Positions 1-64,000 of a stretch of 64,000 bases of DNA are shown in pieces; the first letter of the stretch is position 1; every line of letters starts with the position of its first letter. The stretch is from a virus. Position numbers and translations under genes: made by a program. The stretch spans positions 1-64,000 of the IMG/VR virus record IMGVR_UViG_3300025913_000022, one strand, 5' to 3'. The notes under the pieces were generated by a model. That model saw only the letters and a program-made list of their open reading frames with translations, did not search any database and was not told where the DNA came from.

Positions 1-73
1 ATACTACTTTCAGAGGCTTTATGTTAATGTTTTTGAATATTGATATGATGTAAACAGTACAAATATACAAAAT

Positions 74-283
74 TTACGTTATAAATTGTTCAAGTCGTAA
101 ATCTTCTATCAAATCATGGAAATCAACTATTCCATCGCTGCCCGGCACTTTGTCCTCCTTTCGCAGCTTACCGGAGTTAAGGTCAGTTATCCAGTCAGCG
201 AGGTTATCAATTGATTTATCTCTCCACTTCGGATAGGTCTGCCTTAACTTGGTTTTAAGTGTTTCTTTTTCTGTTTCACTCAT
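74..283 (-). CDS. Small hypothetical protein (69 aa)
   Basis: Not recognised. A charged, soluble 69-aa protein with the segment TYPKWRDKSIDNLADWITDL and no membrane segment or Cys pair. Its start codon overlaps the stop of the upstream gene (280..714) in an ATGA-type arrangement, which supports translational coupling and that both are real. It is the last readable gene of a leftward operon in the first 1.1 kb. Confidence 0.55.
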   Translation of the reverse strand: MSETEKETLKTKLRQTYPKWRDKSIDNLADWITDLNSGKLRKEDKVPGSDGIVDFHDLIEDLRLEQFIT

Positions 284-714
284 ACTATTTGAGGTCTTGT
301 GTTATGTAAACGAATAGTTAATTCCTCGTAAGCATCCTCATCTCCCAATTGAATAGACCCTGCCTCTACAAACTCATCATATTCTTCTTGTTCTCTATCA
401 CCATCTGGTGATTCAAGGAAATAGCGAATTTTTATGTAAGCATGCATATCTTCCATGGAATCCAAATCGTTTTGATTGAATTCTATTTGTCCATTCTCAT
501 CGTGCCCGTGACGCGTCGTTAACATATCACAGAGAGTACTGTATAACTGTTCATTTATTTGTCGCAAAGTTTTTGGTTTCTCTATGTTTAAGATATATTC
601 ATCCAAATCTTTTAGAATTTCTTCAAGATCATTTCTTTGTTCGCTTTCTGCATCCAAAAAATTAATAACTACACGTAATGAGGCTGCTTGTTGTTTTAAA
701 TTTTCTTTTGTCAT
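280..714 (-). CDS. Acidic hypothetical protein (144 aa)
   Basis: Not recognised. The protein is strongly acidic with a helical N-terminal half (residues about 1-60, rich in Leu, Glu and Asp), and the C-terminal half keeps many Glu/Asp-Tyr clusters such as EQEEYDEFVEAG. No catalytic motif is visible. It overlaps the downstream 69-aa gene by 4 bases, so the two are probably co-translated. Acidic small proteins in early phage regions are sometimes DNA mimics or host-takeover proteins, but nothing here shows that. Confidence 0.6.
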   Translation of the reverse strand: MTKENLKQQAASLRVVINFLDAESEQRNDLEEILKDLDEYILNIEKPKTLRQINEQLYSTLCDMLTTRHGHDENGQIEFNQNDLDSMEDMHAYIKIRYFLESPDGDREQEEYDEFVEAGSIQLGDEDAYEELTIRLHNTRPQIV

Positions 715-868
715 TTGTAATAGGTTTAATAAATCCCCACTGCACCACCACAGGCTGCAGGGATTTCACGATCAAGACCGATTATTGTACTGCAGCTTTT
801 AACCTATAAGGGATCCGTTATCCTTAGCGCTTTCACTTGCCACGGATCAACAACAAGATGGATTGCTT
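715..868. other. Gene-free stretch with inverted repeats
   Basis: About 150 nt without a convincing gene. It holds two inverted repeats: AAATCCC near 740 with GGGATTT near 768, and GCTGCAG near 762 with CTGCAGC near 790. They could be a terminator or a small structured RNA between leftward genes. The reading frame crossing here on the plus strand looks like a shadow. Confidence 0.3.
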
Positions 869-964
869 TTATTTACAGGTCATTGCTGTACCTATAACTG
901 TTAATACTAATACTAAAATTAAGCACCCAGTAATAAATCGGAATTCGTTTTTATTTAGTACCAT
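869..964 (-). CDS. Putative 31-aa membrane peptide
   Basis: Very short frame that starts at an ATG inside the 3' end of the upstream gene (951..1100) and ends with TAA. It encodes a hydrophobic stretch (ITGCLILVLVLTVIGTAM), enough for one membrane helix. Similar tiny membrane genes occur elsewhere in this window (6019, 10334, 10466), which makes it more believable, but there is no homology to support it. Confidence 0.35.
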   Translation of the reverse strand: MVLNKNEFRFITGCLILVLVLTVIGTAMTCK

Positions 965-1100
965 CTTTTTTCTTTTTGCGTTTTTCGAAAATCATTACGG
1001 CTTGACGTTCTTGAAAAGTTGTAGGTTTGTTTTCAAACATACGAGTTTTAATTTCTTTGATGCGTTCGTAATTCTGTTTTTGTTCAACTTTCTTTTTCAT
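951..1100 (-). CDS. Small basic hypothetical protein (49 aa)
   Basis: Clean ATG-TAA frame with a very Lys/Arg-rich product: it begins MKKKVEQKQNYERIKEIKTR and ends in a Lys run. Likely soluble and helical; nucleic-acid binding is possible from charge alone. It lies between 1122..1418 and the tiny membrane peptide on the same strand, with gaps of about 20 nt or overlaps, as expected in a compact phage operon. Function unknown. Confidence 0.5.
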   Translation of the reverse strand: MKKKVEQKQNYERIKEIKTRMFENKPTTFQERQAVMIFEKRKKKKDGTK

Positions 1101-1121
1101 ATGGGAAATAAAATTAAAAAA

Positions 1122-1418
1122 TTAATACATATCATATAAAACATAATCATCATCAGCTCTTCCACTTTTAGTTAACTCTTCAATTTCTTCAGTCAAGTTT
1201 TTTACTTCATCTTCATCAAGTTTGTGCTCTTCTTTGTTTTCAAGAATTTCTTTTAAGTATTGAAATTGTAATTCTATAATGCCTCCTCCACCATCGCCAC
1301 GTTGGTCATTGGTTTCTTCGTGATTAATTATTGCCTCTCCAAGATTTGAACTAAGGCTAAAGCATAATCCTTTTTCTGCGTAAATTATTTGTTTTACTCT
1401 ATGTGATTTGATGCTCAT
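1122..1418 (-). CDS. Hypothetical protein (98 aa)
   Basis: Not recognised. N-terminal half contains a mixed beta-type stretch (RVKQIIYAEKGLCFSLSSN); C-terminal half is a Glu/Lys-rich helix (residues about 55-90). No membrane segment. A run GDGGGG in the middle may be a flexible linker. It sits 12 nt downstream of 1431..1727 and is probably in the same leftward operon. Confidence 0.55.
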   Translation of the reverse strand: MSIKSHRVKQIIYAEKGLCFSLSSNLGEAIINHEETNDQRGDGGGGIIELQFQYLKEILENKEEHKLDEDEVKNLTEEIEELTKSGRADDDYVLYDMY

Positions 1419-1430
1419 GATGGTTTGTTT

Positions 1431-1727
1431 TTAATCGTTAATAAATTGATTTTCGTTTTCCCAAGGTTTTTCAGTTATAAAATAACCTAGTCTATTTACA
1501 AAATGAAATCCTGCTATTATTTGAAGATGTATGCCTTCTCCATTTATAACAGTCCATATGTTTCCTTGCTTATGCTGTTTTACTTTTTCAAGATCCTTTC
1601 CATGTGTGTCAAACATGCAACCATCATAACCGCTGCCTTTAGTCACTTCATTTTTGATGGGCTTATAAATTTCAAAAAAATTATCCATTGAGATTTCTAA
1701 TGGATTAATGTTGGTTTCTTTTTTCAT
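1431..1727 (-). CDS. Hypothetical protein (98 aa)
   Basis: Not recognised. Composition is that of a small globular protein with aromatic residues in the C-terminal half (IIAGFHFVNRLGYFITEKPW). It starts with ATG about 20 nt after the tRNA-like gene at 1747..1823, so it may be expressed from a transcript that also carries that RNA. No motif tells its role. Confidence 0.55.
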   Translation of the reverse strand: MKKETNINPLEISMDNFFEIYKPIKNEVTKGSGYDGCMFDTHGKDLEKVKQHKQGNIWTVINGEGIHLQIIAGFHFVNRLGYFITEKPWENENQFIND

Positions 1728-1746
1728 GTGATGGTTTATTAGTTTG

Positions 1747-1823
1747 TGTATAAGACGAGACTCGAACTCGTACCCCTGAGTAATATTTCTATTATAATGC
1801 TATACCAGTTTAGCTACTTACAC
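1747..1823 (-). tRNA. tRNA-like gene, isotype uncertain
   Basis: On the minus strand a 7-bp acceptor stem forms (GTGTAAG with CTTATAC, one wobble). Also present are a D-arm (GCTA/TAGC around AACTGGTA) and a perfect T-arm (ACGAG TTCGAGT CTCGT). The stretch between D-arm and T-stem is 27 nt instead of 23. The best anticodon arm (TTATA/TATTA, one mismatch) would give loop ATAGAAA and the improbable anticodon AGA. CCA is not encoded. It is a degenerate or unusual tRNA lying apart from the main array. Confidence 0.6.
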
Positions 1824-1824
1824 A

Positions 1825-1860
1825 AATAAAAAACTCCCTATTTAAAGAGAGTTTTTTAGC
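1825..1860 (-). terminator. Rho-independent terminator
   Basis: On the minus strand ACTCTC...GGGAGT forms a hairpin followed by a T run just before the tRNA-like gene. It would end transcription from 1906..2091. Confidence 0.5.
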
Positions 1861-1905
1861 AAATTTATTTCGATCTATATATTCTATTGTAGACTGATGT
1901 GCGGG

Positions 1906-2091
1906 CTAAGCATCCGCGCGATACAACGTAAAGGTTCCACGGCAATTTCGGTGAAACAATGTATGATGTTCATGACGGTAATGCGATTGCAGTCTACCAA
2001 TCCACTCCGTCCGGGTTGTCTTCAAAATAATTACCCAATATACCGGAAGTATAAAGGCAGCTATTAAGAAGAATATTGTTGGTTGGTTCAT
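1906..2091 (-). CDS. Small membrane-anchored protein (61 aa)
   Basis: Residues about 7-24 (FFLIAAFILPVYWVII) form one hydrophobic helix at the N-terminus. A basic, His-rich tail follows (RLQSHYRHEHHTLFHRN), which by the positive-inside rule should be cytoplasmic. Clean ATG start; a terminator follows at 1825-1860. No family recognised. Confidence 0.45.
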   Translation of the reverse strand: MNQPTIFFLIAAFILPVYWVIILKTTRTEWIGRLQSHYRHEHHTLFHRNCRGTFTLYRADA

Positions 2092-2140
2092 AAAGAAACA
2101 AAGTTAGTTAAATTATTTTTAATTAAAAAAATGGAAGCTT

Positions 2141-2206
2141 ACAGGTAGGATACGCGTGATCGGGCGACCCTCTACTGGCGATGTCAAGATATTATCTCAA
2201 ACCTGT
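2141..2206 (-). ncRNA. Candidate small structured RNA
   Basis: On the minus strand the ends ACAGGT and ACCTGT pair exactly. Inside are a hairpin (AGAT/ATCT) and GAT CACGCGT ATC, which resembles a T-arm in position. At 66 nt it could be a mini tRNA-like relic or an sRNA; a T-rich stretch follows. No coding gene covers 2100-2270. Confidence 0.25.
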
Positions 2207-2270
2207 CTTTTTTGCTGTGCCTTCGCTCCATGTTTTTAGTGACTGTTTTGGTGTCGGTTAATTCTCCTGA

Positions 2271-2393
2271 TTACTTAGTTTGAAACATAACAAACCCTAC
2301 ATTGGGAACGTATCTCATTGTAGATGATTTAGAAGCCCAAGCAGCATAATCCAATTTACCTTTAAATAATTTGTACAAAGCGATGAAAATCAT
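2271..2393 (-). CDS. Small hypothetical protein (40 aa)
   Basis: Short ATG-TAA frame encoding a basic, partly hydrophobic peptide (begins MIFIALYKLFKGKLDYAAWA). It fills the space between 2417..2608 and the structured stretch at 2141-2206, on the same strand as its neighbours. No motif is recognised; the main support is position and strand. Confidence 0.35.
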   Translation of the reverse strand: MIFIALYKLFKGKLDYAAWASKSSTMRYVPNVGFVMFQTK

Positions 2394-2416
2394 GGTTTGG
2401 GGGTTTTAAGTTAATG

Positions 2417-2608
2417 TTAGTTATATTTATGTGGATTATTAGGCACCACAATTAAATCCTTTGTAGCCTGTAATGTAAGGTTAAATTTGTTACTTATTTC
2501 TTCAATTGAGTGTACAGTGTCGGTTTCAAAGTCGATGCCTTGAATTTCTCCTCGGATGACGTATCTACCTTTCGATTTAACTAATGCAGTTATTTTAAAT
2601 CCTTTCAT
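2417..2608 (-). CDS. Hypothetical protein (63 aa)
   Basis: Small protein with a predicted mixed alpha/beta character: a beta-rich N-terminus (FKITALVKSKGRYVIRGEI) and a short helix (IEEISNKFNLTLQATKDLI). Its ATG overlaps the end of 2605..2826 by 4 nt, so translation is likely coupled. Function unknown. Confidence 0.5.
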   Translation of the reverse strand: MKGFKITALVKSKGRYVIRGEIQGIDFETDTVHSIEEISNKFNLTLQATKDLIVVPNNPHKYN

Positions 2609-2826
2609 TTCCGTGGCTTTAATTGATGAATATATAGGGCATCGTCGCTAGGGGATTGATATATCAAAACTGTGTCCGGTTTATCCGGTTCATCGGATAC
2701 CCAACACATAAACTCTTCAGGAAGATAAAGCGTCGGTTGATTCTCCTGCTTCTGACGTTTTTTACCAGCTTCGAATCCACCAATCCATAGGCAGATCATT
2801 GCGAAAATTAATAGTAGAATTCTCAT
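2605..2826 (-). CDS. Membrane-anchored hypothetical protein (73 aa)
   Basis: N-terminal hydrophobic segment (residues about 2-18, RILLLIFAMICLWIGGFEAG) followed by basic residues and an acidic soluble domain. This suggests a signal-anchor protein with one membrane pass. It overlaps 2823..3134 upstream and 2417..2608 downstream by 4 nt each, a three-gene coupled operon. No homologue recognised. Confidence 0.5.
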   Translation of the reverse strand: MRILLLIFAMICLWIGGFEAGKKRQKQENQPTLYLPEEFMCWVSDEPDKPDTVLIYQSPSDDALYIHQLKPRK

Positions 2827-3134
2827 ATGTTTATTGCTTTTTGAATGGCATAATTGCCGTAATTAACTAGGACATCTGATATTTTTTGAGGATCTCCCTC
2901 CTCGATTGCAGATTTTAACATTTGGAGAGCTTGTATCATTCTAGGGGCAGCAGCGATTAGTGCTGCGTTAGCTTTAGCCTCTTTAATACACTCTGGGTGT
3001 ATGCTGAGTCCATTTGAGGGTAGGCTACAAATGTGGTCGGTTATATATCCTGAATCGTCCTTTGATACTACTTCTATAGTTTCAATATTGGACTCTCCAA
3101 TTTCCCAGTTACCGGAAGTGAATAATGTTTTCAT
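2823..3134 (-). CDS. Phage hypothetical protein with EANAALIAAAPRM-type motif (103 aa)
   Basis: The segment KEAKANAALIAAAPRMIQAL (about residues 53-72) matches a motif common in small phage and prophage proteins of unknown function, where it follows a short beta-rich N-terminal domain. The C-terminal helix is amphipathic. First gene of a coupled trio with 2605 and 2417. Role unknown; the motif supports a genuine gene. Confidence 0.6.
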   Translation of the reverse strand: MKTLFTSGNWEIGESNIETIEVVSKDDSGYITDHICSLPSNGLSIHPECIKEAKANAALIAAAPRMIQALQMLKSAIEEGDPQKISDVLVNYGNYAIQKAINI

Positions 3135-3715
3135 GTGTGATGGGTTTAAGTAGTGATAGATTCCGAAATGTGTCCTTAGTTGTTTTGAATTGTTTCTAAG
3201 TTAGGGGCTTTAAATGTTAAAATCTGAGGCAATAGTAAGCGGTCGGATTCTCCTGATAGCTCTCTTTAGTTATATAGTGTTATAAGAGCTAGTATATAGG
3301 TTACAACCCTTCCCTAAAGTTTAGAGATTCAGTTGTATGTTTCACCTGTGCCCTCAATTGTATTAAGCTAGGGGCTTTTTACATTATGTTAAATAGGTCA
3401 ATGTCTACCTACCACCTTGATTTACAATAACATATAAAACAATTTCCCCCTATTTTAATTAATTATTATGTTAAATAGAAAACTTTCTTGCCCGAAAACA
3501 AAGGAAAGTCTACTTAACATAATGTAGGAAGAGCTTAAAATCAATAAGTTATAAGACAATTTGATAGAACTAGGGGGTGAGTGAATAAGAAAGAGAGAAG
3601 GATAACCAAAGTTGATAGAGGTGAGGGAACATTAAAAACAGAGAAGGATAAAATCATTTAAAGATTTAAAGGGAACAATGAAAAAGATTCAATATCAATT
3701 CGTTAGAAAGAAAAA
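3135..3715. other. 580-nt non-coding region rich in repeats
   Basis: No convincing gene on either strand. It contains ATTATGTTAAATAG at 3383-3396 and again at 3465-3478, plus an inverted near-copy at 3510-3523. The last two build a long hairpin. One copy of a dispersed AGGGGTGAGTGA-type repeat lies at 3572. Such a spot could hold a replication origin, a regulatory RNA or a control region for the flanking leftward genes; the sequence does not decide. Confidence 0.4.
3465..3523. repeat. Long imperfect inverted repeat
   Basis: Left arm 3465-3487 (ATTATGTTAAATAG then AAAACTTTC) pairs with right arm 3504-3523 (GAAAGTCTACTTAACATAAT), leaving a loop of about 16 nt. The arm core is repeated a third time at 3383-3396 in direct orientation. 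Confidence 0.6.
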
Positions 3716-3735
3716 CTGGGGGTTGTTGCCCCCAG
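3716..3735. repeat. Perfect GC-rich hairpin
   Basis: CTGGGGG and CCCCCAG pair perfectly around TTGTTG. Very GC-rich for this genome; no T-run follows directly. It may act with the adjacent terminator at 3765-3790. Confidence 0.5.
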
Positions 3736-3764
3736 CTCTCATAATAAAGTAAGCGGTATCAATT

Positions 3765-3790
3765 AAGTAAAAGCCCCCAGACTCGGGGGC
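3765..3790 (-). terminator. Terminator after 3811..4173
   Basis: On the minus strand GCCCCC, loop GAGTCT and GGGGGC are followed by TTTTAC, 20 nt after the stop of the 120-aa gene. Confidence 0.7.
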
Positions 3791-3810
3791 ACGCTGTTTC
3801 ATCCAAGGGA

Positions 3811-4173
3811 CTACTGTGCATTTACAGCAGGCAAGTCTTTCATGTTGACCTTACCTCCAATTAAAATCTCCGCGGTTTCTCTACCGTGCTGCTCCACAAG
3901 TGATTGAATCTGAGCAGCTACTGTATCGTCTACCACGAAGGTCAGCTTGTTGTCTTTGTCTTTAGCTTCACGTAACTCTGCTGTTTTACCGGCAAAGCGT
4001 GGAGTAAAGTACAAGGGCTTCTTACTGTCTTTGTCCTCGATATAAAATGTTCCTTTGCTTTCTTTGTACGCTTTAAGTGTGGCTTCGTCGCCAATAACTT
4101 CATATACAAATACTAATGTACCAGTAACGCGTTTACGATACTGTCTTACGAAAATGATTCCTAACTTTTTCAT
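3811..4173 (-). CDS. Hypothetical protein (120 aa)
   Basis: Not recognised. The first half is beta-rich (LGIIFVRQYRKRVTGTLVFV); the second half has Lys/Asp-rich stretches and a helix before the C-terminus (AAQIQSLVEQHGRETAEILI). It stands alone between a repeat-bearing control region (copy at 4223) and its own terminator at 3765-3790, so it is probably monocistronic and well expressed. Composition would fit a small nucleic-acid-associated protein, but no motif proves it. Confidence 0.6.
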   Translation of the reverse strand: MKKLGIIFVRQYRKRVTGTLVFVYEVIGDEATLKAYKESKGTFYIEDKDSKKPLYFTPRFAGKTAELREAKDKDNKLTFVVDDTVAAQIQSLVEQHGRETAEILIGGKVNMKDLPAVNAQ

Positions 4174-4403
4174 GGTGGATTTTGTTTAGATTGTTTATAT
4201 TTATAATTATTTGGTTGCAATTAGGGGTGAGTGAATGGATTTGAGCGAGGGGTAATCGATACTAATTGAGTATTCGTCGAAGAATAGTATAGTAAAACAC
4301 GGGGTTTTATAGCACTTATACTCAATTCGTCGAAATCAGATAAGCAGGACAGCACCCCTTCGAGGGCACTGCCGGCTAACCTGTTTCCCATCACAAGGAA
4401 ATA
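4174..4403. other. Control region with repeat and inverted repeat
   Basis: No gene seen. It contains repeat copy two (4223-4237), an exact 10-bp inverted repeat AATTGAGTAT (4264-4273) with ATACTCAATT (4318-4327), and two TCGTCGAA direct repeats next to it. The palindromic arms could be an operator or an RNA hairpin. Confidence 0.35.
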
Positions 4404-4631
4404 TTATCTGCTTTGCTGTCTGTAATGCATAGCATTGTCATGCTTGTGCTTATTCTCAGACCATAAAGCTCTCCATACCGATAGTAGGATTATATCTCCA
4501 ATCGTTCCGATGCCTCCCCAGTTTAAGAGATGATCGTTATGGTTTACGGAACCGAACACTATGCTCAGTACTCCGATTAATGTGATTACGATGGCACCAA
4601 TAAGTGTCATAATGTGAAGACTTGTTTTCAT
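4404..4631 (-). CDS. Membrane protein with two helices (75 aa)
   Basis: From the ATG at 4631 the product is about 75 aa with two hydrophobic segments (HIMTLIGAIVITLIGVLSIV and IGDIILLSVWRAL) and a charged, His-rich end. A longer frame upstream would run through the structured region at 4645-4812, so the later ATG is preferred. Holin-like topology is possible, but lysis genes sit near 22-24 kb, so the role is open. Confidence 0.5.
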   Translation of the reverse strand: MKTSLHIMTLIGAIVITLIGVLSIVFGSVNHNDHLLNWGGIGTIGDIILLSVWRALWSENKHKHDNAMHYRQQSR

Positions 4632-4644
4632 GTGATGTGATTTT

Positions 4645-4812
4645 AAATTGTTAAAAATAACGGGCTTGACGTACCCGCTGTGTCCCTCCTGACAGGGAAC
4701 GAATGGCAACTCCTACATTGAACCATTAAGGTTGGGAGGCTTGTAGCTGTACACGCTACCCTGTGCGAGGAACTAAATCCCAAGTACACTATATTCTTGT
4801 GCCTCCCAATTT
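4645..4812 (-). ncRNA. Candidate structured RNA between two genes
   Basis: No gene, but dense pairing. TTGGGAGGC near 4731 pairs with GCCTCCCAA near 4803. GTAGC/GCTAC forms an inner hairpin, TCCCT/AGGGA another, and CGGG/CCCG near 4655-4672 a last one, followed on the minus strand by a T-rich tract. This is what a leftward small RNA with its own terminator, or a long 5' leader, would look like. Confidence 0.35.
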
Positions 4813-4813
4813 G

Positions 4814-5029
4814 TTAAGTCTCAGCTACCTTAACCATACCTTCGTTGGTAAGTTTAAATAGTATGCCGTTCACCATGTCCTTGAACATGTTGGGCTCGGT
4901 TTCTTTTAGAATAAGTTCAGGTGCTGCTTCCCGTGGGCTATACACTTGTGCTACTCTTTTTGTTTTGTTACTGTCTTTGCGGATGCTCACTATCTTTAGT
5001 GCGCCTTCCAATAATAGTTTTGTAATCAT
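4814..5029 (-). CDS. Hypothetical protein (71 aa)
   Basis: Not recognised. Basic N-terminal part (KIVSIRKDSNKTKRVAQVY), acidic middle, and a C-terminal segment NEGMVKVAET. ATG start at 5029 with repeat copy three (5063-5074) about 35 nt upstream, matching the arrangement before 3811..4173. The two genes may therefore be co-regulated. Confidence 0.5.
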   Translation of the reverse strand: MITKLLLEGALKIVSIRKDSNKTKRVAQVYSPREAAPELILKETEPNMFKDMVNGILFKLTNEGMVKVAET

Positions 5030-5074
5030 GTGATGGGTTTTAATTTATATTTAGATGAGATAAGGGGTGAGTGA

Positions 5075-5436
5075 GCTGGGTTGGCGAGGGGCTAAAGGGT
5101 ACTATACAATGAAGTAGAACAGGTGCTTTATAATCTCTCGCTGTATCCTTAGCGATCAATCAACCGTAAGTCACAGGACCTGACCCACCTATTCTCGTTT
5201 CTTTCCCCCGGTTAAGAGATTTTCTCTGGCAAAAAAAAGAAGGCTCTTTTAAACTTTCTCCTAATACACAGGATTTTACTTTTAGATTGATAGGGGGTGA
5301 GTCCAATTCCCATCGTGTGCCGGGGGTCTTGAGGGGGGAGGTAACGACAGCCCCTAGTCCATACAACTTTTTAAAACCCAAAAAAATTGGGGGGTATATT
5401 TTTATTTTAAAAAAGTAATTAAGAAAGATTATTAAT
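5075..5436. other. 360-nt stretch without a confident gene
   Basis: Separates leftward genes from the rightward early block. It contains the second half of repeat copy three, repeat copy four (5292) and A/T-rich promoter sequence. A 73-codon leftward frame (5160..5381) crosses it but runs through the repeat and has unusual composition, so it is not called. Confidence 0.3.
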
Positions 5437-5444
5437 TATATTTG
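5437..5444 (+). promoter_or_regulatory. Bacteroidetes-type -7 box TATATTTG
   Basis: TATATTTG fits TAnnTTTG and ends 4 nt before the ATG at 5449, so the transcript would be nearly leaderless. No clear TTTG is found at -33. Confidence 0.5.
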
Positions 5445-5448
5445 TGGA

Positions 5449-5745
5449 ATGCAAAAAGGAAGTTTAGTAAAAACAGTTGAGTGTTTTGAAGATGTTAGAA
5501 AAGTATGGGGATTAAATTATCCGGTGAAAGGAGAAATTCTTACAATAAGAGATATTTATCAACATCCAAATAAAGACATGACAAAACTAGGAATTGTTTT
5601 ATTATTGTTTGAAGAAAAACCAACTTTAGTAGGTATTTGTGATAAGCAAGCAAATGGAAAAGTAAATTTTATCGAAGTGCTGCCACCTATAAATTTAGAA
5701 AAAGAATTAGAAATAAACGTATGCAAACATTTATTGGAGATATAA
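5449..5745 (+). CDS. Hypothetical protein (98 aa)
   Basis: First gene of the rightward block, directly behind a TATATTTG promoter box. A small beta-rich protein: the pattern KGSLVKTVECFEDVRKVWGL then GEILTIRDIY and KLGIVLLLFEE resembles SH3- or barrel-like small phage proteins in style, without a specific match. It overlaps 5721..6035 by 25 nt. Function unknown. Confidence 0.6.
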   Translation: MQKGSLVKTVECFEDVRKVWGLNYPVKGEILTIRDIYQHPNKDMTKLGIVLLLFEEKPTLVGICDKQANGKVNFIEVLPPINLEKELEINVCKHLLEI

Positions 5746-6035
5746 TAGCGCGGTTTAATTTGTTAAAGGAAGATATAATTAAAGAAAGTCTTTTAGAACA
5801 TCATAAACTAGAACCTACAGAAGAAAATTTAAAAAGAGTAACACGAATTGTTACAGAAAATTTACCTGAGATAGAGGATTATTATTTGGATTCAAGTGAT
5901 ATAACTAACTGGGGAAATCTTGACAATAAAAAATTTGTAGCCTCTTTTAAAGTTTCATTTAAAGAATTCTCCCTACACTTAGAAGCAAACACTCCTGTTC
6001 AAAACTCAAAACATAAAAATGAAAGAATTTTTTGA
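5721..6035 (+). CDS. Hypothetical protein (104 aa)
   Basis: Helical N-terminal region (about residues 5-50, FNLLKEDIIKESLLEHHKLE), then a beta-rich part (KFVASFKVSFKEFSLHLEA). No membrane segment. It overlaps its upstream neighbour by 25 nt and the tiny membrane gene downstream by 17 nt, typical of a tightly packed phage operon. No family recognised. Confidence 0.55.
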   Translation: MQTFIGDIIARFNLLKEDIIKESLLEHHKLEPTEENLKRVTRIVTENLPEIEDYYLDSSDITNWGNLDNKKFVASFKVSFKEFSLHLEANTPVQNSKHKNERIF

Positions 6036-6141
6036 AATAATACATCAGCACCCTTTAATCGCTTTTTGTCTAGGGGTATTCATTCTTACTGCATTAGATA
6101 AAATAACAGATGCCTTAATTGTAATCTTCAAGAAAAAATAA
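6019..6141 (+). CDS. 40-aa membrane peptide
   Basis: ATG-TAA frame with one hydrophobic helix (PLIAFCLGVFILTALDKI) and a basic C-terminus (VIFKKK). The stop TAA overlaps the next ATG (TAATG), strong evidence for translational coupling and that the peptide is real. Too short for a family call; could be a small membrane regulator. Confidence 0.55.
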   Translation: MKEFFEIIHQHPLIAFCLGVFILTALDKITDALIVIFKKK

Positions 6142-6587
6142 TGGAAAAATACTACACCCCTAGGTTAGAAGACCTTCATATAGGGTTCGAGTGTGAAGAG
6201 TGGATTGAAAGTTATCCTGAAGGTTTTTGGTCTGATGTTTCGGAACCAATAGATAAAGACAAGCTTGAAAAAATTCTAGGATACTGTGAGCGAGATGAAG
6301 AATACTTAAAACAAAACTATCGAGTTAAGCATCTTGATAAAGAAGATTTTGAATCTCTTCAATGGAAATTAATTTCTGAAGAAATAAAAACTTATTCTCA
6401 CTGGTGTGTATTTAAAAAACAAGGAGTTGAAATAAGTGTTCAGCTTAAAAATGTAAATAAAAAATATCCAAATCATTTAAACTTTAGAGGAGATAATAAT
6501 ACTTTCTTCGGTAATTTTAAAATCCTAATTAGAAATAAATCAGAACTAAAAACCTTACTTAATCAACTTGAGAATGTCAGAAAATAA
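6141..6587 (+). CDS. YTP/GFE family hypothetical protein, paralogue 1 (148 aa)
   Basis: Begins KYYTPRLEDLHIGFECEEW; the next gene begins KYYTPTIEEFHIGFEYEIL, so the two are paralogues from a tandem duplication. Both also share the motif CLDKED or HLDKED followed by SLxWK in the middle. This N-terminal signature is common in small proteins of Bacteroidetes phages and prophages, but its biochemical role is not known to me. It starts in the stop codon of the 40-aa membrane gene. Confidence 0.65.
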   Translation: MEKYYTPRLEDLHIGFECEEWIESYPEGFWSDVSEPIDKDKLEKILGYCERDEEYLKQNYRVKHLDKEDFESLQWKLISEEIKTYSHWCVFKKQGVEISVQLKNVNKKYPNHLNFRGDNNTFFGNFKILIRNKSELKTLLNQLENVRK

Positions 6588-6966
6588 ATATTACACTCCT
6601 ACCATAGAAGAATTTCACATAGGCTTTGAATATGAAATTTTAGATCCAAAACAGGAATGGATAAAACAAACATGGAGAATACACAATTTCTCAGAAGGTA
6701 GATTTAAAGCTAATCTTGAAGTTTATAATAGTGTCAGAGCAAAATGCCTTGACAAAGAAGACATTGAAAGTTTAGGCTGGAAGGAAATTGAACCTTACGG
6801 TTACAGTTTTAAAGATAAATTCTTTTTAAAAACAGGAAAAATAAAAGATGAATCTGGAGTTAATAGGTTTACAAATATTAATAATGGTAGCTTTCCTGTA
6901 TTTATAGGAAATGCTAACAACAAATCAGAATTTAAAAAATTAATGATTCAACTCGGTATAAAATGA
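6574..6966 (+). CDS. YTP/GFE family hypothetical protein, paralogue 2 (130 aa)
   Basis: Paralogue of the preceding gene (shared YYTP...EEFHIGFEYE start and LDKEDIESLGWK motif). The ATG at 6574 is chosen because the paralogy begins just after it. Its 5' end overlaps the end of paralogue 1, and its stop overlaps the ATG at 6963. Probably a small globular protein; function unknown. Confidence 0.65.
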   Translation: MSENKYYTPTIEEFHIGFEYEILDPKQEWIKQTWRIHNFSEGRFKANLEVYNSVRAKCLDKEDIESLGWKEIEPYGYSFKDKFFLKTGKIKDESGVNRFTNINNGSFPVFIGNANNKSEFKKLMIQLGIK

Positions 6967-7331
6967 GTAAAGAAAAAAATCCTCTTGATATAAGAGACAC
7001 AGGCTTTCCGGATTATCCTTCAAAGCCTACAGAATTCTTTATGATGAAACATCCTGACCACATGCTACCGGTAAAAGGAATCCGCATCAATAAAGAAGAT
7101 GCCGATCCGGAGATCTTCACCATATCAACAGACGAACTGGACCATCTACACAAGACTGTACTTCTGCCCTACAAAAATAACATGGACGATCCCACTTGGA
7201 TAAAAGCCTTCAAGCGGTATAACGAAGTAAGCCGTCAGGGAAAGTTACCGCTTAGCTTAGAGTGCCGAGGTTGTTATGTTAAAGTATTCACTTACATTAA
7301 AAGTTTATTTGAAGATGGCAAAAGAGATTAA
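6963..7331 (+). CDS. Hypothetical protein (122 aa)
   Basis: Not recognised. Pro-rich N-terminal half (DTGFPDYPSKPTEFFMMKHP) with the segment VKGIRINKEDADPEIFTIST. Local codon use is more GC-rich (7070-7260) than the neighbours, which may show a different origin. The 3' end overlaps the start of the metalloprotease-like gene by 17 nt. Confidence 0.55.
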   Translation: MSKEKNPLDIRDTGFPDYPSKPTEFFMMKHPDHMLPVKGIRINKEDADPEIFTISTDELDHLHKTVLLPYKNNMDDPTWIKAFKRYNEVSRQGKLPLSLECRGCYVKVFTYIKSLFEDGKRD

Positions 7332-7716
7332 ACCAATTAACAAAATAATTCCACTAATCATCTACCCTTTTGATGTGATGATTTCCATTAACGAAAATTA
7401 TGATCAGTTCGCTGATGCCGTAATGAAAAGATGGGACAGGGAAATTCTTAATGACTTTAAAAAAAAGGAAGCTATGTTACGCAAAGGTGGGCTAGGGGTT
7501 ACTGCTTTGTTCACTTCAGAATCACACCGAGCTTGTATGATAAAGATAGGTGAGTTTACAAAAGATCCTCAGTCACACGGTACACTTGCACATGAAATTT
7601 TTCATGCTGTAGAATTTGTACTTCGAATTTGCGGAATGAAAGTATCGAGCACATCACATGAAGCGTATGCGTATTTAGTTGGTTATATCACTGAGGAAAT
7701 TTATAAAGAACTATGA
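7315..7716 (+). CDS. HExxH metalloprotease-like phage protein 1 (133 aa)
   Basis: Contains AHEIFHAVEFVL near residues 88-99, an HExxH zinc-binding motif in a helix, the hallmark of gluzincin-type metallopeptidases. A later Glu in SHEAYAYLVGYITEE could be the third ligand. Start chosen at ATG 7315 (MAKEIKP). The next gene has the same architecture, so this is a tandem pair. Small phage HExxH proteins are widespread; substrates are unknown. It could instead be a zinc-binding protein without protease activity. Confidence 0.6.
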   Translation: MAKEIKPINKIIPLIIYPFDVMISINENYDQFADAVMKRWDREILNDFKKKEAMLRKGGLGVTALFTSESHRACMIKIGEFTKDPQSHGTLAHEIFHAVEFVLRICGMKVSSTSHEAYAYLVGYITEEIYKEL

Positions 7717-8144
7717 GTAAAAAACCAAAGAAAATTGTAAAGTTAATTGAATGGTTAAACACAGGAATATTTCCAGCCACAGTAATGTTCAGTATGAATT
7801 TTACTTATGAAGAATTAAATAAGGAGTTGAAAAAGAAGCGCGCCGATGATTGGATATTAGGTATAAGTGGATCTGAAAATAAAGAATTAATAAATGGAGG
7901 CTGGGTTGCACTACGCCGTGATATTGAAAATACCAAAACTAATAAAACAAAAACTTTATTTTATATTTCATTGAATACCCAATTTGATTTTTCTGATTAT
8001 GACTACTGTCGGTTAGCACATGAGATTCTACACATCACACAATTTATGCTGAAGGATTTTCTTGATCGCGATAGAGAGTTTGAATGTGAAGCTTATTTAC
8101 ATACACATATTATGCAGCAGTGTTTAAAAAGCATTCGTGGTTAA
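7713..8144 (+). CDS. HExxH metalloprotease-like phage protein 2 (143 aa)
   Basis: Paralogue-like partner of 7315..7716: AHEILHITQFML near residues 99-110 gives HExxH, followed by an acidic/aromatic helix EFECEAYLHTHIMQQCL where a Glu may be the third zinc ligand. Starts with ATG overlapping the stop of its partner (ATGA). The pair ends at the terminator 8149-8174, closing the rightward operon. Confidence 0.6.
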   Translation: MSKKPKKIVKLIEWLNTGIFPATVMFSMNFTYEELNKELKKKRADDWILGISGSENKELINGGWVALRRDIENTKTNKTKTLFYISLNTQFDFSDYDYCRLAHEILHITQFMLKDFLDRDREFECEAYLHTHIMQQCLKSIRG

Positions 8145-8148
8145 TAAA

Positions 8149-8174
8149 AAAGCTCCACATTTCTGTAGAGCTTT
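8149..8174. terminator. Terminator between convergent genes
   Basis: AAAGCTC and GAGCTTT pair around a 12-nt loop, with A and T runs on both sides, so it may serve both the rightward block and the leftward gene 8221..8538. Confidence 0.65.
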
Positions 8175-8220
8175 CTTTAATCCTATGACCAAAGACAAAG
8201 GATATATTGTTCCAACGGTA

Positions 8221-8538
8221 TTACTCTTTTTTCTTATCTTTTTCCAAATTTTCTAAAAATTTTACGTGATTATTTACCGTAAAATCTATAGATTTTTTTT
8301 GATCTATCATTTGAAAAATAGATAAAGGCTTTACTATCGAAGTAGTTTGACCTTGTCCAAATACATGAGGAGATACTCCTGCATCAAGAAAATAAAACTC
8401 AGCCCATCTGGACTCTCCTCCAAAAGATTCTAAAAATCTTTTTACTAATTTGTCCCTCACATCTTCTGATGGAGAATACTCGATCTTAATGACCGGTTGA
8501 TTGTCGTTATCGACATCAATTGTTACTTTTGATTTCAT
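8221..8538 (-). CDS. Hypothetical protein (105 aa)
   Basis: Not recognised. Begins with a beta hairpin-like segment (KSKVTIDVDNDNQPVIKIEY) followed by a helical, basic part (VRDKLVKRFLESFGG) and a C-terminal Lys-rich helix. No membrane segment or metal motif. It lies downstream of the tmRNA on the same strand but behind the tmRNA terminator, so it needs its own or read-through transcription. Confidence 0.55.
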   Translation of the reverse strand: MKSKVTIDVDNDNQPVIKIEYSPSEDVRDKLVKRFLESFGGESRWAEFYFLDAGVSPHVFGQGQTTSIVKPLSIFQMIDQKKSIDFTVNNHVKFLENLEKDKKKE

Positions 8539-8602
8539 CGCTATGTGTTTTTTATTGCAGGGCTAAATTGCTCACCGCACTACAAAGATAACACTTATTT
8601 TG

Positions 8603-8636
8603 AAAAAGCAAAAAGCCCCTACTATTATTCGGGGCT
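8603..8636 (-). terminator. tmRNA terminator
   Basis: On the minus strand AGCCCC, loop and GGGGCT are followed by TTTTTGCTTTTTC shortly after the tag stop codon. Confidence 0.75.
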
Positions 8637-8642
8637 AATTGT

Positions 8643-8717
8643 TTACGCTGCTAAACGTTCTCTGCGTTTAGAAGTGCGGCATGCGTTTCTGTAATCAGAA
8701 AGGCTAACCACTTTTGC
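8643..8717 (-). CDS. tmRNA proteolysis tag reading frame
   Basis: From a GCA resume codon at 8717 the frame reads AKVVSLSDYRNACRTSKRRE then RLAA and TAA. The final LAA is typical of SsrA degrons. An A-rich strand precedes the GCA, as expected before a resume codon. A second GCA at 8684 would give a shorter tag, ACRTSKRRERLAA. The stop lies in a hairpin (CTAAACG/CGTTTAG). The tag is unusually basic and long if the first codon is used. Confidence 0.7.
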   Translation of the reverse strand, partial: AKVVSLSDYRNACRTSKRRERLAA

Positions 8718-8922
8718 TTTGTTGTCTTTTATCTTTTCGTATTTCTATTTCCTATAACTACCACACCCTGTCAAAACCGGTCGAGCCCATAGTTTGTGCC
8801 TTGTGCAAAACAAGGACTAATAAACAATCAGGTAACTACGCCACAACTGCTATTTGTGGACCCGGAGGGATTCGAACCCTCGTCCAAAAGCGCTGTTAAA
8901 GAACGTCAAACAAAATACAGAA

Positions 8923-8930
8923 CAAATGTA
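8923..8930 (-). promoter_or_regulatory. tmRNA promoter -7 box TACATTTG
   Basis: TACATTTG on the minus strand matches TAnnTTTG and lies about 35-40 nt before the T-arm of the acceptor piece. It is divergent from the rightward promoter at 8944. Confidence 0.5.
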
Positions 8931-8943
8931 ATAAAAATTGTGT

Positions 8944-8951
8944 TACTTTTG
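8944..8951 (+). promoter_or_regulatory. Promoter -7 box TACTTTTG
   Basis: TACTTTTG fits TAnnTTTG and ends 4 nt before the ATG at 8956, again implying a nearly leaderless transcript. Confidence 0.5.
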
Positions 8952-8955
8952 TATA

Positions 8956-9264
8956 ATGCCACAACTAACGTTTAACATCACTACTCCAAGCACCACTACA
9001 TTAATAACCGGTGGTGAAACTGCAGGATCAAGCATATCCAGAATTTCTATTTGTAATACCAGTGGAATTGCAGTTACTTTTAGTTTGGTTAAAACATTAG
9101 GTACTCAGTCCTGCATGCAATTAAACGGTATTACATTACAAGCAAATCAATCTTTCATTTATGAAAATTTATTTTTACCTCCATCTTGGAACTTGAATTT
9201 AGTTGCAAGTGGTTCTTTGGATATAGATGTTTTATACACCAATCCTCTTAAAACTCCGTGGTAA
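8956..9264 (+). CDS. Small beta-rich virion-type protein (102 aa)
   Basis: Thr/Ser/Asn-rich beta-strand pattern (TFNITTPSTTTLITGGETAG) resembling decoration or fibre-associated proteins of Bacteroidetes phages; similar in style to 18906..19262. Start set at ATG 8956 because the promoter box lies at 8944-8951. Its stop overlaps the GTG start of the next gene. No specific family recognised; a virion surface or fibre accessory role is inference from composition. Confidence 0.55.
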   Translation: MPQLTFNITTPSTTTLITGGETAGSSISRISICNTSGIAVTFSLVKTLGTQSCMQLNGITLQANQSFIYENLFLPPSWNLNLVASGSLDIDVLYTNPLKTPW

Positions 9265-9683
9265 TAGAAAGAGCTTATATTGTATTAGCTGATGGTAAAA
9301 TCCAACCCTATATGTTGGAACCTATACCGGAACCAGTAGTTCCTTCTTCTATAACGGTAACTCTTGTCGCACAAACAAATATACCTGCTTTCTATGTTGT
9401 AACCTCAAAAGGTTATCTCGCCGACACCACTGATTATAATACAAGAAATATTATTGTTGGATTTTCGAATGCTGCAGCATTATCTGGTTTCGAAGTAAAG
9501 GTGATAGGATCAGGGACCATTACAAATCCGGCATGGTCATGGACTAAAGGTGATAAAATATTTTTAAATGGTGCAGGTAATGTTTCTAATATACCTCCAG
9601 CATCAACTTACTCCGTTATCTTAGGAACAGCAACTGCTCCAGATACTATTGATGTAAATATACAACCTTCTATACTTCTTTAA
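9258..9683 (+). CDS. Virion-type protein, capsid/fibre accessory (141 aa)
   Basis: GTG start overlapping the previous stop. After a Pro-rich linker (QPYMLEPIPEPVVPSS) the rest is beta-rich: ITVTLVAQTNIPAFYVVTSK, GNVSNIPPASTYSVILGTAT. The pattern of GFSNAAA and a final DVNIQPSILL is reminiscent of small capsid-decoration or DUF2190-like proteins, though the match is not firm. The 3' end meets the convergent gene 9670..9954. Separate from the late block, so possibly an alternative surface module. Confidence 0.5.
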   Translation: MVIERAYIVLADGKIQPYMLEPIPEPVVPSSITVTLVAQTNIPAFYVVTSKGYLADTTDYNTRNIIVGFSNAAALSGFEVKVIGSGTITNPAWSWTKGDKIFLNGAGNVSNIPPASTYSVILGTATAPDTIDVNIQPSILL

Positions 9684-9954
9684 TTCTTCTCAACCTCCAA
9701 TAAAAAGAACGCTGTCCTGTCTTCTTATCAATATAAAAACACTTATCGTACTCTTCACCAAGTGGACCCAAAATACCTCTGGTGAAAACTGTGTTAACAA
9801 CTTGCCTCTCGTGTTTTAAAAAATCACTAAGCTCCTTCAGACCGCGGTTTCTCCTGATAACTTTTTTGGTTTCCCACCATTCCACAGACTTTTCAGGAGT
9901 GATGTCACCGACTGTTAAGCCTTCGAGTCCATTAACTGTTATATGCCACTTCAT
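9670..9954 (-). CDS. Hypothetical protein (94 aa), TAG stop
   Basis: Not recognised. Basic, with a helical middle (KKVIRRNRGLKELSDFLKHE) and C-terminal aromatic/basic end (GQRSFYWRLRRIKEV). It ends in TAG, showing that amber is used as a true stop in this region unless the protein continues into the convergent gene. It overlaps 9258..9683 tail to tail by 14 nt. Confidence 0.5.
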   Translation of the reverse strand: MKWHITVNGLEGLTVGDITPEKSVEWWETKKVIRRNRGLKELSDFLKHERQVVNTVFTRGILGPLGEEYDKCFYIDKKTGQRSFYWRLRRIKEV

Positions 9955-9965
9955 ATTGTAGCAAA

Positions 9966-9998
9966 ATTAAAATAAAAACCCCCGGCGTATACCGAGGG
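9966..9998 (-). terminator. Terminator after 10023..10295
   Basis: On the minus strand CCCTCGG, a short loop and CCGGGGG are followed by TTTTTATTTTAATTTTG, 25-55 nt past the stop of the Acb2/Tad1-like gene. Confidence 0.7.
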
Positions 9999-10022
9999 TT
10001 AATAAGTTTAGTGATAACTAAA

Positions 10023-10295
10023 CTAATCTTTCCAAGTTAAAGCTTTCACAGCCCACATCTGAGCGTCCTGAGCTTGAGTAATCGCTATACTAGCTAAACG
10101 TTTTTGTTCCTGTGTGGTGGTTGGTTTATTTCTTAACTCATCCATTTGATCAATGATGTTGGCATATCCTATTTTACATCGATCAACAGAACTCTCTCCG
10201 GATGGATTGAAACCTAAGCCAACTGCTTTTTGTCCGTAAGTTAATTTCTGTTCTGGTTTTTGATTTGGTGCTGCATTGCCTTCTCCTGTGTTCAT
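10023..10295 (-). CDS. Probable Acb2/Tad1 hairpin-domain protein (90 aa)
   Basis: The pattern KLTYGQKAVGLGFNPSG, then a helix with IGYANIIDQMDELRN, then a second helix RLASIAITQAQDAQMWAVKA ending LTW, matches my recollection of the small Acb2/Tad1 hairpin family in Bacteroidetes phages. Acb2 and Tad1 bind cyclic oligonucleotides or cyclic ADP-ribose-type signals and so block CBASS or Thoeris defence. Two long helices around a turn fit that fold. The sponge role is inference from family resemblance. It lies with GroES and tiny membrane genes in the leftward accessory block and has its own terminator. Confidence 0.55.
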   Translation of the reverse strand: MNTGEGNAAPNQKPEQKLTYGQKAVGLGFNPSGESSVDRCKIGYANIIDQMDELRNKPTTTQEQKRLASIAITQAQDAQMWAVKALTWKD

Positions 10296-10333
10296 TTTAT
10301 TTACTCGGTTCCCTACGTACCGAAAGGTTTTGG

Positions 10334-10465
10334 TTATTTTTTATCCGCTATTTGTTTCTCAAGCTTTTTAATTTTACGTTTATAAAACCAAGAAGTTATC
10401 TTGTAAGTTAAAAACGCGGTTACAAGTACTGTTAAAGTAAAGTGCAACCAAACCAATGTCTCCAT
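10334..10465 (-). CDS. 43-aa membrane protein
   Basis: ATG-TAA frame with one hydrophobic helix (residues about 4-22, VWLHFTLTVLVTAFLTYKIT) and a strongly basic tail ending KIKKLEKQIADKK. Its ATG follows directly on the TAG of 10466..10579 (TAGATG), so the two are coupled. The topology (short outside, one helix, basic coiled tail) could fit a holin or small regulator; no family recognised. Confidence 0.5.
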   Translation of the reverse strand: METLVWLHFTLTVLVTAFLTYKITSWFYKRKIKKLEKQIADKK

Positions 10466-10579
10466 CTATTTAGTTAAATTTTTAAACCAAGTCTTAATGT
10501 TATTACCAATTTTGGTAAAAAACACATTGTACCTTGTACCAACTATAATACCGATTATTAAAACGATTAAATATCCCAT
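10466..10579 (-). CDS. 37-aa membrane protein
   Basis: Starts GYLIVLIIGIIVGTRYNVFF, one N-terminal membrane helix, then a short basic amphipathic end. Stop TAG abuts the next ATG. Together with 10334..10465 it makes a pair of tiny membrane proteins after groES; they may act together. Supported by frame, strand and spacing only. Confidence 0.45.
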   Translation of the reverse strand: MGYLIVLIIGIIVGTRYNVFFTKIGNNIKTWFKNLTK

Positions 10580-10619
10580 TTGATTTATTGTGGTTGCCTG
10601 TACACCATAAGGTTTTTAG

Positions 10620-10943
10620 TTATTTAAGAATCCCATAAAGTTCATTCTCGCGCATGATCAAGTATGTTTTGCCTTCAATTAACACAGCATTGCCTGAGTT
10701 CATACTAAAGAAAACAACATCACCTACCTTCACACTCATAGGCATAACACCTGTTACAGTGGCACCTGCAACAGATTGATCCAAACTTCTTCCCGGACCA
10801 ACTACTACAACTTTTCCTTTAGGTTGTATTTGTTTTTGAGCAGAGTCTGGAATAATTATTCCACCTGCAGTTTTTTCTTCAACGATAGGCTCAATAAGAA
10901 CACGATCGGCAAATAAGGTTACTTTTAATTCTTTCTCTTTCAT
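10620..10943 (-). CDS. groES: GroES-type co-chaperonin
   Basis: 107 aa with the full co-chaperonin pattern: VTLFADRVLIEPI at residues about 8-20, the mobile loop EEKTAGGIIIPDSA, then KGKVVVVGPGR, VKVGDVVFFS and the final YLIMRENELYGIL. Length and motif order match bacterial GroES (about 95-100 aa). It would cap host GroEL to fold phage proteins such as the capsid protein, as T4 gp31 does. No GroEL gene is in the window, so the host chaperonin is the likely partner. It lies between the RyR gene and two tiny membrane genes on the minus strand. Confidence 0.93.
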   Translation of the reverse strand: MKEKELKVTLFADRVLIEPIVEEKTAGGIIIPDSAQKQIQPKGKVVVVGPGRSLDQSVAGATVTGVMPMSVKVGDVVFFSMNSGNAVLIEGKTYLIMRENELYGILK

Positions 10944-10948
10944 TTTTT

Positions 10949-11452
10949 TTACTTTAAAGCATCAACAATAGCACAGAATAACATGTCTTTTTTCTTTTGG
11001 TATTCCGGCAACTCATCAAAAGGAACAATGCACGGATGTGTTTTTTTGTCACCATCTTTTAATTTACCATACACCCAACCAGTATCAACTTTTTCTTTCA
11101 TCCATGAATTATGCTGAGCATCATGTCCGGAATTTGGATTATCTAATCTAAAAATAACACCTTTGATTGCAGAATCTTGCTACCAAGGTTCAGCTTCTAT
11201 CCAAGGTTTTTGAGGTTCCCCATGCAGTTCACACCATTTTCTATTAGCTTCATGGCAAACCATTGCTATAGATTTAATATCTGCTTCCGATATATGGTAA
11301 TCCTTCTTTTCTACCCATTGATAAGTTGGTCCTTCAATAATTTTACCCCAATGATCTTTTATCTTTTCATCTGTTGATGGAATTTTGTAAAGACCTTTTT
11401 CATAAGGTATTCCATCTGATTTTTGATGGACTATTGTTTTAGTTACTAACAT
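10949..11452 (-). CDS. RyR-domain protein interrupted by an in-frame TAG
   Basis: The first 90 codons end ...KPWIEAEPW, then TAG (11180-11182). The same frame continues for 76 codons: QDSAIKGVIFRL, HNSWMKEK, GWVYGKLKDGDKKTHPC, IVPFDELP and a stop TAA. Across the amber codon this is one RyR (ryanodine-receptor repeat) domain: helix MVCHEANRKWCELHG, then HNxWM, GWxYG, KTHPCIVPFDEL. In typical members the interrupted position carries a polar residue such as Gln. RyR domains in bacteria and phages are linked to nucleotide-derivative or stress signalling. Either the amber codon is suppressed or the gene is a recent nonsense mutant; half a domain should not fold. Confidence 0.75.
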
Positions 11453-11490
11453 TTATATAAACGACTACCTATACGTCGAGAGGTTTTAAG

Positions 11491-11802
11491 TTAATTGTGT
11501 TCTAGCTCCTGTTCTCTTTGTAAATTAAATTCTGATGCAGCCTCCGCTGGTGTTAAACCTGAATTAAAAGATTCAAGTATTTCATCATAATGTTTATTAT
11601 TCAAATCTTTTAAAGAGGTTATTTTTAATCCATGATTAGGACACTGTTTCAAAAAATCTTCTGTCCATGTTTCATAATTAATTTTTTGTTGCCTTCTTTT
11701 CATAATCATAAGGCATGCAAAAATTATACAAAAAGCCACTACAGGAATCAAATACAAAATGTTTTGCTGATAGGGTTTTATTGTAAGCAAAGTTTGTGTC
11801 AT
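11491..11802 (-). CDS. Membrane-anchored hypothetical protein (103 aa)
   Basis: One membrane helix near residues 14-34 (NILYLIPVVAFCIIFACLMI) followed by a basic stop-transfer (MKRRQQK) and a cytoplasmic helical domain containing NSGLTPAEAASEF. The start overlaps the end of the upstream gene by 4 nt. Function unknown; the soluble part resembles short helical interaction domains. Confidence 0.55.
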   Translation of the reverse strand: MTQTLLTIKPYQQNILYLIPVVAFCIIFACLMIMKRRQQKINYETWTEDFLKQCPNHGLKITSLKDLNNKHYDEILESFNSGLTPAEAASEFNLQREQELEHN

Positions 11803-12044
11803 AAAATTTCAATGTTGTGTTCGTTTTTTAAATAACGCAGTGCACGTAAATATAACACTGGTCTACTGATTTCTTTTTCATTAAGTTCATATTGTCTTTG
11901 TAAACAATGAACGCTTAAATTACGAAGCATAGCTATCGTTTTATCACGATCATTAACAGCATCACCAATTTTTTTTAATAGCATCGATGACAATTCTACA
12001 CTTATTGTGCAGGCATCAAATATTATTCCTTTGTCCGTTTTCAC
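11799..12044 (-). CDS. Hypothetical protein (81 aa), GTG start
   Basis: Starts with GTG overlapping the TGA of the upstream gene (GTGA), a clear coupling arrangement. Helical product with the segment CTISVELSSMLLKKIGDAVN and a C-terminal basic end. Not recognised. Part of a five-gene leftward run from 12607 to 11491. Confidence 0.5.
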   Translation of the reverse strand: MKTDKGIIFDACTISVELSSMLLKKIGDAVNDRDKTIAMLRNLSVHCLQRQYELNEKEISRPVLYLRALRYLKNEHNIEIL

Positions 12045-12409
12045 TTTATAATAATTTCTCTTTTATTATTTGAGCAACAATCAGGATCAGCTGAAAAACC
12101 ATACCACTTCAAGTACCATTTATCATAAAAAGTTTGTCTAAGTGCAAAGTTTTGTTTTGAATATCGAACCTCAGATTTCCACATTTTACCTTCGTAAACA
12201 CCACTTGGTTGGCTGTGAGAATAGTTCATTAAAGCATTAAACGTTTTCTGAGACATGATTGCATATTCATCCGTAATCTCAATAAACTTAGTATCAGGTT
12301 GATTCCATGCTTTAGATAAAGGATGAGTCATTGGTGGAATAGTATTACTAGAAATTTGAGGTAAAATTTCTATCCAATCCTTGAAATCTCTTTGTTCAGC
12401 ATTTGCCAT
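12041..12409 (-). CDS. Hypothetical protein (122 aa)
   Basis: Not recognised. Aromatic-rich, including KMWKSEVRYSKQNFALRQTF and WYLKWYGFSADPDCCSN near the C-terminus, where a Cys-Cys pair could bind metal. No membrane segment. It follows the small membrane gene 12410..12607 with no gap and is coupled downstream to the GTG-start gene. Confidence 0.55.
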   Translation of the reverse strand: MANAEQRDFKDWIEILPQISSNTIPPMTHPLSKAWNQPDTKFIEITDEYAIMSQKTFNALMNYSHSQPSGVYEGKMWKSEVRYSKQNFALRQTFYDKWYLKWYGFSADPDCCSNNKREIIIK

Positions 12410-12607
12410 TTAACTCTTTAAATATTCGGTTAATAATAATCCCAACTGGCGCGCGCATACACACCAAATTACTGACTGTATTATAAAAACAGTTAGGAAA
12501 TAAGGAAATGAAGTTAAGTAAGGTGAAGTGTAAGTCTTGTGTATAACAAGTGCTATAAATCCCATAAACATAAACATCACAGCAACGACAAAAATATATT
12601 TACGCAT
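12410..12607 (-). CDS. Two-helix membrane protein (65 aa)
   Basis: Start set at ATG 12607, since upstream extension would overlap the lipoprotein-like gene. Two hydrophobic segments: YIFVVAVMFMFMGFIALVI and YFLTVFIIQSVIWCVCA, with a short basic N-terminus and a charged C-terminus. Holin-like topology, but far from the endolysin gene. Function unknown. Confidence 0.5.
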   Translation of the reverse strand: MRKYIFVVAVMFMFMGFIALVIHKTYTSPYLTSFPYFLTVFIIQSVIWCVCARQLGLLLTEYLKS

Positions 12608-12620
12608 AATTTTATTTTTT

Positions 12621-13139
12621 TTAATCTCCTCCACTTCCACCTGCGTCTCCTCCATCACTTCCAGAATCAGAACCACTATTACTTTCTGAAGACGAATTAC
12701 TTTCAGTATCTGGTGCAGCATCTCCCGGTTGAGAACTATTCTCATAATCACCCATTTCCGATTCAGTCATACCCTCGAAGTTTTCAGGAGTGGTGTCAAT
12801 TTCTGCCTGCATCTCTTCAGAGAAATTTTCTGTTTCTACTTCCTGTTCTTCAACCGGCTTCTCAGAAGATATGGTAGAAGGAATCGTATTAGAAGGTGTC
12901 CAATTAACTGTAGTGAAGTTATTGTTAACTATAGGTGTAGTGGTGCAATAATAAGAACAACTGTTGTTAGGTTGCAATATTACATACCAAAATATAAAAT
13001 CATTTAAAGGATTGTTGTCAACTGTTGTATTCGCGATCTTATATGTTTTTACGTTTAACTTTTTTTGTTTTTTATGTTGACGACACTCCGATAAGCTAAG
13101 CATCAACAATAACAGGGTTAGTAATTTTATAATTTTCAT
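12621..13139 (-). CDS. Putative lipoprotein with acidic Ser/Gly-rich tail (172 aa)
   Basis: From ATG 13139 the N-terminus MKIIKLLTLLLLMLSLSEC looks like a type II signal peptide with Cys19 as possible lipid site, though the lipobox is imperfect. The middle is Asn/Thr-rich; the last 60 residues are Glu/Asp then Ser/Gly/Asp repeats (ESNSGSDSGSDGGDAGGSGG), a low-complexity, disordered tail. It may be exposed on the host envelope, for example for superinfection exclusion, but that is a guess. It lies just downstream of the yqhA-like gene. Confidence 0.5.
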   Translation of the reverse strand: MKIIKLLTLLLLMLSLSECRQHKKQKKLNVKTYKIANTTVDNNPLNDFIFWYVILQPNNSCSYYCTTTPIVNNNFTTVNWTPSNTIPSTISSEKPVEEQEVETENFSEEMQAEIDTTPENFEGMTESEMGDYENSSQPGDAAPDTESNSSSESNSGSDSGSDGGDAGGSGGD

Positions 13140-13149
13140 GATGGGTTTT

Positions 13150-13644
13150 TTAATGTTCTTTTTTCTCAAATGTTTCTGCTTTCGCATGTAAATATTCAAC
13201 TATAGCTAGAACTATCGAACCTACTAAAAAGGATCCATGTAACCATAGTTGTTTATAAATTAATTCCATGGACACATCATCGGCACCTATAAATGTTTTC
13301 AACATATGTATTGATGATACACCAATAATAGCTGTTGACATTTTTACTTTTAATAAACCACTGGAAGTTTTTTCTGTTTCTTCTGAGTGAGTTTTACTAA
13401 TGTAACTTGTATAGCTTCCGGTTATAATCATTTTTACAAGTCCGGCGATCATTGCCATATCCACCAAAACAAGTATGGTTAACATAGCTGAAGTTTCATT
13501 AGCTGTATCGATCTCTAATACCATGTGCCATAACTCTTTTAAATCTACCCAAGCGTAGATGCCCAGTGCTGCAATCAACCCTCCATAAAAAGGAATCAAT
13601 AACCACTTACTTCCGAATAATATATTTTCAATAATTTTTTTCAT
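13150..13644 (-). CDS. yqhA: YqhA/UPF0114 family inner-membrane protein
   Basis: 164 aa. N-terminus IIENILFGSKWLLIPFYGGL, then a second segment AMLTILVLVDMAMIAGLVKM, then KMSTAIIGVSSIHMLKTF and a C-terminal helix GSFLVGSIVLAIVEYLHAK. This order matches the four-helix UPF0114 (YqhA) family of about 165 aa, whose function is not established. It lies immediately downstream of the Ter-type genes in the same orientation, so it may be part of that stress module. Confidence 0.8.
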   Translation of the reverse strand: MKKIIENILFGSKWLLIPFYGGLIAALGIYAWVDLKELWHMVLEIDTANETSAMLTILVLVDMAMIAGLVKMIITGSYTSYISKTHSEETEKTSSGLLKVKMSTAIIGVSSIHMLKTFIGADDVSMELIYKQLWLHGSFLVGSIVLAIVEYLHAKAETFEKKEH

Positions 13645-13647
13645 AAA

Positions 13648-13818
13648 CTATTTTTTAGATTTCATTTTCTTTTTCTGAGCTACGAACTCAGGATTTGTTA
13701 AAATTAAGTGTTCTACCTGATAAGAAAAAGTTTGCTTAGGTGTAAAACTTTTATTCAGTTCTTCAATCACCTCAACAGTTTCCTCTGAAAATCTTACACT
13801 TTTAAGCGACTTTGCCAT
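13648..13818 (-). CDS. Small RHH-like putative regulator (55 aa)
   Basis: The pattern SLKSVRFSEETVEVIEELNK then TFSYQVEHLILTNP resembles a ribbon-helix-helix DNA-binding protein: a basic beta strand, a helix and a second helix. The C-terminus is basic. It ends in TAG and lies between terC and yqhA, so it is a candidate local repressor. Reading through the TAG would fuse it in frame to YqhA, which seems unlikely. Function inferred from pattern only. Confidence 0.5.
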   Translation of the reverse strand: MAKSLKSVRFSEETVEVIEELNKSFTPKQTFSYQVEHLILTNPEFVAQKKKMKSKK

Positions 13819-13819
13819 A

Positions 13820-14557
13820 TTATTGTTTTTTTGATTTAATAAAAATTACAGGCAGCAAAAATAACACTAATACTCCAGCTGAAAAAGCAATATCTGTAGT
13901 ATGACTATTTAAAATTGGCGTAACAACATTTCCGGGTATATAGTCGCACACTCCTGATAACATCAGTTTTACACCTAATATCGCAATTACGATAAATGTT
14001 ATCTTTTCGAGGAAAGGATACTTCTCAAGCAGTTTAATGAAGCCCTGAGCTACAAAACGCATGGCAAGTATACCTATGAAAACACCTACACAAATCAATC
14101 CTATTTTATCAGTAAAGGCAACTATAGCAAAGATATTATCTATAGAGAAAGTTAGGTCCATTAATTCTACAAGTACAACTGTGGTCCAGAATACACCCAA
14201 TCCTGCTTTTAATCTTTTGAAAATAATGTTACCTTCTTTTTCTATTTTCTCTTCAGCTTCAGCAGCCTCCTTTTTAAAGAAAAATTTAAAAGCTAACCAG
14301 CATAGGTATGCTCCACCAAGTATTTTCAACCATAGAATTTTTATAAGCCATGATGCAAACAGTAAACACGCACCTCTCAATATATAGGCTCCTATAATAC
14401 CATACTTTAAAGCTTTACTACGTTCGTTTGCAGGAAGATCCTGAACCATTGCTGCAAGTACTGCTGCATTATCCACCGATAAAAGGCTCTCGATCAAAAT
14501 TAAATTTAGTATTATAAAAATACTGGCTCCGAAATCTGTTCCAAAAAGTGCTTCCAT
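13820..14557 (-). CDS. terC: TerC family membrane protein
   Basis: 245 aa, at least seven hydrophobic segments. Carries both TerC signatures: LIESLLSVDNAAVLAAMV (residues about 21-38, Asp29) and ELMDLTFSIDNIFAI (Asp134, Asp140). These acidic residues sit in membrane helices and are linked to metal-ion handling, for example manganese export in TerC/Alx proteins. A charged cytoplasmic loop with EAAEAEEKIEKEG follows near residue 100. TerC is the membrane partner of TerD-type proteins in Ter systems. The gene follows a small unknown gene with a 1-nt gap and belongs to the leftward Ter-type cluster. Confidence 0.93.
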   Translation of the reverse strand: MEALFGTDFGASIFIILNLILIESLLSVDNAAVLAAMVQDLPANERSKALKYGIIGAYILRGACLLFASWLIKILWLKILGGAYLCWLAFKFFFKKEAAEAEEKIEKEGNIIFKRLKAGLGVFWTTVVLVELMDLTFSIDNIFAIVAFTDKIGLICVGVFIGILAMRFVAQGFIKLLEKYPFLEKITFIVIAILGVKLMLSGVCDYIPGNVVTPILNSHTTDIAFSAGVLVLFLLPVIFIKSKKQ

Positions 14558-14558
14558 T

Positions 14559-14807
14559 TTATTTTTTAATTGGTTGTTTTACGTAATGATTTTTAAGTTG
14601 AGGCGCATATTCTAGTATAGCTTCTATTTGTTTTTTACCCACATTGTATCTTGTTGGTATTAAATCATGAAGCAACAATACAATTGCATGCTCACTAAGC
14701 CCTGACTTTTTTATTTTTTCAAAAGCCTCTGACACCTGAATAATTGACTGGGCAATTAGCTCAGCTGGTTCTGGATTTTCTTCGTTTGTTTTAATTTTCG
14801 GTGCCAT
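14559..14807 (-). CDS. Hypothetical Ter-cluster protein (82 aa)
   Basis: ATG 14807 chosen over the TTG at 14816. Helical: PAELIAQSIIQVSEAFEKIK and AIVLLLHDLIPTRYNVGKK. No motif known to me. It is sandwiched between the VWA gene and terC with gaps of 1-2 nt, so it is co-translated with the Ter components and may be an accessory subunit. Confidence 0.65.
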   Translation of the reverse strand: MAPKIKTNEENPEPAELIAQSIIQVSEAFEKIKKSGLSEHAIVLLLHDLIPTRYNVGKKQIEAILEYAPQLKNHYVKQPIKK

Positions 14808-14808
14808 A

Positions 14809-15525
14809 TTAATCAATCAAATTGTGTTGTTTAGCTAACTTCAACCAGTCCGGAAACTCTCCAAATAATTTAGAATAAAGATCATTATCTGAAGCTCTGC
14901 TAAGATCAGGTAGTTGGAAAAAGTTTGCATTATCAATTAATCTTCCATCTAACGAATCAAGCTCTTTTAAAAATCTGAAAGATGCTGCACCTATACCTAC
15001 GAATTGAAAGAATACACCGTGGTTAGAAATATCTCTCAATGCTTTTTTAGTTTCAGAATGATCTCCATTTTCACCATCTGTTATGAAAATAACATATACA
15101 GGGAGTTTTAATTTATTTGCTTTTTTACCAAAACCTAGTTTACTTAATAAACCACCACCTTGTGTATAATCACTTTTTATTTTCTCAATAGGAGGAGCAT
15201 AATTAGTGCCACCAAAATTGTAATGACCAATTATTTCGTGATTAACAATACCTTCTACGTTTTCAACTGTAACATTGTTTTTATGTTTTTTACAACTGCT
15301 TTCAAAAAGATATAATTCGAATTCTTGATTATCGTCAAATTGCATAGCAACCGGCACAATTCTTTCCAATGTGTCCTGAACATCACCACGGCGATATAAA
15401 TCATCCATCGACATGGATATATCCATACATAAAACTACTTGTGCTTTCTGATTCTCAATTCCTTTACCTTTTATAAGGTTAAAGATCATTTCCTTTCGAA
15501 GATTTAATTTATTTAAGTCTATCAT
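14809..15525 (-). CDS. VWA-domain protein of Ter type (TerF/TerY-like)
   Basis: 238 aa. An intact MIDAS metal site: D35-I-S37-M-S39, T107 in FGGTNYAP, and D150 in FITDGENGD. The fold spans residues about 28-215. The region after T107 has a Gly/Lys-rich insert (GGGLLSKLGFGKKANK). VWA proteins of this kind accompany TerC, TerD, PRTase and HAD genes in bacterial Ter operons, where they are thought to assemble a membrane-associated metal-sensing complex. Binding of divalent metal is inferred from the intact motif. The gene follows the PRTase gene by 5 nt. Confidence 0.88.
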   Translation of the reverse strand: MIDLNKLNLRKEMIFNLIKGKGIENQKAQVVLCMDISMSMDDLYRRGDVQDTLERIVPVAMQFDDNQEFELYLFESSCKKHKNNVTVENVEGIVNHEIIGHYNFGGTNYAPPIEKIKSDYTQGGGLLSKLGFGKKANKLKLPVYVIFITDGENGDHSETKKALRDISNHGVFFQFVGIGAASFRFLKELDSLDGRLIDNANFFQLPDLSRASDNDLYSKLFGEFPDWLKLAKQHNLID

Positions 15526-15530
15526 ACGTT

Positions 15531-16364
15531 TTATTTTAATTGCTGTTTTATATAGTTTAAGTTTAGCGCGTAATCTTCAATTTTGTGATAACCATTTCCT
15601 ATTGCATTATGATAAAGTGTATGCACAAAAGAATGCTTTTGATATTGAATAAAAATTTTACACTCTTCATGATTTGCATTCAGAATATATTTGATCACTC
15701 GGGTATTCATCAAATACTCTTCGTTCTTAATTATTTTATCAAGACAATTTAAGTTTTTAACGAAGTAATAATTCAAATAGTTTTCTATGTTAGGATTTGC
15801 TTTTGTTCCTTTAAGCTCTGCGAAATACAAGAAGTAATGTGCCATGTGTTCAGTTAATTCGAACTTGTGTAACATATTTAATATTCTGTGTTCATGAGCT
15901 CCGGTGATGATTATATCATCTAAAAATAAACAAATCTTACCTTTAATGAAGTTAGCATCCACATAGAAGTCATCGTTTGCCATCACTGCGAATCTTTCTT
16001 CCTTATTCATTTCACCGTATTCTTCCTTATAAGAAGACCTGCGATATATTTTGCATTCCATTACAGGCTCGCAACTTTTCTTTATTAATTCGGCATTTAA
16101 AACGCGAATAAAATAATCTTTCATTGCAAAGGTGGCTGTAGGTATGTGCACAAAAGGAGATGATAAAACTACAATTCTAGTTTCTGTCCCGTGACAAAGT
16201 GAAACAATTTCTTTAAATTGTTTATTGGCAATAAATTTTTGAGCAAGCTCTGTTCCAAATTTTCTGGCTGCATCTTTACAGCCGAATTTGAACTTGCTAT
16301 ACTCTGTAGGATCAAATCCTAAATCGTTTTTATTAGTAAATGTATATGCTGAAAACTTATTCAT
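15531..16364 (-). CDS. Ter-cluster phosphoribosyltransferase-like protein
   Basis: 277 aa. The PRPP-binding loop is clear at about residues 144-156: ICLFLDDIIITGAHE, two acidic residues after hydrophobics then TGxxE. N-terminal part: KFGCKDAARKFGTELAQKF and IVVLSSPFVHIPTATFAM, typical of this divergent PRTase group. In bacterial Ter neighbourhoods such PRTases occur beside HAD hydrolases and are proposed to make or salvage a nucleoside-like metabolite. The C-terminal 80 residues are helical and unfamiliar. Adjacent genes lie within 3-5 nt, so one operon is likely. Confidence 0.8.
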   Translation of the reverse strand: MNKFSAYTFTNKNDLGFDPTEYSKFKFGCKDAARKFGTELAQKFIANKQFKEIVSLCHGTETRIVVLSSPFVHIPTATFAMKDYFIRVLNAELIKKSCEPVMECKIYRRSSYKEEYGEMNKEERFAVMANDDFYVDANFIKGKICLFLDDIIITGAHEHRILNMLHKFELTEHMAHYFLYFAELKGTKANPNIENYLNYYFVKNLNCLDKIIKNEEYLMNTRVIKYILNANHEECKIFIQYQKHSFVHTLYHNAIGNGYHKIEDYALNLNYIKQQLK

Positions 16365-16367
16365 GCT

Positions 16368-17066
16368 TTACAAAAGATCTTTAATTGTTTTTCCACTGTT
16401 GGAATTAATATGAAATGAATCCATTTTTATACGATTAGCACCAGCTATATCTGCAACCAGACTATCACCTACGTGAATTATGTCCTGCATTGTAATAGGA
16501 TTATGTATTCTATAACCTATAGTTTTATTTATCAAAGCTAAAAAAGGAAGCTCTGAAGGTTTAGATGCATTTATTTCATCCGAATAAATTTGAAAATCTA
16601 TAAGGTTGTGTAAATCATTTTTAAGTAAACCCATTCGTAAAGTGGACCCTCTTAGAAAAGCTGTATTAGAAAGTATTGATATGCTACAACCTCTTCTGTG
16701 TTTTAATTCAAACAAAGTAGGGATAGTGCTGTCATCAAATGGAGTTGCCGGGTATTGTAAGAATAATTTTTCCATCAATAAATAAATGCCTTGTATATCT
16801 CTGTAACTAAAATCATCCATTGGATAACCAAGTTTGTGTAACACCATTGTGTACATTTCAAAGGCATCTATATTATTACCGACTACTCGGTTTATCAAAT
16901 CAACCAAATCATCTACTTCCTTAAAAATTAATTTAATTTGGTCAATAGTTTTTTTACCACGATTAAAATGGTCGTGGAAATGTTCGGCTCTATATTGCTT
17001 AAATCTAGGATCAGATTTAATCAAGGTCTGCCATAAATCAAAAGAGTAGTGTTTATATTGCTTCAT
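16368..17066 (-). CDS. HAD-superfamily hydrolase of Ter cluster
   Basis: 232 aa. Motif I FDLWQTLI (Asp10; the usual second Asp is Trp12), a known variant in this HAD subgroup. Motif II is SILSNT near residues 148-153, motif III Lys lies in NASKPSELP near 185, and motif IV is HVGDSLVADIAGA near 205-217. A helical cap domain lies between motifs I and II. Loss of the second motif-I Asp can lower phosphatase activity, so the chemistry is uncertain. Together with the PRTase it forms the biosynthetic pair of the Ter module. Confidence 0.85.
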   Translation of the reverse strand: MKQYKHYSFDLWQTLIKSDPRFKQYRAEHFHDHFNRGKKTIDQIKLIFKEVDDLVDLINRVVGNNIDAFEMYTMVLHKLGYPMDDFSYRDIQGIYLLMEKLFLQYPATPFDDSTIPTLFELKHRRGCSISILSNTAFLRGSTLRMGLLKNDLHNLIDFQIYSDEINASKPSELPFLALINKTIGYRIHNPITMQDIIHVGDSLVADIAGANRIKMDSFHINSNSGKTIKDLL

Positions 17067-17077
17067 AAAAGTTGGGT

Positions 17078-17106
17078 TAAAAAACCTACGACTTTTACAT
17101 CGTAGG
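17078..17106 (-). terminator. Terminator between terD and the HAD gene
   Basis: On the minus strand CCTACGA and TCGTAGG pair around ATGTAAAAG-type loop sequence and are followed by TTTTTTAA. It lies after terD, so the abundant TerD message may end here with partial read-through into the HAD gene. Confidence 0.75.
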
Positions 17107-17136
17107 CTTTCATAACAACTAAACAGTTTTTAAATA

Positions 17137-17712
17137 CTACGCTTTGTAACGGTTAACGTAAGTATCTAAACCAGCTTTCTCACCTGTACCTGCAGCTTCA
17201 AACTTCCAAGCACCATTATGACGGTAAAGACGACCGAACATGACAGCAGTTTCTGAAGAAAAATCTTCCGATAAATCGTATTTAAGAACTTCGGCTTTTG
17301 TTTCAGTATCAAAAATACGAGCGAACGCATTTTTAACCTGACCAAAGTTTTGTTTACGGGCATCGGCTTGGTAAATGTTTACAATCACATTAATTGAATC
17401 AACATCTTCCGGAACTTTTTCTAAGTCCACTTCAATTACTTCATCATCACCATCACCAGCTCCTGTAAGATTATCTCCTTTATGAGTAACTGAACCACAA
17501 GGTGATTTCAAGTTATTAAAGAAAACAAAGTTTTTATCATTAATCAACTTACCGTTTTTGTCAAGCATAAAAACACTAGCATCTAAATCGAATGCTGGTG
17601 CATTTGCTCCACTAACATCCCATCCTAAACCGATAGATGCTTTTTTTAAGCTTGGCGCTTCTTTTGATAGATCAATTTTTTGACCTTTTTCTAAACTAAT
17701 TGTTGTGCTCAT
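17137..17712 (-). CDS. terD: TerD family stress protein
   Basis: 191 aa, full-length TerD. Motifs in order: SLEKGQKIDLSKEAPSLKKA (residues 6-25), IGLGWDV, FDLDASVFMLD (41-51), CGSVTHKGDNLTGAGDGDDE (72-91), then VDLEKVPEDV and the C-terminal AVMFGRLYRHNGAWKFEA. The acidic clusters FDLD and GDGDDE form the two calcium sites of TerD proteins. TerD proteins assemble with TerC and VWA proteins at the membrane in response to metal or envelope stress. First gene of the leftward Ter-type run, preceded by a TAGTTTTG box and an ACCAACAAAAA leader. Confidence 0.95.
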   Translation of the reverse strand: MSTTISLEKGQKIDLSKEAPSLKKASIGLGWDVSGANAPAFDLDASVFMLDKNGKLINDKNFVFFNNLKSPCGSVTHKGDNLTGAGDGDDEVIEVDLEKVPEDVDSINVIVNIYQADARKQNFGQVKNAFARIFDTETKAEVLKYDLSEDFSSETAVMFGRLYRHNGAWKFEAAGTGEKAGLDTYVNRYKA

Positions 17713-17741
17713 TTTTTTGTTGGTTTTAATTAAACATGTTA

Positions 17742-17749
17742 CAAAACTA
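17742..17749 (-). promoter_or_regulatory. terD promoter -7 box TAGTTTTG
   Basis: TAGTTTTG on the minus strand fits TAnnTTTG, about 30 nt before the terD ATG. A clear TTTG at -33 is lacking. Confidence 0.5.
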
Positions 17750-17828
17750 CGAAATAATACATCACACTACACTGTAATACTAAAAACTTATTAACAATCT
17801 GAAAAATCAAAAGTGAATAACTATCGAA

Positions 17829-18387
17829 TCAGGAAGATAATGAACGGGCTATTTTTCTTTTGTCACTTTTGCGTCTGGTCCGAACACCTCCTGATTTCGG
17901 CAGTGAGTTCAATTTTTTCAAAGCTTTTTCGATGCGTTGGACTGTTATGCGTTTTGATTTTTTGGTGTGGCTTTTTTTCTTGCTTGCCTTTTTGGGTTTT
18001 TGTTTTTTCGGCTTAGCTCTTTTTACCATGCTTACTGTTAACTGTATGTTGTAAGTAGGCTTTAATTTGTTTATGTGTTCTTGCTCGACTCTGTATAACG
18101 CATTTCTGTGCAAATTTTTTTCTTTCGATTCCCAAATTATTTCAAAGAAAAAAGAGGATGTACCATAAATCAGGTACTCTTCTTGCATTTTATAATTTCC
18201 ATGCAGTCTGTTTTTCAATTCAAACAAATGGCACTTCCACCTTTTTTTTAATATCAATAGAACTTCCAATGTAAAACTTACCAGTAACTCGATTTGTTAT
18301 CTTGTAAATTCCAACTATGGCATTAGGATCTTTATTTTTATATAATTCTCTTAAAAAATCACTATGTGCTTTACTTTTACCTCTCAT
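17829..18387 (-). pseudogene. GIY-YIG endonuclease, frameshifted at an A8 run
   Basis: From ATG 18387 the frame reads IVGIYKITNRVTGKFYIGSS, the GIY-YIG core, then hits an A8 run near 18242-18249 and stops 9 codons later. Deleting one A continues into the frame KRWKCHLFELKNRLHGNYKM, IYGTSSFFFEIIWE and RVEQEHINKLKPTYNIQ, the rest of the nuclease. A Lys/Arg-rich DNA-binding tail follows (residues after about 100). So the gene is a single-base frameshift, a sequencing error, or expressed by slippage on the A run. It lies in a divergent intergenic zone beside a structured-RNA candidate. Confidence 0.75.
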
Positions 18388-18399
18388 AATCTTTAATCG

Positions 18400-18695
18400 C
18401 TTATGGTGAATCGTTTCCTGAATTGCATAGTGAGATTACCTAGAAACTATTGAGAAATAGCTTCTATTGGCATCTCACCACCGGTAACTCGCTTGCGGAG
18501 CCATCGTACCTTCGGCGCAATTTAAGTGGACATGCAAGCCCTTAAACATGCAATCAGACTGCGAATAGTTGCACCTATCCCTGTACTTACGGCTCATTGC
18601 TTTGTGCCACCGTTGCGCTTTGTACAGCACCTCCTTGTAACGCATTTAATAATTTACGCAAGTGCCAATTGAACGCGTCCATAAATTACTATAAA
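18400..18695 (-). ncRNA. Structured RNA candidate upstream of GIY-YIG gene
   Basis: No gene. On the minus strand there is a strong long hairpin: GTGAGAT pairs with ATCTCAC, with AATAGAAGCTATT against AATAGTTTCTA inside. Also TTTAAG/CTTAAA around GGCTTGCATGTCC, and TTGCG with CGCAA spanning CCGAAGGTACGATGGCTC. A group I intron core or another mobile RNA linked to the endonuclease is possible, but I could not assign P3-P7 and no split host gene is seen. Confidence 0.4.
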
Positions 18696-18698
18696 AGA

Positions 18699-18760
18699 AA
18701 AAACCTAACCGTAGGAAATAGGTGTTTCTTGGAAGGACACCACAGTTAGGTTAGGTTTTT
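18699..18760. terminator. Bidirectional terminator-like hairpin
   Basis: AAACCTAAC (18701-18709) pairs with GTTAGGTT (18745-18752), with GGTGTTTC against GGACACC inside. A and T runs flank it on both sides. Confidence 0.55.
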
Positions 18761-18905
18761 ATGATGAGCGAGTCATCAATATTTTTTATCACCTATTACA
18801 TACTGTTTATTGTATCCTTCCGAGTACAAAAATATAAACTAATTTTTAATTTTCCAAATTTGGATTATTGGTTAAAATTTGCTATATTAAATAAAACTCC
18901 TACAA

Positions 18906-19262
18906 ATGGGCTTAGGCAATACCAATTCATATGGTAATAAGAAATCCAATTTCAATTACCAAAAAAGAAATTTACAGATTCAGGGTTTGATTCTGGCTGC
19001 TACTATAGCTGGTGGTGGAGGTGGTGCGGGTAATCCTGAAGTACCATCAACAATCATCCGAGCAACAGGTCCGGGTGTTACTCCTGCTAATTTAAAATCA
19101 GTTTCAGTTTATAATGCAGGTGGTGCAAATGGTGTTTTTAATGGTGGCATTATAAAATCAGGAGAACAATTTAGTTTTTCTGCTCAGGATGGTACTTTAT
19201 TTCTTAATCCTATTTCATATGATGGTACAGGAACTGAATTAGCAATAACTTATATTATTTAG
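18906..19262 (+). CDS. Virion surface-type protein (118 aa)
   Basis: N-terminal basic/aromatic region (NKKSNFNYQKRNLQIQGLIL), a Gly-rich linker (AGGGGGAGNPEVPS), then a beta-rich domain with LKSVSVYNAGGANGVFNGGI. It heads the rightward fibre block and ends in TAG, which overlaps the ATG of the next gene. The N-terminus resembles small structural proteins of Bacteroidetes phages. Probably fibre-associated or decorating; no firm family. Confidence 0.55.
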   Translation: MGLGNTNSYGNKKSNFNYQKRNLQIQGLILAATIAGGGGGAGNPEVPSTIIRATGPGVTPANLKSVSVYNAGGANGVFNGGIIKSGEQFSFSAQDGTLFLNPISYDGTGTELAITYII

Positions 19263-19263
19263 T

Positions 19264-19755
19264 ATGTCAACAGGAACAGATATAAAATTATTACTTTCAA
19301 CAGATATTCATAATGCTTTGGAGAATGCTAATTCGCCAAACGCTAGTAATTATTTTATAACTATAAATGATGTATTTGTTTTTTCAGTTAAAGTATCACT
19401 AACTGCAGCTCAAATAAGAACAGGGAATAGTTCTCCAATTATGATTGCACCAACTCCCGGAATAGGTTATGCTTTAGAATCTATTTCAGGATCTATAAAA
19501 TATAAATATAATTCAGTTGTATTTAGTTCTGTAGGACTTTTTATCAGTTCTAGCTCTATTAGTCAAGTACAATTAGGGACAGCGGATGGGTATTTGAATC
19601 AGAATAAAAGTAGATTTTATAGGTTGATACCTCTTGAAGATCAAGGAAATTCCATGATAGAAAATCAAGGATTATATGTGAGTACAGATGTTGATTCTGT
19701 GGCAGGCGATGGTACTGCAGATGTATATGTGATGTATAGAAAAATCAAGTTATAA
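19264..19755 (+). CDS. Short fibre protein sharing N-terminal anchor with 19762 gene
   Basis: 163 aa. Residues 1-38 ([31 protein letters not shown]) nearly repeat the N-terminus of the next gene, suggesting a shared virion-attachment domain made by duplication. The rest is beta-rich with a C-terminal ADVYVMYRKIKL. Likely a short fibre or the stub of an exchangeable one. It lies 6 nt upstream of the long fibre gene. Confidence 0.6.
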   Translation: MSTGTDIKLLLSTDIHNALENANSPNASNYFITINDVFVFSVKVSLTAAQIRTGNSSPIMIAPTPGIGYALESISGSIKYKYNSVVFSSVGLFISSSSISQVQLGTADGYLNQNKSRFYRLIPLEDQGNSMIENQGLYVSTDVDSVAGDGTADVYVMYRKIKL

Positions 19756-19761
19756 AAATAA

Positions 19762-22050
19762 ATGTCAACAGGAACAGATATAAAACAACTGTTAAAAACA
19801 AATATTTATCAGGCACTTACGCATGCTAATTCGCCAAGTGTTTCAAATCCTTTTGTCACCAATAATGATGTAACACCAGTAATAACAGACGTAACAGCCT
19901 TAAAAAACAATGAATACAAGATTACGTATTATACAGTTGTATCTGGAACAACAGGAACAATATCGCCTCCAACAGGAGCAACATTTAATGCTGATGAATT
20001 CGGAGCGAGTGGAAATTGCATCTTATCCAAAATTGACGGCTCTAATAAACCGATTTATGTTAGCCCTACAACAGCTGGAGGAGCGTTGGTTACGGCGAGT
20101 TTAAATACGACTACAGGAACTTGGAGCACTTCGGGAACATATACAGATGCAAGTGTGGCTTTGATTTACTCTATAGAAATAAAAGCTATAGATTATCATA
20201 ATTTAAGTTATTTTAATATAATTGAAACTGTAGCTATAACGTCTATAAATGGAATTGTTGCTGGTGGAGATTTAACGGGTACTTATCCTAATCCTACGTT
20301 AGGTACAAGTGGTGTTAGTGCTGGTAGTTACGGTAGTGCTACACAAGTGCCAACATACACTGTTGATGCAAAGGGTAGATTGACATCCGCATCTAATACT
20401 ACAATTTCAGGTGTTGTACCGGGAGGATCTGCAGGCGGAGATTTAATAGGAACGTATCCAAACCCTACATTAGCAACAACAGCTGTAACACCCGGCAGTT
20501 ATACGAATGCAAATATTACTGTAGATGCAAAAGGCAGGATTACTTTAGCAGCAAATGGTAGTTCGGGTACAGTGACAAGCGTTAGTGGAACGGCTAATAG
20601 AGTAACATCAACAGGGGGTTCCACTCCTGTGATAGATATTTCAAATGCTTATGTAGGTCAAACGTCTATTACAACTTTAGGAACAGTTATTATTGGCACA
20701 ATAGGTACAGGTGCTGTTTTAGGAGGAGTTACCGTAACACTTGGTTCTGATGCTACTGGGGACGTATATTATAGAAATGCGGGAGGAGTTTTAACAAGAC
20801 TTCCAATAGGAACTGCTGGGCAAGTTTTAACTGTTGCTGGAGGAATTATATCTTGGGCAACTCCTTCTCCGGGAGGAGTAACAAGTTTTAATACACGCAC
20901 CGGAGCCATTACACTTTCTTCAGGAGATGTAACAACAGCACTAGGGTTTACTCCTGAAAATGTTGCTAATAAAGTAACAGATTTATCTACTAATGATAAT
21001 ACACATTATCCAAGTACACAAGCTGTACAAACAGCTATTAATAATGCTGTAGCAGGTGTAAATCCTGCGGTATCAGTTAAGGCTGCAACTACTTTAGCGT
21101 CTGATACAAGTGGATTAACATATAACAATGGTGCAAGTGGTATTGGAGCAACTTTTACAGGCACTATAAATACACCATTTACTTGTGATGGAGTTACTTT
21201 CACCGCATTAAATCAAAGAGTATTAATTAAAAATGACACACAAAGTCCTAGCGGTGCTTTTAATGGAATTTATTATGTAACTCAGTTACAGACAGGGTTA
21301 TTACCACCTATATTAACTAGAGCATTAGACTATGATCAGCCAAGTGATATAAACAACACAGGTTCGATACCTGTTATTAGTGGAACTGCAAATGCAAATA
21401 CAAGTTGGGTAATTACTACAACGGTAACTACAGTTGGAACTGACCCTTTATCATATACTCAATTTACATTAGCGCCATCAACATTAGTTACATTAACAGG
21501 AACTCAAGATGTAACCAATAAAACATTTGATACTACAAGCAATTTTCCTACTTATTGTTTTCCTCCAATAGTTTCTGGAGATAAAAGATGGTCTTTAAAA
21601 AACACGCAAACTACAAGTTCTGGTTTTGGTGGATTAATTTATTTTACTCCTTATTTTGTAGGAAACAAACATACTGTTACAAAGATTGGTATAAATGTTA
21701 CAGTAGCTTCAGCGGCAACTAATTTAAAATTTGCTTTATATGCTTTTGGTGGGGGTACTACTGGCCCAACTGGAGCCCCTTTAGATTTTAGTGGAGATAT
21801 AAGTACAGCTACAACAGGATTAAAAGAATATACATTTAGCAGTCCTTTGGTTTTGACTGGAAACGTATACGTTATGGCTATTCAATGTTCATCAGCTATA
21901 ACTATTGAATATATTACCGCATCTCCTATGTGGCTACCAGTTAATAGTCAACAAGGATGGCAATTTACTCAAGCTTATGGAAGTTTTCCTACTTCACCAG
22001 CAGTTGCACCTTCTACTACACCCCCTAATATGTATATGATACCACAATAA
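19762..22050 (+). CDS. Long tail/head fibre protein (762 aa)
   Basis: Anchor domain at residues 1-38 ([20 protein letters not shown]) as in the previous gene. The middle has the phage-fibre repeats [20 protein letters not shown] and [20 protein letters not shown], then [20 protein letters not shown] and [11 protein letters not shown], all typical of trimeric fibre shafts. The C-terminal part from about residue 590 is a separate beta domain ([31 protein letters not shown]), a plausible receptor-binding tip. It should attach host cells. Strong Thr/Gly/Ser bias fits a fibre. Confidence 0.85.
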
Positions 22051-22418
22051 TGGCAACAAACGAAACATATAAAAGAAAAGTAAACGAACAAGGAAATTTC
22101 ATTTTTGATGAAAAAGGTGACCCTGTTATGGAACTAGTTTCTTCTATTGAGGTTCCTGATGCTACATTATCTCCAAATTGGACAAAATTAAAATCAGATT
22201 TACTTACAAACCCTGATTTATCTATTTTATTACCAAATACAAGTCCACAAGGTTTTACAGTTTTTACTACTTTTTTATCCGATGGACAGAACGGGCATTC
22301 AGATCAAAGAAATTTCCCTGAATATTTTAGTTACATGGGACTTACACTAACAAATGAACAAAAAACAGCGATAAATACAATATTAACTAATAACAATTTT
22401 ACTGTTCAATTAACTTAA
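22050..22418 (+). CDS. Fibre-region accessory protein (122 aa)
   Basis: Starts in the stop codon of the long fibre gene. N-terminus KRKVNEQGNFIFDEKGDPVM, then a mixed region with LPNTSPQGFTVFTTFLSDGQ. Its place directly behind a fibre gene suggests a fibre assembly chaperone or tip accessory; the sequence itself matches no family I know. No membrane segment. Confidence 0.55.
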   Translation: MATNETYKRKVNEQGNFIFDEKGDPVMELVSSIEVPDATLSPNWTKLKSDLLTNPDLSILLPNTSPQGFTVFTTFLSDGQNGHSDQRNFPEYFSYMGLTLTNEQKTAINTILTNNNFTVQLT

Positions 22419-22445
22419 TTATTAAAAATATAAAGTGAAAAAGAT

Positions 22446-22811
22446 ATGGCACAAGGTGGAGATAGAATAGTAACGTGGAGTAATTTAATAAAAGCAGGCT
22501 CTTTACTGGTTGCTATTGTTGTTGGTTTCTGGCATTTAGAAAATGAAATTAAGGATATAGTTACAAAAACAATTGATCAAAGGCTTGAGTCTTGGATAGA
22601 AAAAACAAATGGTTTATCTAAGGATGTAATTTCTTTACAACTTCTTTGTAATAAAAATCTATCATACATTAAGTCAAATAATTATGAAATGAAATATCAT
22701 GAAGAGGTCGTGAGAACACTTTATCGAAATTTAAACAATAAATTTCCCATCGATTTTATAAAACCGGATGAATTAAGATTCGACGATTACAGAGAAGAAA
22801 AAAACAATTAA
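22446..22811 (+). CDS. Membrane protein near endolysin, possible holin (121 aa)
   Basis: One hydrophobic segment near residues 15-32 (LIKAGSLLVAIVVGFWHLE), then a long polar helical domain with NEIKDIVTKTIDQRLESWIE, and an acidic/charged tail. A single N-terminal helix plus a coiled tail fits class III or signal-anchor holins and some spanins. It lies two genes upstream of the GH25 endolysin, which supports a lysis role, but that is inference. Confidence 0.5.
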   Translation: MAQGGDRIVTWSNLIKAGSLLVAIVVGFWHLENEIKDIVTKTIDQRLESWIEKTNGLSKDVISLQLLCNKNLSYIKSNNYEMKYHEEVVRTLYRNLNNKFPIDFIKPDELRFDDYREEKNN

Positions 22812-22823
22812 AACATATATACA

Positions 22824-23369
22824 ATGGAACTAATCGACATAAACTTTTTATATAAAAGTGGTGCAGTTGCAAAAACAATTGAAGATAAAGACGTTTTTTT
22901 ATTAGGTCGTCCTAATCCACAAAGAGGAGATGGTTATCTTGTGATGCTTATAAATCAAGAGGATCTTATAACAGATATAGTTTCAAAAGTTCCTGTTCCA
23001 ACACCACCCCCAGCACAGTTACCTTATAAAGTTTTCACCGCAAAACTATCACAAACAGGAACTAATGCACCGGTTGCAAAAGTTTTACAAGACACAATTG
23101 GGGTTGATAATTTTACCTATGGGGGCAGTGGTGATTATCTTTTAAATTTTAAGGCAGGCGTATCTATAGATGATAATAAAACTTTTATTATAGGAAATCA
23201 ATGTGTTTCTAATCTCAGCGGTGTTTATCATGGAGATGTTACTTACAGAAATCTAAATACACAAATAGAAATATTTACTACAAATTCTTCAGGATCTTCC
23301 GCAGATGGAATATTGACAAACAACTCATCATTTGCTTTTTATTATTTAGAAATAAGAGTTTACCCTTAA
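22824..23369 (+). CDS. Beta-rich fibre-like protein (181 aa)
   Basis: A helical N-terminal part with RPNPQRGDGYLVMLINQEDL, a Pro-rich hinge (VPVPTPPPAQLPYK), then a beta-rich domain with AKLSQTGTNAPVAKVLQDTI and the C-terminal AFYYLEIRVYP. The N-terminal domain plus hinge plus beta C-terminus is a common small-fibre layout. It sits just before the endolysin gene. Specific function unknown. Confidence 0.55.
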   Translation: MELIDINFLYKSGAVAKTIEDKDVFLLGRPNPQRGDGYLVMLINQEDLITDIVSKVPVPTPPPAQLPYKVFTAKLSQTGTNAPVAKVLQDTIGVDNFTYGGSGDYLLNFKAGVSIDDNKTFIIGNQCVSNLSGVYHGDVTYRNLNTQIEIFTTNSSGSSADGILTNNSSFAFYYLEIRVYP

Positions 23370-23378
23370 AATTAAAAT

Positions 23379-23963
23379 ATGATTATAGATATTTCTCAAA
23401 ATAATGGCACTATAGATTGGAGCAAAGTAAAAGAAATTGCGAATTTAGAAGCCGTAGTTGTTAAAGTAAGCGAAGGAGTTCAATGTCCAGATCGCTCTGC
23501 TAAAATTGATGCAGCAGGTGTGAAATCTATTGGAAAACCTTTACACTATTATCACTTTGCTACATTAAATAATACAGACGTTTTTTCGGATGCAAAAGCT
23601 GAAGCTACTGAATTAGTGGGTTTGTTAAAGAGCCTACCATCTCCTGATGGTTATGTTTGGTTAGATATGGAGGAAGAGAAAATTCCATTATCTCCTGTGC
23701 AGGTTCAATTATGGGCAAATAGTTTTTTTGATACCATGAAAGCTGCAGGTTATACAAAGTTAGGTTTATATGGAGGCACACCTTTTTTAAACAAGGTACT
23801 TCCCCCAGACCACAATCTAGGTGTATATCCATTGTGGTCTCCGGATTACGAGCAAGTAGATCATATACCAAGAGGATGGACCAAAGCATTTTGGCATCAG
23901 TATACAGACCAAGGAAGTGTGCCCGGCATAACAGGGCATGTTGATTTGTCAACAATTGTTTAA
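23379..23963 (+). CDS. GH25 lysozyme endolysin
   Basis: 194 aa. IIDISQNNGTIDWSKVK (residues 2-18) gives the first GH25 acidic residue, then AVVVKVSEGVQCPD, KPLHYYHFATLNN, and YVWLDMEEE (residues about 92-100) with the catalytic Asp/Glu pair. KLGLYGGTPFL and FWHQYTDQGSVPGITGHVDL complete the barrel. GH25 enzymes cut the MurNAc-GlcNAc bond of peptidoglycan. No signal peptide is seen, so a holin is expected, possibly 22446..22811. Full-length single-domain enzyme with no extra cell-wall binding domain. Confidence 0.92.
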   Translation: MIIDISQNNGTIDWSKVKEIANLEAVVVKVSEGVQCPDRSAKIDAAGVKSIGKPLHYYHFATLNNTDVFSDAKAEATELVGLLKSLPSPDGYVWLDMEEEKIPLSPVQVQLWANSFFDTMKAAGYTKLGLYGGTPFLNKVLPPDHNLGVYPLWSPDYEQVDHIPRGWTKAFWHQYTDQGSVPGITGHVDLSTIV

Positions 23964-24015
23964 GTGAAATTTTGATTTGTCATTCAAAATGCTTATATTA
24001 AATTAAATTAAAGAA

Positions 24016-24579
24016 ATGATTTCAGAACTTTTTTTACCTGACTTAAAACTTATCATAGCAAAAGGAAGCTTACAGGATAAGAATGATTTTTTTGCAGCGT
24101 TGTATAAAAAACAAGAATCTTGGAATGCACCTTATGCCAACGAAACGTATTTGGGTGAGTTGAGTCCTGATAGACACACAGGTTCTATTAAGGTTCGTGA
24201 TTTTCCTATGAATCCTAAAAGTTGGGTCGAGTTTGAAACATTTATTGATACAGCATATAAAACAGCATTGTTTATTGATCAGTGGAAAAACAATTTAAGT
24301 GCTGCAGATTATGCTTGTTATTTAAAACGTGCCGGTATTTATAATGGTCCACATGGTCCACTTTTAATTGCGTCAGATGGAACAGTTTTGTCACACGGTT
24401 TAATTACTCCTAATGTTTTTGCCTTTGCTTGGAATAAATATCGTGTTCCTTATGAAAGATACACTATACAAAGTGATCCTTTGTTTCCTTATATTAGAGA
24501 TTTGGCAGCATTGGGCGAAGATCCTACATGTTTCCGTATGAGTAGATACGCTTTTCCAGAGTATACTTATAATAATTAA
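24016..24579 (+). CDS. Hypothetical protein (187 aa)
   Basis: Not recognised. Helix-rich with many aromatics: KKQESWNAPYANETYLGELS, WVEFETFIDTAYKTALFID, and a C-terminal part RYTIQSDPLFPYIRDLA. Asp/Trp/Tyr-rich patches might make a carbohydrate- or protein-binding surface. It follows the endolysin by 50 nt and precedes the promoter at 24588, so it may be the last gene of the fibre/lysis block. Confidence 0.55.
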   Translation: MISELFLPDLKLIIAKGSLQDKNDFFAALYKKQESWNAPYANETYLGELSPDRHTGSIKVRDFPMNPKSWVEFETFIDTAYKTALFIDQWKNNLSAADYACYLKRAGIYNGPHGPLLIASDGTVLSHGLITPNVFAFAWNKYRVPYERYTIQSDPLFPYIRDLAALGEDPTCFRMSRYAFPEYTYNN

Positions 24580-24587
24580 GTTTTTTT

Positions 24588-24595
24588 TATATTTG
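24588..24595 (+). promoter_or_regulatory. Promoter -7 box TATATTTG
   Basis: Exact TAnnTTTG match ending 4 nt before ATG 24600. Confidence 0.5.
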
Positions 24596-24599
24596 ACGG

Positions 24600-25046
24600 A
24601 TGGAAAGAAATGTTTTAGTTTATCTTGATCCGCAAGGAAAACCAGATGATTTTGCACAATGCCGTTCTTGTAAAATGTTTATTCAAAGTAAAGGTGTTTG
24701 TTCTTTGCTTGGAATGGGTGTAAAAATAAATGGAGGCATGTCTTGTACTCAATATGCTTTTGGAAAAGCAGATGAGACAGAATTAGCACACGTATCAAAA
24801 TCATTTACACCGGAAGAAGTTGGTTTAGTAGATAGAGAAGTTCGATGTGAAAATTGTGAATTTTTTGAATCATCAGATAATGATTGTCTTCTTTTTAAAA
24901 CGTTAAACATTCCGCATAAAGTGAATAAGCATGGTTGCTGCAATGCCCAAGAAGCAAGTGATAAAAAAGAATCAAGTAAAAAATTAAAAGTTGATCATTC
25001 TAAACAACTTGTAATAAAAAGAACAAGTAGCCCTTTTGGTAAATAA
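24600..25046 (+). CDS. Cys-rich probable metal-binding protein (148 aa)
   Basis: Two Cys clusters: CRSCKMF...CSLLGMGVKINGGMSC (residues about 21-52) and CENCEFFESSDNDC...CC (about 80-112). The first, with GVKINGGMSC, resembles small phage proteins thought to bind zinc or an iron-sulfur cluster. The C-terminus is Lys/Ser-rich and basic. A TATATTTG box sits 4 nt before the ATG, so the message is nearly leaderless. Function unknown. Confidence 0.6.
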   Translation: MERNVLVYLDPQGKPDDFAQCRSCKMFIQSKGVCSLLGMGVKINGGMSCTQYAFGKADETELAHVSKSFTPEEVGLVDREVRCENCEFFESSDNDCLLFKTLNIPHKVNKHGCCNAQEASDKKESSKKLKVDHSKQLVIKRTSSPFGK

Positions 25047-25050
25047 TTTT

Positions 25051-25082
25051 TTTGGTGAATTAAAATTTAAAATATATCTTTG
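25051..25082 (+). promoter_or_regulatory. Promoter of tRNA unit 1 (TTTG-N20-TATCTTTG)
   Basis: TTTG at 25051-25054, spacer 20 nt, TATCTTTG at 25075-25082: full Bacteroidetes-type promoter heading the first tRNA group. Confidence 0.75.
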
Positions 25083-25089
25083 TCCCATC

Positions 25090-25167
25090 ATGAAAGTAAA
25101 AAATTTATATAGTCTTCTATCGTTGAGTTATTCGTTACCAAGCGATGAGGGGATTACTATGAGTTAA
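25090..25167 (+). CDS. Leader peptide 1 (25 aa)
   Basis: ATG 7 nt after the promoter box; product MKVKNLYSLLSLSYSLPSDE then GITMS. It is followed by a terminator hairpin and then tRNA-Leu(TAG). The same arrangement recurs before the other two tRNA groups. It could be a translated leader controlling termination, or an incidental frame. Confidence 0.4.
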   Translation: MKVKNLYSLLSLSYSLPSDEGITMS

Positions 25168-25195
25168 ACTTTAAAATTTTAGTTTGAACAAGTTA

Positions 25196-25226
25196 AACCC
25201 TCAGCGAAACACTGGGGGTTTTGCTT
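25196..25226 (+). terminator. Terminator ahead of tRNA-Leu(TAG)
   Basis: ACCCTCAG pairs with CTGGGGGT, followed by TTTGCTTTTT; placed between leader ORF 1 and the first tRNA. Confidence 0.6.
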
Positions 25227-25231
25227 TTTAT

Positions 25232-25316
25232 GCCCAGTTGGTGAAATTGGACAGAGACACGCCAGACTTAGGATCTGGTGCTTTAATGCATGAGGGTTCG
25301 AGTCCCTCACTGGGTA
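25232..25316 (+). tRNA. tRNA-Leu(TAG)
   Basis: Acceptor GCCCAGT/ACTGGGT, anticodon stem CCAGA/TCTGG with loop CTTAGGA, long variable arm, T-arm GAGGG/CCCTC. Reads CUA leucine codons. Confidence 0.95.
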
Positions 25317-25327
25317 CATAATAAAAT

Positions 25328-25415
25328 GCGTGAGTGGTGCAGATAGGCTGAGACACAACGGACTTAAAATCCGTGCGATAAGTTCACATCGTGGGTTCGA
25401 ATCCCACCTCGCGTA
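25328..25415 (+). tRNA. tRNA-Leu(TAA)
   Basis: Acceptor GCGTGAG/CTCGCGT, anticodon stem ACGGA/TCCGT with loop CTTAAAA, long variable arm, T-arm GTGGG/CCCAC. UUA is a very frequent codon in this AT-rich genome. Confidence 0.95.
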
Positions 25416-25420
25416 CAAAA

Positions 25421-25507
25421 GGAGAGTAGGCAAATAATGGTTTGTTGCACCGCACTGCTAACGCGGCTCATGTAAAAGTGATGAGGGTTCGAGCCCCTTG
25501 CTCTCCG
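25421..25507 (+). tRNA. tRNA-Ser(GCT)
   Basis: Acceptor GGAGAGT/GCTCTCC, loop CTGCTAA, long variable arm, T-loop TTCGAGC. One mismatch at the end of the anticodon stem. Confidence 0.9.
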
Positions 25508-25513
25508 CAATAA

Positions 25514-25596
25514 GGAAGGGGTCCGAATGGACGAGGAAACTGTCTTGAAAACAGCTGGTCGTAATTGGCTTGGGGGTTCGATTCCCTTCTCTTCCG
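25514..25596 (+). tRNA. tRNA-Ser(TGA)
   Basis: Acceptor GGAAGGG/CTCTTCC, anticodon stem CTGT/ACAG with loop CTTGAAA, long variable arm, T-loop TTCGATT. Confidence 0.92.
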
Positions 25597-25607
25597 CAAA
25601 ATTTAAT

Positions 25608-25680
25608 GGGAGTATCATCACCAACGGTAAGTATTCAGTCTGTAAAACTGCTAATCTAGGTTCGATTCCTAGTACTCCCA
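25608..25680 (+). tRNA. tRNA-Tyr(GTA), short variable region
   Basis: Acceptor GGGAGTA/TACTCCC, loop CTGTAAA, T-arm CTAGG/CCTAG. The variable region is short, whereas bacterial tRNA-Tyr normally has a long one. Confidence 0.88.
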
Positions 25681-25735
25681 CAAAAATTTCCAACTAGTTG
25701 CAACCGGTTGGAATAAAAAAAATTATTTTTTTTTG

Positions 25736-25765
25736 TTTGTATATTAAAAATAAAGTTTACATTTG
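25736..25765 (+). promoter_or_regulatory. Promoter of tRNA unit 2
   Basis: TTTG at 25736-25739 and TACATTTG at 25758-25765, spacer 18 nt (22 if the earlier overlapping TTTG is used). Confidence 0.65.
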
Positions 25766-25785
25766 CAGAAGTTAAAAACTAGAAA

Positions 25786-25887
25786 GTGCAAAAACAAATC
25801 GTCATAACAGGAATTTGGAATATGGAGAATACCGCGGGTAAAAGAGACTGTGCGTATGGGGCTTCTGCTTTTCGTTTTAGAGATTAA
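25786..25887 (+). CDS. Leader peptide 2 (33 aa, GTG start)
   Basis: GTG start 20 nt after the promoter box; product MQKQIVITGIWNMENTAGKR then DCAYGASAFRFRD. An internal ATG could also be used. The terminator at 25915-25940 and tRNA-Thr follow. Same promoter-ORF-terminator-tRNA layout as units 1 and 3. Confidence 0.35.
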   Translation: MQKQIVITGIWNMENTAGKRDCAYGASAFRFRD

Positions 25888-25914
25888 AATTTAAAACATA
25901 AAAAGGTAAAGGAG

Positions 25915-25940
25915 CCCGGCACAAAATGTCGGGTTTTTTG
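25915..25940 (+). terminator. Terminator ahead of tRNA-Thr
   Basis: CCCGGCA and TGTCGGG around CAAAA, followed by TTTTTTG. Confidence 0.75.
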
Positions 25941-25973
25941 TTTTAAGACGTTCTTTGATTAAAAAATAAATTA

Positions 25974-26046
25974 GCTGGTGTAGCTCAAGTGGCAGAGCGG
26001 GTGCCTTGTAAGCATCAGGTTGGGGCTTCGATCGCCTCCGTCAGCT
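25974..26046 (+). tRNA. tRNA-Thr(TGT)
   Basis: Acceptor GCTGGTG/CGTCAGC, D-arm GCTC...GAGC, loop CTTGTAA, T-arm GGGGC/GCCTC. Confidence 0.93.
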
Positions 26047-26110
26047 CAGTGATTCGTCCCCATAAAGGCAGATATAGTACGGGGACTGCATTAGAATCCA
26101 ATTTATTAAT

Positions 26111-26183
26111 AGCGATATAGCACAATTGGTGGTGCAAGCCTCTCATGATGGCTAGGTTGACAGTTCGAGTCTGTCTATCGCCA
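26111..26183 (+). tRNA. tRNA-Met(CAT) with A1-C72 mismatch
   Basis: Acceptor AGCGATA/TATCGCC with an unpaired first position, D-stem GCAC/GTGC, loop CTCATGA, T-arm GACAG/CTGTC. A 1-72 mismatch is an initiator feature, but the three G-C pairs of initiator anticodon stems are absent. It may be elongator Met, or Ile with a modified C. Confidence 0.85.
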
Positions 26184-26188
26184 CATAT

Positions 26189-26324
26189 GCGTCGGAAACA
26201 TTGACGGTGATGTATGCAGGTTCTTTTTGAATTTGTAAGGTGTGATAATTTTACAAAGGAGATGCTTAGGAATAATCAACCTAAGTTTGAGTTGGCAAAG
26301 CAGGTTCGAGTCCTGCCTGATGCA
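26189..26324 (+). tRNA. tRNA-like gene with about 60 extra nt
   Basis: Acceptor GCGTCGG pairs with CTGATGC over 7 bp. The D-arm is ACAT/ATGT with GG in the loop and the T-arm is GCAGG TTCGAGT CCTGC. The middle holds two extra hairpins (TTTGTAA/TTACAAA and CTTAGG/CCTAAG). A possible anticodon arm CTAA GTTTGAG TTGG would read TTG. The insert could be a small intron or a tRNA fused to another RNA. Confidence 0.45.
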
Positions 26325-26401
26325 CGAGGGGAAGGTCGTTGGTTCGAATCCAACATTGCCGCTGAAAGGTGGCGATTAGCTCAGCTGGCTAGAGCAGCCC
26401 C
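26325..26401 (+). tRNA. Permuted tRNA: 3' half upstream of 5' half
   Basis: The 3' half comes first: anticodon-stem strand GGGGA, variable AGGTC, T-arm GTTGG TTCGAAT CCAAC, acceptor strand ATTGCCG and C73 (26328-26362). After 7 nt (TGAAAGG) the 5' half follows: TGGCGAT, TA, D-arm GCTC AGCTGGCTA GAGC, A, GCCCC (26370-26401). TGGCGAT pairs with ATTGCCG over all 7 bp (two wobbles) and CCCC with GGGG. No other partner halves exist nearby. The anticodon lies at the break and cannot be read. Either a two-piece tRNA or a recombination scar. Confidence 0.5.
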
Positions 26402-26700
26402 GCGTTATTTGAAATATTGGTTGAGTGTAGTTACTACAGAAAGTCGGTGAGAAAAAGAATCTGCGAGATTTGACCCGATGAAATAGAAACTTTGAACGAA
26501 ATTCAATTTTGCTCCTGTTGATTGATTTTCTAGTATGTCTTCAGAAGTTGATAAAACTTTCAGGGGTGGTACCAGATCGAAAAGCACGAAAGTTTAATTG
26601 TATTAAGAGTAGTTTAATGAGACTTTCTTAGGATATTTTTTCTGTACGGGAAAAAGAAAATATGCAAACGTACACGCGTATTCTACAAAAAACACTCAAC
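26402..26700 (+). ncRNA. 300-nt structured non-coding stretch
   Basis: No gene, yet dense pairing: AATCT GCG AGATT enclosed by GTCGG and CCCGA, CTCCTG near 26510 with CAGGGG near 26560, and GAAAGT near 26590 with ACTTTC near 26622. It begins where the 5' half of the permuted tRNA ends. It may be an RNA that belongs to that gene, such as an intron part, or an independent sRNA. Confidence 0.35.
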
Positions 26701-26709
26701 CAAACAAAT

Positions 26710-26784
26710 TGGTAAATAGCTCAGCCCGGTTAGAGCGCCACGCTGATAACGTGGAGATCGATGGTTCAAATCCATTTTTACCAA
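26710..26784 (+). tRNA. tRNA-Ile(GAT)
   Basis: Acceptor TGGTAAA/TTTACCA, D-arm GCTC...GAGC, anticodon stem CCACG/CGTGG with loop CTGATAA, T-loop TTCAAAT. Confidence 0.95.
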
Positions 26785-26787
26785 CAT

Positions 26788-26863
26788 TGCGGGATAGAGC
26801 AGCGGTCAGCTCGTGTGGCTCATAACCATAAGGTCGGAGGTTCGAATCCTTCTCCCGCTACCA
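26788..26863 (+). tRNA. Initiator-like tRNA-fMet(CAT), CCA encoded
   Basis: Acceptor TGCGGGA/TCCCGCT with mismatch T1-T72, GAGC...GCTC D-arm, loop CTCATAA, AAGGTCGGAGG as in bacterial initiators, and an encoded ACCA end. A phage-borne initiator tRNA is unusual. Confidence 0.9.
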
Positions 26864-26865
26864 AT

Positions 26866-26937
26866 TCCTCCTTAGCTCAGAGGCAGAGCGCCGCCCTGTT
26901 AAGGCGAGGGTCGATGTATCGTAATCATCAGGAGGAG
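26866..26937 (+). tRNA. tRNA-Asn(GTT)
   Basis: Acceptor TCCTCCT/AGGAGGA perfect, loop CTGTTAA, T-arm GATGT ATCGTAA TCATC with an atypical T-loop. Confidence 0.9.
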
Positions 26938-26941
26938 CAAT

Positions 26942-27014
26942 GGCTCGTTAGGGGAGCGGAGTCCCTGCTACACTGTCACTGTAGAGACCATGGGTTCAAA
27001 TCCCATACGAGCCG
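26942..27014 (+). tRNA. tRNA-Asp(GTC)
   Basis: Acceptor GGCTCGT/ACGAGCC, anticodon stem CTACA/TGTAG with loop CTGTCAC, T-arm ATGGG/CCCAT. Confidence 0.93.
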
Positions 27015-27019
27015 CATAT

Positions 27020-27092
27020 GCACTGGTAGCTCAATTGGCAGAGCGTTGGTCTCCAAAACCAAAGGTTGTAGGATCGTTGCCTGCCCGGTGTG
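27020..27092 (+). tRNA. tRNA-Trp(CCA)
   Basis: Acceptor GCACTGG/CCGGTGT, anticodon stem TTGGT/ACCAA with loop CTCCAAA, T-arm GTAGG ATCGTTG CCTGC with an atypical T-loop start. Confidence 0.92.
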
Positions 27093-27150
27093 CAAAAAAA
27101 AGAAATGATGAAAAATAAAAAAGAAAGTGACGAACCTTTTGAGCGAATTT

Positions 27151-27223
27151 GCTCGGTTCGTCTAAAGGTTAGGACGTTAGGTTTTCAACCTAAAAATATG
27201 GGTTCGATGTCCCGTACCGAGTA
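27151..27223 (+). tRNA. tRNA-Glu(TTC)
   Basis: Acceptor GCTCGGT/ACCGAGT, anticodon stem TTAGG/CCTAA with loop TTTTCAA. The T-stem is weak (two mismatches). Confidence 0.88.
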
Positions 27224-27231
27224 CTAAAATC

Positions 27232-27305
27232 GCAGGTGACGCATAAGTGGTGGTGCGCCAGCCTTCCAAGCTGGAATAGATTCGGTTCGATCCCGAATAC
27301 CTGCA
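27232..27305 (+). tRNA. tRNA-Gly(TCC)
   Basis: Acceptor GCAGGTG/TACCTGC, anticodon stem CCAGC/GCTGG with loop CTTCCAA, T-arm TTCGG TTCGATC CCGAA. Confidence 0.93.
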
Positions 27306-27310
27306 CACAT

Positions 27311-27354
27311 GCCGAGTTGAAAGGGAACTCACAGTGGGAGCACTGCCCCTCGGC
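27311..27354 (+). ncRNA. 44-nt three-stem mini element
   Basis: GCCGA pairs with TCGGC and encloses two hairpins, GTT GAAAGGG AAC and CAGTG GGAG CACTG. It sits exactly where another tRNA would be expected, between tRNA-Gly and tRNA-Cys, but has no T-arm. A degenerate tRNA or processing element. Confidence 0.35.
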
Positions 27355-27361
27355 TCCAATT

Positions 27362-27434
27362 GGTTCCATGGGTGAGTGGATATAACTCAAGGTCTGCAAA
27401 ACCTTGTACGCTGGTTCGAATCCAGCTGGGACCT
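27362..27434 (+). tRNA. tRNA-Cys(GCA)
   Basis: Acceptor GGTTCCA/TGGGACC, anticodon stem AAGGT/ACCTT with loop CTGCAAA, T-arm GCTGG/CCAGC. Confidence 0.93.
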
Positions 27435-27442
27435 CTAGTAAT

Positions 27443-27517
27443 GCGCTCTTAGCTCAGGTGGTTAGTAGCAGCTCACTCATAATGAGCAGGTCGGTGGTTC
27501 AAGTCCATCAGGGCGTA
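27443..27517 (+). tRNA. tRNA-Met(CAT), elongator or Ile2 type
   Basis: Acceptor GCGCTCT/AGGGCGT fully paired, anticodon stem GCTCA/TGAGC with loop CTCATAA. Third CAT tRNA in the array; if C34 is lysidylated it reads AUA isoleucine codons. Confidence 0.9.
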
Positions 27518-27531
27518 CTGAAAATATAAAT

Positions 27532-27604
27532 GGGTTGTCATGTTCCTTGGCTGGCGAGAATGATTTGCAATCACTCTGGAAGAGTTCGAAACTCTTACGA
27601 TCCA
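27532..27604 (+). tRNA. tRNA-Ala(TGC)
   Basis: Acceptor GGGTTGT/ACGATCC carries the G3-U70 wobble that marks alanine tRNAs; loop TTTGCAA gives TGC; T-arm AAGAG/CTCTT. The D-arm is poor, so the isotype rests mainly on G3-U70 and the loop. Confidence 0.78.
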
Positions 27605-27608
27605 CAAT

Positions 27609-27683
27609 ATCTGCATAGCTCAGTTGGTTCAGAGCGCTTGCCTTACAAGCAAAAGGTCGTTGGTTCGAATCCAGCTGCGGATA
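27609..27683 (+). tRNA. tRNA-Val(TAC)
   Basis: Acceptor ATCTGCA/TGCGGAT, D-arm GCTC...GAGC, loop CTTACAA, T-arm GTTGG/CCAGC. Confidence 0.93.
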
Positions 27684-27770
27684 CTTAAAATAAAAACCAC
27701 ATGCTCCTGATTAGGAAATATAAAATAGTTTTTGCTGTTCTTCGAAAGAGGAAGGGTAGATGATTTATAT

Positions 27771-27842
27771 TCCCTCGTGGCAAACAGGTGTAGGCAGTAG
27801 GCTTTTAATCTATAGGGTCCGGATCGTTACCGGACGGGGGAA
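27771..27842 (+). tRNA. tRNA-Lys(TTT)
   Basis: Acceptor TCCCTCG/CGGGGGA, loop CTTTTAA, T-arm TCCGG ATCGTTA CCGGA; D-arm weak. It ends 6 nt before the HNH gene. Confidence 0.85.
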
Positions 27843-27848
27843 CTTTAC

Positions 27849-28223
27849 ATGAGTAAGACTAAGAATAAAAAGCTCGGTATGAATGTTAGTACCGCGAATA
27901 ATAGATTAAGAAAAAAACTTCTTTTTCATTTTGCTAAACTTTTAGGTTTAGATGATTGTTACAGATGTCATAAGAAGATAAAAAACCTTGAAGAATTTTC
28001 TATAGAGCATAAAGAATCTTGGATGAGTTCTAAAAATTCTTTGGATAAATTTTTTGATTTAGATAATATTGCTTTTTCTCATTTGATTTGTAACATTAAG
28101 TTTGAACGGATTAAAACAGGAGTAAAACACCCTTCGCATAGGGCATATAACCAAGGGTGTAGATGTGATGGTTGTAAGAATGTAGAAAAAGAACGTAGAA
28201 GGAGTCAACGTCAAAATAAATAA
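27849..28223 (+). CDS. HNH endonuclease inside tRNA array (124 aa)
   Basis: LLGLDDCYRCHKKI (residues about 37-50) gives a Cys pair, EEFSIEHKESWM supplies the first His of the HNH core, and LDNIAFSHLICNIKFE supplies the Asn/His part. A second CRCDGC Cys cluster near residue 105 can bind zinc and the end is basic. Free-standing HNH enzymes are common between phage tRNA genes and may move or expand such arrays. Start ATG 27849 lies 6 nt after tRNA-Lys and the stop 6 nt before tRNA-Arg, so it is transcribed with them. Confidence 0.85.
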   Translation: MSKTKNKKLGMNVSTANNRLRKKLLFHFAKLLGLDDCYRCHKKIKNLEEFSIEHKESWMSSKNSLDKFFDLDNIAFSHLICNIKFERIKTGVKHPSHRAYNQGCRCDGCKNVEKERRRSQRQNK

Positions 28224-28229
28224 AATTTT

Positions 28230-28303
28230 GGTTCTATAGCTCAACTGGATAGAGCACCAGCCTTCTAAGCTGGGGGTTCTTGGTTCGAATCCAAGTAGGA
28301 TCA
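28230..28303 (+). tRNA. tRNA-Arg(TCT)
   Basis: Acceptor GGTTCTA/TAGGATC, anticodon stem CCAGC/GCTGG with loop CTTCTAA, T-arm CTTGG/CCAAG. Reads AGA, the main arginine codon here. Confidence 0.95.
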
Positions 28304-28324
28304 CAAAAAAAAATAAAAATAAAT

Positions 28325-28355
28325 TTTGTAGTGTAAAAAACTATTTATAGATTTG
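28325..28355 (+). promoter_or_regulatory. Promoter of tRNA unit 3 (TTTG-N19-TAGATTTG)
   Basis: TTTG at 28325-28328 and TAGATTTG at 28348-28355 with 19 nt between them; ATG of leader 3 follows after 4 nt. Confidence 0.78.
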
Positions 28356-28359
28356 TCGC

Positions 28360-28440
28360 ATGAAAAATATTACTTTACATCAATTTCCGTTTCAGTTTCG
28401 CCCGGTAGGAGCGAAGGGGAATGGTTGTATCCGGATGTAA
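28360..28440 (+). CDS. Leader peptide 3 (26 aa)
   Basis: ATG 4 nt after the promoter box; product MKNITLHQFPFQFRPVGA then KGNGCIRM. The terminator at 28467 and tRNA-Pro follow. Third instance of promoter, short ORF, terminator, tRNA. Confidence 0.4.
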   Translation: MKNITLHQFPFQFRPVGAKGNGCIRM

Positions 28441-28466
28441 ACTAAAGTTTATCAAAGATATTCGAA

Positions 28467-28499
28467 GCCCCTTCTGAAAAGTTGGGGCTTTTGTTTTTT
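28467..28499 (+). terminator. Terminator ahead of tRNA-Pro
   Basis: GCCCC and GGGGC around a 12-nt loop, followed by TTTTGTTTTTTG. Confidence 0.75.
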
Positions 28500-28508
28500 G
28501 AAATATTT

Positions 28509-28581
28509 CGAGATGTAGTTCAGTTGGTAGAATACGTGCTTTGGGAGCATGGGGTCGTCGGTTCGAGTCCGGTCATCTCGA
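28509..28581 (+). tRNA. tRNA-Pro(TGG)
   Basis: Acceptor CGAGATG/CATCTCG, anticodon stem CGTGC/GCATG with loop TTTGGGA, T-arm GTCGG/CCGGT. Confidence 0.95.
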
Positions 28582-28583
28582 CT

Positions 28584-28733
28584 AAATTGTTGAAACGGGG
28601 TAGCGCCGTTCTTAGCGTAATCGCGTATGGTCCCATTGAGTTGGGGACAATAAGTCCATACGGTAAAGGCTGTCAAAAATGGGGAAGAGAAATCTTAGTA
28701 AGAAGGTTTACCGATGCAAGTTCGGAACAATTT
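28584..28733 (+). ncRNA. 150-nt multi-branched structured RNA candidate
   Basis: Ends AAATTGTT (28584) and AACAATTT (28733) pair perfectly. Inside are AACGG/CCGTT, the long arm CGTATGG (28624) with CCATACG (28662) enclosing TCCC/GGGA, and GTAAA (28663) with TTTAC (28711). No tRNA arms and no good reading frame. It fills the whole gap between tRNA-Pro and tRNA-Phe, so it should be transcribed with them. Family not recognised. Confidence 0.5.
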
Positions 28734-28738
28734 AATTT

Positions 28739-28810
28739 GGAGCCATAGCTCAGTAGGTAGAGCAGCAGACTGAAAATCTGCCCGCACTGGTTCGATTCCA
28801 GTTGGTTCCA
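28739..28810 (+). tRNA. tRNA-Phe(GAA)
   Basis: Acceptor GGAGCCA/TGGTTCC, D-arm GCTC...GAGC, anticodon stem GCAGA/TCTGC with loop CTGAAAA, T-loop TTCGATT. Confidence 0.95.
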
Positions 28811-28859
28811 CTTTTATTTTTTTTTTTTGAATCTAAATTATAGATTCAAAATTTATTTT

Positions 28860-28867
28860 TATTTTTG
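28860..28867 (+). promoter_or_regulatory. Promoter -7 box TATTTTTG
   Basis: Matches TAnnTTTG and ends 4 nt before ATG 28872; preceded by hairpin GAATCTA/TAGATTC. Confidence 0.45.
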
Positions 28868-28871
28868 TACT

Positions 28872-29270
28872 ATGAAATTATGTACAACATGTAAAATAGA
28901 AAAAGACGAAAGTGAGTTTAATAAAAATGAAAGGCAAGGAATTCAAAGTAAGTGTAGGTCTTGTAACAGTGAATATCTCAAAAATCATTATAAAAACAAC
29001 CGAAAATATTACATAGATAAGACAAAAAATAGACGTAAAAGTATAAGAAAATTTATTAATTCTTTGAAATTAAAATGTGTACGATGCCCTGAAAATCATA
29101 TAGCTTGTTTAGATTTTCATCATCTATCGGATAAAGATATAAACATTGCTGACCTTGTTAATTCGGGAGCATCAAAAGAAAAAATATTGCAAGAAATTTC
29201 TAAATGTGTTGTTCTTTGTTCAAATTGTCATAGAAAACTTCACTATAATGAAAGAAAAATTGTCTCATAG
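28872..29270 (+). CDS. HNH endonuclease with zinc ribbon (132 aa)
   Basis: N-terminal CTTCKIEKDESEF and CRSCNSEYLKNHY form a four-Cys zinc ribbon (residues about 4-32). The HNH core is CLDFHHLSDKD and CVVLCSNCHRKLHY (about 77-130). Start set at ATG 28872, 4 nt after a TATTTTTG box; upstream codons would lie in the promoter. Its TAG stop falls inside the tRNA-Gln gene that begins at 29261, so gene and tRNA overlap by 10 nt. Likely a homing-type nuclease of the array. Confidence 0.85.
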   Translation: MKLCTTCKIEKDESEFNKNERQGIQSKCRSCNSEYLKNHYKNNRKYYIDKTKNRRKSIRKFINSLKLKCVRCPENHIACLDFHHLSDKDINIADLVNSGASKEKILQEISKCVVLCSNCHRKLHYNERKIVS

Positions 29271-29332
29271 TGTAAAGGCAACATGTCTGGTTTTGGACCA
29301 GAAGATTACAGGTTCGACCCCTGTTGAGATAA
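29261..29332 (+). tRNA. tRNA-Gln(TTG)
   Basis: Acceptor TGTCTCA/TGAGATA, starting with the U1-A72 pair usual for Gln tRNAs; anticodon stem TCTGG/CCAGA with loop TTTTGGA; T-arm ACAGG/CCTGT. Its first 10 nt are the end of the HNH gene. Confidence 0.93.
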
Positions 29333-29334
29333 CT

Positions 29335-29407
29335 GGGGCTTTTCGTCTAATGGTTAGGACGCTTGCTTGTGGAGCAAGAAATTTCGGTTCGAATCCGTGA
29401 TAGCCCC
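29335..29407 (+). tRNA. tRNA-His(GTG)
   Basis: Extra G at position -1 facing C73, acceptor GGGCTTT/ATAGCCC, anticodon stem CTTGC/GCAAG with loop TTGTGGA. G-1 is the histidine identity element. Confidence 0.92.
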
Positions 29408-29416
29408 CAGACATAT

Positions 29417-29488
29417 TCCAACGTCGTCTAATGGACAGGACACAGGGCTACGGACCTTGGGGTGGGAGTTCGATTCTCTCCGATGGAA
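29417..29488 (+). tRNA. tRNA-Arg(ACG)
   Basis: Acceptor TCCAACG/CGATGGA (one mismatch), loop CTACGGA, T-arm GGGAG/CTCTC. A34 needs conversion to inosine to read CGN codons. Confidence 0.88.
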
Positions 29489-29538
29489 CTTATTATCAAC
29501 AAAACATTAAAATAGTATTTTGTGTGTTAAAACTATTT

Positions 29539-29570
29539 TTTGACATCAAAAATATTATTATATACATTTG
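29539..29570 (+). promoter_or_regulatory. Late-block promoter (TTTG-N20-TACATTTG)
   Basis: TTTG at 29539-29542, exactly 20 nt, then TACATTTG at 29563-29570. It precedes the packaging and virion genes. Confidence 0.8.
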
Positions 29571-29591
29571 GACAATCTTAAACCAACAAGA

Positions 29592-29810
29592 ATGAATTCA
29601 AATGCAAATGAGGGTGGCGAAGCTACTGCGGAACAAATCCAAAAACGTAAAGAAGATCAAAAAAATCAAAAAGCACTAATGGAAGATGCCCTTCCGTTTT
29701 TGAGAACTCAAATGGAGTATTTCGAAACACAAGCAAGAATAGATGAGGCAATTGTTCGTAGAGAACGGGCTAATATAATGCTTGCTGAAATGAAAGCTCC
29801 AAAAAAATAA
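29592..29810 (+). CDS. Small helical protein at start of late block (72 aa)
   Basis: ATG 29592 is used because upstream codons overlap the promoter; an ACCAACAAGA leader precedes it. Product is Glu/Lys/Gln-rich and helical (EDALPFLRTQMEYFETQARI, VRRERANIMLAEMKAPKK), probably a coiled coil. Conserved-looking position ahead of the packaging genes in crAss-like order. Function unknown. Confidence 0.6.
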   Translation: MNSNANEGGEATAEQIQKRKEDQKNQKALMEDALPFLRTQMEYFETQARIDEAIVRRERANIMLAEMKAPKK

Positions 29811-29813
29811 TAA

Positions 29814-30227
29814 ATGGCAAAGACAAAAGTTGTAGATAAAGTTATCCAACAGGATCTTTTTGAAATTGTAAAATTTCAGATAATGCTTCATTGTCATTTG
29901 AATAATGTTATTTTAAATCAAAGTGAACTTAGTTGTCTTACACTTTTGGGTTGTGTTGGTGAGATGCAGTTAATCACATTTTGTAGATTAGCTGTTGAAA
30001 AAGAATTATATACCACACCTACTGCCGTTAACAATTGTTTAGCGCGCGTTGAAAAAAGTAAACTTTTTATTAAGAAAGGTGGTGGTAAGAAACTTATTTT
30101 TCTTAATCCGGAATTAAAAATTCAAACGAAAGGTAACATATTGTTGAACTTAAAGATTGTGAGAGTTGAAGCCCAAGAAACCAAAGGAGTTAATCAAGGA
30201 AACAGCGTTGCGGTTGAACATGCCTGA
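29814..30227 (+). CDS. Winged-helix-like phage protein (137 aa)
   Basis: The segment NQSELSCLTLLGCVGEMQLI, then YTTPTAVNNCLARVEKSKLF and IKKGGGKKLIFLNPEL reads as helix, recognition helix and beta wing, a winged helix-turn-helix. The C-terminal 30 residues are unstructured. A DNA-binding role near the packaging genes (late regulator or small-terminase-like) is inference. Its 3' end overlaps the IHF/HU-like gene by 60 nt. Confidence 0.55.
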   Translation: MAKTKVVDKVIQQDLFEIVKFQIMLHCHLNNVILNQSELSCLTLLGCVGEMQLITFCRLAVEKELYTTPTAVNNCLARVEKSKLFIKKGGGKKLIFLNPELKIQTKGNILLNLKIVRVEAQETKGVNQGNSVAVEHA

Positions 30228-30618
30228 AGAGGTTGTTAGGGACATTGTGTATTTTTACTGGAAAGAAGTTAGAAAACAAATGTCTATGTTAGAAGCAGCT
30301 CGGGTTTATATTGTTAGATTAGGGTGGTTTGATATAAAGCACTGGCGATTAAAATATACAATAAAGGATTATGAGGGCATGCTTTCTCACATTGATGTTA
30401 CAGAGTCATTGGTTAATGCAAAAAAAGCATCAGAGATTCAGGATAAGCTAACTAACGTTTTAAAAATTCAACAAATTGTAGGGCTTGAATTAGAGAAAAA
30501 AAAGGATAAAAATGCACAACGAAGAAGAAAAGAAGAAATCATTAGGCAAAGCTTGGAAGAACAGAAAACAAATTTGGGAGGGAATCCTGAACTTCCTGAT
30601 TCGGAATCCGAGAATTGA
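30166..30618 (+). CDS. IHF/HU-like DNA-binding protein (150 aa)
   Basis: TTG start so that the first helix is complete: ELIKETALRLNMPEEVVRDI then YFYWKEVRKQMS, and a beta-arm-like IVRLGWFDIKHWRL. This matches the N-terminal half of HU/IHF folds. The C-terminal half is a long charged helix (LELEKKKDKNAQRRRKEEII) not found in host HU. IHF-like subunits are a conserved feature of crAss-like phages, where they lie near the packaging genes. An ATG at 30220 is an alternative but would remove the first helix. Confidence 0.65.
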   Translation: MKPKKPKELIKETALRLNMPEEVVRDIVYFYWKEVRKQMSMLEAARVYIVRLGWFDIKHWRLKYTIKDYEGMLSHIDVTESLVNAKKASEIQDKLTNVLKIQQIVGLELEKKKDKNAQRRRKEEIIRQSLEEQKTNLGGNPELPDSESEN

Positions 30619-30880
30619 ACGTATAGCCCGGGAGCGTGATAAAATTTGTAAAACAAATGCTTGTGGTTTGTATGATGCTAAAGGTGAAAAAGAAATATGT
30701 TATGTAAAAGGTTCTCCGTGTTGTGGTGGTTGTGGTTGTAAATTATCTTGGAAGCAACGTAGTTTAAGTTCAACCTGTGGTTTAAAAGATGTAGGTAAAT
30801 ATCCTTTGTGGTTGCCTGTTATGAGTGAAGAAGATGAGGAAAAATTTAGAAAAGAAACAGGTATTAAAAATGAAATTTAA
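30512..30880 (+). CDS. Cys-rich zinc-binding-type protein (122 aa)
   Basis: Starts inside the previous gene (about 105-nt overlap). Basic N-terminus (KAWKNRKQIWEGILNF), then RDKICKTNACGLYD and CYVKGSPCCGGCGCKLSWKQ, with a last Cys in STCGL, so seven or more Cys that likely bind zinc. The acidic C-terminus LPVMSEEDEEKF resembles small proteins encoded ahead of terminases in Bacteroidetes phages. Function unknown. Confidence 0.65.
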   Translation: MHNEEEKKKSLGKAWKNRKQIWEGILNFLIRNPRIERIARERDKICKTNACGLYDAKGEKEICYVKGSPCCGGCGCKLSWKQRSLSSTCGLKDVGKYPLWLPVMSEEDEEKFRKETGIKNEI

Positions 30881-30892
30881 AAAATAAAATAT

Positions 30893-31012
30893 ATGGCAAA
30901 AACTAAAAACTCAGTAAAACAATCTGTGGAATGTCTAAAAGATTTTCTTCTACAATTAAAAGTAGATAAAACTAAAACAAGCATGCATGCTTCGAAAAGT
31001 TATCGTCCATGA
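30893..31012 (+). CDS. Small hypothetical protein (39 aa)
   Basis: ATG-TGA frame whose stop overlaps the next ATG (ATGA). Product basic and helical (SVKQSVECLKDFLLQLKVDK). Coupling with the nuclease gene supports it; no family. Confidence 0.45.
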   Translation: MAKTKNSVKQSVECLKDFLLQLKVDKTKTSMHASKSYRP

Positions 31013-31842
31013 TTCGTTTCTACCCGGATACACATACTTATGAAAGCATCTCTCCCGAGAAAAGTTTAAATTGGGTAAGTGTTACTAATTTGGTTTCTCA
31101 ATTTAAAGAACCTTTTGATGCTGAGATTATGGCAGCAAGATGTTCTAAAAGTAAGAAATCAAAATGGTTTGGTATGACTCCGGAAGAGATTATTGCTGTT
31201 TGGAATGGAGAAGCAGATCGTGCTGTTACTTTAGGTACTTTTTATCATGAAGAGCGTGAAACAGAAATAACTTCATGTACTACAATTGAAAGAGAAGGTA
31301 GAGCTCTTCCTGTTTTTAAACCGATTGTAGAAAACGGAATTAAAGTTGCTCCAAATCAAATACTTCAGGAAGGTATTTATCCGGAGCACATGGTTTTTTT
31401 AGAATCTAGTGGTATTTGTGGGCAGTCGGATAAGGTTGAAATAATTGATACTTATATTGATATTGATGATTATAAAACCAACAAAGAAATTAAAAGAGAG
31501 GGTTATCGTGATTGGAGAGGTGTTAGTAAAAAAATGTTAGGACCATTAAATCATTTGGATGATTGTAATTTTGTTCACTATGCACTTCAGTTAAGTATTT
31601 ATGCTTATATGATTCAAAGGCATAATCCTCGCTTAAAAGTTAGAACTTTAAAAATACACCATATTGTTTTTGAAGAGATTGCTCAGAATGCATATGGTTA
31701 TCCTATAACAAGAATTGATAGTTATAAAAACCCTGTTGTAAAAAGTGTTGAACCAATTGAAGTTCCTTATTATAAAAATGAGGTAGTTTGGATGTTGAAT
31801 TGGTTGGATAAAAATAGAAATAATTTAAGAAAAAAATCTTAA
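31009..31842 (+). CDS. PD-(D/E)XK nuclease, RecB-like
   Basis: 277 aa. The core is GICGQSDKVEII then IDIDDYKTNKEI (residues about 135-160): an acidic Asp, then DYK as the D-x-K of PD-(D/E)XK enzymes. HYALQLSIYAYMIQ near residue 198 is the QxxxY motif of RecB/AddB-type nucleases. N-terminal SVTNLVSQFKEPFD is also typical. crAss-like phages carry such a nuclease beside terL; it may process DNA for packaging or recombination. Overlaps the small gene before it and abuts the next ATG. Confidence 0.82.
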   Translation: MIRFYPDTHTYESISPEKSLNWVSVTNLVSQFKEPFDAEIMAARCSKSKKSKWFGMTPEEIIAVWNGEADRAVTLGTFYHEERETEITSCTTIEREGRALPVFKPIVENGIKVAPNQILQEGIYPEHMVFLESSGICGQSDKVEIIDTYIDIDDYKTNKEIKREGYRDWRGVSKKMLGPLNHLDDCNFVHYALQLSIYAYMIQRHNPRLKVRTLKIHHIVFEEIAQNAYGYPITRIDSYKNPVVKSVEPIEVPYYKNEVVWMLNWLDKNRNNLRKKS

Positions 31843-32363
31843 TGATTAAATTTATTGAAATACAAAACGGTAAAGTTGTTCCTACAGAGCACTGTTATAT
31901 TCTTAAATTTTTGAGAGATATAATGGAGCACTATGCTGAGAATAAACAATACTTGAAGGTATATGGTTATTTGTTTTACATGACTTGTATGAATGAAGAA
32001 TTAAATCCTACATTTCATATGTCTGCAGATGATAAACTTACTTTTTTAGCAAAAGAGCTTGAGATTGATTTTTCATTAGAAGATCCTTTGGTTATTCAAG
32101 GTATTGAAGAAAGTATAAAATTATTTGATACAGAAACTTCGCGCGCGTATAGAGGATTTAAAACAATGCTTGATAACTTATCAACATACATGGAGACAAC
32201 TAAAGTAAGTGCAGGAAGAGATGGTAATATTAATTCTTTAATAAGTGCTGCTAAAAATTTTGCACCTATTAGAGAGTCCTTTAAACGTACTCATGCTGAT
32301 TTAGAAGCGGAACAAAAGAAGAAAGGTCGAGGTGGACAAAATTTGGCATATGACGCAAAGTAA
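31842..32363 (+). CDS. Hypothetical protein preceding TerL (173 aa)
   Basis: Helical: EHCYILKFLRDIMEHYAENK, YGYLFYMTCMNEELNP, then KTMLDNLSTYMETTKVSAG and a basic C-terminus. Size and position directly before terL would suit a small terminase subunit, but no HTH is evident, so this is a guess. Its ATG overlaps the TAA of the nuclease gene. Confidence 0.55.
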   Translation: MIKFIEIQNGKVVPTEHCYILKFLRDIMEHYAENKQYLKVYGYLFYMTCMNEELNPTFHMSADDKLTFLAKELEIDFSLEDPLVIQGIEESIKLFDTETSRAYRGFKTMLDNLSTYMETTKVSAGRDGNINSLISAAKNFAPIRESFKRTHADLEAEQKKKGRGGQNLAYDAK

Positions 32364-32382
32364 TTTTTAAATAAAATAACGA

Positions 32383-34605
32383 ATGGCAACTCCTACTGCA
32401 AATTCGAAACCTTTAAGATCAGTTCCTACTTGGGAAAATGGTGTATGGAGTGTTACGGATTTTTATACTGAAGAATCTTTCAAAAATTTTGTTACTCCAT
32501 TATTTAAGGAACCGGGTAAGTATGAATTTGATGAAACAGCTTGGATTTTTAATGAACAAGCTCAAAAATTCAGAGAGAATGGGACTTATTGTGACGCTGC
32601 TTTTAAAAGTAAAGAGTTTACTACGTATTGGGACGATCAAAAAAATAAATGTAGAGCAGGTGTAATATTCAAAAATAAAGGTAAGACTTGGTATTTACCT
32701 AGAGAATATTACATGTGGATTAATTTCCTAAAAATAAATGATAAGGTTAAAAAGAAATTTGATTTTCCTAATGTGTGGGATGTTCAGTATCATATATCCT
32801 TGTATAATCTTTTAGCAGAATTAAATTATTTACACAGTGTTATATTAAAGAAAAGACAGATAGCAAGTTCTTATTTACACTGTGCTAAGTTAATTAATGA
32901 AATGTGGTTTGAAGAAACACCTATATTAAAAATGGGTGCTGCATTAAAAGATAAAGTTAGTGATAAAGGAAGTTGGAAATATTTAGAAGAGTATCGAAAT
33001 TTCTTAAATAAAAATACAGCTTGGTATAGACCCATGAATCCGGGAGGTATGGGTAAATGGGAACAAAAAATTGAAGTTACAGAAGAAGGAAGAACCGTAA
33101 CTACAGGATTGAAGGGAGCTTTAACAATGCTGACTTTTGAAAAAGATGCAAGTGCTGGTGTTGGTGGTCCATGTAGAATTTTCTTTCATGAAGAGTATGG
33201 TATTGCACCAAAAGGGGATGAGACGTATCGTTATGCAAAACAAGCAATGCGTTCTGGTATGTTAACAACAGGTATTTTTATTGGAGCAGGTTCTGTGGGT
33301 GATTTAGATAAATGTGAACCATTAAAAAAATTCATTTATCATCCTAGAGAAAATGGCTTCTATTCTGTTGAATGTAATTTGGTAGATGAAAAAGGTACAA
33401 TTGCACAAACAGGTTTGTTTATTCCTGAGCAATGGTCAATGCCTCCTTATATTGATGAGTTTGGGAATTCGGATGTAGAAGGTGCAATGAAGGCTTTAGA
33501 TGAAGAATTTAAACAATTAAAAAAAGATTTAGATCCTGCAGATTATCAATTAGAAATTTCTCAAAGACCTCGTTATATTTCTGAAGCTTTTGCTTTTAGA
33601 AAAGTATCAAAATTCCCGATTCATTTAATTTCGGCACAGAAAAAGAGAATTGAAGATAAAGCTTACCCTACAGAATATGTAGAATTATTTCGAAACGTAG
33701 AAGGTAAAGTAAAATTTAAACAAAGCAATAAATTACCAATAACAGAATTTCCCCTATCTAAGAAAACAGAAGATAAAGAAGGAGTAGTTGTAATTCATGA
33801 GCGCCCGATTGATAATCCTGATTTCTTAACTTATTTTGGGTCTATTGACCCTGTAGGTGTGGGTAAAACAAACACTTCAGATTCACTTTGTAGTATTTAC
33901 ATTTATAAAAACGACATTGAAGTTACGAGAGTTATAAATGGTGAACCAAAAACGTTTATAGAGCACGGAAAGTTAGTAGCATCTTGGACCGGTCGTTTTG
34001 ATGATTTGAATAAAACACATGAGCGTTTAGAAATGCTTATTGAACTTTATAATGCTTGGACCATTGTAGAAAATAATATAAGTCACTTTATCATTCACAT
34101 GATAAATAAGAAAAAACAAAAATATTTAGTTCCGAAAAATCAAATTATATTTTTAAAAGATTTAGGTGCTAATGAAAATGTTTATCAAGAATATGGTTGG
34201 AAAAATACAGGAAATCTTTTTAAAGAGCATTTGCTTAATTATGGAATTGAATTTTTAAAAGAAGAGATTGATCAAGAAGTTAACGCTGAAGGGGAAATTC
34301 TTAAAACGCAATACGGTATAGAAAGGATTCCTGATATCATGTTGCTTAAAGAAATGGAAGCTTATGATGATGGAGTAAACGTGGATAGGTTAGTTGCTTA
34401 TTGTGCTTTAGTTGCTTTTGTTAAAGTTCAACAGGCAAATCGCGGTTATAAAAAGAGACTGGAAGAAGAAAAGACACCGAAAAGCTTGGAAAAGTCCGAA
34501 AATTTGTATAAATTAAGTAACGGACCCTTCCGACATATTGGAATGGGTAATTCGCAAAATGACAACAGAAGACCACCTAGATATCCTTTTAAAAATTTTA
34601 GATAA
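32383..34605 (+). CDS. terL: Terminase large subunit
   Basis: 740 aa. ATPase half: ILKKRQIASSYLHCAKL near residues 153-169 takes the place of Walker A, as in crAss-like TerL. GGPCRIFFHEEYG near 260-272 is Walker B with the catalytic Glu. RNase H-like nuclease half: TYFGSIDPVGVGKTNTSD near 481-498 (first Asp), WTIVENNISHFIIHMI near 560, and GVNVDRLVAYCALVAF near 663-678 (last Asp). It cuts and pumps DNA into the prohead through the portal encoded next. Length is typical for crAss-like phages. Confidence 0.9.
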   Translation: MATPTANSKPLRSVPTWENGVWSVTDFYTEESFKNFVTPLFKEPGKYEFDETAWIFNEQAQKFRENGTYCDAAFKSKEFTTYWDDQKNKCRAGVIFKNKGKTWYLPREYYMWINFLKINDKVKKKFDFPNVWDVQYHISLYNLLAELNYLHSVILKKRQIASSYLHCAKLINEMWFEETPILKMGAALKDKVSDKGSWKYLEEYRNFLNKNTAWYRPMNPGGMGKWEQKIEVTEEGRTVTTGLKGALTMLTFEKDASAGVGGPCRIFFHEEYGIAPKGDETYRYAKQAMRSGMLTTGIFIGAGSVGDLDKCEPLKKFIYHPRENGFYSVECNLVDEKGTIAQTGLFIPEQWSMPPYIDEFGNSDVEGAMKALDEEFKQLKKDLDPADYQLEISQRPRYISEAFAFRKVSKFPIHLISAQKKRIEDKAYPTEYVELFRNVEGKVKFKQSNKLPITEFPLSKKTEDKEGVVVIHERPIDNPDFLTYFGSIDPVGVGKTNTSDSLCSIYIYKNDIEVTRVINGEPKTFIEHGKLVASWTGRFDDLNKTHERLEMLIELYNAWTIVENNISHFIIHMINKKKQKYLVPKNQIIFLKDLGANENVYQEYGWKNTGNLFKEHLLNYGIEFLKEEIDQEVNAEGEILKTQYGIERIPDIMLLKEMEAYDDGVNVDRLVAYCALVAFVKVQQANRGYKKRLEEEKTPKSLEKSENLYKLSNGPFRHIGMGNSQNDNRRPPRYPFKNFR

Positions 34606-34612
34606 GTAAACG

Positions 34613-37378
34613 ATGGAAGTTTTAAACGCACTGCAGCTTAAACAAGGAAAAAAAGCTCAATATAATAAAATGGGTACGATCACTCAACCCATTCAATTTA
34701 TTCCTCGTGATGAAAAAGATACGGATTGGGCTGCTTGGAATTTAGACTGGCATGAGTGGAGAGGGTTGATGCAGATAAGAAGAAATGCTCAGCGTTTAAT
34801 GAAGAATTATAAACTGGCAAAAGGAATTATTGATAGAAGTGATTATATAGTTGAAAATAATAATGAGTATCGAGAATTAGTTGACATACTTGCAAAAGAG
34901 GATATGTCGGCTCTTGATCTGAAATTTTATCCAATTATTCCTAACGTAATAAACACTCTTTGTAGTGAATTTGCTAAACGTAACACTAAAATTACTTTTA
35001 GAAGTGTCGATGAGTTTTCATATAACGAATTGTTAGAACAAAAACGTTCGCAGATTGAACAGGTTTTATTTGCTGATGCTGAGAAAAAACTGATGGATAA
35101 CATGATTCAGCAGGGTTTAGATCCTGAAGATCCAGAGGTACAAAAACAAATAGAGCAGCAAACATCCCCGGAGAGCATGAAAACACTTCCTGAAATTGAA
35201 GGGTTTTTCAAAAAGGATTATCGTTCCATGGTTGAGCAGTGGGCAGAACATCAGTACAAGGTAGATGTTGAGCGTTTTAATATTGATGAATTAGAAGAGC
35301 GCGCGTTTAGAAACATGCTAATCACTGATCGTGAGTTCTGGCATTTCAAAATGATGGAAGATGATTATGACATCGAGCTATGGAATCCGGTGCTGACGTT
35401 CTACAATAAATCTCCTGAAACGAGATATATTTCCCAAGGAAACTGGGTGGGTAAAGTAGACATGATGAATGTGGCAGATGTAGTTGATAAATATGGCTAT
35501 TTAATGACGCAGGATCAATTGGAAGCATTAGAAGCAATATACCCTGTCCGATCAGCAGGATATCCTCTACAAGGGTATCAGAATGACGGATCTTACTATG
35601 ATGCTACGAAGTCTCATGACTGGAACGTAAATCAACCGGGATTAGCTTACAGGCAGTTTGTTTCCATGTCGGATAATTTTGGAGCTAACGGAGGGGATAT
35701 TGTAACTTGGATAATGGGGCAGAATGAAGATTATGTGGATGCCGGCATGTCATTCCTGCTTCGTTGTACTACTGTATATTGGAAAAGTCAACGTAAGGTT
35801 GGGCACTTAACTAAAATTAAAGAAAACGGGGAAGTTATCACGGATATTATCGACGAAGACTATAAAGTTACCGATAAACCTATGTATAACACAACCTTGA
35901 TGAAAAATAAAAGCAAGGATAACTTAGTTTTTGGTGAGCATATTGATTGGATTTGGATCAATGAAGTTTGGGGTGGTGTGAAAATAGGTCCTAATCACCC
36001 TAGTTTCTGGGGTCAGAAGAACCCGGGTGGAGTGAACCCTATGTATATCGGTATCGATAAAAACAGAGTGGCTCCGTTACGTTATCAATTCAAAGGAGAT
36101 AAAACCTTATATGGTTGTAAGTTGCCGGTAGAAGGAGCTGTGTTTTCTGATTACAATACACGATCTGTAACATTAGTTGATTTAATGAAACCTTTTCAGG
36201 TTGGTTATAATATTGTGAATAATCAAATTGCAGATATACTTGTAGATGAATTAGGTACAGTGGTGATGTTTGATCAGAATGCTTTACCGCGTCACTCTAT
36301 GGGTGAAGATTGGGGAAAAAATAATTTAGCTAAGGCATATGTAGCTATGAAAAATTTCCAAATGTTACCCTTGGATACAACGCTTGCGAATGCAGAACAC
36401 CCTATTGCTAATCAGGCATTTCAGCAATTAGATTTAGAACAAAGTAAACGTTTGTTGAGTAGGGTTAATTTGGCTAATTATTTTAAACAAGAAGCGTTTT
36501 CTGTAATTGGTGTGACTCCTCAACGTATGGGTCAAGAGATCAGCAGGCAAACGGCAACAGGAGTTGAACAATCCGTTAACTCTTCTTATGCTCAAACAGA
36601 AACTTATTTTATACAACACTCGGATTATTTAATGCCTCGTGTGCATGCGATGAGAACAGATCTTGCACAGTTTTATAATTCAACTAAACCATCGGCAAGA
36701 CTTCAATATATCACTTCAAAAGATGAGAAAGTAAATTTTGAAATCAATGGGTCGGAACTTTTATTAAGAGATTTAAACGTTTATTGTACAAGTAAAGCTG
36801 TAGACAGAGCTCTTCTTGAAGAATTGAAACAACTTGCTGTAGGTAATAATACAGGTGGTGCTACAATTTACGATTTAGGTAATTTAATGCAAGCAGATTC
36901 TATAGCAGAGGTAACTCATACTTTAAAAAGTATCGAAGAAAAAGCATCTGCGGCGAATCAGGAAAAAATGCAGCATGAAGAAAGACTTAAACAAATGGAG
37001 ATTGATGCTAAAGCTGAGGAACGTAAATTCTTACTTGATCATGAAGCTATGGAAGCAGAGAAAAATCGTAGAAAAGATATTTTTGTTGCTGAGATTAGAG
37101 CTGCTGGTTATGCTGCAGGTGTTGATAAAAACAATAATGGGCAAAATGATTATCAAGATTTCTTAGATAAAATGAATGCCAGTGACGAATTTCAACAATC
37201 AATGACTTTTGAAAATGAAAAAGAACAAAATAAGCAAACTTTAAACAACGATAAGCAAAAAGTGCAAAGAGAAAAGATGAATAATCAGGTTAAATTGAAA
37301 GAACTTGATCTTCAAATAGCGAAGGAAAATAAAAACAAATTTGATAAACCGAAAAAAGAAACTCCAAAAAAGAAATAA
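34613..37378 (+). CDS. Portal protein
   Basis: 921 aa, directly after terL and before scaffold and capsid genes, the usual place of the portal. N-terminal region has helical clip/wing-type sequence (KLAKGIIDRSDYIVENNNEY), the middle a large mixed domain with WEQKN-like Gly/Trp patches (GGVKIGPNHPSFWGQKNPGG), then long helices. The last 150 residues are charged coiled coil. Near residue 840, VDKNNNGQNDYQDFLDKM looks like an EF-hand calcium loop. Length agrees with crAss-like portals, which are larger than most. Confidence 0.82.
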   Translation: MEVLNALQLKQGKKAQYNKMGTITQPIQFIPRDEKDTDWAAWNLDWHEWRGLMQIRRNAQRLMKNYKLAKGIIDRSDYIVENNNEYRELVDILAKEDMSALDLKFYPIIPNVINTLCSEFAKRNTKITFRSVDEFSYNELLEQKRSQIEQVLFADAEKKLMDNMIQQGLDPEDPEVQKQIEQQTSPESMKTLPEIEGFFKKDYRSMVEQWAEHQYKVDVERFNIDELEERAFRNMLITDREFWHFKMMEDDYDIELWNPVLTFYNKSPETRYISQGNWVGKVDMMNVADVVDKYGYLMTQDQLEALEAIYPVRSAGYPLQGYQNDGSYYDATKSHDWNVNQPGLAYRQFVSMSDNFGANGGDIVTWIMGQNEDYVDAGMSFLLRCTTVYWKSQRKVGHLTKIKENGEVITDIIDEDYKVTDKPMYNTTLMKNKSKDNLVFGEHIDWIWINEVWGGVKIGPNHPSFWGQKNPGGVNPMYIGIDKNRVAPLRYQFKGDKTLYGCKLPVEGAVFSDYNTRSVTLVDLMKPFQVGYNIVNNQIADILVDELGTVVMFDQNALPRHSMGEDWGKNNLAKAYVAMKNFQMLPLDTTLANAEHPIANQAFQQLDLEQSKRLLSRVNLANYFKQEAFSVIGVTPQRMGQEISRQTATGVEQSVNSSYAQTETYFIQHSDYLMPRVHAMRTDLAQFYNSTKPSARLQYITSKDEKVNFEINGSELLLRDLNVYCTSKAVDRALLEELKQLAVGNNTGGATIYDLGNLMQADSIAEVTHTLKSIEEKASAANQEKMQHEERLKQMEIDAKAEERKFLLDHEAMEAEKNRRKDIFVAEIRAAGYAAGVDKNNNGQNDYQDFLDKMNASDEFQQSMTFENEKEQNKQTLNNDKQKVQREKMNNQVKLKELDLQIAKENKNKFDKPKKETPKKK

Positions 37379-37548
37379 TCAGGATGATTTATAAATTGAA
37401 AAAAAGGATTTAAAACATTTCTATGTATAATATGTAAAAAATCTTTTATTCGATTGAAATAGTTAAACGTAAAAAAACTTTTTTGATGTACTTTCGTGTT
37501 TAGAGTAGTAAAAATCAGCGAGATAAACCAACAAAACCAACATAAAAA
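37379..37548 (+). promoter_or_regulatory. Intergenic leader before scaffold gene
   Basis: 170 nt without a gene. TACTTTCG near 37488 is one mismatch from TAnnTTTG, and two ACCAACA motifs lie just before ATG 37549. Likely the promoter and leader for the capsid genes. Confidence 0.35.
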
Positions 37549-38883
37549 ATGAGCACCACTACCACAGTAAAAGAAGAAGATGTAGATTTACAGGCTATAC
37601 TGGGAACTCCGGGAGCAATACTAACACCTTCTGAAAAAAAACCAAGTTTATTTTCTTCTGCTGGAGATATAAAAACAAAAGAGTTTCTTGATGGATTGTC
37701 TAAAAATCCCCCAACAGGAGCACCTCCTGCTGATGACGATGATGATAAATTAACTCCGGAAGAGAAACAAGCAAAAGCAGATGCTGCTTTAAAAGCTAAA
37801 GAAGCAGCTTTAGAAAATGCAAAAAAAGGTACAGAAATTTTAGATGGAATTATTCCGGGAGCTACAACATCAACAGATGATGACGATGATGATGCAGGTC
37901 AAGGTGGTGCTGGTGGTAGTGCAGCAGGTCGTAAAAAAACACAAAAAGATGCTTTAATTGAAACTGTAAAATCTTTAATTGAGGAAAAAGTATTATTTCC
38001 TTTTGATGGAGAAAAAACGGTAGAGCAGTATAGTCTGCAGGAATTAAAAGATCTCATTGTTAAAAACTTTGAATATAAACAAGAAGAGTTTACTAAAAAG
38101 TTACCTCTTGAATTTTATGATTCGTTACCAGAAGAATTGCAATATGCTTATAAATATTATGCAGATGGTGGTAAAGATTTAAAAAGTGTGTTTAAGGTTT
38201 TATCTCACATGGAGGAAAACAAACAGCTTGATACTAATACAGAAGAAGGTCAAAAACAAATATGCCGTCTTTGGTTGACTACTACTAATTTTGGCACTCC
38301 TGAAGAAATTGAAGCTGAGGTTAACACATATGCTGATCGTAAAGAATTAGATAAAAAAGCAGTTCAATTTAAACCAAAAGTTGAAGCTAAAACAGCGGAG
38401 ATTTTAGAAACGCAATTAAAAAAACAGGAAGAATCAAAAGCTAAACAACAACAAGCTGCAAGTAAATATGTGGAAAGTTTAGTTAAAGTTTTAACTCCGG
38501 GTGAAATCAACGGTTTAAAAATGGATAACAAAACTCAGGAAATGATTTATACTGGTTTAGTTCAACCTATTTATAAATCTGTCTCTGGAAGCAATACAAA
38601 TTTATTAGGACATTTACTTGAGAAATATCAATTCTTAGAACCTAATCATGCACTTATATCTGAAGTACTTTGGCATCTTGCAGACCCTGATGGTTTCAAA
38701 GCTAAATTGAAAGAGCAAGGTTCAACTACACAAGTTGTAAATACAGTTAACAAATTAAAAATCGAGCAACAAAGTAAAAATAATGGTGGAACTATAGATG
38801 ACCAAGGCGATGCTTCGAGAAAAAAAGTAGCAGCAAATGGTGAAACTAAAATTCCACGAGGTAACATATTTAGAAGAGTATAA
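37549..38883 (+). CDS. Scaffold-like acidic protein (444 aa)
   Basis: Between portal and major capsid protein, where scaffolds lie. Two Asp runs (PADDDDDKLTPEE, STDDDDDDAGQGG) in a disordered N-terminal 130 residues, then helical segments with ELQYAYKYYADGGKDLKSVF and a Lys/Glu/Gln-rich coiled coil (KTAEILETQLKKQEESKAKQ). The acidic, helical profile with a basic C-terminus (RKKVAANGETKIPRGNIFRR) fits a scaffold that is removed after assembly. No protease motif seen. Preceded by two ACCAACA motifs. Confidence 0.65.
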   Translation: MSTTTTVKEEDVDLQAILGTPGAILTPSEKKPSLFSSAGDIKTKEFLDGLSKNPPTGAPPADDDDDKLTPEEKQAKADAALKAKEAALENAKKGTEILDGIIPGATTSTDDDDDDAGQGGAGGSAAGRKKTQKDALIETVKSLIEEKVLFPFDGEKTVEQYSLQELKDLIVKNFEYKQEEFTKKLPLEFYDSLPEELQYAYKYYADGGKDLKSVFKVLSHMEENKQLDTNTEEGQKQICRLWLTTTNFGTPEEIEAEVNTYADRKELDKKAVQFKPKVEAKTAEILETQLKKQEESKAKQQQAASKYVESLVKVLTPGEINGLKMDNKTQEMIYTGLVQPIYKSVSGSNTNLLGHLLEKYQFLEPNHALISEVLWHLADPDGFKAKLKEQGSTTQVVNTVNKLKIEQQSKNNGGTIDDQGDASRKKVAANGETKIPRGNIFRRV

Positions 38884-38912
38884 ATAATAACAACTAAAAA
38901 TAAAAACAAAAA

Positions 38913-40538
38913 ATGGCAACTCCTGTATTGAACAATGGTATCTTCCTGAGAGATACCAACTATCAAGCGAATTCTCACGTTGATTCTTATCACTTGATGA
39001 ATATGCTAAAAGATGCTGAGCCGATGGATTTAGGTCCTGTCGATATTTGGGCAATGTCCCAGAAGGTCGAGATGCCCCTTTATCAATTATCGAGCTTTGG
39101 TGGGAAAAATGTTATCATGGTCGACAACGCCCGTGGTGAGTATAAATGGCAAACTCCTGTTTCGCAGGATTTACCTTATATTATCGAAGACATTGAGCCC
39201 AGCAACACTACAAAAGGTTTAGATGGTCAAACATTTAAACTTAAATTAAACCGTCGTGAATTTGGACATGGTGATATTTTCACTTATGACAAATACAATG
39301 GTGCAGAGTTTTATGTTACTGCAGAGGACATATTACCTACCGGTGATGGTTATATTTACACTGTACGTTTAGTGAATAATGACAACTTCCGTTTCTTAGA
39401 TAACAAGTATCTTGAAAATGGAACAAAATTATTCCGTGTAGGTTCTGCTCGTGGAGAATATGGAGAACGTTTCTCTGATATTATGACTCGTGCGGGCTTC
39501 CGTGAGTTTTATAACTTCGTAGGTGGTGCTCAAGCACACGTTCATTATTCTGTTTCATCTCGTGCTGATCTTCAGCTTAAAGGTGGTATGACAGCTAAAG
39601 GAACTGTACCGGTTACTGAAATTTGGAGAAATTTTGACCCAAATTTAGATCCTTCAATCACAAAGATTGAAGACATGGCTAAATTAATGGGACCAAAAGG
39701 AATGACTAGAGCGATGGAAGAAGGTACATTAAGTCGTACTTTCCTGACAACTTTAGAAGCAGCCCATTTATCGAAAATTGCTAATGATATCGAAACCTAC
39801 TTGATGTGGGGTAAAGGTGGACGTATTACTCAGGATGGTCCTGATGATATGCGTTTATCAGTGGGTCTTTGGAAACAGTTAGATAGCGCCTTCAAACGTG
39901 TTTATAATAAATCAAACTTTACGCTTGATTTATTCCGTTCGGAGTTATATAATTTCTTTGCAGGTCGTGTGGAATTTGATGGTCCTGATCCTAAACGTAA
40001 GTTACTTGTTCAAACAGGTATCGGTGGTATGCGTTTAGTAAACGAAGCTATCAAAAATGAAGCTGGAAATGCAGGTCTTGTTATACAAGCGGCTACAGAT
40101 AATGGTATCGGTGCTGTTACAGGAAAAGGTATGGATTTAGGGTTTGGTTATGCTTACACTAGAATCATAATTCCTTTCTTAGCAGAATTGGTATTTAAAA
40201 TTAACCCTGCTTTTGATAACATTCATACGAATGATATTGAGAATCCTATCATCGATGGTAATCCGTTATCTTCTTACAGTTTCATCATTTTTGATGTTAC
40301 TGATAATACAAATGATAACATTTACTTGTTGAAATTGAACTGGGATAATCAATTACGTTGGTGGTATCAAAATGGTACGATGGACTATATGGGTCGTACT
40401 AATGGTTTTGCTTCATCTGGTAACTTTAACGGGTACCGCGTAATGATGGAACAAACAATGCCGGCAATTTGGGTGAAAGATCCTACTAAGGTGTTGAAAA
40501 TTGTGATGAAAAACCCTATTACAGGGCAGTCTCTATAA
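38913..40538 (+). CDS. Major capsid protein (crAss-like)
   Basis: 541 aa, HK97-type expected. Features: MDLGPVDIWAMSQKVEMPLY (residues about 37-56), the mixed domain with KGLDGQTFKLKLNRREFGHG, and a well-conserved-looking helix region with SRTFLTTLEAAHLSKIANDI. The C-terminal region has GKGMDLGFGYAYTRIIIPFL. Length, position after scaffold, and the more GC-rich, highly expressed codon choice fit the capsid protein of crAss-like phages. The exact family is from position and pattern, not a search. Confidence 0.85.
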   Translation: MATPVLNNGIFLRDTNYQANSHVDSYHLMNMLKDAEPMDLGPVDIWAMSQKVEMPLYQLSSFGGKNVIMVDNARGEYKWQTPVSQDLPYIIEDIEPSNTTKGLDGQTFKLKLNRREFGHGDIFTYDKYNGAEFYVTAEDILPTGDGYIYTVRLVNNDNFRFLDNKYLENGTKLFRVGSARGEYGERFSDIMTRAGFREFYNFVGGAQAHVHYSVSSRADLQLKGGMTAKGTVPVTEIWRNFDPNLDPSITKIEDMAKLMGPKGMTRAMEEGTLSRTFLTTLEAAHLSKIANDIETYLMWGKGGRITQDGPDDMRLSVGLWKQLDSAFKRVYNKSNFTLDLFRSELYNFFAGRVEFDGPDPKRKLLVQTGIGGMRLVNEAIKNEAGNAGLVIQAATDNGIGAVTGKGMDLGFGYAYTRIIIPFLAELVFKINPAFDNIHTNDIENPIIDGNPLSSYSFIIFDVTDNTNDNIYLLKLNWDNQLRWWYQNGTMDYMGRTNGFASSGNFNGYRVMMEQTMPAIWVKDPTKVLKIVMKNPITGQSL

Positions 40539-40544
40539 AAACTC

Positions 40545-40655
40545 GGAGCTTCTGTTGGTCTTGCATACACCAGCAGTTTGCTTCTTGCCTGCACACATGC
40601 ATGTGACTCGAAAGAGGATTGGTTTGCAGCCGATTGCGGGAACAAAAAGTTAACC
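40545..40655 (+). other. Structured spacer after capsid gene
   Basis: CTGTTGGT near 40553 pairs with ACCAGCAG near 40572; a CACATGCATGTG palindrome follows near 40603. More GC-rich than its surroundings. May stabilise the 3' end of the capsid message or terminate part of the transcripts. An AACCAACAATAAA motif precedes the next ATG. Confidence 0.4.
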
Positions 40656-40668
40656 AACAATAAATAAA

Positions 40669-41676
40669 ATGAACACAGAAGCAGCAATACAAACAAGAAC
40701 TAAATCGGGAGCTATCGCGGTTAGACCTTATTTTGATCCCACTATAAAAAATATGGGATTAGAAAATTATGGTTTAGTTGTACAAGATGGTTGTCTTCAA
40801 ACTGAACAATTAACCTGTATAGAGCAAAACGGAACCAAAAGGTATTTGACCGGGTTGAATGAATTTGCTCGTGAAGTTTTGCAAATTAAGGATGAAAAAA
40901 AGAAAGAAGCTGTAATTAAAGAAATCAGAACAAAAGTTATTTTTCTTGAAAAAGCTTATGGGTCTAATGTAATCGATATTGCAGATAAAGCATTTTGGGA
41001 GAAAGTTAAAACGGTCCATCCTTCTAATGATAAATTTTGGGATAAAGTATTAATCAGTGTTGGTAACGAACCTGTATTTTTAGATCCGGAAAAACCTGAA
41101 GATTTAGTTAGGCTTTGTGCAATTGAAGCTGGTGGGTTTTCATTAATTGCAAAATCTTTAGATGAGGCGCGCGCGCGCAGTACCCCTCCTAAATTTTATT
41201 TAGATAAATATGAAGAAACTGCTTCAACTAAAACTGAAGTTAAAAAACTTCGTAATAAAGCTTTAGCTGCGTTACAAGAATTATACGATACAGATACTAA
41301 CAAATTATTCTATGTTGCAAAGGTTGTAGATGGAAATAGTGCACAGTATCGTAAAACAACCCCTAATGATGTAATGTACGATAACATGGATCGTTATATT
41401 ACCGCTCAAGGAATTGAAGTTTCTCCTAAGAGAGCTGCTAAAACATTCATTGAAGCTTCTGAAATGGATATGGAAACATTGATTTTAAAATCAATTGTTA
41501 GAGATTCTTCTTTTTATAAATTTATTATTTTAAAAGGAGATGGACATTTCTATGATGCTAAAGGAAACAATCTTTTAGGAAAAAATCCTGAAGAAATTCT
41601 TGAGTATTTAAAAAATCCTATGAATGCTAAAATACTAAAATCTTTAGAAGAAGATTTGAAAAAACACTGGGCATAG
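40669..41676 (+). CDS. Conserved virion-region protein (335 aa), TAG stop
   Basis: Not assigned. Globular, with many Lys/Asp/Glu: GLVVQDGCLQTEQLTCIEQN, FLEKAYGSNVIDIADKAFWE, EVKKLRNKALAALQELYDTD. Lies right after the capsid gene, so a capsid-associated or connector role is plausible. Ends with TAG; read-through would add only four residues before TAA. The leader AACCAACAATAAATAAA is shared with other late genes. Confidence 0.6.
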   Translation: MNTEAAIQTRTKSGAIAVRPYFDPTIKNMGLENYGLVVQDGCLQTEQLTCIEQNGTKRYLTGLNEFAREVLQIKDEKKKEAVIKEIRTKVIFLEKAYGSNVIDIADKAFWEKVKTVHPSNDKFWDKVLISVGNEPVFLDPEKPEDLVRLCAIEAGGFSLIAKSLDEARARSTPPKFYLDKYEETASTKTEVKKLRNKALAALQELYDTDTNKLFYVAKVVDGNSAQYRKTTPNDVMYDNMDRYITAQGIEVSPKRAAKTFIEASEMDMETLILKSIVRDSSFYKFIILKGDGHFYDAKGNNLLGKNPEEILEYLKNPMNAKILKSLEEDLKKHWA

Positions 41677-41718
41677 TTAACTAAATAATAATAACCAACA
41701 ATCAAAAAACAAATCAAA

Positions 41719-41853
41719 ATGAAAAAAAAATCGTTAAAAAAAGCAGAAACAGGTGGGATGGCGAATCCTAACCAAAAGGTAAGCACACAAAAAAGTGCAA
41801 CAAAATATACCGGTGGTAAAAACGCAAATGTAGCTGTAAAACCTAAAAAGTAA
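41719..41853 (+). CDS. Small basic protein with TGG repeats (44 aa)
   Basis: Clean ATG-TAA frame after an AACCAACAATC leader. Product is very Lys-rich (MKKKSLKKAETGGMANPNQK) and ends KYTGGKNANVAVKPKK. ETGG and YTGG are similar short repeats. Possibly a DNA-packaging or capsid peptide; too short for a firm call. Confidence 0.55.
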   Translation: MKKKSLKKAETGGMANPNQKVSTQKSATKYTGGKNANVAVKPKK

Positions 41854-41859
41854 ATAAAG

Positions 41860-42567
41860 TTGAACAATCAAGTTTTACAACTAAAAGTAAGACAAAGTCT
41901 TAACAAACTTGCCAGCAATGATTATGATAACATAGTCTGCTGGCAGATTGTTGAGAAATTCAATAAAGTTCAACCTTTGTGGACTAGAAAAAATCTCCAT
42001 GGTTTAAACGTAAAACAAGAAGGTGATGAACAGTCTACAAGTAGAATTGATGATTTTCAAATTTTATTAACTACATCTCCTGTTTTAACTGTTGCAGATA
42101 GAGGTGATTTTTACGAAACAGTTAACATACTACCTCAAGATTATTTGAGGTTTAAACGTGTTTCTTGTAAAGCGAAAAGTGATTGTTGCTCGGAAAGAAA
42201 GATGGTTGTTTATTTGGGTGAAGCAGGTAATCTTGATTTATTGCTTCGAGATAAAAATAAGCAACCTAGTTTTGAATGGGGAGAAACTTTTGCAACATTT
42301 AGTGCGGATAAATTACGTATTTATACAAATGCTCAGTTTGAGGTAATAGATCCTACCTTAACTTATTACAGACAACCTCGTAGAATTGAAATAGCAGGTT
42401 GTAAGGATCCTTATACAGGAATTACTCCTACAACAGATGTAGAGTGTGAATTTAAAGATGATATTGTTGAGCTTTTGATTGAAGCAACAGCCGGTGAATT
42501 GGCAAAAGATATTGAGTCTATAATGCAAGCTCAAAGAGCTGAGCAGAACGTAGAAAAAAATAATTAA
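41860..42567 (+). CDS. Head-tail connector/adaptor-type protein (235 aa)
   Basis: TTG start 6 nt after the small basic gene. Residues 1-60 (VLQLKVRQSLNKLASNDYDN, IVCWQIVEKFNKVQPLW) form helices seen in structural proteins at this place in crAss-like genomes. A beta-rich middle has PVLTVADRGDFYETVNILPQ and several Cys (CKAKSDCC). A ring or adaptor protein joining portal and tail is the likely role, by order and pattern only. Confidence 0.6.
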   Translation: MNNQVLQLKVRQSLNKLASNDYDNIVCWQIVEKFNKVQPLWTRKNLHGLNVKQEGDEQSTSRIDDFQILLTTSPVLTVADRGDFYETVNILPQDYLRFKRVSCKAKSDCCSERKMVVYLGEAGNLDLLLRDKNKQPSFEWGETFATFSADKLRIYTNAQFEVIDPTLTYYRQPRRIEIAGCKDPYTGITPTTDVECEFKDDIVELLIEATAGELAKDIESIMQAQRAEQNVEKNN

Positions 42568-42644
42568 AATTAATTTGGTTTATCAGTAAAATTTTTGTAT
42601 ATTAAAATAAATTGTTTGTTTGTTTAACTTAAAAATCGAAAAAA

Positions 42645-43955
42645 ATGGCTTATGACTTACATGCCTTTGGCAAAGTGTTCGTAGGAACACAGGTTAGTGG
42701 AAGTGGTGCGGGACAAAATCCTAATCCTAATTTAAGTAACGGATTCGTTACTACTGCTGGTATATCCACGGCAAATTTAAACACAACTTCACCTACTGCT
42801 AGTTTAAACTACGGTATAGGAAGTTTTGGTATGTTTAATAAAGATACTTGGAAATCAGTAACATCTGCGAGTGTATCGGGAACATGTTGTTCTCTTGTAC
42901 TTGCTTGTGCTGGTTTGTATCAAAATGATAAATTATCTCCTTTTATTGGTGGAATGAATGAAACCAATAAATCGAAATATATTAACCCTAAAACGGTAAG
43001 TCATTTCTATAGAGTTGATCCTTGTACTCCACAACAACAAATAGTGCATGTTGGTAATACCAAATACACTAAAACATTAAGTCCAAATGATCCGGCTTGT
43101 TGTTTTGAATTCTTGTGTGGAGAAACTTATACATTACGTATAGATATCAAAGGTTCACCTGCGCTTCGTTTTTTAAATCACCAGTTATATCGTAACATTG
43201 ATTTTTATACCGGTTGTTGTTCTGGTCCTGTACCTACAGATGTTGACTCAAGTTTAGTTATGATAGGTTGGGCAAACTACATTGTGGGTGATCCACTATT
43301 ATCTCAATTCTTGCAGCCTATCGTTTATGATGAAGCAGGTTTAGCATGGTATGCTCCGGGAACTGCTGGTGCTCCACGTACTTGGGATCAATACGTTTCT
43401 CCGGGTCATACAAATGGTGCATGCGCTGGCTTACGTTTACTTGGTGCTTATATTGATACTCGTTTCAAAGATTGTACTTTCCAAGTAAGTGATTTCTTTG
43501 AAAAAGAACCTATTAAAATCTACGTTTCTATGGTAGACTTTACTGGAGACCCTTGTACTTTCGAAGGAATTTGTGTAAAAACAGAATGTCCTCCGTTACA
43601 AGGAATGGGTTTTGGAGAACAAGTTTTACGTGATTTGATCATGTCTGAAAACTATCGTCAAAACTATTTCCGTTCTGGTTCGGATTTCCGTATCAGGGAA
43701 GTAACTGAAGGCGATCAGCTTTTAAATGTAATTAGCCGTAGTGCTTTCTATACACGCTATGTGTTGTTACATAATATAACCCGAAACAATAACCCTACCG
43801 GTGTTTTTGATAACGATCAATATCGTTTAGAAATCATCACAAATGGTCCAAACACAGCTTTTGAAAGCTTTATGAGCAGTTGGTTAGGAACATGTAATGG
43901 TTGTACAACATTACAAGTAGATGGTTGCTCACCTTGTACTCCGATAGCTCCGTAA
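42645..43955 (+). CDS. Cys-rich virion protein (436 aa)
   Basis: Beta-rich, with an N-terminal Ser/Gly/Thr-rich part (GKVFVGTQVSGSGAGQNPNP), Cys pairs (GTCCSLVLACAG, DPACCFEFLCGE, YTGCCSGP) and a final CNGCTTLQVDGCSPC. The middle segment RDLIMSENYRQNYFRSGSDF is more polar. High Cys content is shared with the following five genes and suggests disulfide- or metal-stabilised surface parts of the virion. It has its own leader region and a strong terminator after it. Exact role (tail tube, collar or auxiliary capsid) not determined. Confidence 0.6.
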   Translation: MAYDLHAFGKVFVGTQVSGSGAGQNPNPNLSNGFVTTAGISTANLNTTSPTASLNYGIGSFGMFNKDTWKSVTSASVSGTCCSLVLACAGLYQNDKLSPFIGGMNETNKSKYINPKTVSHFYRVDPCTPQQQIVHVGNTKYTKTLSPNDPACCFEFLCGETYTLRIDIKGSPALRFLNHQLYRNIDFYTGCCSGPVPTDVDSSLVMIGWANYIVGDPLLSQFLQPIVYDEAGLAWYAPGTAGAPRTWDQYVSPGHTNGACAGLRLLGAYIDTRFKDCTFQVSDFFEKEPIKIYVSMVDFTGDPCTFEGICVKTECPPLQGMGFGEQVLRDLIMSENYRQNYFRSGSDFRIREVTEGDQLLNVISRSAFYTRYVLLHNITRNNNPTGVFDNDQYRLEIITNGPNTAFESFMSSWLGTCNGCTTLQVDGCSPCTPIAP

Positions 43956-43979
43956 TAGTTTATTAATTAAACATAACAA

Positions 43980-44016
43980 AGGGAGGAAGGATTCTAAAAA
44001 AATTCCTCCTCCTTTT
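43980..44016 (+). terminator. Terminator after 42645 gene
   Basis: GGGAGGAA pairs with TTCCTCCTCC around a 14-nt loop and is followed by TTTTTTG. Confidence 0.8.
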
Positions 44017-44037
44017 TTGTTTTTAAAATATTTTACA

Positions 44038-44583
44038 TTGTCACAGCACGTATTAAGCTTAGAAGCTCCCGATACATTGAATCGCTGCCAATTACGATTG
44101 GTAGATACATCGGTTTATAACCAACAGGTAAACGTTACTTGTCCAGATTTGCAAGTGACAGTGCCGGGTTTTAATGTTGCTGTAGATATTCCTGTTCAAC
44201 CCGGATTTATTTTAAATTTAACCGCGTGTGATCTTAAAATACAGAAGAATGGTTGCGGGACAACTTTCGATAATCTTCCTGATGGTATTTATATAATTAG
44301 GTATAGTGTTGCTCCTAATAAATTTGTTTATGTGGAGTATAATTATTTGAGAGAAATAAATGCTTTAAATAAAGTTTACAAAATTTTGTGTTCACTTGAT
44401 GTTAGTCATTGTGAACCTCCAGCTAAAGTTAAAGCGAAATTAGAAGAATTAAATTTGATAAGAATGTATTTACTTGCCGCAAAAGCAAAAGTAGAATACT
44501 GTCATAAACCAAAAGAGGGTATGGATATTTTTAATTATGCTGTTAGGTTGTTGGATAAAATGACCTGCAGCACTTGTGTTTAA
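44038..44583 (+). CDS. Hypothetical virion-region protein (181 aa)
   Basis: TTG at 44038 is taken as start because an earlier frame extension would overlap the terminator. N-terminal beta domain: LRLVDTSVYNQQVNVTCPDL, VAVDIPVQPGFILNLTACDL, then GIYIIRYSVAPNKFVYVEYN. C-terminal helical half with KVKAKLEELNLIRMYLLAAK and Cys (CHKPKEG, CSTC). Same layout recurs in Bacteroidetes phage structural blocks; role unknown. Confidence 0.6.
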   Translation: MSQHVLSLEAPDTLNRCQLRLVDTSVYNQQVNVTCPDLQVTVPGFNVAVDIPVQPGFILNLTACDLKIQKNGCGTTFDNLPDGIYIIRYSVAPNKFVYVEYNYLREINALNKVYKILCSLDVSHCEPPAKVKAKLEELNLIRMYLLAAKAKVEYCHKPKEGMDIFNYAVRLLDKMTCSTCV

Positions 44584-44604
44584 ACCAACTAAAACCAACA
44601 TAAA

Positions 44605-44802
44605 ATGTCAGCAATTTGTCCGAACTGCCACGCTAAATTAGGATGTGGATGTCAATTAAGAAGAGCTTCAAATGGAGCACAAGTTTGTGCTAACTGTATT
44701 GTATCTTACGAAAATAACTTGAATGCTCAACGTCAACAAAATACACAGGCACCTCAAAACAACGGAGTACCTTTAATAGAATCAATAAAACTTATCCCTT
44801 AA
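44605..44802 (+). CDS. Small zinc-ribbon protein (65 aa)
   Basis: CPNCHAKLGCGCQLRRASNG then QVCANCIVSYE: two CxxC-type pairs plus CGC, a small zinc ribbon (residues 5-37). The C-terminal half is Gln/Asn-rich and disordered. Seen in this place next to Cys-rich structural genes of Bacteroidetes phages. Preceded by a double ACCAAC leader. Could bind DNA or stabilise the virion. Confidence 0.7.
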   Translation: MSAICPNCHAKLGCGCQLRRASNGAQVCANCIVSYENNLNAQRQQNTQAPQNNGVPLIESIKLIP

Positions 44803-44804
44803 AA

Positions 44805-46694
44805 GTGCCAACTACTCCAAATAATTGTCCTTGTCCTACAGGTTATACACTAGATTCTAGTGGTAATAACTGTGTCAAGACAGTAACATCAGCAGCTGTT
44901 TTAAGTAGTACTGTTTATACTGTTGGACCCGGTATTCAAAATAGAAATTATGGGAGTCAGGGTACAGATTTTTACGCAGATATAACTAACAATGTTTATC
45001 CTATTATTGTAGATGAACCTAACAATAGGTTTAAAGATGCTACAGGTAGTATATTAGCTGTAAATAATAACGTCACAAACTTTTTTTGGGGAGTTTATAA
45101 TGCATCGGGTCCTGTTCCTCCTTATTATGGAAGATTAAATGCTTGTGGGGTATGGACAACAATTCCTCAAAGCATTAGTACAAATTTTGAATCTTATCCA
45201 CTAAAAGAATGGATAGGATTTAGTGTTTGTGTGAATATACCTCAAACGGGTACTTATTGTATTGGTTTGGGTGCCGATAATATGTGTAGGTTTAAATTAG
45301 ATGGTCAGTTAATCGTTGATTTAAGCTTTTTAGAAAGTATTTCAGGAGGAATGACTTGGCAATTTAACAAGTGGCACGTATTTCCAATTACTTTACAAGC
45401 GGGTACTCACATTATTAGTTTAGAGGGTTGGAATTATGAAAGTGATGCTGCTTTCGGTGCAGAAATCTATAATGCAACGCCTGCTCAATTAGCAACAATT
45501 GTAACCCAGTCTGCATTAACTGCAGTAACTGTTTTTTCAACATTTGATAAAATAGGACAAACATTTCAAACTGGTCAATCGAGTGGTTATGTCTGCCCTA
45601 GTGATAGTTGTAGTTTAAATACATGTACAGATGTTCCAATGTGTGTATGTTTAGAAACTATACCGTTGCCTTCTTGTTGCTTTAAATTAACGAATTGTTT
45701 GAGTGGGGCTGTAATAATAACTTCAGCAGATTTATCTGGTAGTATTGGAGCAGTTGTAAATATCGCAGAGCAACAGGGATGCTGGAAAATAACAAGTGCT
45801 GCAACTTGCGATGGAGCTGTTCCTACAATAACTGTAACACACACCTATGGTGGTAGTTGTAATGAATGTTTGCCTTGTTATATTTTAACTAATTGTTCTG
45901 ATCGTAGTCAAACGCTTTCTACATCAACTGATTTAAGTACATATGTAGGTGGTGTTGTGCAGATAGCAGGTTATCCTACTATATGTTGGAATGTGACATC
46001 CTCTTCGAATTGCAAAACATTAACACCAGTTCAAGTAGTTAAATCATATGTTGATTGTACAACTTGTTTGTGTATTTCTTATTTACTTACAGATTGCTCG
46101 GGAGTTAATCCATCAATTATAACTAATACAAATTTAAGTGCATACTTAGGAAAAGTTATAAAAATAAAAAGTTGTGCTAATATTTGTTGGGAAGTTTCTT
46201 GTTCTGGTAGTAGTGCAGGCGCTGTAGATATTGTTTTATCACAAAGTTTTGATACATGTGATCTTTGTAATCCACCTATAGTTTGCCCTTCTCCTGAATT
46301 GTTACACAACAGAAAAGTTTATCCGGGTTATAATACACCCGGTTGTTCTCCAGAGTATACAGAAGAAGTGAATTGTGAATTTGCAAAACAAATTTTTAAT
46401 ATTGTAAAGAAAAGAAGGTATGGTATAACAGTTTGTTGTGATGAAGATTTACAGAAATATCAAATAAAAAAAGATCTTCTTGATTTAAGAGCAATTTATG
46501 ATCCACAAGCATGTGTTGCTTGTCCTCCTAAAGATTGTTGCCCTCCTTGTGAAGTTATACCTCCTGTTATACCTGTACCGGTTCCGTGTTCACCTTCTAC
46601 AGATATTACGGCAACAATTGTTATAATTACCCCTTGTGCTGATGATAGCGGTCCGGTTGGAGCAACTATTGTTTTTAATAATCCAACAAGGTGA
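44805..46694 (+). CDS. Large Cys-repeat surface protein with PA14-like domain (629 aa)
   Basis: GTG start. Residues about 30-240 look like a PA14/GLEYA-type beta domain: NFFWGVYNASGPVPPYYGRL, GIGLGADNMCRFKLDGQ-type pattern and WHVFPITLQAGTHIISLEG. After it come three tandem repeats of about 70 aa that start C(F/Y)xLTxC and carry CWxV: CCFKLTNCLSGAV, CYILTNCSDRSQT, YLLTDCSGVNPS. A helical segment EFAKQIFNIVKKRRYG and a Pro/Cys-rich end follow. Probably a surface fibre or lectin-like receptor binder. Coupled to the zinc-ribbon gene. Confidence 0.65.
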   Translation: MPTTPNNCPCPTGYTLDSSGNNCVKTVTSAAVLSSTVYTVGPGIQNRNYGSQGTDFYADITNNVYPIIVDEPNNRFKDATGSILAVNNNVTNFFWGVYNASGPVPPYYGRLNACGVWTTIPQSISTNFESYPLKEWIGFSVCVNIPQTGTYCIGLGADNMCRFKLDGQLIVDLSFLESISGGMTWQFNKWHVFPITLQAGTHIISLEGWNYESDAAFGAEIYNATPAQLATIVTQSALTAVTVFSTFDKIGQTFQTGQSSGYVCPSDSCSLNTCTDVPMCVCLETIPLPSCCFKLTNCLSGAVIITSADLSGSIGAVVNIAEQQGCWKITSAATCDGAVPTITVTHTYGGSCNECLPCYILTNCSDRSQTLSTSTDLSTYVGGVVQIAGYPTICWNVTSSSNCKTLTPVQVVKSYVDCTTCLCISYLLTDCSGVNPSIITNTNLSAYLGKVIKIKSCANICWEVSCSGSSAGAVDIVLSQSFDTCDLCNPPIVCPSPELLHNRKVYPGYNTPGCSPEYTEEVNCEFAKQIFNIVKKRRYGITVCCDEDLQKYQIKKDLLDLRAIYDPQACVACPPKDCCPPCEVIPPVIPVPVPCSPSTDITATIVIITPCADDSGPVGATIVFNNPTR

Positions 46695-46739
46695 TAAAAA
46701 ATTAGGATAAATGAATAAGTTTTATTATATTATATTAGC

Positions 46740-48242
46740 ATGAAACCTACAAACTCAAGAAAAGAATCTTGTACTCCTACTTCTTCTAATTGCGTAATAT
46801 GGCAAGGGAAAGATATTCCTTGTTTAAAAATATGTGAAGGTGATAGTGTTAGTGAGGTTGTTTTTGCTTTAGCAGAAAAATTATGTTGCATATTAGATAT
46901 TTTTGATGTTAAAGATTATGATCTAGGGTGTTTAAACTTGGAACAGTGTGCTCCTGCAGATTTTGAATCTTTAATACAATTACTTATTAATAAAATTTGT
47001 GCATTAGAAAATATAACTCCTCCAACGAGTTCTACACAATCAGGTTGTCCAAATTGTGTAGTTCAAATGGCTCCTTGTTTTTATTATAATGATCCTAAAA
47101 CAGGAGATCAAGTTGTTGAATCACAATTAACGGATTACGTGACGCTGATAGGTAATACTATTTGTAACATATTAAAAAATACAGGTACACAAGCGGGTCT
47201 TATAGGTAGTCAAGGTCAAAGAATTTCTAATCTTGAGAGACAGGTAAATAATTTACCTACATCAAACGGATTACCTCAAATTACTCCGGTGTGTGTTATT
47301 TCAAGTATTGTACCTGTTGATTTGGATAAAGTTGTAGCTGCTTTAGAACAACAGTTTTGTGAATTGCGTTCTGCAACAGGAACTACTACAGATATATTTC
47401 AAGCAATATCACAACAATGTGCGGGTTTAGATCAAGCGCCGGCTTTAGGTACTCAAGGTGGAACCATGGGTTCAATAAATGGTTGGAAAACAAACGTGCA
47501 AAGTGCGGCAGATGCAATTAATAATATTTGGCTTACTATATGTGATTTAAGGTCAGCGGTTACTAATATTAAAACAAATTGTTGTGCTACACCTTGTAAT
47601 GGAGTTGCTTTGAGATTACAAGCAACAATGCCTACTTCCAATCAGCTTATACTATTTTTTACAGGAACAATTCCGGAAGGTTTGGTTCAGTGTAATCAGA
47701 ATGGAACTCTATTTAAAATAACAGATCAATCAGGAAACGAGTTAGATGTTACAATAAATTTAATTGGTGCTTTAAATAATCCTTCTGGAACTCCGATTCA
47801 ATTGGCGGGCACTCCAATAAATACAGTTGATGATTTAACTATATCTGCATCTGTATGTTTTAAAGAAGATTCTTCTGGAACAATTTGTCAATCTGTTTTA
47901 TCTTACATATTTGTAAACACAAGTGTTTGTCCATTGGTTACTTATATTTCAGGATTAAATTCTATAACGTTTAAGTTTAATGCTGCTTTTGTAGCCACAT
48001 TTGGTGTAGAATTATATGATAGTACCGGTAATACTTTACTTCAAAATGAAGTATTTTCTGTAGGAACTCCTGTAGAAATATCCGGAGTATTTAATGGTTT
48101 AGGTTTTGGCACAGTATATAAAATACTTGTTAGAATTATTAAACCTAATAAGACCACTGTTTGTCCTTTAACTGTAGTAACAACATTACCTAACCCTTGT
48201 CCTCCTTCAAATTTTGTTGAGGCAATAATAACTATTCCATAA
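46740..48242 (+). CDS. Cys-rich fibre-type protein (500 aa)
   Basis: N-terminal CTPTSSNCVIWQGKDIPCLK and SVSEVVFALAEKLCCILDIF (residues 10-60) look like a virion-attachment domain. The middle has coiled-coil segments (LIGSQGQRISNLERQVNNLP). C-terminal third is repeated beta sandwich: LILFFTGTIPEGLVQCNQNG, GTVYKILVRIIKPNKTT, of FN3-like type. Neighbours are also Cys-rich. A trimeric fibre is the most likely role. Confidence 0.6.
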   Translation: MKPTNSRKESCTPTSSNCVIWQGKDIPCLKICEGDSVSEVVFALAEKLCCILDIFDVKDYDLGCLNLEQCAPADFESLIQLLINKICALENITPPTSSTQSGCPNCVVQMAPCFYYNDPKTGDQVVESQLTDYVTLIGNTICNILKNTGTQAGLIGSQGQRISNLERQVNNLPTSNGLPQITPVCVISSIVPVDLDKVVAALEQQFCELRSATGTTTDIFQAISQQCAGLDQAPALGTQGGTMGSINGWKTNVQSAADAINNIWLTICDLRSAVTNIKTNCCATPCNGVALRLQATMPTSNQLILFFTGTIPEGLVQCNQNGTLFKITDQSGNELDVTINLIGALNNPSGTPIQLAGTPINTVDDLTISASVCFKEDSSGTICQSVLSYIFVNTSVCPLVTYISGLNSITFKFNAAFVATFGVELYDSTGNTLLQNEVFSVGTPVEISGVFNGLGFGTVYKILVRIIKPNKTTVCPLTVVTTLPNPCPPSNFVEAIITIP

Positions 48243-48808
48243 TGAGTTGCGGATGTAATAAATTAAATAAAAAACCTTGTTCTTGTTCTGTGCCTTGCGG
48301 GTGCGGTGATAAACCATTAGTGACTTGCTCACCTTGCGTTACCCCTCCTTGCAATAATGGGGACCTTTGTCCTGAAACGTTTAGTGCAGGCTGTGTTGTG
48401 TATACGGGCGATAATATCGTAGATGCAAATGGAGGAGTGATTGTTGCAAAAGGAGACAGGGTAGATGCAATACTTCAAAAATTAATCTTATTTTCAGTTA
48501 ATCCGGGTTGTGCATATCCTTCATCTCCTTGTCAAAGTGTTTTAGGATTACAAAGTGTTCAAATTACTGCAACAACAGCTTCTTTTAAATGGCTACCTGT
48601 ATTTACGGCTACACAATATCAGTTAGAATATCGTGCTTCAAATTCGACTACTTGGTTGGTAAATCCACCAATAGTAAATTCAACTACTCCAATGGATAAC
48701 ATAGGTATATTAGCTCCTAGTACAATTTATTATGTAAGGGTTAATAGCACCTGTCCTTCCGGTATGTGCACTTCATTAACAATATCAATAACAACACCAG
48801 CGTCATAA
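48242..48808 (+). CDS. Cys-rich protein with FN3-like domain (188 aa)
   Basis: Starts in the stop of the previous gene. Residues 1-60 are a Cys-rich cluster (CGCNKLNKKPCSCSVPCGCG). The SVSEVV-like attachment pattern recurs as IVAKGDRVDAILQKLILFSV. The C-terminal part is one FN3-like beta sandwich: VQITATTASFKWLPVFTATQ, YQLEYRASNSTTWLV, STIYYVRVNSTCPSG. FN3 domains on phage virions bind surfaces or sugars. Likely fibre or decoration protein. Confidence 0.7.
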   Translation: MSCGCNKLNKKPCSCSVPCGCGDKPLVTCSPCVTPPCNNGDLCPETFSAGCVVYTGDNIVDANGGVIVAKGDRVDAILQKLILFSVNPGCAYPSSPCQSVLGLQSVQITATTASFKWLPVFTATQYQLEYRASNSTTWLVNPPIVNSTTPMDNIGILAPSTIYYVRVNSTCPSGMCTSLTISITTPAS

Positions 48809-48833
48809 TAAACCAACAATAAAATATATTAAA

Positions 48834-50000
48834 ATGGCTTCAGTACCAGCAACAATAGTCGTAACAGTTAACTCAAATTATGCAGGAATGCATAGAATTT
48901 GTTATACCATTAATGGATCAGGAGGTTATACTTGTGTTACAGTTAACTGTCCGGGAGGAGGTGCAACATGTACAGTAGATATTCCAATTACTGTAGATAA
49001 TGAAAGTTGCACACCTATTACTTTTAGTGGATATGAGCAACCGGGTTGTGAAGATATTAGTTCTACAGAAGGAAGAATTCCTTTTACTGTAACTTTTGTC
49101 CCTTCACCTAGTTGTAAAAAATACATGGTAACTTGTATAAATGTGCCTCTTTTGTCTGTTACTGTAAATACAAAGGGTTCTGGATATAATCCTTCGCTTC
49201 CTCCATCTGTTACATTTTCTGGTGGTGGTGGTTCTGGAGCAGCTGCTACAGCTAATGTGGGAACTGGTTTTATAATTTCTTCTTCTTTATCGTCTGCTGG
49301 AACAGGTTATATTGACGGTACGTATGTGGGTGTTCCTTTAACAGGTGGTACAGGAACGGGAGCTACCGCTACAATAACGGTATCAGGTGGAATAATCACA
49401 CTTTATTCTATAACAAACGTTGGTAATGGTTATATAAATGGGGACTCTCTTATTCCTAATGCTGCAGCAATGGGTGGTTCTACTCCAAGTGTGAATGCAC
49501 ATATTTCTGTAAATAGTGATTTAGGTTTGGTTGATTCCGTTACTGTTAATGCTGTAGGTTCAGGATATACTTCGGTTCCTGTTGTTACCATTGCTCCACC
49601 TCCTTCAGGTTCAACGGCTACAGCAACAGCTGTATTAGATAAATGTCCTGCGTTTACTACAACAAATTGTGATGGTTCTATAGCGAATATAGGTAGAGCT
49701 GATTTGGGTAAGTCGGGTAATTTATGTTCGGTTACTGGTGGTCCAAATATAACTCCACAATTTTCTTCTGTGCCGGATGGAGATTGTTTATGTGATTGCT
49801 TACTTGCTACTTTTACTGTGAAAGGAGATAGTGGTTCAAGTACATTTGGTTATACTACTTGTGATGGAGTATATACACTAACAACATTGACCTTACGTAG
49901 TTCTCCTAGTAGTTTTACTGTTTGTGTTGTAAATGGTAGTGTTGGTATTGCTAATAGTGGAGCAGCACAAGGTGTTGTTACATATAATGGATCTTGTTAA
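48834..50000 (+). CDS. Gly/Thr-rich beta-repeat fibre protein (388 aa)
   Basis: N-terminal beta sandwich with four Cys, then repeated blocks: NTKGSGYNPSLPPSVTFSGG, AGTGYIDGTYVGVPLTGGTG, GNGYINGDSLIPNAAAMGG, VGSGYTSVPVVTIAPPPSGS. The spacing (about 45-60 aa, G-x-GY) is typical of beta-solenoid or trimeric shaft repeats. C-terminal domain has Cys pairs (PDGDCLCDCLLATF). Preceded by an AACCAACAATAAA leader. Fibre role inferred from repeats. Confidence 0.65.
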   Translation: MASVPATIVVTVNSNYAGMHRICYTINGSGGYTCVTVNCPGGGATCTVDIPITVDNESCTPITFSGYEQPGCEDISSTEGRIPFTVTFVPSPSCKKYMVTCINVPLLSVTVNTKGSGYNPSLPPSVTFSGGGGSGAAATANVGTGFIISSSLSSAGTGYIDGTYVGVPLTGGTGTGATATITVSGGIITLYSITNVGNGYINGDSLIPNAAAMGGSTPSVNAHISVNSDLGLVDSVTVNAVGSGYTSVPVVTIAPPPSGSTATATAVLDKCPAFTTTNCDGSIANIGRADLGKSGNLCSVTGGPNITPQFSSVPDGDCLCDCLLATFTVKGDSGSSTFGYTTCDGVYTLTTLTLRSSPSSFTVCVVNGSVGIANSGAAQGVVTYNGSC

Positions 50001-50004
50001 GAAA

Positions 50005-50085
50005 TAGGTCGCGGCTTAGTTGGTTAGCTTTAGACTGAAGCGAAGGTCCTGTGAATAAAATCATAGGACTTTTGCTTTAATAACG
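50005..50085 (+). terminator. Terminator with tRNA-like upstream fragment
   Basis: AGTCCT-type arms AGGTCCTGTG and CATAGGACTTTT form a terminator after the fibre gene. Upstream, GTCGCGGCTTAGTTGGTTAGC resembles the 5' part of a tRNA without a matching 3' part; it may be a tRNA relic. Confidence 0.45.
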
Positions 50086-50109
50086 AATGAAAAATGTTAA
50101 TTTTCCGAT

Positions 50110-50670
50110 ATGGAAATAGAATATAAAACCCCACTGGCGAATGCGCCTAAATACAGACCGACAGGAAAAAGCTTCCTGAACCCTATATTATTTTGCGCTT
50201 TTAAAAAGAAACATCCGGAACATAAAGAAGTAAAAAATAAAGATTTATCGACCGTGATAAAAACCTTTAATTCTTTAATTGCGGAAACGGCTTGTGAATT
50301 TAGGGATGGTGTAGAATTGCCGGAAGATTTGGGAGTTATTATTGTTGCATCATGTGTTAAAAAAGACGATTATCTTGATATTGAAAAATCAAGAAAAACA
50401 GGTAAAAGAACGGTGAATAGAAATTGGAATACGGATGGTTTTATTGTAAAAATATTTTTTATAAATAAACTTTATCGTCATAATTATAAACACAAAGAGT
50501 TGTGGAAATTTAAAGGGAATATGAATTTTAGAAGAATGGTGTCTAAGAAATTTCAGAAGAATTGGAAATTTTTTATTCAGGCTTCAGGTATGACAGGAAT
50601 GTTTATACAGGCAAGTAAATTTATTAAGGAACGAAGAGAAAATTTAAAAGCTGAAAAAGCTCTTATATAA
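50110..50670 (+). CDS. Basic virion-region protein (186 aa)
   Basis: Not assigned. Strongly basic: NAPKYRPTGKSFLNPILFCA, KKKHPEHKEVKNKDLSTVIK, and a C-terminal FIKERRENLKAEKALI. Contains a beta-rich middle (LPEDLGVIIVASCVKKDDYL). Directly before the ring/tail-type proteins and joined to them by one-nt gaps. Structural or DNA-contacting roles fit; a similar protein occurs here in crAss-like genomes as far as I recall. Confidence 0.55.
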   Translation: MEIEYKTPLANAPKYRPTGKSFLNPILFCAFKKKHPEHKEVKNKDLSTVIKTFNSLIAETACEFRDGVELPEDLGVIIVASCVKKDDYLDIEKSRKTGKRTVNRNWNTDGFIVKIFFINKLYRHNYKHKELWKFKGNMNFRRMVSKKFQKNWKFFIQASGMTGMFIQASKFIKERRENLKAEKALI

Positions 50671-50671
50671 A

Positions 50672-51349
50672 ATGGCAACAACAATAGGAGATACAATATC
50701 AAGAGTAAGAAACGTAATTAAAGCTGTTAAGGAAGATGCTTTCTTGACAGATCGTTTTATTTATTCTCTTGTACTTAAATACGGTAAACTTTATATAAAA
50801 CGTTTGGATGATCAAAACAAAATCATGCGTTTTCAAAGTTTGTTTGAGGTGCTTCCTTGTGTTGAATTGATTGAGGTAGATAAAGTAGATACGTGTTGTT
50901 CAGGCATAATTTCAGGTTGTATAATTAAACGAACTAAAGATCGTTTACCTACGGTGATGGAGGGAAATTATGGTCCTTTATTTAGAACTATAAGTTCAAT
51001 GGATGGATCCATTCCTTGTTTTAAAACATATCCTGCTACTTTTACACAAATGACAAATTCAACGAATTTTCATTATAATAAAAATAAATATTATTGGTAT
51101 CAGGATGGTTATTTGTATTTGCCAAATATTGAATGGGATGCTATTCGTGTAGAAGGTTTGTGGGAAGATAGTATAGCAATGTATTCTTGTGATGAATGTA
51201 AAACTTGCACATTAAGACAAGATGAATTATCGCATTTTCCTGAATATTTATTTGCTGAAATAGAAAAGAATGTGAAAGATGATTTATTAAATACAATTCA
51301 AATTCCGAAAGAAGGGCTTTTGGATAATACAAGTAATTTAAGAGATTAA
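50672..51349 (+). CDS. Ring/tail-adaptor-type protein (225 aa)
   Basis: N-terminus GDTISRVRNVIKAVKEDAFL then SLVLKYGKLYIKRLDDQNK (residues 6-60), a helical start typical of crAss-like ring proteins near the tail. Beta-rich middle with Cys (DTCCSGIISGCIIKR) and a Tyr-rich stretch (YYWYQDGYLYLPNIEWDAIR). Ends LSHFPEYLFAEIEKNV. Role inferred from order directly ahead of the muzzle-like gene. Confidence 0.65.
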   Translation: MATTIGDTISRVRNVIKAVKEDAFLTDRFIYSLVLKYGKLYIKRLDDQNKIMRFQSLFEVLPCVELIEVDKVDTCCSGIISGCIIKRTKDRLPTVMEGNYGPLFRTISSMDGSIPCFKTYPATFTQMTNSTNFHYNKNKYYWYQDGYLYLPNIEWDAIRVEGLWEDSIAMYSCDECKTCTLRQDELSHFPEYLFAEIEKNVKDDLLNTIQIPKEGLLDNTSNLRD

Positions 51350-51352
51350 AGG

Positions 51353-52366
51353 ATGTATAATTATACTGCAAAATATAAACGATTTGATCAACTTCTTTCA
51401 GAGGTACTTGTTGATTTTAAAAATTATTCTTTAGAGAATATGATTGAACCTCAAGAATTAGTGAAAGTCGCGCGCCGCGTTAACTATGATTTAGGTTTAA
51501 GAATTCTTCAAACTAAAGAAGTGTTATTGGAAGTTGAAAAAGGAACAGTTAAACTTCCTGATGATTTTTATACGATTAATTATGGGATGATTTGTGGTAG
51601 TTTTGAAGTAGAAGAAGTTTTACCTCAAGGAACGCACATTGTAGATAATAAGTTGTTTCCTGTATATAAAGAGCAGCCTGCCCATGTAGATACCTGTGCA
51701 CCACCTGTTATTTGTTCTAAGTGTGATTGTAATCCTTGTGGATGTGCACCTACCCCTCCTTGTGAAAATGCTGAATTTAATCCTCTTGCACCTACTGGAG
51801 ATACTTGTATTAAACCTCGCGTATTTTTAAATTGTAAAAATGAATGTTTTGAGCTTGTTCAAATAGTGCAGACAAGAAGACAAGTTTATAGACACTTGCT
51901 ACCGTTACAGATTATTGATAATGCAGAGGGAATTGAGTGTGGTTGTCCGGGTTTATATGTTCGTAGTAAGGATCAGGCTTGGATTAAAAACGGATACTTA
52001 TATACTAATTTGAATTGTGCTAAAGTATATATTAGTTATGAAGGTATGATGCAGGATGAAGAAGGTAATCTTCTTGTTTTGGATCATGAAATGATTAATG
52101 AATATTACGAATATGCTTTAAAGAAAAGAATACTTGAAAATTTGGTAATGAATGATGAACAAATTAATCAAGCAAAAATTCAACTGATTGAAAAGGGTTA
52201 TGTAGAATCTCGCAGATATGCTTTAAGTATTGTTAACACTCCAAATTTCCATGAGATGAAAGAGGTGTTTTTGCAAAATAGAAAAGCTCAATATGCGAAA
52301 TATTATAAAATGTTTGAAAGTCATCGTTGGTTTGATTATGGTTTAGCTCTTAATGATTTCAGATAA
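51353..52366 (+). CDS. Ring/tail-adaptor-type protein with Cys insert (337 aa)
   Basis: Shares the layout of the preceding gene: helical start RFDQLLSEVLVDFKNYSLEN, beta middle, then a Cys-rich insert (VICSKCDCNPCGCAPTPPC, residues about 116-136) and AWIKNGYLYTNLNCAKVYIS. Helical C-terminus MINEYYEYALKKRILENLVM. The KNGYLYTN versus QDGYLYLP pattern suggests the two ring-type genes are related. Podovirus tail tubular proteins are alternatives. Confidence 0.65.
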   Translation: MYNYTAKYKRFDQLLSEVLVDFKNYSLENMIEPQELVKVARRVNYDLGLRILQTKEVLLEVEKGTVKLPDDFYTINYGMICGSFEVEEVLPQGTHIVDNKLFPVYKEQPAHVDTCAPPVICSKCDCNPCGCAPTPPCENAEFNPLAPTGDTCIKPRVFLNCKNECFELVQIVQTRRQVYRHLLPLQIIDNAEGIECGCPGLYVRSKDQAWIKNGYLYTNLNCAKVYISYEGMMQDEEGNLLVLDHEMINEYYEYALKKRILENLVMNDEQINQAKIQLIEKGYVESRRYALSIVNTPNFHEMKEVFLQNRKAQYAKYYKMFESHRWFDYGLALNDFR

Positions 52367-52371
52367 TAAAA

Positions 52372-55300
52372 ATGGCAGAGAAACCAAACATATCCACAAG
52401 ACAATTTGATAAGCAACTTAATGAGGATGTTAGAGATTATCACTCAAGAAGTAATGCGTGGAGTTATGCTAGAAATGCTATCAATAATAGTGTTACTGGC
52501 GATTTAGGTGATTTAGGAAATGAACCTTCGAATTATTTTTGTACACAAGCTCCTTATAGTATTATTGGAGTTATCTATTTATATGGAGATACTTTTGCTA
52601 TTTTTTCTACTGATGATACCAATTCGGAAATAGGTTTATTTACAGAATCAACTTGTACTTATGTAAAAATTGTAAATGATCCTTGTTTAAATTTTAATAG
52701 AACAAACCTGATAACAGGTTCCTCTAAAGAAAACTTTGATTGTTCTTGGCATTTATACTGGTCTGATAATAACAGAAACCCAGATAGAACTTTAAATATT
52801 AATAAGGTACCTTATATTCAAAATTGTGTTACTGTAAATAATTGTATAACGTGTACTGATACAACACAATTAGATTGTGATAAAATAAGAATGGCTCGTT
52901 TAGTGCAAGCTCCTTGTATGAGTATTAAAAAAGGAGCTAGTGGTGGTAATCTTTTAAACGGTTCTTATTTTGTTACACTTGCTTATACAATAAATGGGCA
53001 AAGAGTTACTGATTATTTTACTCCATCAATAGCTCAAGCTTTATTTAGTCATTCTAATGTGGCAGGATCTGTGGATATTGAGTTAAGTAATTTAGATAAA
53101 ACATTTGATGAATTTGAATTAGTTATTATAAGTGTTATTAATCAACAAACACAAGCTAAAAAATTAGGAATTTATAATACTAGACAAACACAAGTTACAG
53201 TAGATATTATCGATAATAAATTAATTGATATTCCTATAGAATTAATTCCTGTGCATAATCCAATTGCAGATAGTTCAGATGCTATTTATGAGGTTGGTAA
53301 TTATTTATTAAGAATAGGACCTACCGAAAAATTTGATTTTAATTATCAACCTTTAGCTAATCAAATTGTATCGAAATGGCAAGCTATGGAATATGCTGCA
53401 GACTACTACCGTAAAGGAGGTAATCAAACAGGATATTTGAGAGATGAAAATTATGCTTTTTTTATTCAATGGGTTTATGAAGATGGAGATTTATCTTCTG
53501 CATATCATATTCCGGGAAGAGCACCTAACTCTACCGATCTTCAAGTCGTTGCTGGTGCAGATGCTCAAATCGAAATCAGTGAAGGTATAATACCGTTGAG
53601 ATGGATGGTTGAAAATACTGCGAGTTTGACTGCGCTTTATCCTCCAAATACTTTAGCTCCAGATGGTATAGGTACTTTATTATCAGAAGGTTTAATGGGT
53701 TATTGGGAATCTACAGAATTATATCCTGATGATAAACCTACCGTTTTTGGTAATCTTTGCGGGCAAGCAATTAGACATCATAAATTTCCAGAACAATCTT
53801 TACACACTACAGTAAGGCATTATAATAACACAAATAACACCATAAGAATAATGGGTGTCAAATTTGAAAACATAGTTCCTCCTGTAGATAATTCTGGTAT
53901 TTTAATTCCGGGCATTGTTGGTTATCGTATCCTTAGAGGTAGTCGTGAAGGAAATAAAACAATCATTGCGAAAGGGGTCATTAATAATCTTTTTCAGTAT
54001 GCTATTGAAAATAACACAAGTACGAGACAAGGTTTATATCCAAACTATCCTTACAATGATGTGCGACCGGATCCTTATGTTTCTACAGCAGATACAATTG
54101 AGGTAGGTTGTGTAGTTAATGCTACACCTAATGCGACGGTTTCTCCTGATAACTATACGTTTCATTCTCCTGATACAGGGTTTAGAAATCCGTTTTTATC
54201 AGTTAAGGAAGTAAAAGTTTATGGAGAATTAAATGGAACAACAGAAGGTGTATTCGTACAACCTGATAAACACCCAAAACATAAATTTTTAACTGATCTT
54301 GCATTTATTATTTCTGCAATTGCCGGTATAGGAATTGCTGCAATTGAGATGAATGGTGAAAGACGTACAAGTTATGTTATGCCTAGAAAGAGAGCAAATT
54401 CAAATTCAGGTACTACAATTAAAGATTCTAATGATATACAAGAAACAGTTGGAGATGTAACCTCAACGTATAGTTTAGTTGAAGCAGGAGATGTAGATGC
54501 TACAATAGATGGAGATGTTAACGCTGTAAGTTTGGGTAATAGTACCAGCGGAACACTGTTTACATTTCTACAAGGATTAGATAACATAACAAGTTCGAGT
54601 GGAACAAATGCCACTATGGATGCTTTAAGTGGTGCAGATACTGCTACAGGAAGTATGATTCCCGTTATAGATGCAGATAACACTACATTTTGGACAACCG
54701 GAGGTCAGTTAGTGCAAAATTTACTTGGATCTGGTCCTAATACATCTGGTACAGGTTATAATTCACAACTTACAACAGATACTGTAAGCTATGGCGAGAG
54801 TCATCCTGCCATGGATGGTTTAGGAATAACTCAAGAGCAAACAGCGGGTAAACTGGATAATATTCCAGCTTGGATTTCTGCAATAAATGGTTTTGTAACT
54901 TTTGTTTATTACTGGTCTCAAGGAACAGATGCTACTTTGGATTTAATTAGAGCTTTGTTACCTTATCGTCAATATGCATTACAATTTCAATCACATTGTT
55001 TTTACGATGGATTCCAAAATCCTCAAGCAAATAACCATAGAAGATTAATTACTGATTCTGCTTATCTTGATAATCAACTTCAAGATTATGGAGCTAATTT
55101 TAGAGTTAATAATTTGAATAGAAGTAAGTCTGTTATACTTAGTTCACAAACAGGTTTTAATAATACGTTAGCTACAGATAATTCAAAACAAACGGTAGGT
55201 ACTCAGGGTGCTTGGAGTAACCCATTAGTTCCTTTTAAAAATACAGCGGCTTCACACTATGCTTCATTAAAAAATAGATTAAGAAATCAATATGGTCAAA

Positions 55301-57339
55301 TTGGTGGAATACAACAAATACCAGTTGGTTGTGTTAATTTAGTTACAATAACTTCTCCAAGTAATACGTTTATAACTCCTGTTTTAAATGGTGGTGATAC
55401 TTATGTTACAAGATACACTGAGAAAAATACAATGTTCTTTTTTTATGATTGGTTGTATGATCAACCAGATGGTTATGAGTTTGATTACCATATTCGTAAA
55501 ATGCTTCCTTTTCCAACATACTGGATGAACTCTCAAAAATTTGATACAAGTGAGTTTATAAATAATTTGACAAGTACAATAAGTGGTGGTAGTGGTAGTG
55601 GTTGGAATTCTTTTTTACCTTCTGGGCAGCATGCTTTTGATAGAGGTGGTTGTACGGGTTTTTTTGAAGTAAAAGAAGCTTACATGTATTTATTTAATTC
55701 AGGTGTAAGAGACTTTTTTGTGGAATCTGAAATTAATACAGATTTAAGAGATTGGGGAGATTTGCCTGAACAAAGATTTTATGATCCTTATCAGTATACA
55801 GACTTGAATAGTTTATTTAGAGTGCCTATTATTAAGTCTGGTGATTATTATAAATATGATTACAGTTTAAGCGTATCGAAAACTTTTATAAATTTTATAA
55901 GTTGGGCTAATATTCAACCTATAAATTATGATCCAGCTATTTATGCAACTTGCTATACACATTATCCAAATAGAATAATTTATTCTTTACCTCAGCAATT
56001 TGAACTTATAAAAGATAACTGGTTAATTTATTTAGCGAATAATTATAAAGATTTCAAAACTCATGTGAGATGTGTTAAACCTATAAATAAAAGTGGCGCA
56101 CTTATTTATTTTGATACGGAAAGTCCTATTCAATTTTTAGGGGTAGATGAATTACAAACAAGTGCAGGAACAAAAATAACTATTGGTGATGGTGGTTTAT
56201 TTTCACAACCACTGCAGAATTTAATGACTTCTGATAAACCTTATGAATATGGTTCTTGTCAGGATAAATACAGTATCATAAGTACTCCAATGGGTTTATT
56301 TTGGATAAGTCAAAATCAAGGGAAAATCTTTCAATTACAGAACGGAATTCAAGAAATTTCAATGACTGATTTGAAATGGTGGTTTGCTCAATATTTACCT
56401 TATTTTATCACAAAAGATTTTCCAAATTTTCAACTCTTAGATAATCCTGTTATTGGTGTGGGATGTCAATCTATTTATGATAATGAAAATTGTTTAGTTT
56501 ACTTTACAAAAAGAGATTTTAAAGTACGCACGGATATTACAGATGTTGTAACATATGTTAGTAATGATAACTTTTTAGTAAATGGTTCGTTACCTATTAA
56601 GCTAGGTGATCCTGCTTATTTTGAAGATGTGAGTTGGACTGTTAGTTATGATCCTAAAACAAGAAATTGGGTGTCTTGGCATGATTGGCATCCTACATTT
56701 TTAATACCGGGAAAGAATACGTTTCTTTCTGTTCTGGATAATACGTTATGGGTGCATAATGCTGTGTGTAATAGTTATTGTAATTACTATGGTGTAAATT
56801 ATCCATTTGAAATTGAATATCGAGTAAATACTGTTCAGCAAGTAAATACTGTAAGAAGTGTTGAAATACAAATGGAAAATTATATTTATGATGCTAACTG
56901 TCATGACAGATGGCATGATTTAGAATTCTTTTTTGATGAGGCTGTTGTTTTTAACACAGAGCAAGTTTCAGGATTATTAAAATTAAATCAAACTCCAAAT
57001 AATGATCCTTATGCTTTGTTAAATTATCCTATAACAAATTTTGCAAGTATTGATATTTTATATTCAAAAATTGAGAATAAGTATCGTTTTAATATGTTTG
57101 ATGATATAACCGATGATCGTGGTGAGTTTACAAACGCTAAGCGAATGATATGGAATACGGCATCTAATGGTTATGCAAGAACGTTAAATTCGGCTAATTT
57201 AAACTATACGAAGGATCCTTTCCAAAGAAAGAAATTCCGTCATTACACTACAAATGTGCTATTAAGAAGAAAAGTGAGTGGAAACAGGAAAATACTGTTA
57301 ATGCTTACCAATAATAAGGACTTGTATTCACCACGTTAA
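52372..57339 (+). CDS. Muzzle/tail stabilisation-type giant protein (1655 aa)
   Basis: N-terminus RQFDKQLNEDVRDYHSRSNA, WSYARNAINNSVTGDLGDLG then NEPSNYFCTQAPYSIIGVIY is the pattern of crAss-like muzzle / P22 gp10-like tail stabilisation proteins. A long beta-rich body follows, with Cys pairs (VTVNNCITCTDTTQLDC). Near residues 645-665 LAFIISAIAGIGIAAIEM is hydrophobic enough for a membrane contact. The C-terminus has FRHYTTNVLLRRK and GNRKILLMLTNNKDLYSPR. Largest gene in the window; it would close the tail channel. Family placed by N-terminal pattern and order. Confidence 0.75.
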   Translation: MAEKPNISTRQFDKQLNEDVRDYHSRSNAWSYARNAINNSVTGDLGDLGNEPSNYFCTQAPYSIIGVIYLYGDTFAIFSTDDTNSEIGLFTESTCTYVKIVNDPCLNFNRTNLITGSSKENFDCSWHLYWSDNNRNPDRTLNINKVPYIQNCVTVNNCITCTDTTQLDCDKIRMARLVQAPCMSIKKGASGGNLLNGSYFVTLAYTINGQRVTDYFTPSIAQALFSHSNVAGSVDIELSNLDKTFDEFELVIISVINQQTQAKKLGIYNTRQTQVTVDIIDNKLIDIPIELIPVHNPIADSSDAIYEVGNYLLRIGPTEKFDFNYQPLANQIVSKWQAMEYAADYYRKGGNQTGYLRDENYAFFIQWVYEDGDLSSAYHIPGRAPNSTDLQVVAGADAQIEISEGIIPLRWMVENTASLTALYPPNTLAPDGIGTLLSEGLMGYWESTELYPDDKPTVFGNLCGQAIRHHKFPEQSLHTTVRHYNNTNNTIRIMGVKFENIVPPVDNSGILIPGIVGYRILRGSREGNKTIIAKGVINNLFQYAIENNTSTRQGLYPNYPYNDVRPDPYVSTADTIEVGCVVNATPNATVSPDNYTFHSPDTGFRNPFLSVKEVKVYGELNGTTEGVFVQPDKHPKHKFLTDLAFIISAIAGIGIAAIEMNGERRTSYVMPRKRANSNSGTTIKDSNDIQETVGDVTSTYSLVEAGDVDATIDGDVNAVSLGNSTSGTLFTFLQGLDNITSSSGTNATMDALSGADTATGSMIPVIDADNTTFWTTGGQLVQNLLGSGPNTSGTGYNSQLTTDTVSYGESHPAMDGLGITQEQTAGKLDNIPAWISAINGFVTFVYYWSQGTDATLDLIRALLPYRQYALQFQSHCFYDGFQNPQANNHRRLITDSAYLDNQLQDYGANFRVNNLNRSKSVILSSQTGFNNTLATDNSKQTVGTQGAWSNPLVPFKNTAASHYASLKNRLRNQYGQIGGIQQIPVGCVNLVTITSPSNTFITPVLNGGDTYVTRYTEKNTMFFFYDWLYDQPDGYEFDYHIRKMLPFPTYWMNSQKFDTSEFINNLTSTISGGSGSGWNSFLPSGQHAFDRGGCTGFFEVKEAYMYLFNSGVRDFFVESEINTDLRDWGDLPEQRFYDPYQYTDLNSLFRVPIIKSGDYYKYDYSLSVSKTFINFISWANIQPINYDPAIYATCYTHYPNRIIYSLPQQFELIKDNWLIYLANNYKDFKTHVRCVKPINKSGALIYFDTESPIQFLGVDELQTSAGTKITIGDGGLFSQPLQNLMTSDKPYEYGSCQDKYSIISTPMGLFWISQNQGKIFQLQNGIQEISMTDLKWWFAQYLPYFITKDFPNFQLLDNPVIGVGCQSIYDNENCLVYFTKRDFKVRTDITDVVTYVSNDNFLVNGSLPIKLGDPAYFEDVSWTVSYDPKTRNWVSWHDWHPTFLIPGKNTFLSVLDNTLWVHNAVCNSYCNYYGVNYPFEIEYRVNTVQQVNTVRSVEIQMENYIYDANCHDRWHDLEFFFDEAVVFNTEQVSGLLKLNQTPNNDPYALLNYPITNFASIDILYSKIENKYRFNMFDDITDDRGEFTNAKRMIWNTASNGYARTLNSANLNYTKDPFQRKKFRHYTTNVLLRRKVSGNRKILLMLTNNKDLYSPR

Positions 57340-57352
57340 TTATTTATATTTG
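57322..57352 (+). promoter_or_regulatory. Promoter ahead of 57378 gene
   Basis: TATATTTG at 57345-57352 with CTTG 20 nt upstream; the upstream box overlaps the end of the muzzle-like gene. Confidence 0.6.
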
Positions 57353-57377
57353 CAGTACCTCTTAACTCCTACTAAGA

Positions 57378-58589
57378 ATGAAAAAACAACTGTTTGAAAA
57401 CCCACTTACAAAATCGTGGTATCTCCAATTTGGAGGATCTCCTGCAGATGCTTACAGTTATTTGTTCGGTGGTAATACTCAAAATTCTCCTGATGATGTT
57501 GAAGATGTGGATTATGAAGAGGTAAATGATGAACCAGAATTTAAGAGTGGTGGTTGGATAAAAAAAGCTATTAAACATCCGGGACGTTGTACACCGGGTT
57601 CACCTAATTATGACTGCCCTAAAGGAAGTCCTCAGTGGAATCTTGCACAAAGATTTAAGCACGGTGATTTACATAAGAAAAAAGGTAAAAAGGAAATAGG
57701 TGGAGAACCTTGTATCGAGTGTGGAGATGGGTATAAGCAGGAAGGTGGAAGCTCTTCTATTTTTAATTATGGGCAGTTTCCTGCAATGAAAGAGGGGGGT
57801 GCTGCAGCTTACTTAAAAGCAATTATAGCGGGAGCAGATAAACATTTAAGTAAAAAGAAAACTGGGGGTTCAACTTCTCCGCAAGGAGTGAGTATGGATT
57901 CTTTTTTAGCTGATCGCAATAATGACTTTAAACAATACCTTGCTAACAATGCAATGCGAAAATTAGCAGAGGAAGAAGCAGATCATGTTTCTGCGGCACA
58001 TGATATGTTTGTGATGGCATTTGGTGGGGTTCCTTACTTTGCTCAATTCGGTACTGAAATGCCTTTAACGCAATCAGATCCAAATCAAATGCAACCTAAT
58101 GTAATGCCAGCGAGTTATATCCCTCCTGACCAGTTAGCTCAAGGAACTCCAGTAACAGGAGTACAGCCTTCAATGTTTGATGTAATGTCTCGAAATATGC
58201 AAGCAGCATCTATGGCTCGTAATCCTTTGTTTAACAAACAACCTCAGCAACAACAGCAAGGAAATAGTTTTTCGCAATTTTTGGGTAATAATGGAAAGCA
58301 AATAGGGGAAGGTATTATAGCAGGAGAAACACTTACTACAAGCTTTTTAAATCAAGCTGATCAAAATAATCAGTTGAAAAAACTGAGACAAAAAACAGAT
58401 GCTGATTCTATTTTCACACCAGTGGGTAGCTCTCGTGGTGATTATGATGTGAATAGTGGAATGCTTAGACCGAATAAATATGTACCAGTTCAAAATCAGG
58501 GGTATAAAGAGGGTGGAGAATATATGATGTCTGATGATGATATCAAACGAATTATTGAGGCTGGCGGCGAAATCGAGTATTTAGACTAA
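57378..58589 (+). CDS. Virion cargo-type protein (403 aa)
   Basis: Many Gly-Gly motifs in a disordered, Gln-rich chain: LQFGGSPADAYSYLFGGNTQ, KSGGWIKKAIKHPG, MKEGGAAAYLKAIIAG, FGGVPYFAQFGTEM. A Cys pair CIECGDGY lies near residue 116. Ends YMMSDDDIKRIIEAGGEIEY then LD. Such GG-rich proteins follow the muzzle gene in crAss-like phages and include proteins packed in the head and ejected. The C-terminal end is echoed by the homing endonuclease that follows. Confidence 0.6.
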   Translation: MKKQLFENPLTKSWYLQFGGSPADAYSYLFGGNTQNSPDDVEDVDYEEVNDEPEFKSGGWIKKAIKHPGRCTPGSPNYDCPKGSPQWNLAQRFKHGDLHKKKGKKEIGGEPCIECGDGYKQEGGSSSIFNYGQFPAMKEGGAAAYLKAIIAGADKHLSKKKTGGSTSPQGVSMDSFLADRNNDFKQYLANNAMRKLAEEEADHVSAAHDMFVMAFGGVPYFAQFGTEMPLTQSDPNQMQPNVMPASYIPPDQLAQGTPVTGVQPSMFDVMSRNMQAASMARNPLFNKQPQQQQQGNSFSQFLGNNGKQIGEGIIAGETLTTSFLNQADQNNQLKKLRQKTDADSIFTPVGSSRGDYDVNSGMLRPNKYVPVQNQGYKEGGEYMMSDDDIKRIIEAGGEIEYLD

Positions 58590-58597
58590 AAATAAAA

Positions 58598-59431
58598 ATG
58601 ATTATTTCAGGAATATATAAATTTACTAATCTAATAAACCACAGAGTTTATATAGGAAGTTCTGCTGATGTTTATTATAGATATAGAAATCATGTTTTTG
58701 GAAATAGATTCAGTAAACCTTTAAGACAGGCTCTTTTAAAATATGGAATAGATAATTTTAAATTTGAAATTCTTGAGATTATTAATAAAAAAGATTTTGT
58801 TACTATTGAATTATTTTGGAATAAATTATATGAAAGAGAACAGTTTAATTTAGATTTATTATTTGCTAAAGAATATATTGATTCAAATGGAAAAGATAAA
58901 AGATTTCGTGAATTGACTTATAACTTGAACCCGAAAGTGATTGGAGGAGGTGGTTCAAAATGGACTGAAGAGTCGAGAGAAAATTTAAAGAAAAAATTTA
59001 AAAAAGAAGGTCATATTTGTTTAGGTAGGAAATTTTCTGAGGAAAGTATAAATAAAATGAAAAATACTTTTAAAGAGAGAGGTGTTTCTGTTGGAAAAAA
59101 TAATCCTAATTACGGTAAAAAAACAACCAGAGAGAAAAAAGACAGGGTAATTACATCATTTTTAAAAAGTGGAAAAGCATTTCCTTTTTTGGCAATAAAT
59201 AAAGAAACAGGTTTTACAAAATTATTTGTTAGCACAGAAAGTTGTGCGGAGGAATTAAATGTTTGGAAATGTCAAATTAAAAGATGTCTTTCTGGTAAGT
59301 ATAAATCGGCTGGAGGATTTGTGTTTAAGCGTGCTGAAATTCAAGATGAAGCTTGTATTGAAGAAAAAGATATTGCTATATTAAAAGAAGCAGGTATTGA
59401 ATTTGAATATGTAGATGATATTATTTATTAA
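58598..59431 (+). CDS. GIY-YIG homing endonuclease with NUMOD domains (277 aa)
   Basis: SGIYKFTNLINHRVYIGSSA (residues 4-23) is the GIY-YIG core; QALLKYGIDNFKFEILEI completes it (about 45-62). NUMOD3 repeats follow: GRKFSEESINKMK and GKNNPNYGKKTT. A NUMOD1-like DNA-binding end has FVSTESCAEELNVWKCQIKR. The last 27 residues (EEKDIAILKEAGIEFEYVDD) resemble the C-terminus of the upstream cargo-type gene, as if the element carried or captured the end of its insertion target. It sits between two virion genes on the same strand, 8 nt from each. Confidence 0.88.
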   Translation: MIISGIYKFTNLINHRVYIGSSADVYYRYRNHVFGNRFSKPLRQALLKYGIDNFKFEILEIINKKDFVTIELFWNKLYEREQFNLDLLFAKEYIDSNGKDKRFRELTYNLNPKVIGGGGSKWTEESRENLKKKFKKEGHICLGRKFSEESINKMKNTFKERGVSVGKNNPNYGKKTTREKKDRVITSFLKSGKAFPFLAINKETGFTKLFVSTESCAEELNVWKCQIKRCLSGKYKSAGGFVFKRAEIQDEACIEEKDIAILKEAGIEFEYVDDIIY

Positions 59432-59439
59432 ATAATAAA

Positions 59440-62310
59440 ATGAAGAAAGTTAAATTAATTAAAGCTGCAAATGGTTTGCAAACTCCGGCATTCGCTACAA
59501 AAAACGCTAGTGGATTTAGCGCAGGTAATAAGCAATTTAATTATCCGGTATACCCTGCACAATTTGCTGAACCGCTTCTTGGTGTTAAAAAAACAATTCA
59601 ACCTGTTGACAGAGAAGACGCTACACTTGAGGCAGAGCGCGGAGAATACGTAGTTATGGATGCTGATAATACAGGTATGCCTACTAATTTTAAAATAGCT
59701 GGTAAACGACACAGTGAAGGAGGAACACCTCTTAATTTACCACCGGAGTCATTTATTTTTTCTCGTGATAAAAAAATGAAAATTAAGGATCCTTTAATAC
59801 TGAAACAATTTGGTATGGGAGGAACGGGTTCGGGTTATACACCAGCAGAGATTGCAAAAAAGTATGATGTTAATGAATTTAGAAAAGTTTTAGCTGATCC
59901 TAACTCGGATAAAATGCAGAAAAAAACTGCTGAGTTAATGATTAGTAATTATATGGAGAAATTGGCTAAACTCGCTTTAGTTCAAGAATCAATAAAAGGA
60001 TTTCCACAAGGTATTCCTACCATTGCGTTGCCTTATATGCAGGCTAATAATTTTAATCCTGCAGATATATTTTCTGTTCAGGGAGATGAAGCAGAACCTG
60101 ATCAGGAGCAAGCACGTTATGGTATGAATGTTATTCCAGAAATGTATAGAGATAAACTTATGCAATTTGGTGGTGGTGCCGGGATTAGTTCTTACAATAA
60201 AGAAATCCCTATGTTTCCGATCGGAGGAATAGGACCAACTACTCCTGAATCGGCAGGTATTGGAGATCAACCAAAAAAGGTAGAGCAAGTTCCGGAAGGA
60301 TTTCAACATTTAAAAACGGAAGGTAGTAGAGAGTACTATCAAGTTAAAGGTAAAACAATTGATCCTGCTAAACCAAATACAACACAAACTTCTGATCCTA
60401 ACGCATACTTTGAAACTATGAAAAAACAAGTTATGGAAGGTGTTAGTCCGGATGACTTGGTTAATAAAGGGTATATAACAAAAGATAATGCATCAAAGCT
60501 TTCTCCTTTTTATAAACAGAAAACCGTTTATGTAGATAAACCTGAACAAACAGTTCCTGCAGCACCGGCAACAAATCCTGCAAATTATAATCCTGCAACA
60601 AGTAGGGTTTCTACATTTCAGCGCGTTTTTACAAACAATGATCCGAATTATCACACATATAAAGTTCCAAATTTGAACGGTCAGGATAATAAGAGTGAGA
60701 CTAGGTATTTTCATCCAAAGACAGGTCAGGAGTTAGATATGGATTTGATGGTTAAGAATAAAGGGAATATTGATAATTCAGTTTATACTGATCCAAATAG
60801 AAATTTAGATTACTATAGAGGTATTAGTAATCGCGGCACTGGTAATAGCACAATGCTTCCAAATAATCCTAATAGTAACACAGTAGTTACTGCAGCGCCA
60901 GTTAATAATGGTACGACTAAAATTAACGCGAGTCAAGGTTTTAAATTTGGTGGTGAACAGGCTCCGGAAAATAATAAAGGACAAATTGATATTCAATATC
61001 TTCCCAATAGAAAAGACGGTGGTGAAAGTAATTTTCAATTACCAAAATTAGCTGGTGGTGGACCTCCAGATGGGACACCTACATATGACGCGGGTGAAAG
61101 AGCAGTATTGAAAAAAATATTTCCTAATGCTGTATTACCAGAAGATATTGTAGAATCAAAACAACAAAAATCTGGAGTTGGTTATGGTAGATTCGATAAA
61201 AAACAAGCTGATAAAAACTGGGCATGGTATGGTAAACCTATAGATTGGGAAAATAAAGAAGAGGTTAATAATGCTCAAAATGCTTACAATAAAAGGTTGT
61301 ACGATAAGATTATGGCTGCTAAGCATGATCCTGATTTTGCAAATAAAGTTGTAAAGAGAATTGGTTTTGATCCGGACAGTAGTGGACCAAATAAATTAGA
61401 TAGTCTTGCAGGTAAATATACTGAAACGAGAGTTGATTTAGATGTACCCCCACCTGAAAAAGTTGCAGATGCTGTTGCAGCAGCACCTGTTGAAAGAGGA
61501 GCTCCTCCTATTAAACCAAACGCTTTAAAGGTACCACAACAACAAGAAGATCCTGCTAAAGTTTGGCTTCAGGATATTGTAAAAACTGCAGGTGCTTTTG
61601 GTGATAGATATCGTATTAATAAATATTTACCATGGCAGGCTACCTTTAATCCGGTTACTGTAGATCCTACTTTTTATGATCCTACAAGAGAATTAGCAGC
61701 AAACTCTGAGCAATCAAATATTGCATCAACTGCAGCAGGAATGTTTTCTGGACCACAAGCTTTGAATTCTCGATTAACTGAAATTCAAGGGCAAGGTGCT
61801 AAAAATGCGGCAGATATATTGGGTAGATACAATAATGAAAACGTTAGTGTAGCTAATCAATTTGAGGGTATAAATGCTAATATACTTAATAACGCAAATG
61901 AAATTAAAGGTCAGCAGGCTACTAATCTTTTTGATAAAACTACAATAGCTAATCAACAGTTTGATAACGCTAAAGCTATGGCTCGTCAAAACCTAAGACA
62001 ATCTTTTATTTCAGCGATAACAAATAGAGCACAAACGCAAGCATTAAACAGCATGTATCCACAGTATCAGGTGGATCCTTCTTCAGGAGGTTTAGTTCAT
62101 TTTACTAAAGGTAAAAAGTTAAGTCCGAATGCTGGTAAACCAACAGACGTAATGGATGTGGCTCAAGAGTATCTTAAAAAATATCCTTCGTTTTCTCCAC
62201 AGCAAGCTTTTGAAGCAGCTAAGGTGAGTATGGGTGTTCATTCTGCAGCTAATCCTCAAGATGAGTGGATGAAAAATTATCAGGCAACAAGTGCTGCAGC
62301 TGGTCAATAA
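59440..62310 (+). CDS. Large virion cargo-type protein (956 aa)
   Basis: Begins KKVKLIKAANGLQTPAFATK; residues about 55-110 (VDREDATLEAERGEYVVMDA, KIAGKRHSEGGTPLNLPPES, FIFSRDKKMKIKDPLILKQF) form a domain seen in big virion proteins of Bacteroidetes phages. Rich in Pro, Asn, Gln with GG motifs such as MQFGGGAGISSYNK and FKFGGEQAPENNK. The C-terminal 250 residues are helical (ANEIKGQQATNLFDKTTIAN). No enzyme motif seen. Likely an internal head or ejected protein. Confidence 0.6.
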   Translation: MKKVKLIKAANGLQTPAFATKNASGFSAGNKQFNYPVYPAQFAEPLLGVKKTIQPVDREDATLEAERGEYVVMDADNTGMPTNFKIAGKRHSEGGTPLNLPPESFIFSRDKKMKIKDPLILKQFGMGGTGSGYTPAEIAKKYDVNEFRKVLADPNSDKMQKKTAELMISNYMEKLAKLALVQESIKGFPQGIPTIALPYMQANNFNPADIFSVQGDEAEPDQEQARYGMNVIPEMYRDKLMQFGGGAGISSYNKEIPMFPIGGIGPTTPESAGIGDQPKKVEQVPEGFQHLKTEGSREYYQVKGKTIDPAKPNTTQTSDPNAYFETMKKQVMEGVSPDDLVNKGYITKDNASKLSPFYKQKTVYVDKPEQTVPAAPATNPANYNPATSRVSTFQRVFTNNDPNYHTYKVPNLNGQDNKSETRYFHPKTGQELDMDLMVKNKGNIDNSVYTDPNRNLDYYRGISNRGTGNSTMLPNNPNSNTVVTAAPVNNGTTKINASQGFKFGGEQAPENNKGQIDIQYLPNRKDGGESNFQLPKLAGGGPPDGTPTYDAGERAVLKKIFPNAVLPEDIVESKQQKSGVGYGRFDKKQADKNWAWYGKPIDWENKEEVNNAQNAYNKRLYDKIMAAKHDPDFANKVVKRIGFDPDSSGPNKLDSLAGKYTETRVDLDVPPPEKVADAVAAAPVERGAPPIKPNALKVPQQQEDPAKVWLQDIVKTAGAFGDRYRINKYLPWQATFNPVTVDPTFYDPTRELAANSEQSNIASTAAGMFSGPQALNSRLTEIQGQGAKNAADILGRYNNENVSVANQFEGINANILNNANEIKGQQATNLFDKTTIANQQFDNAKAMARQNLRQSFISAITNRAQTQALNSMYPQYQVDPSSGGLVHFTKGKKLSPNAGKPTDVMDVAQEYLKKYPSFSPQQAFEAAKVSMGVHSAANPQDEWMKNYQATSAAAGQ

Positions 62311-62337
62311 ATAGTATTATCACCCAATAAACTATTT

Positions 62338-62369
62338 TTTGTATCTCAAATAACTTTAAAATAGTTTTG
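62338..62369 (+). promoter_or_regulatory. Promoter (TTTG-N20-TAGTTTTG)
   Basis: TTTG at 62338-62341, 20 nt, TAGTTTTG at 62362-62369; ATG follows 15 nt later. Confidence 0.75.
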
Positions 62370-62384
62370 TATAATTAAAATGAT

Positions 62385-64000
62385 ATGAGTACATATATTG
62401 CTGGCATAACAGACTACATCCCCCAGATTCAAGACTTTCATCCGGACTTGAATCTTTATTCGAACGTTTTACAAAGTAAGCAATCGCAATATGATACTGC
62501 CCATAAACAATTAAATAGTATTTATGGTACCGCTTTGAATTCTCCGATGATAAGAGATTCTAACATTGAGCGCCGCGATAAATTTTTTAAAATGATAGAT
62601 CAGGATGTTAAGAAAATATCCGGTTTAGATTTATCTAAAGAAGAAAATGTAGATGCTGCCATGCAGGTTTTTAAACCGCTTTATGATGATCAGTATATCG
62701 CTAAAGATATGACTTTCACAAAGCAGTTGCAAGGAGAAATGAATCGTGCCGAAAACTTTAGAACTTGTGTCGATCCTGATAAGTGTGGAGGTCAGTACTG
62801 GGAGGGTGGTGTTAGAGCTTTGAAATATAAAGCAGAAGAATTTAGAAATTCCAGTGATGCTGAGTCGTTAAATGTTAGTGCACCTAGGTATACACCACAT
62901 GTGGATGTTATTGGTAAAGCTTTTAAAACAGCAAAAGATATGGGATTCAATATAACCAAAACTGATACAAAAGGTGGTTATATTGTTACTCATAAAAATG
63001 GTGAGGCATTGAGTGGTCCTTTATATAATTATTTTGTAAGTAAGTTTCAAGAAGATCCTGCAGTTCAGGATATGTATAAAACACAAGCTTATTTAGATAG
63101 AAAAGATTTTGCTAAATCAAATGCTTTCCAATACGGAGATGAAAATGCAGCTGAGCAAGCTTATTTAAGAGAAGCTTATTCTCAAATTGAAAAGGCTACA
63201 CAAAACGAATTAAAGCAATCTCAAAAAAATTCAAAATTACTTGATTCTAAAAAAAGTATTATTAGTGATAAAATAAACAACAGTGGTGGTGTAAATGAAG
63301 ATGATGCTTTAGTAAATGCTTATATGGCATTACAAGATGAGCAAGGACAAAATGAAGCTACTGTTCAATATCACGATAAAACATTAAACATTTTAGATAA
63401 GAATTCTCTTGCGGGAATGGATATTAAAGGATTAAGACAACGTGTAGATGGTGCTGTAGCTAATCATAAGTTTTTTCTTGATATGAAGGGTGCTGCAGAT
63501 AGCTACTCTCAATTAAATAGTGAAGAAAAATATGAAGCTGATCCTTTTGCTTTGAATGCTCAACAACATAAATATGCTGTTGAATTAAAACATATAGATC
63601 AAGGTTTCCAAGCAGAAAAATTAAGAGCAGAACAAGAATTTAGTTGGAAAATGGCTGTTGCTAAAGGTCAAATTGTTTCTCCGGTAAATAGACAAGCAGA
63701 CTATGTTGCTTCAGGTAATCAGGCGGGTACATCAACAAGTGCTGCAGCTTACGATGAATTGCAAGCATATCAACAAAAGAAAGCAGAACTTGGTTCTAAA
63801 GTTACAGGTGCAGCAGGTGAATATCTTAAACAAGTTTTCAATTACTATACGGAGAAAATAAAAAATGAACCGAATGGTGCTTTGCATTATAAAGAACAAT
63901 TCAAAAAAATATTTGGAGAAGCTTATGATCAAACAAAACATACGGAAATTGAAAAATTAAAATCATATAATAATCCGGGAGATTTGTATTCTAAAGCAAG
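62385..64000 (+). CDS. Large virion protein, partial (at least 538 aa)
   Basis: ATG 62385 opens a frame that stays open to the window end. N-terminus STYIAGITDYIPQIQDFHPD then LNLYSNVLQSKQSQYDTAHK; helical and polar throughout, for example DKFFKMIDQDVKKISGLDLS and KQSQKNSKLLDSKKSIISDK. No domain recognised. A long, helical protein behind the cargo-type genes and its own strong promoter suggests another ejected or internal virion protein; the rest of the gene lies outside the window. Confidence 0.8.
   Translation, partial: MSTYIAGITDYIPQIQDFHPDLNLYSNVLQSKQSQYDTAHKQLNSIYGTALNSPMIRDSNIERRDKFFKMIDQDVKKISGLDLSKEENVDAAMQVFKPLYDDQYIAKDMTFTKQLQGEMNRAENFRTCVDPDKCGGQYWEGGVRALKYKAEEFRNSSDAESLNVSAPRYTPHVDVIGKAFKTAKDMGFNITKTDTKGGYIVTHKNGEALSGPLYNYFVSKFQEDPAVQDMYKTQAYLDRKDFAKSNAFQYGDENAAEQAYLREAYSQIEKATQNELKQSQKNSKLLDSKKSIISDKINNSGGVNEDDALVNAYMALQDEQGQNEATVQYHDKTLNILDKNSLAGMDIKGLRQRVDGAVANHKFFLDMKGAADSYSQLNSEEKYEADPFALNAQQHKYAVELKHIDQGFQAEKLRAEQEFSWKMAVAKGQIVSPVNRQADYVASGNQAGTSTSAAAYDELQAYQQKKAELGSKVTGAAGEYLKQVFNYYTEKIKNEPNGALHYKEQFKKIFGEAYDQTKHTEIEKLKSYNNPGDLYSKA

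Follow-up and report, generated by a model that had tools for sequence, protein, structure and literature searches.

Does a phage genome encode, in two pieces and in permuted order, a complete RNA for trans-translation that adds a peptide tag of its own? This question is raised by a locus in positions 1-64,000 of the virus record IMGVR_UViG_3300025913_000022 (129 kb in full), a stretch of 64,000 nt that we analysed and refer to as the window. A preliminary description placed the T-arm and the 3′ acceptor strand ahead of the 5′ acceptor strand and the tag frame on the minus strand. The window does contain a circularly permuted tmRNA gene in this order (8897-8614, minus strand).

Architecture of the permuted tmRNA gene

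The Rfam model RF04321 (tmRNA_permuted) matches the gene over its full length with 57.7 bits against a gathering cut-off of 47 (E = 1.4e-8 for the 64 kb searched), and ARAGORN, which is independent of Rfam, calls a permuted tmRNA (tmRNA*) at the same locus. The RF04321 cut-off was passed in only 1 of 14 control genomes. The one-piece tmRNA model RF00023 stays at 21.8 bits, under its threshold of 47. The feature is therefore real and lies in the order originally described. The covariance search proposed in that description succeeded with the merged model, which unites the alpha-, beta- and cyano-tmRNA families (PMC11915505), but not with the clade models themselves (RF01849/50/51): beta_tmRNA gives 38.8 bits, far under its cut-off of 84, and the gene is absent among the matches listed for the alpha and cyano models. 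It thus fits RF04321 and none of the three clade models. Its membership in RF04321 is borne out by a score above the curated threshold, the permuted order, pairing between the pieces, the alanine identity and a tag frame. The parts of the locus, all on the minus strand, are as follows.

8923..8930, minus strand: candidate promoter TACATTTG, weakly resembling the Bacteroidota -7 box TAnnTTTG (sequence only)
8857..8897, minus strand: acceptor piece (RF04321 alignment, two-piece cofold, covariation in 30 permuted viral genes)
8897-8886, minus strand: 3′ strand of P2, followed by GGAC, in the acceptor piece
8881-8865, minus strand: T-arm, in the acceptor piece
8864-8858, minus strand: acceptor 3′ strand CGGGUCC, in the acceptor piece
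8857, minus strand: discriminator A (A73), end of the acceptor piece
8789..8856, minus strand: intervening sequence of 68 nt between the two pieces, predicted to be excised from the precursor
8763..8788, minus strand: 5′ end of the coding piece (7/7 pairs with the acceptor piece, including G3-U70)
8788-8782, minus strand: acceptor 5′ strand GGGCUCG, start of the coding piece
8781-8770, minus strand: D-like ACCGGUUUUGAC, in the coding piece
8769-8763, minus strand: 5′ strand of P2, AGGGUGU (P2 duplex -6.6 kcal/mol)
8643..8726, minus strand: tag frame with resume codon GAC, 27 amino acids and stop (ARAGORN, spacing from GAC, frame kept in contig L173)
8614..8636, minus strand: hairpin AGCCCC-11 nt-GGGGCU, followed by a T-rich run at 8614-8602 (sequence and fold)

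Folded together as separate RNAs, the acceptor and coding pieces form the T-arm, the acceptor stem and the P2 helix, in which AACAGCGCUUUU pairs with AGGGUGUGG. The 7-bp pairing of the acceptor strands noted earlier is correct, two of the pairs being G-U, the expected D-like sequence is present in the 5′ part as ACCGGUUUUGAC (8781-8770), and the tag frame ends, as had been claimed, in LAA-TAA at 8643. The sequence displays the alanine signal (G3-U70, formed by G8786 and U8860, and A73, at A8857). The acceptor piece does not encode CCA, which would thus need to be added. Between P2 and the tag, the RNA folds at only -0.3 kcal/mol and looks unstructured, so that no clear counterpart of the usual first pseudoknot is seen ahead of the tag. 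In fold energy, the complete precursor is no better than shuffled sequences (z = -0.65).

The hairpin and T-run are a probable intrinsic terminator that would mark the 3′ end of the coding piece; a comparable element lies 3′ of the tag stop in two other viral contigs, L173 and L102. A terminator scan restricted to 8-nt loops did not list the window hairpin, which has an 11-nt loop. The candidate promoter is without a good -33 element. As the neighbouring genes lie on different strands and the gene has a terminator-like hairpin of its own, it looks like a stand-alone unit.

Pairing and tags across viral genes

Relatives were collected by pattern scans of IMG/VR followed by RF04321 on 50 chosen records, of which 34 passed the cut-off; the window gene therefore does not stand alone. 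When 30 permuted viral genes were aligned, strong covariation emerged in the acceptor stem and in P2, far beyond shuffled or slid controls. All seven acceptor pairs are formed in every sequence (100% paired), P2 is paired in 82% of cells, and the 15 distinct acceptor stems are each 7/7 paired. Changes on both sides of a pair occur in 89 cells, compared to 25.6 in shuffles, and the covariation score is 0.442, compared to 0.136 when shuffled and ≤0.125 when slid. The U-G at the 3-70 pair is invariant (30/30), though fixed by the search patterns. Since these patterns fixed parts of the T-arm and acceptor pairs 1-3, and a filter demanded at least 6 of 7 acceptor pairs, the independent weight rests mainly on the changes seen in acceptor pairs 4-7 and on the unfiltered P2. 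The spacers of these relatives range from 15 to about 170 nt and are dissimilar in sequence. T-arm motifs are common and the window phage has numerous tRNAs, so a tRNA-like stretch might by chance lie beside an open frame; the E value of 1.4e-8 for the whole model, the conserved tag and above all the covariation across two separated pieces refute this reading in practice, and we give it almost no credence.

The tag frame was read by comparison with other permuted viral genes. In the 31 genes read, the D-like part ends in GAC, and the interval from this GAC to the resume codon is nearly constant (roughly 35-46 nt). The window's GAC at 8726-8724, about 43 nt after that point, has this spacing and an A at position -4, and it is most likely the resume codon of a predicted 27-residue tag, DNKAKVVSLSDYRNACRTSKRRERLAA. 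This reading replaces the earlier lengths of 13 or 24 residues; the GCA that would start the 24-residue tag is rejected, as both spacing and the A at -4 favour GAC. That the tag would be basic and end in LAA held up: its net charge is +5, and its character is kept in a second phage contig. This contig, L173, carries DKNKTKVVSLADYRNACSTTKRVRLAA at the same place, and the two frames differ at 4, 1 and 10 sites in codon positions 1, 2 and 3, respectively (10/15 in the third, binomial p = 0.009), a bias that supports selection on the peptide. The tag of L102, DKKEAKVIAFVPKAEAPRVEMKIAA, retains the window tag in part. A pattern back-translated from the window tag matched only L173/L183.

Most tags of the permuted viral genes begin with G and fall into few types: GK(V/L)(V/I)x(M/L)...PLRAVA, GEQVEMAMAA, GNxNIVDYTGLKEAA in the crAss-like permuted genes, and the long basic KVVSLxDYRNAC..RLAA, to which the window tag belongs. 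The last type is shared by the IMG/VR contigs L173/L183 and L102/L241, which also have a terminator-like hairpin after the tag and spacers of 66-69 nt, like the window's. A terminase large subunit (TerL) of the window type is absent from these contigs, which may mean that the tmRNA passes from one phage group to another or that the L102 and L173 contigs are partial.

The conserved tag frame also bears on whether the RNA might be a tRNA-like decoy that, bound to SmpB and EF-Tu, blocks trans-translation in the host without tagging, as has been proposed for mycobacteriophage DS6A. A tag-less phage form has been reported to inhibit endogenous tmRNA (PMC11915505; PMC4131195), and the window's coding piece has no visible upstream pseudoknot. 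The frame that is missing in DS6A is, however, present here and conserved at the protein level in L173, and the resume spacing is maintained across the viral set. With the tag frame thus conserved, a decoy is less likely than trans-translation, and we regard it as improbable.

The carrying phage and a proposed mechanism

The preliminary proposal of a phage genome is supported, and the tRNA-like domain of the gene is complete. The TerL, portal and capsid genes are of crAss-like type (PHROGs 6681, 6547 and 11589). TerL has about 25% identity to its matches in Crassvirales and Flavobacterium phages. Most of its relatives belong to Crassvirales, Flavobacterium and Cellulophaga phages, and this marker-gene kinship makes the Bacteroidetes host assumed earlier (a Bacteroidota host) plausible. 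Two observations do not back this assumption: the capsid is matched best by that of Leptolyngbya phage Lbo-JY46, which was recorded on a cyanobacterium and lacks an RF04321 match, and the whole 129-kb record shows no enrichment of the Bacteroidota promoter motif (10 occurrences vs 7.3 expected; 8 vs 3.5 in the window). On the 129-kb count, the motif was dropped as host evidence.

The window tRNA genes (1746-1823 and 25232-29489) cover 19 amino acids; one of them, Tyr(GTA) at 25608-25680, is called by Rfam but not by ARAGORN. A tRNA-Ala was not found in the 129 kb, which leaves the tmRNA as the phage's only predicted alanine-accepting RNA. Nor were SmpB, ClpP or a Clp ATPase (AAA_2) found in the 129-kb record, which may be incomplete, and factors of the host would thus be needed. 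The minus strand of the window also carries a Ter-type stress cluster (13820-17712; TerC, vWA-TerF-like, PRTase_3, HAD hydrolase and TerD by Pfam) and a GroES-like co-chaperonin gene (10620-10943).

Combining these findings, we consider it likely that the locus is a functional permuted two-piece tmRNA gene of a crAss-like phage that serves trans-translation with the host machinery. For its processing, charging, tagging and proteolysis, and for its benefit in infection, we infer the following course. A short precursor would be made from the gene's own transcription unit and end at the post-tag hairpin. Host RNase P would cut at G1 of the coding piece (8788), host enzymes would trim the 3′ end and add CCA at the acceptor piece, and removal of the 68-nt spacer would leave two RNAs, joined through P2 and the acceptor stem. 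This tmRNA would be charged by the host's alanyl-tRNA synthetase via G3-U70 and A73 and taken by host SmpB to ribosomes that have stalled on a broken or nonstop mRNA. The ribosome would resume at GAC and append the 27-residue basic tag ending in LAA, and the product would pass to a host ClpXP-type protease; as suggested earlier, host proteases might read this tag differently. The phage might gain from ribosome recycling or from tolerance of mRNA cleavage in infection.

Origin and comparison with known systems

Permuted tmRNAs are also called by ARAGORN in several crAss-like GenBank phages (cr114_1, cr125_1, cr60_1 and cr273_1) and in the cultured Chryseobacterium phage MA9V-3, whose tag is GNVIDINKYVAKLEVAA. 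Under RF04321, cr114_1 (50.9 bits) and MA9V-3 (64.7 bits) are above the cut-off and cr273_1 (46.2 bits) is just below it. Within the spacer of the cr114_1 gene lies a tRNA-His gene (L002 642-714), in three crAss-like phages RNAs of the Rfam families RAGATH-9 or RAGATH-20 immediately precede the permuted tmRNA (L002 118-285, L243 393-561 and L244 232-333), and MA9V-3 has an annotated ClpX gene about 4 kb from its permuted tmRNA (L245 26938-27777). None of 32 contigs with TerL relatives of the window phage is above the RF04321 cut-off, and three near-full-length relatives without any RF04321 match indicate that the permuted tmRNA is dispensable in this TerL clade. A pattern using the window's own acceptor letters gave zero matches, as did the permuted pattern in its TTTTGAC form in 84,980 genomes; the TTYGAC positive control found only 6, and with so narrow a pattern the lack of matches does not prove that bacteria are without this form.

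We built two trees of the tRNA-like domain from 72 rows and 70-80 columns; the second left out columns 1-12 (the acceptor 5′ strand) and retained the P2 strand. A single group of all permuted rows is rejected (p-AU 0.008; 0.006 without columns 1-12), and a single group of the phage permuted rows less firmly so (p-AU 0.039; 0.076 without these columns). Some phage permuted rows cluster with one-piece genes that have the tags GEENYALAA and GNEEFALAA, which we take to be of the kind familiar from Bacteroidota. The row nearest to the window is that of L188, a one-piece gene from a phage (highest identity 77-79%), with starred support only without columns 1-12. Because the columns are few and partly paired, the tree is a lead and not proof.

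These data also speak to the notion that a permuted ssrA was acquired from an alpha-, beta- or cyanobacterium and persists here as a decaying or cargo copy devoid of function. Sporadic occurrence within the TerL clade and the sub-threshold beta_tmRNA match would suit such a copy. Against it, every pair is intact, G3-U70 included, differences in the tag frame are biased to third positions, the alpha and cyano models do not list the gene, and in the tree the window shows no specific grouping with the bacterial permuted rows; we therefore deem it very unlikely. We tentatively raise the possibility that crAss-like and related phages hold a phage-born permuted lineage, which arose by fresh permutation of one-piece ssrA genes, independently of the alpha-, beta- and cyanobacterial forms, and has its own tag vocabulary (GKVVxM..PLRAVA, GNxNIVDYTGLKEAA and the long basic KVVSLxDYRNAC..RLAA). 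If so, infection would re-label rescued proteins.

As a kind, the phage-borne two-piece tmRNA is known: such structures account for 53 of 133 unique tmRNAs from 18,146 phage genomes, and 50 of the 53 come from marine or aquatic phages (PMC9004378). Methylophage Melnitz and other marine phages carry a permuted ssrA like the window phage, but the two-piece tmRNA of Melnitz has alphaproteobacterial kinship (PMC9004378), whereas the window type is not among the matches listed for the alpha model. With RF04321 members the window gene shares the leading acceptor piece, the spacer, the 7-bp stem with G3-U70, the T-arm, P2 and a tag ending in AA. It differs in its TTTTGAC, which is TTTCGAC in most alpha-like rows here, in not encoding CCA and in its 27-residue basic tag, the commonest tag length being 10 residues (PMC11915505). 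The tmRNAs of cr114_1, cr125_1, cr60_1, cr273_1 and MA9V-3 have the domain features of the window gene, but their tags, GN...DYT...AA or GNVIDINKYVAKLEVAA, are 13-17 residues long. Their records give a plain 'tmRNA' annotation, and the permutation is unmentioned in the passages of the MA9V-3 paper that we consulted (PMC13120357). In the open-licence literature we found no account of crAss-like or Bacteroidota phages having a permuted form of their own, and a phage-side permuted family with its own tags seems undescribed.

The window gene thus belongs to a broad viral set of permuted tmRNA genes that has hardly been noticed before, and its predicted tag is unusually long and positively charged. 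A phage-born lineage, if true, would extend the few known two-piece tmRNA lineages by a viral branch and provide a natural test case for the frequency of permutation among tmRNA genes. It would also raise the question of why phages swap the host's protein tag during infection, which, with MA9V-3 in culture, is directly testable.
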